Below, piece after piece: positions 1-33,124 of a DNA stretch of 33,124 nucleotides. The position numbers were made by a program, and so were the translations under genes. The first letter of the stretch is position 1, and every line of letters starts with the position of its first letter. The notes beneath the pieces are model-generated. The model was not told the origin of the DNA. It saw nothing but the letters and a program-made list of their open reading frames with translations, and did not search any database. Origin of the DNA: an uncultured Clostridia bacterium (GTDB taxonomy: Bacteria; Bacillota; Clostridia; Christensenellales; CAG-138); contig CAMVMM010000024.1 in the NCBI GenBank assembly GCA_947168565.1, positions 1 through 33,124 of the forward strand. The letters are read 5' to 3'.

Positions 1-483
1 CCGGGTGGTGACGCGAAGGATCACGGGGGTATCGTACTTGTCGCTGATCTCGTATGCAAGCTTGAGAAAATCCTTGCATTCCTGGCTGCTGGAGGGATCG
101 AGCACGGGCGCGTGTGAGGCGCGGGCAAGCATGCGGGTGTCCTGCTCGTTCTGAGAGGAGTGCATACCGGGGTCGTCCGCCACGACCACGACCATGCCGG
201 CATTCACGCCGGTATAGGTGGCGGTGAAGAACGGATCCGCGGCCACATTGAGGCCAACGTGCTTCATGCAGGCAAGGCTGCGCGCACCGCTCACGGCGGC
301 GCCGAGGGCGACTTCAACGGCAACCTTTTCATTGGGGGCCCATTCCGAGTAGATCTCGGGATAGGTGGCAACGTTTTCATTGATCTCGGTGCTGGGAGTT
401 CCGGGATATGCGCTTGAAACGCGGACGCCGGCCTCATAGGCACCTCTTGCGAGCGCTTCATTTCCGAGCAAAAGCGTTTTCAA
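1..483 (-). CDS. iorA: Indolepyruvate:ferredoxin oxidoreductase alpha subunit, 5' part (runs off the window)
   Basis: The reverse strand is open from a TTG at 483 to the window edge (161 codons, no stop). The N-terminus reads KTLLLGNEALARGAYEAG, followed by SSAYPGTPSTEI, the start typical of IorA, the thiamine-diphosphate 2-oxoacid oxidoreductase that decarboxylates arylpyruvates from aromatic amino acids and passes electrons to ferredoxin with IorB. Further on it has EWAPNEKVAVEVALGAA and ADDPGMHSSQNEQDTR, both typical of the pyrimidine-binding domain. TTG is chosen because AAAGGAGGA (492-500, reverse strand) lies 9 bases upstream and no ATG is available. The ThDP-binding and ferredoxin-like C-terminal domains lie outside the window. 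It is cytoplasmic and divergent from uvrB. The family call is firm; iorB is not visible here. Confidence 0.9.
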   Translation of the reverse strand, partial: MKTLLLGNEALARGAYEAGVRVSSAYPGTPSTEINENVATYPEIYSEWAPNEKVAVEVALGAAVSGARSLACMKHVGLNVAADPFFTATYTGVNAGMVVVVADDPGMHSSQNEQDTRMLARASHAPVLDPSSSQECKDFLKLAYEISDKYDTPVILRVTTR

Positions 484-541
484 TTCAGTTTTCCTCCTTT
501 GATGTGTGAGCCAAGCGGCTCGTGCATAATACGCCGCTTCT

Positions 542-547
542 ATTATA
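542..547 (-). promoter_or_regulatory. Possible -10 box for iorA
   Basis: TATAAT is read on the reverse strand about 60 bases upstream of the iorA TTG. No good -35 hexamer lies 16-18 bases further upstream, so this is only a candidate. Confidence 0.3.
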
Positions 548-621
548 TTAGATTTTGCGTCGTAAATAAAGGGGAAACGGGCAATATATTGAAAGAAAAT
601 TAATATACACTAACATAAACC

Positions 622-650
622 GTGAATATGCTTTAAGTTTGTGGTATAAT
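622..650 (+). promoter_or_regulatory. uvrB promoter (extended -10)
   Basis: TATAAT at 645-650 is preceded by TG one base upstream (extended -10). The -35 candidate GTGAAT (622-627) is weak at a 17-base spacing. Transcription would start near 657, about 26 bases before the uvrB ATG. No LexA/SOS box of the Bacillus type (CGAAC-N4-GTTCG) is seen in the 484-682 intergenic stretch. Confidence 0.55.
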
Positions 651-682
651 AAAACCCAATGATAAAATGGAGGTTTATACGC

Positions 683-2710
683 ATGGGCCAATTCAAAGTT
701 GTGTCGCCGTTCGAGCCGCAGGGCGATCAGCCGCAGGCCATCGAAACGCTTGCGAGCGGAGTGCTCGCGGGGGATGATGTGCAGGTGCTTTTGGGCGTTA
801 CCGGCTCCGGAAAAACCTTCACAATGGCAAAGCTCATTGAGCGCGTTCAAAAGCCCACTCTTGTGATCGCGCACAACAAGACCCTTGCCGCGCAGCTTTG
901 CTCCGAGTTTCGTGAGTTCTTTCCGAATAACGCGGTGGAATACTTCGTGTCGTACTACGACTACTACCAGCCGGAGGCATATATCGCTTCATCGGATACC
1001 TACATAGAGAAGACCGCCGATATAAATCAGGAGATAGACCGCTTGAGGCACAGCGCGACCTGCTCGCTGAACGAGCGGAAGGACGTTGTGATAGTTGCCT
1101 CCGTTTCCTGCATCTACGCGCTTGGCGACCCCGAGGAATATCTTCGCATGAGCATATCGCTCAGGCGCGGCACGGAATACGATCGTGACGAGCTTATCAG
1201 AAAGCTTGTGGAGATACAGTATCAGCGCAACGATATAGAGTTTGCGCGTGGAAATTTCAGGGTGCGCGGCGACATAATCGAGGTTTTCCCCATGAATTAT
1301 GCGGATAAGGCGGTGCGCATAGAGTTCTTTGGGGACGAGATCGAGGCGCTCAGCGAGATAAACGCCGTTACGGGAGTTCCGATAAATTCGCTTTCACACG
1401 CCGTGCTTTTTCCCGCGACCCATTATTCGGCGGGAAGGGATAAGATCGAAACCGCGCTTGCGCAGATTGAGGCGGATATGATGAAGCGCGTGGAGGAGCT
1501 TAAATCGCAGTATAAGCTCGTGGAGGCGCAGCGCCTTGAGCAGCGCACGCGCTACGATATGGAGATGATACGCGAGATAGGCTACTGCTCCGGCATAGAG
1601 AATTATTCAAGGTATTTCGACGGCAGAAGCCCCGGCCAGCCGCCGTATACGCTGCTCGACTTTTTCGGCGACGATTTTTTGACCATTATCGATGAAAGCC
1701 ACGCCACCATACCTCAGATACGCGCAATGTATAACGGCGATAAGGCAAGAAAAACGGAGCTTGTGGAATACGGCTTCCGCATTCCGAGCGCCTTCGACAA
1801 CCGCCCGCTCAAGTTTGACGAATTCGAGCAGCGGCTAAAGCAGCTTGTGTGCGTCAGCGCAACACCCGCCGAATACGAGCTTTCCCGCGCAAGCAATATC
1901 GCGGAGCAGATAATCCGCCCAACGGGGCTTGTGGACCCGGAAATATTCATAAGACCCGTTACCGGTCAGATAGACGACCTTATTTCCGAGATAAACAAAA
2001 ACGCCGAAAAGGGCTACCGCGTGCTTGCCACAACGCTCACAAAGCGCATGGCGGAGATGCTTACAGAGCATCTTGACTCCATCGGCATTCGGGTGCGCTA
2101 TATGCACTCCGATATTCAAACCATCGAGCGCATGGAGATAATACGCGATTTAAGGCTCGGCGAGTTCGACGTGCTTGTGGGCATAAACCTGCTTCGAGAG
2201 GGGCTGGATCTTCCCGAGGTTGGGCTTGTGGCCATACTGGATGCGGATAAAGAGGGCTTTTTGCGCTCCACGACCTCGCTTATCCAGACCGTGGGCAGAG
2301 CCGCCCGAAACGTGGACGGCTACGTTATCATGTATGCCGATACCGTCACGGACTCAATGCGACGCACGATAGACGAAACGAACCGCAGAAGAAGCAAGCA
2401 GCTTGCCTTCAACGCCGAGCACGGCATAGTGCCGAAGAGCGTACAAAAGGCGGTGTATAATATCATCGAGATCTCCTCCGAGGCAAAGAACGCCGCCGGC
2501 GGCATGAGCGGCGAGGAGCTTGAGGAAAAGATAGCCCTGATCACGGAGCAGATGCAGAAGGCGGCAATGGAGCTTGAATTTGAAACGGCGGCGAAGCTGC
2601 GCGACGAGCTGTATAAGCTAAAGGGCGAGGGCGAAAGGAAAAAGCCCGCCGCCATCAAGCCCGGTATGCCCGGCAGCAGAAGAAAAGCAAGGGGCAGAAC
2701 ACGAAAATAA
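683..2710 (+). CDS. uvrB: UvrABC excinuclease subunit B
   Basis: The 675-residue product is the damage-verifying helicase-like subunit of nucleotide excision repair: UvrA loads it on DNA and it recruits UvrC for incision. Walker A GVTGSGKT is at residues 38-45, and the tyrosine-rich beta-hairpin that clamps damaged DNA ([10 protein letters not shown]) at 91-100. The DEAD-like box IDESH lies near residue 340, helicase motif [11 protein letters not shown] in the second half, and the C-terminal UVR motif that binds UvrC near 625-660. Start ATG 683 is chosen because GGAGG (669-673) is properly spaced; an in-frame ATG at 659 exists but lies only two bases from the predicted transcription start. 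uvrA follows after 17 bases, so the two are probably one operon. Length is normal for the family. Confidence 0.98.
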
Positions 2711-2727
2711 CGGGGGAATACCTTAGA

Positions 2728-5571
2728 GTGAAAGAATACATTACCATAAAGGGCGCAAGGGAAAACAACCTTAAGAATATAACGCTCTCCATACCGAGGG
2801 ACAAGCTCATTGTTTTTACCGGGCTCTCCGGCTCCGGCAAATCCTCGCTTGCGTTTGAAACCATATTTGCGGAGGGGCAGCGGCGCTACGTGGAGTCGCT
2901 TTCCTCATACGCGCGCCAGTTTTTGGGTCAGATGGATAAGCCGGACGTGGATTATATCGACGGGCTTTCTCCCGCCGTGTCCATAGATCAGAAGAGCACC
3001 TCCAATAACCCGCGCTCCACGGTTGGAACCGTAACGGAGATAAACGACTATCTGCGCCTTTTGTATGCGCGCATCGGCATTCCGCACTGCCCGAAATGCG
3101 GCAGGGTGATAGAGCGCCAGAGCATAGATCAGGTTGTGGACAGGATCAGAAGGCTTGGCGAGGGTGCGAAGCTTCAGATAATTGCGCCCGTCATAAGGGG
3201 AAACAAGGGCGAGCACGTGAAGCTGCTTGAGCAGATCCGCAAGGACGGCTATGTGCGCGTTAAGGTGGACGGACAGGTATACGATATAAACGAGGTGCCG
3301 CCGCTTAAAAAGAACAAAAAGCATAATATTGACGTAATAGTTGACAGGATCGTTTTAAAGGAAGGCGTTGATATGCGCCTTACCGATTCGCTTGAAACCG
3401 CGTTTGCGCTCGGCGGCGGGCTTGCCAAGGCGGACGTGATAGGGGGGGAGGAGCTGCTGTTTTCGCAGAACTACGCCTGCCCGGACTGCGGGATAAGCAT
3501 CGAGGAGATGAGCCCCCGCATGTTTTCCTTCAATAATCCCTACGGCGCATGCCCCGCCTGCACGGGCCTCGGCTTTCAGGAGCAGATCGATCCCGCGCTC
3601 GTTGTTGCCGATCCCACAAAGTCGCTTCGCGCGGGCGCCATCTCCGCCATGGGCTGGGGCTCCGGCAATTCCGCAAGTGAAAACAGCATAATACTTATGT
3701 ATTTCCGCGCGGTCGCAAAGGAATACGGCTTTTCGCTGGATACCCCGTGGCAGGAGCTTTCCGAGGAGCATAGAAATATTATCCTTTACGGCACGGGCGG
3801 CAAAAAGCTTAAATTCGAATACGAGCGCGATTTCGGCAGCGGCAGCTTCATGTCCGCATTCGAGGGCGTTATTCCCACTATGGAGCGCAGATACCGCGAA
3901 ACGCAGTCCGAAATGATGAAGGACGCCTATCGGGAATACATCAGGCACACGCCCTGCCCGGTATGCCTCGGCAAAAGGCTGAAGCCGGAGGTGCTTGCCG
4001 TCACGGTCGGCGGCAGGTCGATCGCGGACGCTTCGGAGCTGCCGATTTTGGACGTGCTCGCGTTTTTGAGCGGGCTGGAGCTTTCCGAATCCGAGCGCAT
4101 CATTGCCTCGCGCATTTTCAAGGAGCTTACCGCAAGGCTTCAATTCCTTGCCGACGTGGGGCTGGATTATCTCACCCTCGCGCGCTCCGCGTCCTCGCTT
4201 TCCGGCGGCGAATCGCAGCGCATCCGCCTTGCCACTCAGATAGGCTCCGGTCTTGTGGGCGTGCTCTATATTCTTGATGAGCCGAGCATCGGTCTGCATC
4301 AGCACGACAACGCCAAGCTCATCGCCACCCTGAAGGGGCTGCGCGATCTTGGAAACACGCTTATCGTTGTGGAGCACGACGAGGAGACCATGCTCAGCGC
4401 CGATCATATAGTGGATATCGGCCCGGGGCCCGGCGTTCACGGCGGCAGAGTTGTGGCTCAGGGCACTGTGGAGGACATTATGGCGGAGCCGGAGTCCATA
4501 ACCGGCCAGTTTTTGAGCGGAAAGCGCAGAATAGAGATACCGCCCGAGCGCCGCATGGCGAAGGACGGTCATTGGCTGCGCGTGTTCGGCTGCCGCGAGC
4601 ATAATCTTCAGAATATCGACGCCGCCGTTCCGCTCGGCGTGTTCACCTGCGTAACCGGCGTTTCGGGCTCCGGCAAATCCAGCCTTGTGAACAGCATCAT
4701 TAAGGAAACCCTTTTAAGAAAGCTGAACCGCGCAAGAACGCATCCGGGCGAATATGACCGCATGGAGGGCGAGTGCTATTTGGACAAGGTGATAGATATA
4801 GACCAATCGCCGATCGGCAGAACCCCCAGGAGCAATCCCGCCACCTATACCGGCGTATTCGATCTTATTCGGGATGTGTTTTCCATCACGCCGGACGCGA
4901 AGATGCGCGGCTACGGCGCGGGCAGATTCAGCTTCAACGTTAAGGGCGGCAGGTGCGAATCCTGCCGGGGCGACGGAATTAAGAAAATCGAAATGCACTT
5001 TTTGCCGGACGTTTACGTGCCCTGCGAGGTGTGCCACGGCAAGCGGTACAACAGGGAAACGCTCGAGGTGCATTATCGCGGCAAGTCCATCGCAGATGTG
5101 CTGGATATGACCGTTGAGCAGGCGCTTGAGTTTTTTGCGGCGATACCCAAAATAGAAAAGAAGCTGCGCGCGCTCTATGACGTCGGGCTTGGGTATATCA
5201 AGCTTGGGCAATCGTCCACAACGCTTTCGGGCGGCGAGGCGCAGAGGGTCAAGCTTGCCACCGAGCTTGCGCGCAGGGATACCGGAAAAACCATATACAT
5301 TCTTGATGAGCCCACCACAGGTCTGCATTCGGCGGACGTTGAGCGGCTGCTTTCGATACTGCAAAGGCTTTGCTCCTCCGGCAGCACCGTGGTGGTGATA
5401 GAGCATAATCTGGACGTTATCAAAACCGCAGACTATATTATCGACCTCGGCCCCGAGGGCGGCGTTCGCGGCGGAAGGATAGTTGCCTGCGGCACTCCGG
5501 AGGAGGTTGCGCTTGCTCAGGGCAGCTACACGGGGCAGTATTTAAAGCAGATTCTCAATAATAATAAATAA
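2728..5571 (+). CDS. uvrA: UvrABC excinuclease subunit A
   Basis: The 947-residue product is the ABC-type ATPase dimer that finds helix-distorting DNA lesions and hands them to UvrB. Walker [10 protein letters not shown] is at residues 32-40 and a second one, GVSGSGKSS, near 645. ABC signatures LSGGESQR (about 490) and LSGGEAQR (about 832) are intact. Zinc modules include CPKCG near 115, CPDCG with CPACTGLG (about 250-280) and CESCRGDG with CEVCHGK (about 743-775). The start is GTG at 2728; the only upstream purine run is a weak GGGGG at 2712-2716, so translation may be helped by coupling to uvrB. All catalytic features are present and length is normal. Confidence 0.98.
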
Positions 5572-5586
5572 GGGATGGAACAGGCT

Positions 5587-6387
5587 ATGGCAGCAGATAT
5601 GATGAAAAAATGGTATAACGCCTCAAAAAAGCGCGCTTCTGTCCGCTCTTTTGAGGGCAAGATCAACAAGGAGCTTTATTATATCCTCAAGGATTTCGCT
5701 TCAAGCCTCAATAACGGCGCCGCAAGGATCGAATTCAAGATCAAGGGCGGTGTTTTGGAAAGGCCGCGCTTTCTGTCGTTCCTTGGCGGCGTCAATGGCA
5801 CGAACTGCTTTGCGGCGGTGATCGTGCGCGATGACGATAAATACATGGGCGGCTATATCGGCGAGGCGTTCGTGCTTGAGTGCGTTTCAAGAGGGCTCGG
5901 CACCTGCTGGCTCGGCGGCACCTACAATAAGCGCTCTTTGAAAAACTATTTTGATCTGGATGATGACGAAGCGCTGCTCTGCGTTATCGCTGTCGGCAAG
6001 CCCGCCGAGGAGCCGCATCAGGCTCCAAAGAAATCCGTGGAGCAGCTTACCGGCCTGACCTCTGCGGAGTTTTCACGCCTGCCCGAATGGCAGCAGGAGG
6101 CGGTGAACACAGCAAGGCTTGCGCCGTCCGCGCTGAATAAGCAGCCCTGGGAGCTTGAGGTGGAGCGCGATTATATCAGAATTATCAGCACAAAGCGCAA
6201 TTTCGGCTTTGGGGACGTTGATTGCGGCATTGCGATGCTGCATATCGAGCTTGGCGCGGCAGCCTGCGGAGTATACGGCGATTGGTATTTCGACGGGGAG
6301 GACGGGGAAGCGCGCTTCGTGCCCTTTGCAAGCACGTTGAAAAATGAGAATGCCGATGCGGATTACGGCTATGAGGATGAGGATTAA
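5587..6387 (+). CDS. Nitroreductase family protein (TM1586-like)
   Basis: The 266-residue product looks like the TM1586-type branch of the FMN-dependent nitroreductase superfamily. Visible family features are KRASVRSFEGK near the N-terminus (the R-S-V-R-x-F FMN phosphate region), VLECVSRGLGTCWLGG around residues 98-113, and RLAPSALNKQPWELEV in the second half, which repeats the S-x-x-N-x-Q-P-W pattern. Such enzymes use NAD(P)H to reduce nitro compounds, quinones or flavins; the real substrate cannot be told. Start ATG 5587 is preferred over ATG 5575, because at 5575 the purine-rich AAGGG abuts the codon while at 5587 it is 11 bases upstream. It begins 15 bases after uvrA and probably shares its transcript. 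The C-terminus is acidic (DADYGYEDED). A role in repair is not implied. Confidence 0.82.
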   Translation: MAADMMKKWYNASKKRASVRSFEGKINKELYYILKDFASSLNNGAARIEFKIKGGVLERPRFLSFLGGVNGTNCFAAVIVRDDDKYMGGYIGEAFVLECVSRGLGTCWLGGTYNKRSLKNYFDLDDDEALLCVIAVGKPAEEPHQAPKKSVEQLTGLTSAEFSRLPEWQQEAVNTARLAPSALNKQPWELEVERDYIRIISTKRNFGFGDVDCGIAMLHIELGAAACGVYGDWYFDGEDGEARFVPFASTLKNENADADYGYEDED

Positions 6388-6406
6388 GCCCCAAAGCGCA
6401 GGATAA

Positions 6407-6417
6407 TATAATATAAT
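6407..6417 (+). promoter_or_regulatory. Overlapping -10 boxes directly before rnhA
   Basis: Two overlapping TATAAT hexamers (6407-6412 and 6412-6417) lie in an AT-only stretch just before rnhA. The second would start transcription about at 6424, three bases before the ATG. The -35 region is poor (TTAAGC at 6384-6389 for the first copy), so promoter activity is uncertain. Confidence 0.4.
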
Positions 6418-6426
6418 ATATCATTG

Positions 6427-6882
6427 ATGAAAAGGGTTACTATTTATACCGACGGCGCGTGCTCCGGCAATCCCGGAGTCGGAGGCTGGGGCGCCGTGCT
6501 GATGTATCGGGATGTTTCAAAGGAGATCTCCGGCGCCTGCGCTCAGACCACGAACAACCGCATGGAGCTTATGGCCGTGATCGAGGCGCTGAAATGCCTG
6601 AAAATGCCGTGCATCGTGGATCTGTTTACGGACAGCAGCTACGTGTGCAACGGCTTTGCTCAGGGCTGGATTTGGAACTGGCTGAAAAACGGCTGGAAAA
6701 CCGCATCGAATAAGCCTGTTGAGAATCAGGAGCTTTGGAAGGAGCTGCTGGACTTAACGCGCGTTCATAAGGTCAATTGGAACAAGGTCAAGGGCCATGC
6801 GGACAACGAGTTCAACAATCGCTGCGATAAGCTTGCAACCGCAGCGGCTGCCGAGCTTAAAAAGAAGCTTGCGGATGAATGA
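6427..6882 (+). CDS. rnhA: Ribonuclease HI
   Basis: The 151-residue product degrades the RNA strand of RNA-DNA hybrids. The complete catalytic set is visible: D9 in [12 protein letters not shown]47 in NNRMELMA, D69 in FTDSSY, H124 in [10 protein letters not shown] and D134 in NRCDKLA. The basic loop [18 protein letters not shown] is present, as in the E. coli-type enzyme. ATG 6427 is the first Met of the usual N-terminus; a TTG at 6424 is directly adjacent. No Shine-Dalgarno sequence lies in the 20 bases upstream, which are AT repeats, so initiation may be leaderless or coupled (see findings). It follows the nitroreductase by 39 bases on the same strand. Confidence 0.97.
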
Positions 6883-6937
6883 GCGCTTTAGCGGCGTGTG
6901 CCGTTCGGCGTTCACGTTTAGAGAGCTTTACTGAAAC

Positions 6938-7011
6938 GATCGGAACCGATCCGTTCAATGATCTGTAAAATGATCCGACGAGATTTTACGTAAGCTTGAT
7001 CAGAACCGATC
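6938..7011 (+). repeat. Two 14-bp near-identical palindromes 60 bp apart around a small hairpin
   Basis: GATCGGAACCGATC at 6938-6951 is a palindrome with a 2-base centre. GATCAGAACCGATC at 6998-7011 is the same element with one change, exactly 60 bases later. Between them, GTAAAAT (6965-6971) and ATTTTAC (6983-6989) form a 7-bp inverted repeat. Six GATC tetramers occur within about 75 bases. The 6883-7090 intergenic stretch holds no convincing gene. The position just upstream of a recombinase gene and its palindrome suggests protein-binding sites, but no function is known to me. Confidence 0.6.
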
Positions 7012-7090
7012 GGCGGTTCACAGCAAGCATATTGTAGATATCAGGTCCGCAGAGCCCAAGATAAAGAAAAAATGAAAAACCTTTATCGAT

Positions 7091-7118
7091 TATTCGCAAA
7101 ACTTGTCTTTTGCGAATA
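7091..7118 (+). other. 28-bp perfect palindrome with dif-like 11-6-11 geometry
   Basis: The left arm TATTCGCAAAA (7091-7101) and right arm TTTTGCGAATA (7108-7118) are exact reverse complements around the 6-base centre CTTGTC (7102-7107). Xer recombination sites are two 11-bp recombinase arms around a 6-bp central region. The inner AAAA/TTTT ends and outer GAA-like bases also resemble, from memory, the streptococcal difSL site next to xerS. The site is 59 bases upstream of the start codon of a XerS-like recombinase and contains its -35 box. Alternative: an operator for a dimeric repressor, or a transcription attenuator. Geometry is directly seen; recombination-site identity is inference. Confidence 0.6.
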
Positions 7119-7131
7119 GTTGTGTTATAAT
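7103..7131 (+). promoter_or_regulatory. Promoter of the tyrosine recombinase gene
   Basis: TTGTCT (7103-7108) and TATAAT (7126-7131) are spaced by 17 bases. Predicted start is near 7138, giving a leader of about 40 bases. The -35 hexamer occupies the centre of the 28-bp palindrome, so a protein bound there should block RNA polymerase. Confidence 0.65.
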
Positions 7132-7177
7132 AAGCCTGCCCCATCCGGCTGAATTCAATTTGATCGAGGTTCTGATT

Positions 7178-8347
7178 ATGAGCGACGATTATTCAAAGGA
7201 ACGAAATCAAAAATATGTTTTGAAGCTGCGCGAGGTGCTCAGCGAGCTTCCGCCGTGCTGCTCCGAGTTTTTTCGCGGCACCGAGCATACCACCGGAGCG
7301 CTCACGCGATACGGCTACGCGCTGGATCTGCGGCTGTTTATGCGCTTTCTGATGGAAACCGAGCTTTGCAGTCAGCTTCATTCAATAAAGCAGATCGACT
7401 ATGCGCTGCTCGACTCCGTCACGTCGGATCATATCGAGCGCTTTCTTGAATATATTTCATTGTATCCAAGCGAGGACGGCGCTGAAGAAGCCTCCGATTA
7501 CGTTTCAAACGGTGAGCGCGGCAAGGCGCGCAAGCTTTCCGCCGTTCGCGCTTTTTATAAGTATCTTTATAAAAAAGGCAGGATCTCGACCAATCCGCCC
7601 TCCCTTGTGGACGCGCCCAAGCTGCATGAGCGCGAGATAATCCGCCTTGAGCCGGATGAAATTGTTAAGCTGCTTGATCTTATCGAAAGCGGCGCGGGGC
7701 TGACCGACGCGCAAAAGCGCTTTCACGAGCAAACCAAAATACGCGACGCGGCGATAGTTACGCTTTTTCTTGGCACGGGTATGCGCATAAGCGAGCTTGT
7801 GGGCATAAACGTGGACGATATTGATTTTTATCAAAACGAGGTGCGGATCGTGCGCAAGGGCGGCAATCACGATGTGCTTGTTTTCGGCTCGGAGGTTCGC
7901 GGCGCGCTGCTTGAATATATGCTGAGGCGTGAGGGCGTTATCCCCGCGCCCGGGCATGAAAAGGCATTTTTCCTTTCGCTGCAAAAAAAGCGCATCACGG
8001 TGCGCGCGGTCGAGCAGCTTGTGAAAAAATACGCGCAAATTGCCGCTCCATTGAAAAGAATTAGCCCTCATAAGCTGCGCAGCACCTACGGCACCTCTCT
8101 TTATCGGGAAACGGGCGACATCTATCTTGTGGCGGACGTGCTCGGTCATAAGGATGTGAATACGACCCGCAAGCACTATGCCGCGCTTGCGCAGGACAGG
8201 CGGCGCGCCGCAGCGGAGGTCATAAAGCTGCGCGACGAAAAAAGCGCCGAGCTGCCAACCGAGCCGCAAAAGCCCGCTTCCGCTCAGCCGCTTTCAATCG
8301 AAGCGCATGGCGGATCGGAGGAAACGCAAAGCGGATCGGAGGATTAA
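7178..8347 (+). CDS. XerS-like tyrosine recombinase
   Basis: The 389-residue product has the full tyrosine-recombinase catalytic set: R203 in GTGMRISEL, K227 in VRKGGN, H298 and R301 in SPHKLRSTYG, H324 in VLGHKDVNTT, and nucleophile Y334 in RKHYAAL. Residues about 10-135 are a SAM-like N-terminal core-binding domain. A long segment before the catalytic domain (about 170-190) and the overall layout recall streptococcal XerS more than 300-residue XerC/XerD. The last 50 residues are Glu/Ala/Ser-rich and probably disordered. Start ATG 7178 has GAGG at 7166-7169; a longer frame from TTG 7103 overlaps the promoter and is rejected. No partner recombinase, transposase or phage gene is nearby, fitting a lone chromosomal Xer protein for dimer resolution. 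A mobile-element integrase is the alternative. Confidence 0.85.
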   Translation: MSDDYSKERNQKYVLKLREVLSELPPCCSEFFRGTEHTTGALTRYGYALDLRLFMRFLMETELCSQLHSIKQIDYALLDSVTSDHIERFLEYISLYPSEDGAEEASDYVSNGERGKARKLSAVRAFYKYLYKKGRISTNPPSLVDAPKLHEREIIRLEPDEIVKLLDLIESGAGLTDAQKRFHEQTKIRDAAIVTLFLGTGMRISELVGINVDDIDFYQNEVRIVRKGGNHDVLVFGSEVRGALLEYMLRREGVIPAPGHEKAFFLSLQKKRITVRAVEQLVKKYAQIAAPLKRISPHKLRSTYGTSLYRETGDIYLVADVLGHKDVNTTRKHYAALAQDRRRAAAEVIKLRDEKSAELPTEPQKPASAQPLSIEAHGGSEETQSGSED

Positions 8348-8396
8348 CGCTGCCCTGCACCTAAAGCCTTGATAATGCACACTTTTCGTTAAAACA

Positions 8397-8425
8397 AACG
8401 GCGAAAGCCACGCGCCTTCGCCGTT
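8397..8425. terminator. Bidirectional terminator between the recombinase and the miaB operon
   Basis: AACGGCGAA (8397-8405) pairs perfectly with TTCGCCGTT (8417-8425) around an 11-base loop. On the reverse strand a T-rich run (TGTTTTAACG) follows; on the forward strand T-runs come a little later (8434 and 8441). It lies between two converging genes. Confidence 0.7.
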
Positions 8426-8487
8426 ATCTGCATTTTGCGGTTTTTATTATCAATTTATGACATTTTCCGCTCTCTTATTCCGCTCTC

Positions 8488-8889
8488 TTACCGCTTGCGC
8501 CTGACCCTGATCGCGTAATTTGCTCTCGGCTTTGCGGCATGCACCCTGCCGTGCCCGGCTGCGCCGGTCTCCTCCGCGCCGGCAAGAATGCGCTCCCATT
8601 TTTCATAAAGCTCACGGTCTATCTGCAGCGGCTCCGGAACGTTCAGATCGATGGGCTCATCCAAAAAAGCCATGAGCTGCTTTTCCTCCTCCGAGAGCGC
8701 TCCTTTTGAACCCGACCTGCCCTTTTTCACCTCGTCCGCCCTGATCACCACGCTGGAAAACTCCCTGCCGTCGTCCAAAGCAAGGCATTTGCCGCAGTTA
8801 TCGCAAAGCTTATTCGGATCAAGATCGCACACAAGGCACTCGCCGCAGTCGGTGCAGACCTTGTTTTCATACAAAACGCATTTTTTCAT
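8488..8889 (-). CDS. Cys-rich small protein (eight Cys in the first 35 residues)
   Basis: The product has 133 residues. Cysteines are at 4, 12, 15, 18, 21, 29, 32 and 35, arranged as C-x7-C-x2-C-x2-C-x2-C-x7-C-x2-C-x2-C. That number and spacing could hold two metal sites, either iron-sulfur clusters as in 2[4Fe-4S] ferredoxins or zinc. The rest is hydrophilic with an acidic middle and a basic end (RVRRKR). The ATG overlaps the stop of the upstream PLP enzyme gene by four bases (ATGA), so translation is coupled and the gene is the last of the miaB operon. I do not recognise the family. Cytoplasmic, since neither signal peptide nor membrane segment is visible. Confidence 0.75.
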   Translation of the reverse strand: MKKCVLYENKVCTDCGECLVCDLDPNKLCDNCGKCLALDDGREFSSVVIRADEVKKGRSGSKGALSEEEKQLMAFLDEPIDLNVPEPLQIDRELYEKWERILAGAEETGAAGHGRVHAAKPRANYAIRVRRKR

Positions 8890-10175
8890 ACCCGCTCTCC
8901 CCCGCTGCTATTCTTTTCAAGCAGCGTAAACACTTTCATTGCCGCAAGCCTTCCGTGAGAATAGGTCAGACCGCCCTGAAGATAGCCTGTGTACGGCTCA
9001 ACTATCGGCGCGTCGGCGGAAAGCTCTATGGACGCGCCCTGAATGAACGCGCCCGCCGCCATGATGACCTCGCTCGTGTAGCCCGGCATGGCGTAGGGCT
9101 CCGGCAGAGCGAAGCTGTCCACGGGCGAAACGGACTGTATGCAGCGGCAGAATTCTATAAGCTCCTCCTTTGATGAAAAGCGAAGCGCCTGCACTATATC
9201 GCTTCTTGCGGAATCCCCAAACGGCATGGTGGGAAGCCCGAAAAACCTGAATATTTCAGAAAATAAAATGCTTGTTTTAAGACTTTGTGCAACCGTGTGC
9301 GGAGCTAAAAACAGGCCCTGGAAGAAGGGCAGATAGCTTCCGAAATAGGAGCCCGCCTCCCTGCCGATGCCCGGAACCGTGAGCCTGTTTGCTATCCTGT
9401 CCACAAATCGCTTTTTACCGGCAAAATAGCCGCCAGTGGGCGCAAGCCCGCCGCCCGGATTCTTGATGAGCGAGCCGACGATAATATCAGCTCCGAAATC
9501 CGTGGGCTCCGTTTCAAGAGTAAATTCGCCGTAGCAGTTGTCCACAACTATTACCGTATCGGGCGAAACGCTCTTGATAATATCAAAAACGGGCTTCATG
9601 CTCTCCGGCGTCACCGCCTCGCGCCAGGCGTACCCGCGCGAACGCTGCACGTGAACAAGCCGCGGCTTCAGCTCCGAAGCGGCTGTTTTGATTCTTTCAA
9701 TATCGAAGCCGCCGTCCTCAAGCAGATCGACCTGATGATATTTTATATCAAGCTCACCGAGCGACCCCTCCGCTTCGCCCTCTATGCCTATCGCTTCAAG
9801 AAGCGTGTCGTAAGGTCTGCCGGAAACGGCGAGCATGGTCTCCCCCGGCCTCAAAAGGCCTGCAAGCACGCAGAAAATGGCATGGGTGCCGGAAACGAGA
9901 TGGGGGCTGACCACCGCCGCCTCCGCCGAAAAGGCGTCCGCAAAAACGCGGTCCAGGCATTCCCTGCCAACGTCGTCGTAGCCATAGCCCGTGGTGGGGT
10001 TGAAATGATGCGCCGCCACCTTATTATTTTGAAAAGCGGCAAGCACCTTTGCCTGATTCGCGCTTTCTATAAGCTCGATTCGGGCAAAGCGCCCTGCAAG
10101 CTCCTTTTCAAGCTCGAATACTTTGTTGAAGGCATTTTCACTTATGCCAAGCTTTGAATACACAGAATTAAGCAT
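8886..10175 (-). CDS. Methionine gamma-lyase family PLP enzyme (aluminium-resistance/YnbB type)
   Basis: The 429-residue product matches the PF06838 family, fold-type I pyridoxal-phosphate enzymes related to cystathionine/methionine gamma-lyases and labelled aluminium resistance protein in many genomes. K238 in VGSLIKNPGGG is the likely Schiff-base lysine, D212 in VVDNCYGEF the likely pyridine-N partner, and NPTTGYGYDDVGRECLD near residue 60 is a strong family marker. GAGG lies 6 bases before the ATG. It starts 18 bases after miaA, as ynbB lies downstream of miaA in Bacillus (there separated by hfq and ynbA). The substrate is unproven; cleavage of a sulfur amino acid is plausible. Length is typical. 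Confidence 0.9.
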   Translation of the reverse strand: MLNSVYSKLGISENAFNKVFELEKELAGRFARIELIESANQAKVLAAFQNNKVAAHHFNPTTGYGYDDVGRECLDRVFADAFSAEAAVVSPHLVSGTHAIFCVLAGLLRPGETMLAVSGRPYDTLLEAIGIEGEAEGSLGELDIKYHQVDLLEDGGFDIERIKTAASELKPRLVHVQRSRGYAWREAVTPESMKPVFDIIKSVSPDTVIVVDNCYGEFTLETEPTDFGADIIVGSLIKNPGGGLAPTGGYFAGKKRFVDRIANRLTVPGIGREAGSYFGSYLPFFQGLFLAPHTVAQSLKTSILFSEIFRFFGLPTMPFGDSARSDIVQALRFSSKEELIEFCRCIQSVSPVDSFALPEPYAMPGYTSEVIMAAGAFIQGASIELSADAPIVEPYTGYLQGGLTYSHGRLAAMKVFTLLEKNSSGGERV

Positions 10176-10193
10176 TTTAACCTCGCGTTTTCT

Positions 10194-11156
10194 TTACGGC
10201 TCAATATCGCCGACGTCGCTTCCGTTGAAATAATCATAAATCGCATCGGAAAGCCCCGCGCCGAATTTATCAAGGCTGAACCAGCGGATCCTTTTATCGC
10301 GCTTAAACCAGCTTATCTGCCGTTTGGCGAAGCGGCGCGTATCGCGTTTTATAAGCTCCACGGCCTCCTCAAAGCCGATCTCACCCTTTCTGTAAAGGAT
10401 GAGCTGCTTATAGCCAAGCCCCTGAAGCGCGGGAAGCGAAGGATCGAGCCCCTCCGCAAGCAGCGAATCGACCTCGCTCAAAAGTCCGCCCGCTATCATG
10501 GAATCCACCCTTTGCTCGATCCTTTCATAGAGCAGGGCTCTTTCCATGGTGATGCCGGCGACGGTGGGCTCAAACTCTATCCGCTCTCCCCTGCTGTTTG
10601 CAAAATCCCCGCCGTGCGCGGAGAGCGGCAGCCCCGTTTTTTCAAGCACCTCGAGTGCGCGTATTATGCGCTTCGTGTCGTTTTCATGCAGCCGTGCGGC
10701 GGTTTCGGGATCGGCCTTGGCAAGCATTCTGTGAAGGCTGCCCTTTTCGTTTTGCTCAAGCGCTTCAAGCTCCGACCTTCTTTCAAAATCGGGCTCCGCG
10801 CTTGAAAAATTGAGCGGAAATATAAGCGAATTAACGTAAAGCCCGGTTCCGCCGACTATCAGCGGCGCCTTTCCGCGCGAAGCTATTTCATAAATGCGGG
10901 CAACGGCTTTTTCGCGGTACGCGGCAACATTGAACGACCTGTCGGAAGGCTCGATCTCGTCCATCAAATAATGCGGCACACCGCGCATCTCCTCGATCGC
11001 GGGCTTTGCGGAGCCGATATTCAGCCTTTTATAAACCTGTATGGAATCCGCAGAGATTATCTCCGCGTTCATTCGCAGCGCCGTTTCTATTGCGGCGGCG
11101 GTTTTGCCGCTCGCAGTTGGGCCTACGATAAGAAAGATTTTTTGTTTTTCGGACAT
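10194..11156 (-). CDS. miaA: tRNA dimethylallyltransferase
   Basis: The 320-residue product transfers the dimethylallyl group from DMAPP to A37 of tRNAs reading UNN codons, making i6A, the substrate of MiaB encoded in the same operon. The P-loop GPTASGKTAAA is at residues 13-23, followed by the family signatures ISADSIQVYKRLNIGSAKP and PHYLMDEIEP, GGTGLYVNSL for DMAPP and tRNA binding, and TRRFAKRQISWFKRD near the C-terminus. The ATG is 3 bases after the mutL stop, with AGAGGA about 11 bases upstream inside mutL, so it is probably translationally coupled. Length and motifs are normal. Confidence 0.97.
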   Translation of the reverse strand: MSEKQKIFLIVGPTASGKTAAAIETALRMNAEIISADSIQVYKRLNIGSAKPAIEEMRGVPHYLMDEIEPSDRSFNVAAYREKAVARIYEIASRGKAPLIVGGTGLYVNSLIFPLNFSSAEPDFERRSELEALEQNEKGSLHRMLAKADPETAARLHENDTKRIIRALEVLEKTGLPLSAHGGDFANSRGERIEFEPTVAGITMERALLYERIEQRVDSMIAGGLLSEVDSLLAEGLDPSLPALQGLGYKQLILYRKGEIGFEEAVELIKRDTRRFAKRQISWFKRDKRIRWFSLDKFGAGLSDAIYDYFNGSDVGDIEP

Positions 11157-11159
11157 TTT

Positions 11160-13283
11160 TTAAATAATCCTCTTAAACATTTTTTGAAGCTCCCTTTTTG
11201 TGACCCTGATTATCACCGGTCTGCCGTGCGGGCAGGTGAGCGGCACCTCGCCCGTGGCGTAAGCATCCACAATAGCCTTTAGCTGCCTTATCTCAAGATC
11301 GTTTCCGGCCTTGACCGCTTTTTTGCAGGACATTTGAATGAGCCTTGAACGCATTATGTCCGTTTCCGTCGTGTCCGAAAATTCCTGCATCATATCAAGG
11401 GCATCCAGAAGGAACTGCCCGGGAGAAATATCGTGGATACCGGGAATTGAATTCAGCTTTACCTTTAGATCGGAGCAGAATTCGATCGAATAGCCGAACT
11501 CGCTGAACCGCTCCTCGTTTTGAAGCAGCACATCGAAGGCTATCGGATCAAGCTCAAGCTCTATCGGCGGTGAAACGAACTGAGAATCAAACCTCATTTG
11601 ACCCGAAATCAGCTTTTCGTAGAGCATCCGCTCGTGCGCCGCGTGCTGATCGATATAATAGAGCGCGTCCCCCTGCTGAACTATGATATAGGTATCGAAG
11701 GCGGCTCCGAGCACGGTGCACGTGTCCGCATCAAGCGCGATCTGCTCCGCCCTCGGCTCCACAGCAGCCGTTTGCACTGGTGAAGGAACCCTATACACCG
11801 GTATGCCGCCATCCTGCTCACGCGCGCTTATATCGGCATCAACGCCCACACCGTCCGCAAAGGAATTACCTGAATCTAAAAGGTCCGCCGTTCCGTAGCG
11901 GTCAGCGTGGTTTCCGCCGTTAAACGCTCCCGCAGCATAGCCGGGGTCAGTGCCGCGCGAATAGGTAAAATCGGGGTATGCTCCGCCCGAATGCGCCGCC
12001 GAGCCGCTGTCGTGAAGGGCGTAGTCATGGCTTTCACGACCCGGCTCATCGCAGTTGAATGCGGTGGGACTGCCTGCCTCCGCGCCGTCCGATGCCGAGC
12101 CGTACCGCCCGAGCCGAGCGCCATGCCCGTTGCCGAAAATATCACGAACCTGCCGCTCGAGCCCCGGTTCGTTCCCGCGGAAGTGTGGGCCGCCTAAGGC
12201 GGATGCGCCGTCCTGCTGCGAAGTCTGCGCCTCCTGCCCGCCGTCCTCTCGCGCGTAACGCTCCGCAATCAGCCCCGCGGCGGAAAGGGTAACGGGCGGA
12301 GTGCTCAGCGCCTGCTCGATGGCGGTGGTGACCGCGCGGGACACTCTCTCCTCATCCCCGAAGCGCACGGAGAGCTTATTGGGATGCACGTTCACATCCA
12401 CCTCGCGGGAGGATATGAGCAGATTCAGCACGAAGAACGGAAAGCGGTGATTCATCACCCTTGTGAGGAACGCGCGCTGCACGGCGTTGCTCACAACGGC
12501 GGATTTAATATAGCGTTTATTTATAAAAACGGATTGCTGGGTGCGGTTTGCCCTTGCCGTATGCTCACTGCCCACGTAGCCCTTAACGGCGATATAGCCG
12601 TCGTCGTAATCCACCTCGTGCATTGCGGCAAAAACGCTGCCGCCGTAAACGCAGAGCACCGCGTTTGCAAGCGAGCCGTCGCCCACGGTTTGAAGCACCG
12701 TGCGCCCCGAATTGAGAAGCTTGATGGAAACGCCGGGATTTGCCAGCATGAGCCTGCTTGCGTAATCCGTGATCATCGCCGCCTCGGTGCGCGCGTTTTT
12801 AACAAATTTAAGCCTTGCCGGCACATTGTAAAAAAGCTCGTCCACCTCGATGGTGGTGCCCGCCGGGCAGGCGCATATCTCGCTTTGTGAAAACTCGCCC
12901 CCGTTTACGGAAAGCCTGATGCCGTAATCGGAGCTTTCGGTGCGCGTTCTTATGGTGACTTTTGAAACAGCCGCGATCGATGCAAGCGCCTCTCCGCGGA
13001 AGCCGAAGCTTGAAAGCTCGCTCAGCTCGTCTATACTCGTCAGCTTGCTCGTGGCATGGCGCATGAAGGCGGTTTTCACCTCGCCCTCTGGTATTCCGCA
13101 GCCGTTGTCCGTGATGCGGATATGGTCGATGCCGCCGTTCTGTATTTCAACCGTCACGGACGTGGCGCCCGCGTCGATGGAGTTTTCAAGCAGCTCCTTT
13201 ATGATGCTTGCGGGGCGCTCAACCACCTCGCCTGCGGCGATCTTGTTTGCAATATTCGGTTCAAGAATTATAATAGGTCTCAT
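11160..13283 (-). CDS. mutL: DNA mismatch repair protein MutL (endonuclease-type)
   Basis: The 707-residue product has the GHKL ATPase N-terminus: IANKIAAGEVVERPASIIKE, ELLENSIDAGAT, DNGCGIP and FRGEALASI. After residue about 345 comes a long Gly/Asp/Ser/Ala-rich linker (to about 505). The C-terminal domain has the endonuclease metal site DQHAAHERMLYE near residue 545 (DQHA-x2-E-x4-E), SCKKAVKAGN, and CPHGRP near 684. This is the nicking MutL found in bacteria lacking MutH. The start overlaps the mutS stop by four bases. The protein is longer than Bacillus MutL because of the linker. Its role is to couple MutS mismatch recognition to strand incision. Confidence 0.97.
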   Translation of the reverse strand: MRPIIILEPNIANKIAAGEVVERPASIIKELLENSIDAGATSVTVEIQNGGIDHIRITDNGCGIPEGEVKTAFMRHATSKLTSIDELSELSSFGFRGEALASIAAVSKVTIRTRTESSDYGIRLSVNGGEFSQSEICACPAGTTIEVDELFYNVPARLKFVKNARTEAAMITDYASRLMLANPGVSIKLLNSGRTVLQTVGDGSLANAVLCVYGGSVFAAMHEVDYDDGYIAVKGYVGSEHTARANRTQQSVFINKRYIKSAVVSNAVQRAFLTRVMNHRFPFFVLNLLISSREVDVNVHPNKLSVRFGDEERVSRAVTTAIEQALSTPPVTLSAAGLIAERYAREDGGQEAQTSQQDGASALGGPHFRGNEPGLERQVRDIFGNGHGARLGRYGSASDGAEAGSPTAFNCDEPGRESHDYALHDSGSAAHSGGAYPDFTYSRGTDPGYAAGAFNGGNHADRYGTADLLDSGNSFADGVGVDADISAREQDGGIPVYRVPSPVQTAAVEPRAEQIALDADTCTVLGAAFDTYIIVQQGDALYYIDQHAAHERMLYEKLISGQMRFDSQFVSPPIELELDPIAFDVLLQNEERFSEFGYSIEFCSDLKVKLNSIPGIHDISPGQFLLDALDMMQEFSDTTETDIMRSRLIQMSCKKAVKAGNDLEIRQLKAIVDAYATGEVPLTCPHGRPVIIRVTKRELQKMFKRII

Positions 13284-15922
13284 TTAAGTAGCTTTGCCCT
13301 CGTGCTTATCTCGTAGAGCTTGGCAAGCGCCTCAAGCGGCGTCATCCGCTCAACGTCCATTGTGGAAAGATCGTAAACTATGGAGGCTTCGCTGTCCGCA
13401 TTTTCGGCGCCGTTCACAGGGGCAAGCAGGCTCACCTGCTCGTCGGTTTTTTCAGGCGCAACGCGCTCCGCCGCCCTTGCCACGTCCGATGCCTCAAGCT
13501 CCGCAAGTATGCTCTTGGCGCGCTCGATAAGCTGCTGCGGAAGCCCCGCAAGCTTTGCGACCTGGATGCCGAAGCTCTTGTCCGCGCCGCCGCGCACGAT
13601 CTTTCTTAAAAAAATTATGCTGTCCCCGATTTCCTTCACGGAAATGCGGTAGTTTTTAACGCCGTCGAGCTTGCCCTCAAGCTCGGTCAGCTCGTGGTAA
13701 TGCGTTGCAAAAAGCGCCTTTGCGCCGCATTTGTATTTGTCGGCTATATGCTCAAGCACCGCCCAAGCGATGCTCAGCCCGTCGAACGTGCTGGTGCCCC
13801 TGCCGATCTCATCCAGAATCAGCAGGCTGCGCTTTGTGGCGTTATTAAGGATATTCGCCATTTCGCTCATCTCAACCATAAAGGTGCTTTGACCGGTGGA
13901 GAGGCTGTCCGACGCGCCGACCCTTGTGAAGATGCGGTCCGTGATCGCAATATTCGCGCTCTTTGCGGGCACGAAGGAGCCCACGTGCGCCATAAGCGTT
14001 ATCAGCGCCACCTGCCGCATATAGGTGCTTTTTCCCGCCATATTCGGGCCGGTAAGGATTATAAGCCTGTCGGAATTCATGTTCATTTCGGTGGAGTTCG
14101 GAATGAAGGTATCCTTCATGCTCAGCTCCACCACCGGATGGCGGCCCTCCTTTATGGAGATTTTGCCCGCTGTATTTATCTTGGGCTTGCAGTAATTATT
14201 TGCCGAAGCGACCTTTGCAAGCGAGCAGAGCGCGTCAAGCTCCGCGATAAGCTCGGAGTTCTTCCTGAGCCTGTCCAGGCAAAGCGTCAGCTTTTCGCGT
14301 ATCTCGGTGAAAAGCCTGTATTCAAGATTCAGGCAGCGCTCCATCGCGCCAAGCAGCTTTTCCTCGGTCGCCTTGAGCTGCGGCGTGATGAACCTTTCGG
14401 CGTTGGCAAGGGTCTGCTTGCGCTGGTATTCAAGCGGAACATTTCCCGCAAAGGAGCGTGAAACCTCGATATAGTAGCCAAACACGCGGTTGTAGCCCAC
14501 CTTGAGCGTTTTGATGCCGGTGCGCTCCTTTTCGGATGCCTCGAACCCGCGTATCCACTTTTCGCCGTTCTCGGCAAGATCGCGCAGCTCGTCCACCTCT
14601 TTATTGTATCCGCTTCTTATCACGCCGCCGTCCTTCGCGGAAACGGGCGCATCGGGCGAGATCGCGGCGCTCAGCAGCGCCTTTATATCATCCATCGCGT
14701 CCAGATTATCCGCAATATAGGCGGTTCTGGGCTTTTTGAAGCAGAGCGCGACCATCAGCAGGTCGGGTATCACGGCAAGCGTGTTTGAAAGGGCGATGCA
14801 GTCCCGCGGGGTCACGGTGCCGTAGGCGATCCTGCTTGAAAGGCGCTCGATATCGTAAACCTTGCTCAGAATGCCGGAAAGCAGCTCCCGCTCGCCTGCG
14901 GACATATATATGCCCTCCACGGAGTCCAGCCTTTCGTTTATTGTCTGCTCGTTTTGAAGCGGCTGCTCTATCCAGCGCCGAAGGAGCCTGCCGCCCATCG
15001 CGGTGTCGGTTTTATCAAGCACGTTCAGCAGGGTGAATTTCCTGTTGCCGTCGAAGCGTATCGGCTCGGTAAGCTCAAGATTCAGCCTCGTGGATGCGTC
15101 CAGCGACATATATTCGCTGCAAACAAGGCGGATGATGCGCTTGATGTGCAAAAGCGCGTTCTTTTGAGTTTCCTCAAGATAGCGAAGCAGCGCGCCCGGG
15201 GCGGTAACGTCGAAGGAATTATCCTTCAGCCCGAAGCCCGCAAGCGTTGCAACGCCGAAATGCCCGGTGAGCCTTTGCTGCGAACGCGAAATATCGAAGG
15301 CGCGCTGATCCTGCTGTTCGACGTAGAATTTGCTCTTGATACGCTTTTCGAGCAGCTCGTCCGCAAACACGCCCTCGTGAACAATAAGCTCGCGCGGGGA
15401 TATACGCGCAAGCTCATTGAACAGCTCGTTCGAGGCGTTTGCGCCCGAAACGCTCATGGTGTAGAATTCGCCGGTCGAAACGTCGCAGTAGGCAAGCGAA
15501 TACTCTGCGCCCGCGCTCCTTTGCTGCACGCAGACCGCCGCAATAAAGCTGTTTTGCCTTTCATCGAGCATCTGCTCCTCTATTACCGTGCCGGGAGTAA
15601 TGACCCTGATAACGTCCCTCTCCACAAGTCCGTTTGAGGCGGAAGGATCGGTAAGCTGCTCGCATATAGCCACCTTGTACCCCTTTTGGATAAGCCTTGT
15701 GATGTATGAGTTCACGGAATGATACGGCACTCCGCACATCGGCGCGCGCTCACTAAGGCCGCAGTCCCGCCCGGTGAGGGTCAGCTCAAGCTCCTTTGAG
15801 GCGGTAACGGCGTCGTCGAAAAACATTTCGTAAAAATCACCCAAGCGGAAAAACAGCAGGCAATCGTTGTATTTTTCCTTTAATTCGAGGTACTGCCTCA
15901 TCATGGGAGTTAAAGAAGCCAT
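13280..15922 (-). CDS. mutS: DNA mismatch repair protein MutS
   Basis: The 880-residue product recognises mismatches and small loops. The intercalating F-x-E motif is F30-Y31-E32 in RLGDFYEMF. Walker A GPNMAGKST is near residue 625 and Walker B/D-loop DEIGRGTSTFDG near 703, with FATHYHEL after. Start ATG 15922 (MASLTPMM) is chosen over a TTG five codons upstream because AAAGGTGA sits 7 bases before it; that ribosome site overlaps the miaB stop codon. It has a four-base overlap with mutL. Length and domain order (mismatch-binding, connector, lever, clamp, ATPase) fit the MutS1 family, not MutS2, which lacks the F-x-E motif. Confidence 0.98.
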   Translation of the reverse strand: MASLTPMMRQYLELKEKYNDCLLFFRLGDFYEMFFDDAVTASKELELTLTGRDCGLSERAPMCGVPYHSVNSYITRLIQKGYKVAICEQLTDPSASNGLVERDVIRVITPGTVIEEQMLDERQNSFIAAVCVQQRSAGAEYSLAYCDVSTGEFYTMSVSGANASNELFNELARISPRELIVHEGVFADELLEKRIKSKFYVEQQDQRAFDISRSQQRLTGHFGVATLAGFGLKDNSFDVTAPGALLRYLEETQKNALLHIKRIIRLVCSEYMSLDASTRLNLELTEPIRFDGNRKFTLLNVLDKTDTAMGGRLLRRWIEQPLQNEQTINERLDSVEGIYMSAGERELLSGILSKVYDIERLSSRIAYGTVTPRDCIALSNTLAVIPDLLMVALCFKKPRTAYIADNLDAMDDIKALLSAAISPDAPVSAKDGGVIRSGYNKEVDELRDLAENGEKWIRGFEASEKERTGIKTLKVGYNRVFGYYIEVSRSFAGNVPLEYQRKQTLANAERFITPQLKATEEKLLGAMERCLNLEYRLFTEIREKLTLCLDRLRKNSELIAELDALCSLAKVASANNYCKPKINTAGKISIKEGRHPVVELSMKDTFIPNSTEMNMNSDRLIILTGPNMAGKSTYMRQVALITLMAHVGSFVPAKSANIAITDRIFTRVGASDSLSTGQSTFMVEMSEMANILNNATKRSLLILDEIGRGTSTFDGLSIAWAVLEHIADKYKCGAKALFATHYHELTELEGKLDGVKNYRISVKEIGDSIIFLRKIVRGGADKSFGIQVAKLAGLPQQLIERAKSILAELEASDVARAAERVAPEKTDEQVSLLAPVNGAENADSEASIVYDLSTMDVERMTPLEALAKLYEISTRAKLLK

Positions 15923-15926
15923 TTTA

Positions 15927-17324
15927 TCACCTTTCAATAATGTGGCCGAAAAGGGAATTGAAGCGATAGCCCTCCACCTTTACCTGCACGAAGGTGCCGA
16001 TAAGCCTTTCATCGCCTTCAACGTACACCATCTTAAAATTGGGCAGCTTGCCGAAAAGAAGCGGCGCTCCCCTGTGATCCACGCCCTCGACCAGGATCTC
16101 GCCCTCAAAGCCGATATATTTTTCGTTGTTTGAAGGAATGGTTTCGGCAAGCACGGCGTTAAGCTTGTTCAGCCTGCGCTTTTTAATGTCTTCGGGGATC
16201 TGATCCTCCATCTTCGCCGCGATAGTTCCTCCCCTTGGAGAATAGGCGAAGGTGTAGGCGTTGCTGTAGCCGACCTTTTTCACAAGCGCGCAGGTCGCTT
16301 CAAAATCCTCCTCGGTTTCGCCCGGGAAGCCGACTATTATATCGGTCGTGATCTCCACGTTCGGCACCTTCGCGCGAAGCTTGGAAACGAGGGTAAGATA
16401 ATCCTCGGAGGTATATTTGCGGTTCATCGCCTTCAAAACGCGGTCGCTGCCCGCCTGCACGGGCAGATGGATATGCTTGCAAAGGCTGTCAAGCTCCGCC
16501 ATCGCATCTATAAGGGCGTCCGAAAGGTCCTTTGGATGGGAGGTCATAAAGCGAAGGCGCCTCAGCTCCGGCACCTCGGCGCAGACCCTGCGAAGAAGCG
16601 CGTGAAAGTCCAGACCGTCGCTCGAATATGAATTCACGTTCTGCCCAAGAAGCGTGACCTCCTTATAGCCTTCTGAAACGACCTGCTTCACCTCGGCTAT
16701 AATGTCGTCGGGCTTTCTTGAGCGCTCGCGCCCGCGAACGTACGGCACTATGCAGTAGGTGCAGAAATTATTGCAGCCGTACATAATATTCACAAAGGTG
16801 GAGAAGCCCTCTATGCGCTCAACGGGCAGATCCTCTATCACCTCGCCGTCCGATTCCGTGACCTGAAACACCCGTTTATCGTCCAGCGCTTTAAGAAGCA
16901 TCTGCGGAAAATGCTTTAATTCATGCGTTCCGAAAACCATATCAACGAACGGGAAGCGCTCAAAAAGCTTTTTGGCCACCTCCTTCTGCTGCATCATGCA
17001 GCCGCAAACGCCAAGAATAAGCCGTGGGTTCTCCTGCTTCAATTCCTTAATAAAGCCCACGTTTCCAAAAGTGCGCTTTTCCGCATGCTCGCGCACGCAG
17101 CAGGTGTTGAAAAGGATAAGATCGGCCTTATCCTTTGATTCCGCCTTATGATAGCCGCATTCCCTGAGCATTCCCGCAAGCTTTTCGGAATCATGCTCGT
17201 TCATCTGGCAGCCGTAGGTTTCGATATGGTACCCAAGCTCAAGACCGGCAATTCGCTTCCGAACGGCTTCGATCGCGCTCTGCCTCTCCATGCTCTCGTT
17301 ATCTGAAAGTATTCTATCCTGCAT
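15927..17324 (-). CDS. miaB: tRNA-2-methylthio-N6-dimethylallyladenosine synthase
   Basis: The 465-residue radical-SAM methylthiotransferase turns i6A37 into ms2i6A37. The auxiliary cluster cysteines are C39 (TYGCQMNEHDSEK), C75 (LFNTCCVREHAEKR) and C109 (VCGCMMQQ). The radical-SAM cysteines are C184, C188 and C191 in YGCNNFCTYC, followed by VPYVRGRERSR. A TRAM domain forms the last 65 residues. YGCQMNEHDSE distinguishes it from MtaB and RimO. It is the first gene of the operon; AAGGGGA precedes the ATG by about 7 bases and a strong promoter lies upstream. The four genes after it serve the same tRNA pathway (miaA) or mismatch repair. Confidence 0.97.
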   Translation of the reverse strand: MQDRILSDNESMERQSAIEAVRKRIAGLELGYHIETYGCQMNEHDSEKLAGMLRECGYHKAESKDKADLILFNTCCVREHAEKRTFGNVGFIKELKQENPRLILGVCGCMMQQKEVAKKLFERFPFVDMVFGTHELKHFPQMLLKALDDKRVFQVTESDGEVIEDLPVERIEGFSTFVNIMYGCNNFCTYCIVPYVRGRERSRKPDDIIAEVKQVVSEGYKEVTLLGQNVNSYSSDGLDFHALLRRVCAEVPELRRLRFMTSHPKDLSDALIDAMAELDSLCKHIHLPVQAGSDRVLKAMNRKYTSEDYLTLVSKLRAKVPNVEITTDIIVGFPGETEEDFEATCALVKKVGYSNAYTFAYSPRGGTIAAKMEDQIPEDIKKRRLNKLNAVLAETIPSNNEKYIGFEGEILVEGVDHRGAPLLFGKLPNFKMVYVEGDERLIGTFVQVKVEGYRFNSLFGHIIER

Positions 17325-17354
17325 AAAGGTTCCCCTTCAAATATTCATCATTTC

Positions 17355-17383
17355 ATTATACACGATTCAAGCGCGGTTGGCAA
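17355..17383 (-). promoter_or_regulatory. Promoter of the miaB-mutS-mutL-miaA operon
   Basis: On the reverse strand TTGCCA (17378-17383) and TATAAT (17355-17360) are spaced by 17 bases. Five of six and six of six positions match the sigma-A consensus. Start is predicted near 17348, leaving a leader of about 24 bases. Confidence 0.85.
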
Positions 17384-17437
17384 GCTGAAAAAAGGGCGGC
17401 AGGGCGCAAAATTTCATAGTTATATATTAAAAAACTG

Positions 17438-17466
17438 TTGTCAATTCTTTTTGCAGGGGTTATAAT
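17438..17466 (+). promoter_or_regulatory. typA promoter
   Basis: TTGTCA (17438-17443) and TATAAT (17461-17466) are spaced by 17 bases, a near-consensus sigma-A promoter. The leader is about 50 bases. It is back to back with the miaB promoter, 55 bases apart. Confidence 0.85.
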
Positions 17467-17521
17467 GTATTTTTGTGAAAAAGCAAGCTAAACAACAATC
17501 TGAGGTTAAGTAGGTGTTTTT

Positions 17522-19357
17522 ATGAACGAAAAGATCCGGAATATTGCGATAATCGCGCACGTTGACCACGGCAAGACCACGCTTGTGGATCAGCTTCTCC
17601 GTCAGAGCGGCGTATTTCGTGAAAACGAGGCCGTGCAGGACCGCGTGATGGACTCAAACGACCTTGAGCGCGAGCGCGGCATAACCATTCTTTCCAAGAA
17701 TACCGCCGTGAACTACAACGGCTATCGCATAAATATAGTTGACACACCCGGCCATGCCGATTTCGGCGGCGAGGTGGAGCGTATACTCAAGATGGTGGAC
17801 GGCGTGCTGCTGCTTGTGGACGCCTTTGAGGGCTGTATGCCGCAGACCCGCTTCGTGCTCAGAAAAGCGCTTGAGCTTGGCAAAAAGTGCGTGGTCGTTA
17901 TAAATAAGGTCGACCGCCCCGGCGCAAGGCCGCTTGAGGTGGTGGATGAAACCTTCGACCTTTTTGTTGAGCTTGGCGCAAGCGATGAGCAGCTTGACTT
18001 CCCCATCATCTTCGCCTCCGCGAAGAACGGCGTTTCCGGCCCCGCACCCGATAAGCTTGAAAACAGCATGAAGCCGCTGTTCGATATGATTCTTTCCAGC
18101 ATTCCCGCGCCCGCCTGCGACGAGGAGGGGCCGCTGCAGCTGCTTATCTCAACCATCGACTACGACGATTACGTCGGCAGGATAGGCGTTGGAAGGATAG
18201 AGCGCGGCGCCGCCGTGCGCAACCGTGCCGTTACGGTTTGCATGGAGGGCCAGCCCTCCCGCGAAGCGAAGCTCTCCAGGCTGTATAGGTTTGAAGGCCT
18301 GAAGCGCGTTGAGGCGGAATCCGTTGAAGCGGGCGATATAGTCGCCATCGCAGGCATTTCCGGCATCTCGATCGGTGAAACGGTCTGCGATCCCGCCTGC
18401 GTTGAGCCGCTGCCCTTCGTGCATATCGACGAGCCAACGGTCAGCATGGATTTTATAGTAAACACGAGCCCCTTTGCGGGCAGAGAGGGAAAGTACGTCA
18501 CCTCCCGCAATCTGCGCGACCGCCTTTTCAAGGAGGTGGAAACGAACGTGTCCATGCGCGTTGAGGAAACGGGCAGCACGGACGCCTTCAAGGTCAGCGG
18601 CAGGGGCGAGCTGCATCTTTCCATACTTATCGAAACCATGCGCCGCCAGGATTACGAATTTGCCGTATCCCGTCCCCGCGTTATCATGAAGAAGGACGCG
18701 CAGGGGCACCTGCTTGAGCCAATAGAGGAGCTGACTATCGACGTGCCCCAGGAATACATGGGCACCGTAATGGAAAAGCTCGGCACAAGGCGCGCCGTTA
18801 TGAACAACATGATAAACGAAAACGAGGGCAGCGTTCGCCTTGTGTTCGACATACCCGCGCGCGGCCTGATGGGCTACCGCAGCGAGCTTTTGACCGACAC
18901 CCGCGGCAACGGCGTGATGAGCCATATTTTCAAGGGCTACGAGCCGTACACGGGCGAGATCACCGAGCGCACCCGCGGCTCCCTCGTTGCCTCCGAAACC
19001 GGCGAGGCGAATTCCTACGGCCTTTTCAACACGCAGGAGCGCGGCAGGCTTTTCGTTTCACCGGGAGACCCCATTTACGAGGGGCAGATCGTTGGCGAAT
19101 GCTCCCGAAACGAGGATATAGTTGTGAACGTGTGCAAAAGAAAGCACGTTACCAATATGCGCGCCTCCGGCTCGGACGAGGCGCTCCGCCTCACCCCGCC
19201 GCTTGAGTTCAGCCTTGAACAATGCCTTGAATTCATCCGTGACGATGAGCTTGTGGAGGTCACTCCCAAGAGCATCCGCATGAGAAAGCGTTACCTGACC
19301 AAGGAGCAGCGCATCAAGGAGCTGAACAAAAAGCAGGCGCAGCAGGACGAGGTGTAA
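17522..19357 (+). CDS. typA: Translational GTPase TypA/BipA
   Basis: The 611-residue product is a ribosome-associated GTPase involved in stress and cold adaptation and in 50S subunit assembly. G1 is AHVDHGKTT (residues 12-20), the switch I region [16 protein letters not shown]3 [15 protein letters not shown] and G4 [10 protein letters not shown]. The EF-G-like domains and the TypA-specific C-terminus ([35 protein letters not shown]) are complete. The ATG has AGGTG about 7 bases upstream. Domain IV of EF-G is absent, as expected for TypA. alr follows after 50 bases on the same strand and may share the transcript. Confidence 0.97.
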
Positions 19358-19407
19358 AGCTTATATAAACACGCTGATTTTAATCTACGCATCGGAGGTG
19401 CGCTGCC

Positions 19408-20547
19408 TTGTATACACTTGATAAAACCACAAGAACCTGGGTCGAGATCGATCTGGGCGCTCTAAAGCACAATTTAAACTACGCAAAGCGCAATATCGGC
19501 CGCAAGGTGATCTGCGTTATCAAGGCGGACGCCTACGGTCACGGCGCGGTTGAATGCGGCAGATTCCTTCAGGCAAACGGTGCGGATATGTTCGCGGTCG
19601 CGGCGCTTCAGGAGGCGATAGAGCTTCGTGAAAACGGCATCACCCTGCCCATACTCATCCTTGGCTACACCGCTCCGGAGCATGCCGCAATCATTTCCAG
19701 GCTCGACCTTGAGCAGACCGCGGTGGACGAGGAGCACGCCTATTCCCTGAATCAGGCTGCAAAGGAGGCGGGCGTGACGGTGAAGGTTCACGCAAGCCTG
19801 GACACGGGCATGTCCCGCATCGGCATCTTCGCGCAGTCCGACCACATGGCGGCAATACTCGCGGTGGAGCATATCTGCAATATGAGCAATCTTGAGGTCA
19901 CCGGCATGTACACGCATTTTGCGGCGGCGGACGATCCCTCGGAATACGAATTCACCGCCTTCCAATACAAGAATTATTCCATAGTGTACAGCGGCCTTGC
20001 CGAGCGGGGCATAAGGATACCGAACTGCCACGTGTCAAACTCAGCCGCCATCCTCTCAAGCCCCATCCACTTCGATTCCATTCGAGAGGGCATCATTCTC
20101 TATGGTCTTTATCCGAATTCCAAGCCCGTTGAATACGGCGTGCTTGAGCCGGTTATGACGCTTAAAACGCGCGTAACGCAGGTTCGCCAGCTTCCTGCCG
20201 GAGTTACCGTGGGGTACGGGCGCACCTTCCGCGCTCAAACGCCCATCACAAGCGCGGTTATCGGCGCTGGCTATGCGGACGGCTACTCGCGCAGGCTTTC
20301 AAACCAGGCCCGCGTTGCGATAAACGGCAGCTTCTACCCGCAGATCGGCAGGATCTGCATGGACGCTTCAATGGTAAACGTCACCGGCGGCGACGTTAAA
20401 CCCGGCGATGTGGCTACCCTTTTCGGCAGAGGCGGCATGAGCCTTGAGGAGGTGTCGCAGATAGTCGGCACCATCAACTACGAGCTTGCCTGCCTTGTGA
20501 CAAAGCGCACCGGAAGGGTGTATGTAAATTCGGACGAGGGCAGATAA
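19408..20547 (+). CDS. alr: Alanine racemase
   Basis: The 379-residue PLP enzyme interconverts L- and D-alanine for peptidoglycan. The Schiff-base lysine is K39 in VIKADAYGHG, the catalytic tyrosine lies in GAGYADGYSRRLS near residue 290, and RICMDASMVNVTG is the C-terminal substrate-site signature. The start is TTG at 19408, supported by GGAGGTG at 19394-19400 exactly 7 bases upstream, with no nearby ATG. It lies between typA and a strong terminator. Biosynthetic and catabolic forms (Alr/DadX) cannot be separated by sequence here; the single-gene context suggests the biosynthetic form. Confidence 0.96.
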   Translation: MYTLDKTTRTWVEIDLGALKHNLNYAKRNIGRKVICVIKADAYGHGAVECGRFLQANGADMFAVAALQEAIELRENGITLPILILGYTAPEHAAIISRLDLEQTAVDEEHAYSLNQAAKEAGVTVKVHASLDTGMSRIGIFAQSDHMAAILAVEHICNMSNLEVTGMYTHFAAADDPSEYEFTAFQYKNYSIVYSGLAERGIRIPNCHVSNSAAILSSPIHFDSIREGIILYGLYPNSKPVEYGVLEPVMTLKTRVTQVRQLPAGVTVGYGRTFRAQTPITSAVIGAGYADGYSRRLSNQARVAINGSFYPQIGRICMDASMVNVTGGDVKPGDVATLFGRGGMSLEEVSQIVGTINYELACLVTKRTGRVYVNSDEGR

Positions 20548-20580
20548 ACAGCATTCTGCGAAAAAGGCTGCTTTAGCTTC

Positions 20581-20624
20581 AATTCAAAAAGCATCGGACG
20601 CAAAACTCCGATGCTTTTTGAATT
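20581..20624. terminator. Strong bidirectional terminator after alr
   Basis: An 18-bp perfect inverted repeat (20581-20598 with 20607-20624) encloses an 8-base loop. The arm contains A5/T5, so each strand gives a GC stem followed by TTTTTGAATT. It serves alr (+) and the converging metallophosphoesterase gene (-). Confidence 0.9.
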
Positions 20625-20688
20625 ATTTACACTTACTATAAAAATATCTCGGTTTGAATTATTCACGCTTATTATAAAATGTCTCAGA
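20617..20688. repeat. Imperfect tandem duplication of about 36 bp
   Basis: The stretch starting TTTGAATTATT at 20617 is repeated from 20653, with about 30 of 35 positions the same and one single-base gap. The first copy begins inside the right arm of the alr terminator and the second reaches the stop codon of the metallophosphoesterase gene. Confidence 0.7.
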
Positions 20689-21442
20689 CGGTCTGACCGT
20701 CGCGCGCCGATCCTTCTGAGAATGCGCCGCCGAAGTCATCTATCAGCTTTGGCGCAAAGCCAATGCCGTCCGAGGAGCAAAGATGGTAGCGGATGCCGTT
20801 TTTCTCGCCGTTGAAGCCGAGCTTGCAGCTCTGCGCGTGCAGATGTCCATACACCACGTGGGAAACGGGGAAGCGCTCCAGCACCTGTGTAAAGCCCGTA
20901 TCCTCACCGTTTATAAACAGGGGCGGGTAATGCAGCATCACGATAAGTGGCTTGTTTTCCGCGCCGTTTTGCGCTTTAAGGCGCATCGCGGCATTAAGGC
21001 TCATCTCAAGGCGCAGAAGCTCTCGATTGTATATTTTTTCATCATTTTGGGTAAAATCGGTGGAGCCCGGAATATTCCAGCCCCGCGTGCCGCAAACGAT
21101 GAAGCCGCCCATATCGAGCGCATCGTTTTGAATCAGCTTTACGCTTTGTGGGAATCTGTCGCGCATCTTGGTGGGAGAAGCCCACCAATAGTCGTGATTG
21201 CCGCGGGAAAGCACCTTTGTGCCGGGAAGCTGCGCCACCTCCTCCACGGTTTCGAGAGCATCCTCAAAGCGCATTGCCCAGCAGAAATCGCCCGGAAGAA
21301 GCACGCAGTCCTCATGAAAAACGCGGGCTCGCCAAGCGTCAAAGATGCGCTCGGCATGGTTCACCCAGTTTTCGCCAAACATATCCATCGGCTTATCCAT
21401 GCCGCCGCTCAGATGCAGATCGCCAATCGCAAAGACCCTCAT
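20684..21442 (-). CDS. Metallophosphoesterase (calcineurin-like)
   Basis: The 252-residue product has the complete two-metal phosphoesterase set: GDLH (D8, H10), GDFCW (D52), RGNHDYWW (N82, H83, D84), HYPP near 170 and GHLH near 200. It resembles the YkuE/Rv0805-like branch of unassigned bacterial phosphoesterases found beside small zinc-ribbon genes in Clostridia. No signal peptide, so it is cytoplasmic. The substrate could be a nucleotide, phosphoprotein or sugar phosphate; nothing visible decides. The ATG lies in a short tandem repeat that doubles both ribosome site and start codon. It follows the zinc-ribbon gene by 56 bases on the same strand. Confidence 0.9.
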   Translation of the reverse strand: MRVFAIGDLHLSGGMDKPMDMFGENWVNHAERIFDAWRARVFHEDCVLLPGDFCWAMRFEDALETVEEVAQLPGTKVLSRGNHDYWWASPTKMRDRFPQSVKLIQNDALDMGGFIVCGTRGWNIPGSTDFTQNDEKIYNRELLRLEMSLNAAMRLKAQNGAENKPLIVMLHYPPLFINGEDTGFTQVLERFPVSHVVYGHLHAQSCKLGFNGEKNGIRYHLCSSDGIGFAPKLIDDFGGAFSEGSARDGQTV

Positions 21443-21462
21443 TCAACCCTCATTCAACCCTC
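21436..21462 (-). repeat. Tandem 11-bp repeat duplicating ribosome site and start codon
   Basis: On the reverse strand the unit GAGGGTTGAAT occurs twice and is followed by a third GAGGG. Each unit holds an SD-like GAGGG and an ATG. The upstream ATG opens a four-codon frame whose TGA overlaps the real ATG at 21442. Confidence 0.75.
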
Positions 21463-21498
21463 TTTCGCGCGAATCGACCACCGTGAGAAGGCTTCCGA

Positions 21499-21900
21499 TC
21501 AATCCTCGTCATCGTAATCGTCGAGGTCGTCGGACGGATTGATCATATCGGGATCGCTGTCGAAGGCGCGCTCCTCCACGGTCAGCTCCTCCTCCGGGAT
21601 CTCGCCCACCTCGATAGGAACCTCCACGCCGTCCAGATCCGGATCCTCCATTCCGATGGAGGTGACGACCGGCGGCTTATGCTGCTTTGCAAACTGCTCC
21701 TGCCGCAGGGATTCCTTATAGCAGGCGGAGCAAAGCTCCTTGCCCTTGAGCGCGGGATGCTCGCCGCACTCGCTGCACATTTCAACCTCACCAGAATCCT
21801 CATCATAGGATTCCTTATGCTTGCCCAGGCAAACATCGCAAAGCTTTTGATCGTCCTTTATATAATTCAGTTCACATTTCGGACACTTCCTGTAGCCCAT
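21499..21900 (-). CDS. Double zinc-ribbon protein with acidic tail
   Basis: The 133-residue product has two four-cysteine modules of identical spacing: C6, C9, C21, C24 and C42, C45, C57, C60 (C-x2-C-x11-C-x2-C). Each fits a zinc ribbon. Residues 75-133 are highly acidic (ending DDLDDYDDED) and probably disordered. Not recognised as a named protein. Two tandem ribbons plus an acidic tail suggest a nucleic-acid- or protein-binding adaptor, but this is inference. GAGG lies 8 bases before the ATG, and a good promoter is found upstream. It probably forms an operon with the metallophosphoesterase gene downstream. Confidence 0.8.
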   Translation of the reverse strand: MGYRKCPKCELNYIKDDQKLCDVCLGKHKESYDEDSGEVEMCSECGEHPALKGKELCSACYKESLRQEQFAKQHKPPVVTSIGMEDPDLDGVEVPIEVGEIPEEELTVEERAFDSDPDMINPSDDLDDYDDED

Positions 21901-21993
21901 ATACTTAACCTCGTTAAAGATAATAATTATTATAATCCGCTATAATGATCCGCGATCCGCGCAAGGCTGCCGCGCCTGCGCCCGCAATTCCTT

Positions 21994-22022
21994 ATTATGC
22001 TAATATGCGGACGATATGTCAA
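21994..22022 (-). promoter_or_regulatory. Promoter of the zinc-ribbon/metallophosphoesterase operon
   Basis: On the reverse strand TTGACA (22017-22022, perfect) and CATAAT (21994-21999) are spaced by 17 bases. The leader would be about 87 bases and contains an AT-rich stretch just before the GAGG ribosome site. Confidence 0.75.
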
Positions 22023-22093
22023 TACTTATTTTAGATATTCTTACAACTTTTTAAAGCGGCATCCGATATTCGCCCACAGCTCTTGCGCAAAAA

Positions 22094-22768
22094 TCATGCT
22101 TGACCAGGCGCGGGATAAATGCCATCCGCCCCGCCGTCCGTTTCCGGGGCATCAGTTTCCGTGGCATCGCCTCCGTCTTTCGTATCCGCGTAGACCACGG
22201 CACGAAGGCGTTCGAGCAGCTCCGATTTGCCATCCCCCGTTTCCGATGAAAAGGCTATTGCGTAGGGAGGCGCTCCAAGCAGCTTCGCGCATTTGTTGGC
22301 AGCCTGCTTTCTGCGGCTTTTGGCCAGCTTATCCGCCTTCGTTGCCACAAGGGTATAGGGTATGGCATAATACAGTATGTATTTGAACATCTGCCTGTCC
22401 TCGGCGGTGGGCTCGTGGCGTATATCAAGCAGCATAAAAAGATGCGTCACCCTTCCCGAGGAAAGGTATTTTTCCATCAGCTCGCCCCACTGCGCCTGCT
22501 CCTGCTTGGACGCCTTGGCAAAGCCGTATCCGGGAAGATCCACCAGCATGAATTCGCCGTTTATGCCGAAAAAATTGATCAGCCTCGTTTTGCCCGGCTT
22601 CTGAGAGGTTTTGGCAAGCTTGTTCATATTGCAAAGCGCGTTAATAAGCGACGATTTGCCGACGTTTGATTTGCCGACTATCGCAACCTCCGCAAGCGTT
22701 TTTTCGGGATAACTCGAATCCTTGCCCGCGCTCGTGATAAATTCCGCTTTTTTGATCTTGAATTCCAT
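22094..22768 (-). CDS. engB: Ribosome biogenesis GTPase EngB/YsxC
   Basis: The 224-residue GTPase is required for large-subunit (50S) assembly. G1 is GKSNVGKS (residues 32-39), the switch region PGKTRLINFF about 59-68, G3 DLPGYG (77-82) and G4 TKADKL near 145. ATG 22768 has AGGAG 5 bases upstream; a GTG two codons earlier would overlap that site. The last 25 residues are an acidic, Thr/Gly-rich extension beyond the usual family end. It is monocistronic, with its own promoter, and is divergent from the LytM-like gene. In many Firmicutes engB follows lon; that is not so here. Confidence 0.96.
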   Translation of the reverse strand: MEFKIKKAEFITSAGKDSSYPEKTLAEVAIVGKSNVGKSSLINALCNMNKLAKTSQKPGKTRLINFFGINGEFMLVDLPGYGFAKASKQEQAQWGELMEKYLSSGRVTHLFMLLDIRHEPTAEDRQMFKYILYYAIPYTLVATKADKLAKSRRKQAANKCAKLLGAPPYAIAFSSETGDGKSELLERLRAVVYADTKDGGDATETDAPETDGGADGIYPAPGQA

Positions 22769-22825
22769 TTTCACTCCTGCAAAAACCGACAGAGGGGTTT
22801 AAAGCCTTGCCTGCCGCAATTTGGG

Positions 22826-22854
22826 ATTTTAACAGTTTAGCGCGCGCTTGTAAA
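22826..22854 (-). promoter_or_regulatory. engB promoter
   Basis: On the reverse strand TTTACA (22849-22854) and TAAAAT (22826-22831) are spaced by 17 bases, with TG in the extended -10 position. Each hexamer matches five of six consensus bases. Confidence 0.7.
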
Positions 22855-22955
22855 GGGTTTTTCGTATATTATTATGATTTTTTTAAACTTCAATTCCGTT
22901 TCATCATATATTCGTGAGTTTGAGGCTTTATTTTATAAATCTCGCCGCTCCGTTA

Positions 22956-22984
22956 TTGCCGAAACGCTGTAAATGGGGTATAAT
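22956..22984 (+). promoter_or_regulatory. Promoter of the LytM-like gene, almost touching its start codon
   Basis: TTGCCG (22956-22961) and TATAAT (22979-22984) are spaced by 17 bases. The predicted transcription start (about 22991) coincides with the ATG. Confidence 0.6.
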
Positions 22985-22990
22985 AGAGGC

Positions 22991-24193
22991 ATGAAAGAAA
23001 TCAATAATACCACAACTGCGCGCAGCACAAAGAGCGCAAAGAATAAATCTCCCCGCACGGGGCTTCATTCCGCATTGGCAGTGATAATGCTTGCCGTTGT
23101 TCTTTTGGCCGTTGCCGTTCTGTTTTCCAAATTCGGCATCGCGGGCAAAGGCGGCGCTGCCGCACTTGAGCCGAGCGCGGCGCCTGCGGAAACGCCCTCG
23201 CCCGCTCCGAGTGAAACTCCGCTCCCCGAGGCAACGCCTGACGCATCCGCCAAAACTCCCGAGCCGAGCGCAGCTCCCTCGCCGAGCGTTGAGCCCGCCG
23301 AATACGTTAAAACCTCGCTTATTATCGACGGCAGCACCTTTGCTTCGCTTGCAAGCAGGCAGGCGGCGGAGGAGCTTATAAACACCGCCGTTTCCCATTT
23401 CGAGCTGCTTTGCCCCGGCACCGGCCTTGTGACCGAGGTGGAGAACCGCATCGAGTATAAAAACGCTTCCGAATCGGATGAGATCAAAAGCTTCGACGAG
23501 GTGTTTTCCGAGCTTATCGGCGAGCAGTCGCCGCTGCGGGTGAAAACGGTTTTCACCAGGAGCGACATTGAAACGCTTGCCTGCTCCGCAAACGAGCTGC
23601 CGAGCGACAGGTTCTATCTCGGCACCAGGTTCGTTTCCTCCTACGGGCGCGACGGCAAGAAGCTTATGCTTCATGAATACACTTATATGAACGGCGTTTT
23701 AAGCGCCTTTACCCTGCTTGAGGAGAGCGTTTTGACCGAGCCCGTGGATGAGGTCGTGCTCATAGGCTCCCGCCCGATACCCGATGGCGGCGAGCCCGCC
23801 CGCGATTTCGGCTTCTCCGAGTGCGAGCCCACCGAGCTTGACTTCGAGCCTCCCGTAAGCGGCAGCATAACGACGCTTTACGGCTTCAGCGGGGGCGATT
23901 TCAATCGCAGCATCGGTTTTGACTGCGCTGCCGGCTCCATCTGCACCGCTCCCTGCGGCGGTACCGTTTCCGCCGTGCTGCTTCGCGGCAATATGGGGCT
24001 CACGGTTGAGATTTCCCACGGCGGAGGCTTTGTTTCCCGCTTCATCAATCTTCAATCCGCCGACGTTTCCGTTGGCGACGCGCTGATAAAGGGCGACGTT
24101 ATCGGCAGAGCCGGCGAAGGAGGCCTTAATTATGAAATTATGGTCAACGGCATGCCGCGCAATCCGCTTTACTATCTAAACCTTGGCGAGTGA
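22991..24193 (+). CDS. Membrane-anchored G5-degenerate LytM (M23-like) protein, SpoIIQ-like
   Basis: The 400-residue product has a cytoplasmic basic start, one membrane segment (about 27-46), a Pro/Ala/Ser/Glu linker (55-105), a middle region containing a likely G5 domain (about 180-260) and a C-terminal LytM/M23 fold (about 290-400). The fold is recognisable from VSGSITTLYGF, IGFDCAAG, APCGGTVSAVL, GLTVEISHGGG, VGDALIKGDVIG and LNYEIMVNG. The zinc ligands appear lost: H of H-x-G-x-D reads S, H-x-H at the end reads L-N, and the loop histidine is missing. So it probably binds peptidoglycan or a partner rather than cutting. murA follows at 85 bases; in Bacillus spoIIQ lies just after murAA and spoIID. 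ATG 22991 is preferred over 22973, though only GAGG one base away precedes it. Confidence 0.8.
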   Translation: MKEINNTTTARSTKSAKNKSPRTGLHSALAVIMLAVVLLAVAVLFSKFGIAGKGGAAALEPSAAPAETPSPAPSETPLPEATPDASAKTPEPSAAPSPSVEPAEYVKTSLIIDGSTFASLASRQAAEELINTAVSHFELLCPGTGLVTEVENRIEYKNASESDEIKSFDEVFSELIGEQSPLRVKTVFTRSDIETLACSANELPSDRFYLGTRFVSSYGRDGKKLMLHEYTYMNGVLSAFTLLEESVLTEPVDEVVLIGSRPIPDGGEPARDFGFSECEPTELDFEPPVSGSITTLYGFSGGDFNRSIGFDCAAGSICTAPCGGTVSAVLLRGNMGLTVEISHGGGFVSRFINLQSADVSVGDALIKGDVIGRAGEGGLNYEIMVNGMPRNPLYYLNLGE

Positions 24194-24277
24194 GCTTTGC
24201 GCACCGAGCCCGAACCGCCCTTTGGTCCGTGAAGCTCGGATCCAATCCCAGTATTATTCTGATTTCGGAGAATTATT

Positions 24278-25543
24278 ATGTCCTATTTCAAAGTCACAGG
24301 CAATATACCCCTCAAGGGTGAAGTTTCCGTAAGCGGCTCAAAGAACGCCGCGCTGCCCATTCTGTGCGCCACCGTGCTCGCGGGAGAGCCCTGCCGTATA
24401 GAAAACCTTCCCGATATTGAGGACGTGAACAGCCTTATGGATATCCTTATTGCGATGGGAGCGAAGGTTGAGCGCCCTTCATGCGGCGTTGCCCTGATCG
24501 ACCCCAGACCCATCAAGGAGTATCGCGTTTCCACCGAGATGGCCACCAAGCTGCGCGCATCGTATTATATGCTCGGCTCGCTCCTCGGCAGATACGGCTT
24601 TGCGGAAATAGCGGAGCCCGGCGGCTGCTCCATCGGTCAAAGGCCCATCGACTACCATCTTCGCGGTATGCGCTCGCTTGGCGCGAACGTTATCGACCGC
24701 GGCGGCATCATCATTGCGGAGGCAAAGGAGCTTTGCGGAGCCGATATATATCTTGATATGGCAAGCGTTGGCGCAACCATAAACATTATGCTTGCCGCCT
24801 GCCGCGCAAAGGGCAAAACCACTATAAACAACGCCGCGCGCGAGCCGCACGTGGTGGACGTTGCAAACTTTCTGATCGCGATGGGCGCAAGCATTCGCGG
24901 CGCCGGCACGGACGTTATCCGCATCATGGGGCGCGAGGAGCTGCACGGCTGCACCCATTCGGTTATACCCGATCAGATCGAGGCGGGCACCTATATGATA
25001 GCCGCCGCCGCCACAAGGGGCAACGTTATAATAAAAAACCTTATTCCAACGCATCTTGAGGCCATTTCCGCAAAGCTTATGGAATGCGGCATCGAGGTGA
25101 TCGAGGGCGATACCGGCAAGGAATTTTTCATTCAGGTCAAGGCGGATGATCGTCCCCGCGCCGTGAATATACGCACCCTGCCCTACCCCGGCTTCCCCAC
25201 CGACCTTCAGCAGCCCATGACTGCGCTGCTTGCCGTTGCGTACGGCAACAGCTTCGTGCAGGAAAACCTTTTCGAGGATAGATTCAATCACGTGCGCGAG
25301 CTCAACCGCATGGGCGCGAAGATCACCGTAAACGGCCGCACCGCCGCCGTTGCCGGTGTCGAAAGGCTTTACGGCGCGGAGATACAGGCGACCGATCTTC
25401 GCGCGGGAGCGGCGATGATAGTTGCCGCGCTTATGGCGAAGGGCACGAGCATCATTCGCAATATCCATTATATCGACAGGGGCTATGAAAACCTGACCCA
25501 GAAGCTGACCGCTCTTGGTGCGAATATCGAAAGGGTGGAATGA
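24278..25543 (+). CDS. murA: UDP-N-acetylglucosamine 1-carboxyvinyltransferase
   Basis: The 421-residue enzyme adds enolpyruvate from PEP to UDP-GlcNAc, the first committed step of peptidoglycan synthesis. The substrate Lys lies in SGSKNAALPIL (K22) and the catalytic Cys is C117 in EPGGCSIGQRPIDYH, the residue alkylated by fosfomycin, so the enzyme is expected to be sensitive. PYPGFPTDLQQPM, ENLFEDRFNHV and DLRAGAAMIVAAL complete the family signature. GGAG sits about 8 bases upstream of the ATG. Whether it corresponds to MurAA or MurAB (MurZ) cannot be decided without a tree. The 24194-24277 gap holds a weak 6-bp hairpin (24204-24209 with 24234-24239). Confidence 0.97.
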   Translation: MSYFKVTGNIPLKGEVSVSGSKNAALPILCATVLAGEPCRIENLPDIEDVNSLMDILIAMGAKVERPSCGVALIDPRPIKEYRVSTEMATKLRASYYMLGSLLGRYGFAEIAEPGGCSIGQRPIDYHLRGMRSLGANVIDRGGIIIAEAKELCGADIYLDMASVGATINIMLAACRAKGKTTINNAAREPHVVDVANFLIAMGASIRGAGTDVIRIMGREELHGCTHSVIPDQIEAGTYMIAAAATRGNVIIKNLIPTHLEAISAKLMECGIEVIEGDTGKEFFIQVKADDRPRAVNIRTLPYPGFPTDLQQPMTALLAVAYGNSFVQENLFEDRFNHVRELNRMGAKITVNGRTAAVAGVERLYGAEIQATDLRAGAAMIVAALMAKGTSIIRNIHYIDRGYENLTQKLTALGANIERVE

Positions 25544-25547
25544 TTTA

Positions 25548-25564
25548 GAGTCCCAAAGGGACTC
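25548..25564 (+). repeat. Compact hairpin just after murA
   Basis: GAGTCCC (25548-25554) pairs with GGGACTC (25558-25564) around AAA. It begins five bases after the murA stop; no T-run follows, so it may be an mRNA 3' end structure. Confidence 0.6.
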
Positions 25565-25590
25565 GCTTTCACTTGTTTCAAAGTCAAATC

Positions 25591-25640
25591 AAAGGAGCAC
25601 GGCTTGCGGAGGCTTGAAGCCCGGGGTATCGGCTCCTTTT
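25591..25640 (+). terminator. Probable murA terminator
   Basis: AAAGGAGC (25591-25598) pairs with GCTCCTTT (25632-25639), with an inner GGCTT/AAGCC pairing in the loop and a short T-run at the 3' side. The rest of 25641-25748 is the AT-rich copA upstream region with weak -10-like hexamers (CATAAT 25684-25689, TATAAA 25697-25702) and no clear CopY (TACAnnTGTA) or CsoR operator. Confidence 0.5.
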
Positions 25641-25748
25641 GCGGACGGTTTGAGTTAGTTTAGGCTAATTCAGCCGTAACAGGCATAATATGATAGTATA
25701 AAAGAATATGCTTCCGGAGCGTTTGATCCGGTTATACAGGAGATAAAA

Positions 25749-28346
25749 ATGCAGCAGTATTCAATCACCGGCATGAGCTGCGCCGCATGCAGCGCAAGGG
25801 TCGAGAAGGCGGTTTCAAAGCTTCCCGGCGTTACGAGCTGCGCGGTGAGCCTGCTCACAAATTCCATGGGCGTTGAGGGCAGCGCCTCCCCCGCCGAGAT
25901 CATTTCGGCGGTAGAGGGCGCGGGCTACGGCGCCAAGCTGAAGGATGGCGGCAGCAGGGCCGCTTCATCAAGCATATCCGAGGCGGAGGAAGCGCTTGCG
26001 GATAAGGAAACGCCCAAGCTCAAAAGGCGGCTTATCGCATCGGTTATCCTTCTTATCGTGCTGATGTATTTTTCCATGGGTCACATGATGTGGAACTGGC
26101 CCCTGCCCTCTTTTTTCAACGATAATCACGTTGCGATGGGGCTGGTTCAGCTTCTGCTTTCGGGCATCATCATGGTTATCAATCAAAAATTCTTCATCAG
26201 CGGCTTTAAGAGCCTTTGGAACCGCGCCCCGAATATGGACACGCTCGTGGCGCTCGGCTCCATGGCATCCTTCGTTTGGAGCTGCTACGCGCTGTTTGCC
26301 ATGACGCGCGCACAGGCGGACGGCAGCCACGAGCTCGTGATGCACTACATGATGGAGTTTTACTTTGAGTCCGCCGCGATGATACTCACCCTGATCACCG
26401 TCGGCAAGATGCTTGAGGCGCGCTCAAAGGGCAAAACGACCGACGCGCTGAAGGGGCTGATGAAGCTTGCGCCGAAAACCGCCGTTATCCTTGAAAACGG
26501 CGCGGAAAAAACTGTGCCTATCGAGCAGGTCAAAAAAGGCGATATCTTTGTTGTCCGCCCCGGCGAAAGCATCCCCGTGGACGGCGTGGTGGTCGAGGGC
26601 ACGAGCGCCGTGAACGAGGCCTCCCTCACCGGCGAAAGCGTGCCCGTGGATAAGGAGCCCGGAAGCCCCGTTTCCGCTGCCACGATCAATGAGTCCGGTT
26701 TCCTTAAATGCGAGGCGACCCGCGTTGGCGAGGATACCACGCTTTCCAGGATAATCAAAATGGTATCGGACGCGGCGGCAACCAAGGCGCCGATAGCGAA
26801 AATTGCCGACAGGGTTTCCGGCATTTTCGTTCCGCTTGTGATAGGCATAGCGGCAGTCACCTTTATCGTGTGGCTTATCGTCGGCAAGGAATTCAGCTAT
26901 GCGCTTGCCCGCGGCATCTCCGTGCTTGTGATAAGCTGCCCCTGTGCGCTCGGCCTTGCAACACCCGTTGCAATCATGGTGGGAAGCGGAGTTGGCGCAC
27001 GGAACGGCATACTGTTTAAAACGGCGGTTTCGCTTGAGGAAACGGGCAAGGCGCAGATCGTGGCGCTGGATAAAACAGGCACCGTCACAAGCGGCGAGCC
27101 CAAGGTCACGGACATCGCAGCTGACGATAAGTCAAGCGAAAGCGAGCTGATAGAGCTTGCCTATTCGCTTGAAAGCAGGAGCGAGCATCCCCTTGCAAGG
27201 GCGATAGTGGGATACGCGCAGGAGCGTTCCTTTACTGCGCAAGGTGTTGAGGCGTTTTCAGCGCTTCCCGGAAACGGTCTTGAGGGCAGGATAGGCGGAA
27301 GGCTTATCCGCGGCGGCAGCATGAATTATATCTCCTCCGCTGCAAAGGTTTCCAAAGCCATGCTTGAAAAGGCGCAGATTCTTGCGTCGGAGGGCAAAAC
27401 TCCCCTGCTTTTTGCAAAGGATAATGAGTTTATCGGTATGATCGCGGTTGCGGACGTTATCAAATCGGAGAGTCCGCAGGCGATCGCAGAGCTTCAGAAT
27501 ATGGGCGTTCGCGTGGTTATGCTCACGGGCGACAACGAGCGCACCGCCCGCGCGATAGGCGCTCAGGCGGGCGTGGATCACGTTATCGCCGGAGTGCTGC
27601 CGGACGGCAAGGAGCGCGTTATCAGGCGGCTGCTCGAGCGGGGCCGCGCAGCAATGGTTGGCGACGGCATAAACGACGCGCCCGCGCTCACCAGGGCTAA
27701 TATCGGCATGGCCATCGGCGCAGGCACGGACGTGGCGATAGACGCTGCGGACGTGGTGCTGATGAAAAGCAAGCTGACCGACGTTCCCGCCGCGATAAGG
27801 CTCAGCCGCGCCACACTTCGCAATATTCACCAGAACCTTTTCTGGGCGTTCATCTATAATATCATAGGCATTCCGCTTGCTGCCGGCGTTTTCATACCCA
27901 TCTTCGGGTGGACGCTGAACCCCATGTTCGGCGCTGCGGCAATGAGCCTTTCGAGCTTCTGCGTGGTCACAAACGCGCTGCGGTTGAATCTTTTCAAGGT
28001 TCACAGCGCAAAGCGGGATAAAAAGCGCGCGCCCGTGGAGCTTGACGGTGAATTTCTTTCAGGCATTCTCGATACCCCCGCCTGTCCCCTCGATATTCCG
28101 CAAGCCGAATGTGCTGCCCGATCTGCCGATGCCGCAGGAATGCGCATAGTCCATATAGACGGCATGATGTGCGAGCATTGCGAGCGAAGCGTAAAAGCGG
28201 CGCTTGAGGCGCTCAGCTTTATCGAATCCGCCGAAGCAAGCTATGAGAGCGGCACAGCAAAGATAATCCTCAGCGGCGAGCTCGATGAAACGGCGGTAAA
28301 GGCGGCGATCGAAGCCGAGGATTACGGGTTTTTATCCATAGAATAA
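25749..28346 (+). CDS. copA: Copper-type P1B ATPase with metal-binding domains at both ends
   Basis: The 865-residue product is a heavy-metal-exporting ATPase. An N-terminal HMA domain has GMSCAAC (C11, C14). The transport core shows TGES (about 293), the membrane metal site CPC (397-399), the phosphorylation site DKTGT (about 440), SEHPLA (about 478) and GDGINDAP (about 637). Together CPC and SEHP point to Cu(I). After the last membrane helices comes a linker and a second HMA-like domain with MMCEHC (C808, C811) at about 795-865; this C-terminal copy is unusual and looks like a fused CopZ-type chaperone. AGGAGAT precedes the ATG by 5 bases. It lies between two terminators, so probably monocistronic. 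Silver transport is also possible. Confidence 0.93.
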   Translation: MQQYSITGMSCAACSARVEKAVSKLPGVTSCAVSLLTNSMGVEGSASPAEIISAVEGAGYGAKLKDGGSRAASSSISEAEEALADKETPKLKRRLIASVILLIVLMYFSMGHMMWNWPLPSFFNDNHVAMGLVQLLLSGIIMVINQKFFISGFKSLWNRAPNMDTLVALGSMASFVWSCYALFAMTRAQADGSHELVMHYMMEFYFESAAMILTLITVGKMLEARSKGKTTDALKGLMKLAPKTAVILENGAEKTVPIEQVKKGDIFVVRPGESIPVDGVVVEGTSAVNEASLTGESVPVDKEPGSPVSAATINESGFLKCEATRVGEDTTLSRIIKMVSDAAATKAPIAKIADRVSGIFVPLVIGIAAVTFIVWLIVGKEFSYALARGISVLVISCPCALGLATPVAIMVGSGVGARNGILFKTAVSLEETGKAQIVALDKTGTVTSGEPKVTDIAADDKSSESELIELAYSLESRSEHPLARAIVGYAQERSFTAQGVEAFSALPGNGLEGRIGGRLIRGGSMNYISSAAKVSKAMLEKAQILASEGKTPLLFAKDNEFIGMIAVADVIKSESPQAIAELQNMGVRVVMLTGDNERTARAIGAQAGVDHVIAGVLPDGKERVIRRLLERGRAAMVGDGINDAPALTRANIGMAIGAGTDVAIDAADVVLMKSKLTDVPAAIRLSRATLRNIHQNLFWAFIYNIIGIPLAAGVFIPIFGWTLNPMFGAAAMSLSSFCVVTNALRLNLFKVHSAKRDKKRAPVELDGEFLSGILDTPACPLDIPQAECAARSADAAGMRIVHIDGMMCEHCERSVKAALEALSFIESAEASYESGTAKIILSGELDETAVKAAIEAEDYGFLSIE

Positions 28347-28356
28347 ATAAAGAATC

Positions 28357-28387
28357 ACCCTGTGCCGAGCTTCGTCACAGGGTTTTT
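28357..28387 (+). terminator. copA terminator
   Basis: ACCCTGTG (28357-28364) pairs with CACAGGGT (28376-28383), followed directly by a run of T (28383-28387). Confidence 0.85.
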
Positions 28388-28399
28388 CAGGGAGCAAAA

Positions 28400-30235
28400 A
28401 TGTATTTCAACAAAAGCTTTATAGTTTTCATGATTCTTGCCGCGCTGATATTCCTTGCGGTTTTGGAGCTGTCGCAGAATACCCTATGGGGGTTCGCCGC
28501 TGCGGCTCTCGTTTTCGCGGGCTTTATCCTTCTGCACGGTAGATTTCTCCATGATAAAAGCTTGCTTATCCGTCTCGGCTCCTGGCTCTGCTTTTTTACC
28601 GCGCTGTTTGCCGTTCTCAAGCTCACCGCGCCGCCGGAGCTCAGGCTTCCCGCAGTGAACGCCAAAAAACCGGAGAAAACCGCTGTGCTCACCCTTAAAG
28701 ACGGGCAGATTCGCGGCGTGTATAATGCGGACAAAAGCGTTGAGGTGTTTGCAGGGATCCCCTACGCAAAGCCGCCCGTAGACGAGCTTCGCTGGCGTGA
28801 ACCGCAACCCGTTGAGAGCTGGAGCGGCGTGCTGGAATGCGACCGATTCGCGCCAAAGAGCATGCAGGCAAAGGGCAGCCCGCTTCTGGATTCGCTTGCG
28901 CATATCGTGGTTTATAACGACTATAAGCTGAGCCTTTCCGATAATTATCTTGAGGCGCGCAGCGAGGATTCGCTCTATCTCAACGTATGGAAGCCCGCAT
29001 CAGAGGTGCGGAATGCGCCCGTGCTCGTCTATATCCACGGCGGCTCGCTCACCGGCGGCCAGTCCTCATATTACGCATACAACGGCGAAGCCTTCGCAAA
29101 GCGCGGCATAGTATTCGTTACGATAGATTACCGCGTTGGCATCTTCGGCTATCTTGCCCTTGAAGCGCTTGCAAACGAATCTCCAAACGGCACCACGGGC
29201 AACTACGGACTTTTGGATCAAATACAGGCGCTGAGATGGGTGCATGAAAACATCTCCGCTTTCGGGGGCGACAGCGAGAATATCACGATCGCAGGCGAAT
29301 CCGCAGGCGCTTCGAGCGTAAACGCGATCTGCTGCTCCCCGCTTGCAAAGGGTCTGTTCAAGAGGGCTATCGCCGAATCGAGCGGCATCACCGCAAAAGT
29401 GCCCTATCATACCTTCCGAAGCTATGATAAGGCGCTTGAAACGGGTGCTGAAATAATGAAAAAGCTTGGCTGTGAAACGCTTGATGAGCTGAGGAGCGTT
29501 TCCGCAGAAAAGCTGCTTCAATATCATGAGCTGAACAGCGCAATGACGGTTGACGGCTATGCGATCACGGAGCAGCCGTATCTGACCTACCTGCGCGGCG
29601 CGAACAACGAACAGGCGCTGCTGCACGGCTTTAACACGCATGAGGCGGACGTTTTCGTTGCCACACAGAGGGTAACGAGCGAAAGCTATATCGAAAAGCT
29701 GCGTCCCATTCTGGGTGATCTTGCCGAGGAGGGCGCGAGGCTCTTCCCCGCCGCCGAGCGCGACAAGGCTTACACCTATTTTATCGACGCGGGCGGAAAC
29801 GCGAAGGGCAGCTTCAACCGCCTTTATTCCGCGGCGTGGTTCACGTACAGCCATTACTGCTGGTCCCGCCTGCTCACGGCGCAGCATAAGCCCGTTTACG
29901 AATACTGGTTCAACAAGGATAACGGCTCGCTCGGCTCCATTCACTCCGGAGAAATGCCATACGCCTACGGCAATCTGCCGAACGACCCTCGAAACTACGA
30001 TGGATCCGATCATGCGCTCTCCGAGCTTATGATGAGCTATTGGATCAATTTCATCAAATACGGCGATCCAAACGGCGAGGGACTGCCCGTTTGGAACGAT
30101 TTTTCCGTCGATCCCACTTCGGTTTATGAGTTTGGAGCAAGCACAGGTCATACCACCGATCCGTTTTTCAAGCTTTATGAGCTTATAGACCGCTATCAGG
30201 ACGCCAAGGAAAAGGAGCTTGAATCGCACGAATAG
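28400..30235 (+). CDS. Membrane-anchored type-B carboxylesterase
   Basis: The 611-residue product has three hydrophobic segments in its first 80 residues (about 6-24, 29-47, 58-76), then a full type-B carboxylesterase/lipase domain like p-nitrobenzyl esterase. FAGIPYAKPPVDELRW and EDSLYLNVW open the domain, YIHGGSLTGGQSS is the oxyanion hole, and the triad is S301 (AGESAGAS), E415 (NTHEADVF) and H515 (SIHSGEMPYAYG). An odd number of membrane segments would place the hydrolase outside the cell. The substrate is unknown: acyl esters of carbohydrates or xenobiotics are possible. Closest soluble relatives lack the three-helix anchor. GGGAG lies 6 bases upstream of the ATG, just after the copA terminator, so it needs its own promoter or read-through. 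Confidence 0.9.
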   Translation: MYFNKSFIVFMILAALIFLAVLELSQNTLWGFAAAALVFAGFILLHGRFLHDKSLLIRLGSWLCFFTALFAVLKLTAPPELRLPAVNAKKPEKTAVLTLKDGQIRGVYNADKSVEVFAGIPYAKPPVDELRWREPQPVESWSGVLECDRFAPKSMQAKGSPLLDSLAHIVVYNDYKLSLSDNYLEARSEDSLYLNVWKPASEVRNAPVLVYIHGGSLTGGQSSYYAYNGEAFAKRGIVFVTIDYRVGIFGYLALEALANESPNGTTGNYGLLDQIQALRWVHENISAFGGDSENITIAGESAGASSVNAICCSPLAKGLFKRAIAESSGITAKVPYHTFRSYDKALETGAEIMKKLGCETLDELRSVSAEKLLQYHELNSAMTVDGYAITEQPYLTYLRGANNEQALLHGFNTHEADVFVATQRVTSESYIEKLRPILGDLAEEGARLFPAAERDKAYTYFIDAGGNAKGSFNRLYSAAWFTYSHYCWSRLLTAQHKPVYEYWFNKDNGSLGSIHSGEMPYAYGNLPNDPRNYDGSDHALSELMMSYWINFIKYGDPNGEGLPVWNDFSVDPTSVYEFGASTGHTTDPFFKLYELIDRYQDAKEKELESHE

Positions 30236-30236
30236 T

Positions 30237-30294
30237 ATTATTGATGTGCCAAAAACCCCTAATAATTAGGTGGTATGTATGGCACATCAATAAT
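30237..30294. repeat. Long hairpin with 14-bp perfect arms after the esterase gene
   Basis: Positions 30237-30250 (ATTATTGATGTGCC) pair exactly with 30281-30294. The 30-base loop has its own CCTAA/TTAGG stem, so the element can fold end to end. It begins right after the esterase stop codon and could act as a terminator or a small mobile palindrome. Confidence 0.75.
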
Positions 30295-30309
30295 TGAAAT
30301 TTTATTGCC

Positions 30310-30343
30310 ATTTCGCTCGCCGCTCAAGCGGCAACCGCGAAAT
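30310..30343. repeat. Second hairpin of the intergenic array
   Basis: The outer arms ATTTCGC (30310-30316) and GCGAAAT (30337-30343) enclose an inner stem GCCGCT (30319-30324) with AGCGGC (30327-30332). Confidence 0.7.
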
Positions 30344-30350
30344 ATGGCTG

Positions 30351-30396
30351 ATATTGCTCCCCCAAAAAATCAAAGGTTTTATTTGGGGAGCAATAT
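30351..30396. repeat. Third hairpin of the intergenic array
   Basis: ATATTGCTCCCC (30351-30362) pairs exactly with GGGGAGCAATAT (30385-30396). Pairing can extend inward through CAAA/TTTG with a single bulged C. Confidence 0.75.
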
Positions 30397-30433
30397 AAAG
30401 CCGCACCCCTCTGAAAATGCGGGGTGCGGCTTT
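30397..30433. terminator. Fourth hairpin: bidirectional terminator
   Basis: AAAGCCGCACCCC (30397-30409) pairs exactly with GGGGTGCGGCTTT (30421-30433), a 13-bp GC-rich stem ending in A/T. It serves the lipoprotein gene reading leftward and may end esterase transcripts as well. Confidence 0.85.
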
Positions 30434-30461
30434 ATGCTTCTCTGTTTTGAGGTTGATTCGG

Positions 30462-31142
30462 TTATATTCCCTCCGTGTACCCGAACGGGGTCGAGCCCTC
30501 GAAATACAGCAGATCGGGATAGGCATCAAGAAGGCGCTCATCCTTCGTTATCTCCTCGCTCAAGCTCCAATTACGCGAGGAATCAAGGTGCTTGAATTTA
30601 ACAAGCCCTTCCCAATCGTTTTCGGGTGAGCGCTCGCGCGTGATGAGCTCCGCAAAGCGTCCATCTGTATCCGAAAGGACCCGCTGAACAAACTCTGCGG
30701 AAACAGCGCGCCCCGAAACGCTGTTGATAAGCGCGATAAACAGCTCCACGTCATATCGCTCCTTGCGATCGCGCTTGCTGTATGAAACGGTGAATCGCTC
30801 CTCGCCCTTTGTGCGCCCGTCGAGCGTGAAATTGTGGAAGCTGATAACGATGCAGGATGAATTATCAAGCTCAAGCCTGTACTCAATGAGAATCGACTCA
30901 TCATCCGCTTCATATTTTACCTTTTTCAGCTCATGACCGAAGCTTTCGGCGGCCTGAATCAGCTTCGGCTCAAGCGCCTCAAAATGAAGCTTGGATTCGC
31001 TCGGTAAAAACATAGGCGTATTAAGGCTGTTTAAGATCGCGCTTTGCAGCTCCGGAGAGCATGCGCAAAGAATAAAGGGGCAAAACGCAAGCAAAAAGAC
31101 GAATATTCTTTTTGTTTGAAGCATAAAACAGCGTTTTCTCAT
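30462..31142 (-). CDS. Putative lipoprotein of unknown function
   Basis: The 226-residue product begins MRKRCFMLQTKRIF with a hydrophobic stretch ending in the lipobox LCAC (C28), so it should be exported and lipid-anchored. The mature part is hydrophilic with mixed charge (for example EERFTVSYSKRDRKERYD) and no motif I recognise. ATG 31142 is preferred to an ATG at 31169 because GAGG lies 9 bases upstream on the reverse strand, inside the longer frame. It lies after the frameshifted secreted-protein gene and probably at the end of the DUF2975 operon, with the hairpin terminator 28 bases downstream. Confidence 0.72.
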   Translation of the reverse strand: MRKRCFMLQTKRIFVFLLAFCPFILCACSPELQSAILNSLNTPMFLPSESKLHFEALEPKLIQAAESFGHELKKVKYEADDESILIEYRLELDNSSCIVISFHNFTLDGRTKGEERFTVSYSKRDRKERYDVELFIALINSVSGRAVSAEFVQRVLSDTDGRFAELITRERSPENDWEGLVKFKHLDSSRNWSLSEEITKDERLLDAYPDLLYFEGSTPFGYTEGI

Positions 31143-31221
31143 AAGAATCATCCTCAGCTTAAAAAACATTTTGTTTCATGAGTAACCTTCATTCAATTCA
31201 ATCGGTAGGAAGGTAGGGCAG

Positions 31222-31597
31222 TCAGGTGTCCATTTCATAATAATAGAGCCTTTTCGATTCACGGTCGTATACAGCAAAGGTATAATTCAATGAATAATCA
31301 TAAAGCTTTTCATCATCGGGTCTCCCTGCGCTGTCGTGCCTGTTGTAAAGATAGTACAAACCGTTTCTTACAGGAGTTATCTCTTCATCAAGCTCAATAT
31401 CAGCTCGTTCAAAGAGAGTTTGGATCGGTGCATCACCGGTGACTTTTCCAATCGGGCTCCCGAATAGCTGAAGATATAGCTGATCGCTCATCGGTATCTT
31501 GAGCAAAAGCGCTCGAGAGCGGGAGATAAGCTGCAAGAGATGCAATAATGCATAGTTTAAGGATGGATTTAGCATGAATGAAAGCATGCTTACTCAT
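31222..31597 (-). pseudogene. Small secreted protein gene broken by a one-base frameshift
   Basis: From ATG 31597 (AAGGGG 8 bases upstream) the reverse strand encodes a textbook signal peptide: MSKHAFIHAKSILK, a hydrophobic core, then LSSAFAQ for cleavage. This frame stops at 31433 after 54 codons. The neighbouring frame, open to a stop at 31222, carries a plausible mature domain (DQLYLQLFGSPIGKV, later NGLYYLYNRHD and KRLYYYEMD). Removing one base near 31480-31490 joins the two into about 124 residues. The 121-codon frame starting at ATG 31587 lacks a suitably spaced ribosome site and its first 30 residues do not look like a protein start. The start overlaps the HTH gene end. The family is unknown. 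It may be a true pseudogene, a sequencing error, or recoding. Confidence 0.65.
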
Positions 31598-31814
31598 TTT
31601 TGTCGCCCCTTCTGAACTCTAAAAGATCGCCTGGCTGGCAGTCGAGCGCTTCACAGAGCTTCACAAGTGTGGATATACGAATCGCCTTCGCCTTGCCGGT
31701 TTTAAGGATGGACATATTCGGGAGTGTAATTCCAACCCTTTCGGCAAGCTCGGATACGCTCATTTTGCGCTTTGCAAGCATTACGTCTATATTGAAAATA
31801 ATTTCGCTTTCCAT
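31590..31814 (-). CDS. Cro/CI-type HTH regulator (YozG-like)
   Basis: The 74-residue product is a single helix-turn-helix domain of the small Xre/YozG type: MLAKRKMSVSELAERVGI, then TLPNMSILKTGKAKAIR, then LVKLCEALDCQPGDLLEF. ATG 31814 has GGAGG 7 bases upstream; the longer frame to 31928 overlaps the DUF2975 gene and is rejected. The GGAGG lies directly after the stop of the DUF2975 gene, so the pair is an operon, as in yoaS-yozG of Bacillus. In such pairs the membrane protein may control the regulator. A direct repeat in the operon promoter is a candidate binding site. Confidence 0.92.
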   Translation of the reverse strand: MESEIIFNIDVMLAKRKMSVSELAERVGITLPNMSILKTGKAKAIRISTLVKLCEALDCQPGDLLEFRRGDKNE

Positions 31815-31827
31815 AGTGATGCCTCCA

Positions 31828-32310
31828 TTATATCGTAAGGTCGTTTTCAGCCTGCATCGATGCAGCCTTCGCAACAAGGTGAGAAAGCACCGCGGCGGCA
31901 ACTGCGATCGCAACACCGACCAGGGCAACGATCAGCGATAATATAATGGTGCTGATATGGCTCATTCGACCAAGCACAAGAACCAGGTTGCCTATAAAGA
32001 AAAATGCTGAATCAGCAGCGGCGAGTATCGAGATGACCTTGAACAGCTTGGCGTTTTGGATGGAAAAAGCATTTCCTCTTCCAATATTGTCGGCAATCCT
32101 CCAGCCGATAATAAGTGCGGCGAAGCAAGGTAAGGCGCATATCCAAAGAAAAATCAGGCAGGGCCAATATGCATATTCAAATTCGCGTTCATAATAAAGA
32201 TTGATGTTCTGCCCAATGATCGGAAGAACAACAGCACAAACAAATAGACCGCAGATAAAAACTCCTGCAAGCATGATTTTGAGCCAAAGGGATAGTGACT
32301 TTTGATTCAT
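31828..32310 (-). CDS. DUF2975 membrane protein (YoaS-like)
   Basis: The 160-residue product has four hydrophobic segments (about 10-32, 48-72, 92-112, 122-145). Such proteins are regularly encoded right before a small Cro/CI regulator, as here. RIADNIGRGNAFSIQNAKLFK between helices 2 and 3 is the typical loop of this family. ATG 32310 has GGAGG about 6 bases upstream; a TTG four codons earlier is not needed. The function of the family is not established. First gene of the operon from the promoter at 32395-32423. Confidence 0.88.
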   Translation of the reverse strand: MNQKSLSLWLKIMLAGVFICGLFVCAVVLPIIGQNINLYYEREFEYAYWPCLIFLWICALPCFAALIIGWRIADNIGRGNAFSIQNAKLFKVISILAAADSAFFFIGNLVLVLGRMSHISTIILSLIVALVGVAIAVAAAVLSHLVAKAASMQAENDLTI

Positions 32311-32394
32311 AAATACCTCCAAATTGAGATCAGAATGTTTATGCAGAAAGATATGCTTTCAGCAAAGAACCGAAAACGATCTTCACGCAGGATC

Positions 32395-32423
32395 ATTATA
32401 CAACGATCCGCAACGATTGTCAA
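32395..32423 (-). promoter_or_regulatory. Perfect consensus promoter with a direct repeat in the spacer
   Basis: On the reverse strand TTGACA (32418-32423) and TATAAT (32395-32400) are spaced by exactly 17 bases. The spacer is ATCGTTG-CGG-ATCGTTG, two copies of a heptamer 10 bases apart, and GGATC/GATCC flank the -10 region. Leader of about 80 bases. The rest of 32424-32558 shows no gene or other element. Confidence 0.85.
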
Positions 32424-32558
32424 TAGATATTTACTGTTTTTCAATAAATATTATCTGAAAAAGGAAACGAACATGATGATGGTATTTGTTATACTCAGAA
32501 ACAGCAAATACGGATATTGCCTATCTTCATAAGCAAAGCGGTATCAGAGAATAAGCAA

Positions 32559-32584
32559 AAGAGCGACCCAAGCGAGTCGCTCTT
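32559..32584 (-). terminator. Second (distal) rRNA operon terminator
   Basis: AAGAGCGAC (32559-32567) pairs with GTCGCTCTT (32576-32584). On the reverse strand the stem is followed by TTTTGCTTATT. It is nearly the same as the proximal terminator 197 bases away. Confidence 0.8.
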
Positions 32585-32604
32585 GCCATATTATAAAATG
32601 AGGC

Positions 32605-32670
32605 TTGCATCCTTCGGGTGCAAATGAAGCTCGGCTTCGCCTAATGATGTTTGCATCCTTTGGATGCAAA
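32605..32670 (-). repeat. Cluster of three small hairpins after 5S rRNA
   Basis: An interrupted stem with a TTCG loop (32605-32623), GAAGC/GCTTC (32626-32638) and a perfect TTTGCATCC/GGATGCAAA stem (32650-32670) follow one another. The first and third stems share the TTGCATCC half, so they look like diverged copies. Confidence 0.65.
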
Positions 32671-32705
32671 TGATGTATTCCACCACTCGCCGTGGAGGCA
32701 TTTTC

Positions 32706-32740
32706 GCAGAAAATGCTTCGATCGACTTCGCATTTTCTGC
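32706..32740 (-). repeat. Palindrome downstream of 5S (copy B)
   Basis: GCAGAAAATGC (32706-32716) pairs exactly with GCATTTTCTGC (32730-32740) around a 13-base loop that differs at only one base from the loop of copy A at 32925-32955. Confidence 0.8.
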
Positions 32741-32755
32741 CTTTTCTGCAAAGCA

Positions 32756-32783
32756 AAAGAGCGACCCAAGTGAGTCGCTCTTT
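32756..32783 (-). terminator. Proximal rRNA operon terminator
   Basis: AAAGAGCGAC (32756-32765) pairs with GTCGCTCTTT (32774-32783). On the reverse strand the stem is followed by TTTTGCTTT. It lies 8 bases past the 5S 3' end. Confidence 0.85.
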
Positions 32784-32790
32784 CTTTGGG

Positions 32791-32907
32791 ATCCGGCAGC
32801 TGCCTATCCTCCCATGCCGTCTCCAGCACAGTACTGTCGGTGTATGTGGGCTTAACTTCTGTGTTCGGAATGAGAACAGGTGGGACCCCACAGCTTAACC
32901 ACCGGAA
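32791..32907 (-). rRNA. rrf: 5S ribosomal RNA
   Basis: About 117 bases on the reverse strand. The 5' TCCGGTGGTTAAG pairs with the 3' GCTGCCGGAT to close helix I. Universal internal stretches CCACCTGTTCTCATTCCGAA and CACAGAAGTTAAGC are present, and GGGAGGATAGG lies near the 3' end. Ends are set from helix I and may be off by one or two bases. Confidence 0.95.
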
Positions 32908-32924
32908 ATCTTTGGTTTCTGTTC

Positions 32925-32955
32925 GGAAAATGCTTCGATTGACTTCGCATTTTCC
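32925..32955 (-). repeat. Palindrome in the 23S-5S spacer (copy A)
   Basis: GGAAAATGC (32925-32933) pairs with GCATTTTCC (32947-32955) around a 13-base loop. The spacer (about 32908-33082) has no tRNA gene; it also holds the stretch reading CAGTTATCAAGGTGCTGTG on the reverse strand, of a kind common in Clostridia rRNA spacers. Confidence 0.8.
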
Positions 32956-33082
32956 TTTCGCTTCCATACGGGTCAGTTCGGCAGGCTTTGCCTTTCCTTC
33001 CCTTCCGGGGCATTTCCGTTTCCCCGCTTTGGAAGCACAGCACCTTGATAACTGCATAAAGAATGTTGATTCGTAAATTCAC

Positions 33083-33124
33083 TCAGATCAAGCCCTCGAC
33101 CTATTAGTACCGCTCAGCTTCATA
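33083..33124 (-). rRNA. rrl: 23S ribosomal RNA, 3' end (runs off the window)
   Basis: The last 42 bases read on the reverse strand contain GGTACTAATAGGTCGAGGGC, the conserved 3' end of bacterial 23S rRNA. The exact 3' end is estimated. The operon is transcribed leftward, 23S then 5S. Confidence 0.93.

Follow-up and report, generated by a model that had tools for sequence, protein, structure and literature searches.

Xer systems that work with one recombinase have been reported in streptococci and lactococci, epsilon-proteobacteria, Legionellales and archaea (PMC5357621, PMC2731167, PMC3025954, PMC9765430). In the XerS/difSL system of streptococci and lactococci, a single recombinase of about 356 aa is described with a gene-adjacent site at the terminus (PMC5357621, PMC2731167); difSL is given as spanning 31 bp, of which 11 bp form the centre (PMC5357621), and PMC8138268 puts XerS in its Xer subgroup. 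The XerH/difH system of Campylobacter and Helicobacter is reported to have one recombinase, a site often near the gene and a hexanucleotide centre (PMC2731167). For the XerL/dif system of Legionellales, PMC9765430 describes one recombinase, a dif near the cumulative GC-skew maximum, long uninterrupted inverted repeats and a mobile element that uses the site, with a distance of more than 400 kb between gene and site in L. pneumophila. XerC/XerD, in contrast, are two recombinases sharing one terminus site of 28 bp with an 11-6-11 layout (PMC2731167 for the layout). According to PMC3025954, a canonical dif was predicted in 97 organisms of a group that we read as its Firmicutes set, a rate of 97%, the three failures being Clostridium and Lactobacillus genomes.

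The Clostridia locus described here has one recombinase and an adjacent site at a presumed terminus, as in XerS/difSL and, for the hexanucleotide centre, as in XerH/difH, and shares with XerC/XerD/dif the 28-bp 11-6-11 layout. It differs from difSL in its 6-bp centre and arms of about 14 bp, from L. pneumophila in that site and gene, where both were found, mostly lie within a few kilobases, and from XerC/XerD in that one recombinase was found in its own order as far as searched. The XerL system resembles it in organisation, with a single recombinase and a dif of long inverted repeats near the skew maximum. No description of this Clostridia system was recognised in the literature, covered through titles and abstract beginnings and with most subscription journals outside the coverage, which is not proof of novelty. 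Its addition, as a putative variant, to the known one-recombinase Xer/dif systems is well supported by the sequence comparisons presented below.

A perfect palindrome upstream of a tyrosine recombinase gene

The window, i.e., the whole stretch of DNA that was analysed, comprises 33,124 nucleotides. As claimed in the original prediction, it contains a perfect 11-6-11 palindrome, TATTCGCAAAA-CTTGTC-TTTTGCGAATA, in which both 11-bp arms (7091-7101 and 7108-7118) match perfectly about the asymmetric centre CTTGTC (7102-7107). No other perfect 11-6-11 palindrome was found in the window, with 0.017 expected per first-order Markov sequence of the same length (1 in 60 draws). A search for further copies in the whole assembly (2.36 Mb, 54 contigs, 91.7% complete) gave this single copy at up to 3 mismatches and none for the reversed-pattern control. 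The 389-aa reading frame begins with an ATG at 7178, hence the gap between palindrome and gene is 59 bp, in agreement with the prediction, and position 8347 is the last base of the stop codon. The first-listed start, a TTG at 7103, is unlikely, since it falls within the palindrome.

Table 1. Coordinates of the site, the recombinase gene and associated features in the window
Feature	Position	Strand	Basis
dif-like site, 11-6-11	7091..7118	.	sequence; single copy; sites of the same build near orthologs; skew maximum in relatives
Wider 14-6-14 footprint	7088..7121	.	1.1-1.5 bits of information at the three outer positions per side (98 distinct sites)
Xer-type tyrosine recombinase gene, 389 aa	7178..8347	+	PF00589, NCBIfam models, invariant residues, tree
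Putative recombinase promoter: -35 TTGTCT (7103-7108), 17-bp spacer, extended -10 ending at 7131	7103..7131	+	read by eye

In the putative promoter (TTGTCT-17-TATAAT) the -35 hexamer sits within the site, and TATAAT is found at the equivalent place in 7/9 loci of the same genus. Because of this overlap the bound recombinase could repress its own gene, and autoregulation is likely in this genus; it would not be the sole role of the site, since the site is retained far from the gene in other genomes. Neighbouring genes of the window, as read from their frames, resemble the core genes uvrB, uvrA, rnhA, miaA, mutL and mutS. Near the contig end (30001-33000) the G+C content of the window falls from about 0.55 to about 0.45.

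The protein matched Pfam PF00589 with 107.8 bits. Residues R203, K227, H298, R301, H324 and Y334, which we take to be the catalytic residues of the tyrosine recombinase family, were invariant in 28 aligned sequences. Besides the window recombinase just two further genes of the assembly matched PF00589; from their frames and surroundings we take both for phage- or ICE-type integrases. Within this range the recombinase can be called 'lone', as was proposed.

Placement among Xer recombinases

Among the NCBIfam models, XerS (NF003462) scored highest with 191.9 bits, under its cut-off of 267. The XerC/XerD equivalog score was not reached either (151 bits vs. a cut-off of 335.15 for XerC and 141.8 vs. 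329.6 for XerD). We then placed the protein in a maximum-likelihood tree of 56 proteins, rooted on XerD by choice, with 37 rows from the family of the window recombinase, six XerS rows over the cut-off, 6 XerD rows and 2 XerC rows, the latter labelled by inference without a profile test. The XerS rows were drawn from six genomes that belong to different classes of the phylum, presumably Bacilli; XerH and XerA were left out, and two rows had long branches (L210, 3.09; L199, 1.64).

The 37 family rows formed one clade (support 99/98), which was joined by three more distant proteins (99/91) and then by the XerS rows as the next group (99/94 for all together). The family thus stands beside XerS and is not nested within it, and the rows labelled XerC and XerD branch outside. 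In phmmer comparisons with the window recombinase (P0001), the six XerS proteins gave 73-107 bits and the XerC- or XerD-labelled rows 53-114 bits; as XerS proteins score no better than the others, pairwise scores alone cannot place the family. XerH scored 36 bits against P0001. Judged from profiles and tree, the recombinase falls outside XerS proper, in a clade of its own adjoining XerS, its nearest named group. The proposed membership in XerS/difSL was therefore not upheld, given the missed XerS cut-off, the separate clade and the 6-bp centre. Nor does the site match the difSL architecture, the 11-6-11 layout, which was assumed in the matrix and the alignment, fitting 103 ortholog loci. The best reading of the locus would be a one-recombinase Xer/dif system that is a sister type to XerS/difSL.

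Distribution of the recombinase and of XerD

At E ≤ 1e-55, 393 genomes sampled from the class (Clostridia, to judge by the names of related loci) included 72 with the recombinase, from 48 of 220 genera, and each positive genome had one match. A defined site opens the way to testing these genomes for dimer resolution, for the terminus position and for dependence on FtsK. Within the genus of the window, 10 of 11 genomes had a match, the matchless one being 82% complete; one genome (G010) carries the gene in two pieces.

To follow up the claim of a single-recombinase layout, distinct from the textbook XerC/XerD case, 34 genomes were searched with the XerD profile. None of the 21 genomes of the same genus and order among them yielded an XerD over the curated cut-off, which 4 of the 34 passed. 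This cut-off is strict, being passed by 4/14 control genomes, so that raw scores matter too: the XerD-profile scores of the 21 genomes reached at most 173 bits vs. 298-368 bits for six genes taken as XerD. As far as tested with the XerD profile in these 21 genomes and with PF00589 in the assembly, the results favour the claim and give no indication of a canonical xerC/xerD pair with a conventional dif.

A window-type recombinase together with an XerD-like gene was observed in three genomes; the XerD score was above the cut-off in G026 and just below it in G219 (321 bits) and G140 (298 bits). Possibly, these genomes harbour two coexisting systems or have changed the partnership.

The site in relatives

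The loci of 141 orthologs across Clostridia were scored with a position matrix, which was refined on part of the same loci; the threshold was the best score of reversed sequences. A site above this control was present at 103 loci, including 9/9 counted in the genus of the window, and none scored over the control at the other 38. Left out of the site counts were L014/L015 (from G010, with N runs beside the gene) and L016-L019; L010 and L020 apparently come from the same assembly (a 47,043-base contig with identical site and flanks in both), hence one is a duplicate in the counts. Conservation of the palindrome near orthologs, proposed as a check by alignment, was thus borne out.

Every one of the 103 sites is upstream of the gene, with 55 at a distance of up to 300 bp and 29 beyond 1 kb. 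Site and gene are not a fixed module: they are 3-13 kb apart in G256, G362, G185 and G394 and on different contigs in G235 and G272. In G362, which is outside the 141-locus set, the site is 13 kb off on the downstream side of the gene.

Perfect symmetry of the arms, a further point of the prediction, is found in this genus but not family-wide, as it was seen in 16 of 82 distinct sites as read. At the inner positions 7-8 the arms agree in 39/103 sites (CA/CA 22, TT/TT 15, TA/TA 2) and differ in 64, so full symmetry is not general; the unlike half-sites could point to a partner in some species. Symmetry at position 7 falls short of the value predicted from composition (0.38 vs. 0.49), whereas most other variable arm positions exceed theirs (e.g., 0.83 vs. 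0.69 at position 4), and matched outer changes were seen (ATTGCG.../...CGCAAT and TCTTCG.../...CGAAGA). Most relatives carry AAC before the 28-mer and GTT after it, the window copy retaining the GTT and reading GAT in place of AAC. This conserved AAC...GTT edge, with three extra positions per side, indicates a footprint of about 14-6-14. The centres vary. The suggestion that direction could come from the asymmetric centre is reasonable; none of the 103 is palindromic, though chance alone would give no more than one or two. Being almost symmetric about a 6-bp centre, a site of this kind might find use as a simple tool in the manner of Cre-lox.

Pattern searches were extended to whole genomes. 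Across the class, 39 of 393 genomes matched and the reversed control matched 10. A looser search of 38 genomes, mainly without a strong nearby site, gave 14 with and 24 without a match, and says little because the control pattern matched 12/38. In the family of G185, 93 of 387 genomes matched a 32-base pattern (up to 1 mismatch), two of them (G840, G764) in two places. In G840 a 12-kb piece is present twice with 99.99% identity, which we read as an assembly duplicate. The two dif-like sites of G764 (L442, L443) have differing centres and are found on separate contigs, where the skew changes locally at either site; a recombinase of the family is encoded in just one of the two stretches, and contamination or two replicons may be the reason.

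GC skew around the site

As the original prediction called for the skew extremes around the locus, we determined GC skew in relatives. In the single-contig chromosomes G073 and G141 (20 stretches each), the skew turns from plus to minus at the site and back again roughly half a chromosome away; at higher resolution both have their cumulative maximum 1.3-1.4 kb off the site, towards the recombinase gene. In 24 chosen genomes, the skew to the left of the site exceeded that to the right in all 24, the plus-to-minus change was seen in 19, and the maximum lay within 1.5 kb in 17, although several of the stretches are merely 7-20 kb long, which makes closeness of the maximum easier. The maximum was 6 bp from the site in G185 (gene 6.3 kb away) and 85 bp in G362 (gene 13 kb away), and it was 17 bp and 322 bp from the site in G235 and G272, respectively, where the recombinase gene is on another contig.

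In the window, the skew is plus before and minus after the site, with the cumulative maximum 844 bp after it. The skew is weak in this genus: the sign changed in 5 of 9 genomes (no change in G003, G004, G007 and G008) and the maximum was within 1.5 kb in 4/9, lying 8.5 kb off in G006. The skew check thus came out in favour of a terminus position in the single-contig chromosomes and in most of the 24 genomes, and gave a mixed picture in the genus itself. At 55 named loci with short flanks, the plus/minus pattern was seen about the site in 35, vs. 38% at random positions. At the 25 loci where over 1 kb separates site and gene, the maximum had a median distance of 3207 from the site as against 2442 from the gene, although it fell within 500 bp of the site in 6 of these loci and within 500 bp of the gene in none.

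Proposed function and alternative explanations

The palindrome is very probably the dif site of a one-recombinase Xer system that resolves chromosome dimers. The recombinase encoded beside the site would bind both similar arms and exchange strands across the 6-bp centre. When sister chromosomes are fused into a dimer, the two copies at the terminus would recombine and release monomers. Where the arms are symmetric, the asymmetric centre would set the direction, and FtsK at the septum probably pairs the sites and times the reaction; such septal activation is plausible since a gene for FtsK/SpoIIIE is present, open over 1067 codons.

The same palindrome might be nothing but an operator over the recombinase promoter, a place where the recombinase or some other regulator binds and strands are not exchanged. 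The -35-like hexamer inside the site and the TATAAT at a fixed distance in the 7/9 loci of the genus agree with this, yet the six genomes in which site and gene are 3-13 kb apart (G256, G362, G185, G394) or on separate contigs (G235, G272) have kept both its sequence and the skew maximum, and none of 80 viral stretches with the site encodes the recombinase. A dif is more likely than a mere operator because the skew maximum is found at the site even when the gene is kilobases away or on another contig, and we consider the operator-only explanation very unlikely; it was rejected on account of the genomes with the site apart from the gene. Gain of a bona fide XerS/difSL system from another class, e.g., Bacilli, would account for XerS being the best NCBIfam model and the closest named group in the tree, for the similar size and for the adjacency of gene and site. 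Against this stand the score of 191.9 of 267 bits, the separate clade, not nested in XerS (99/98 for the family, 99/91 with the three relatives, 99/94 with XerS added), the P0001 scores of the six XerS proteins, which are no better than those of XerC/XerD-labelled proteins (73-107 vs. 53-114 bits), and the 6-bp centre vs. the 11 bp reported for difSL (PMC5357621). A bona fide XerS was rejected on cut-off and tree, and such an acquisition is highly improbable.

A tyrosine recombinase beside a short inverted repeat would also suit an integrase of a mobile element with its attachment site, as attachment sites often adjoin integrases. This explanation has a nearly negligible probability, considering that all 72 positive genomes have one match each at E ≤ 1e-55, that the window neighbours are core-like as read from frames, and that the site stays at the skew maximum even far from the gene. 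We therefore retain the dif site of a one-recombinase system as the preferred explanation.

Copies of the site in viral DNA

In a viral collection, 87 stretches matched the 32-bp extended pattern and none the reversed pattern. Of the 80 that were fetched, none has a gene of the recombinase family and one carries a different tyrosine recombinase; many come from contigs longer than the stretch, which may encode an integrase elsewhere. Large terminases identified in five stretches (PHROGs, Pfam) were used as seeds; a terminase-like frame was then found in 51/80 stretches, with the site up to 1.5 kb upstream of it in 45/80, 4 of these 45 being weak matches (21-28 bits). Viral and host centres mostly differ, as only 6 of the 80 share a centre with 40 sampled host centres. 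This speaks against integration at the host dif and in favour of recombination between copies in phages. Four further viral stretches share the centre of G235; in two of the four, which may be host DNA, a thermolysin-type peptidase is encoded close to the site. No terminus pattern was evident about the viral sites, the skew turning from plus to minus in 6 of the 51 with long enough flanks.

Phage P1 uses Cre-lox beside pac to close or resolve terminally redundant genomes. By analogy, it is conceivable, though we hold this with some doubt, that in tailed phages infecting gut Clostridia a copy of the host dif is placed just upstream of the large terminase gene, near the presumed packaging start, and that host Xer closes or resolves their terminally redundant genomes by phage-to-phage recombination and not by integration. 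The phages would then outsource the recombinase to the host. Copies beside the terminase suggest a little-known use of host chromosome machinery by tailed phages; this viral side was unexpected and merits separate study.

A prophage integrated at dif was considered for the genomes with two sites. No integrated case was found among the 93 site-bearing genomes of the family of G185, and the candidate was dropped: of the two genomes concerned, G840 is the assembly duplicate and the second stretch of G764 is without a family recombinase. Terminase searches of an annotated phage collection returned just relatives below 60% identity, six fetched regions of human faecal phage records contained no site, and among the plasmid matches listed (5000 records) none had at least 60% identity.

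Further palindromes of related build

Two dif-like sites, at 5528 and 11096, with centres unlike the chromosomal one were observed on a 12-kb contig of G026 (contig 57, L217). Replication-, primase- and resolvase-like frames were read on this contig, which is probably a plasmid or mobile element.

A related palindrome of the TATTCCYTAAA type was seen in G387 (site 991740) and G286 (site 2575827), at most 1.3 kb from the GC-skew maximum and 57-102 kb from the gene of a more distant sister recombinase; in G286 a canonical XerD is present in addition. Perhaps this palindrome represents a further dif type. In G360, a genome with a canonical XerD, two TATTCGCTAAA-N6-TTTAGCGAATA palindromes were observed (L219, 2642; L220, 3079), one of which lies about 60 bp before an XerC-like gene.
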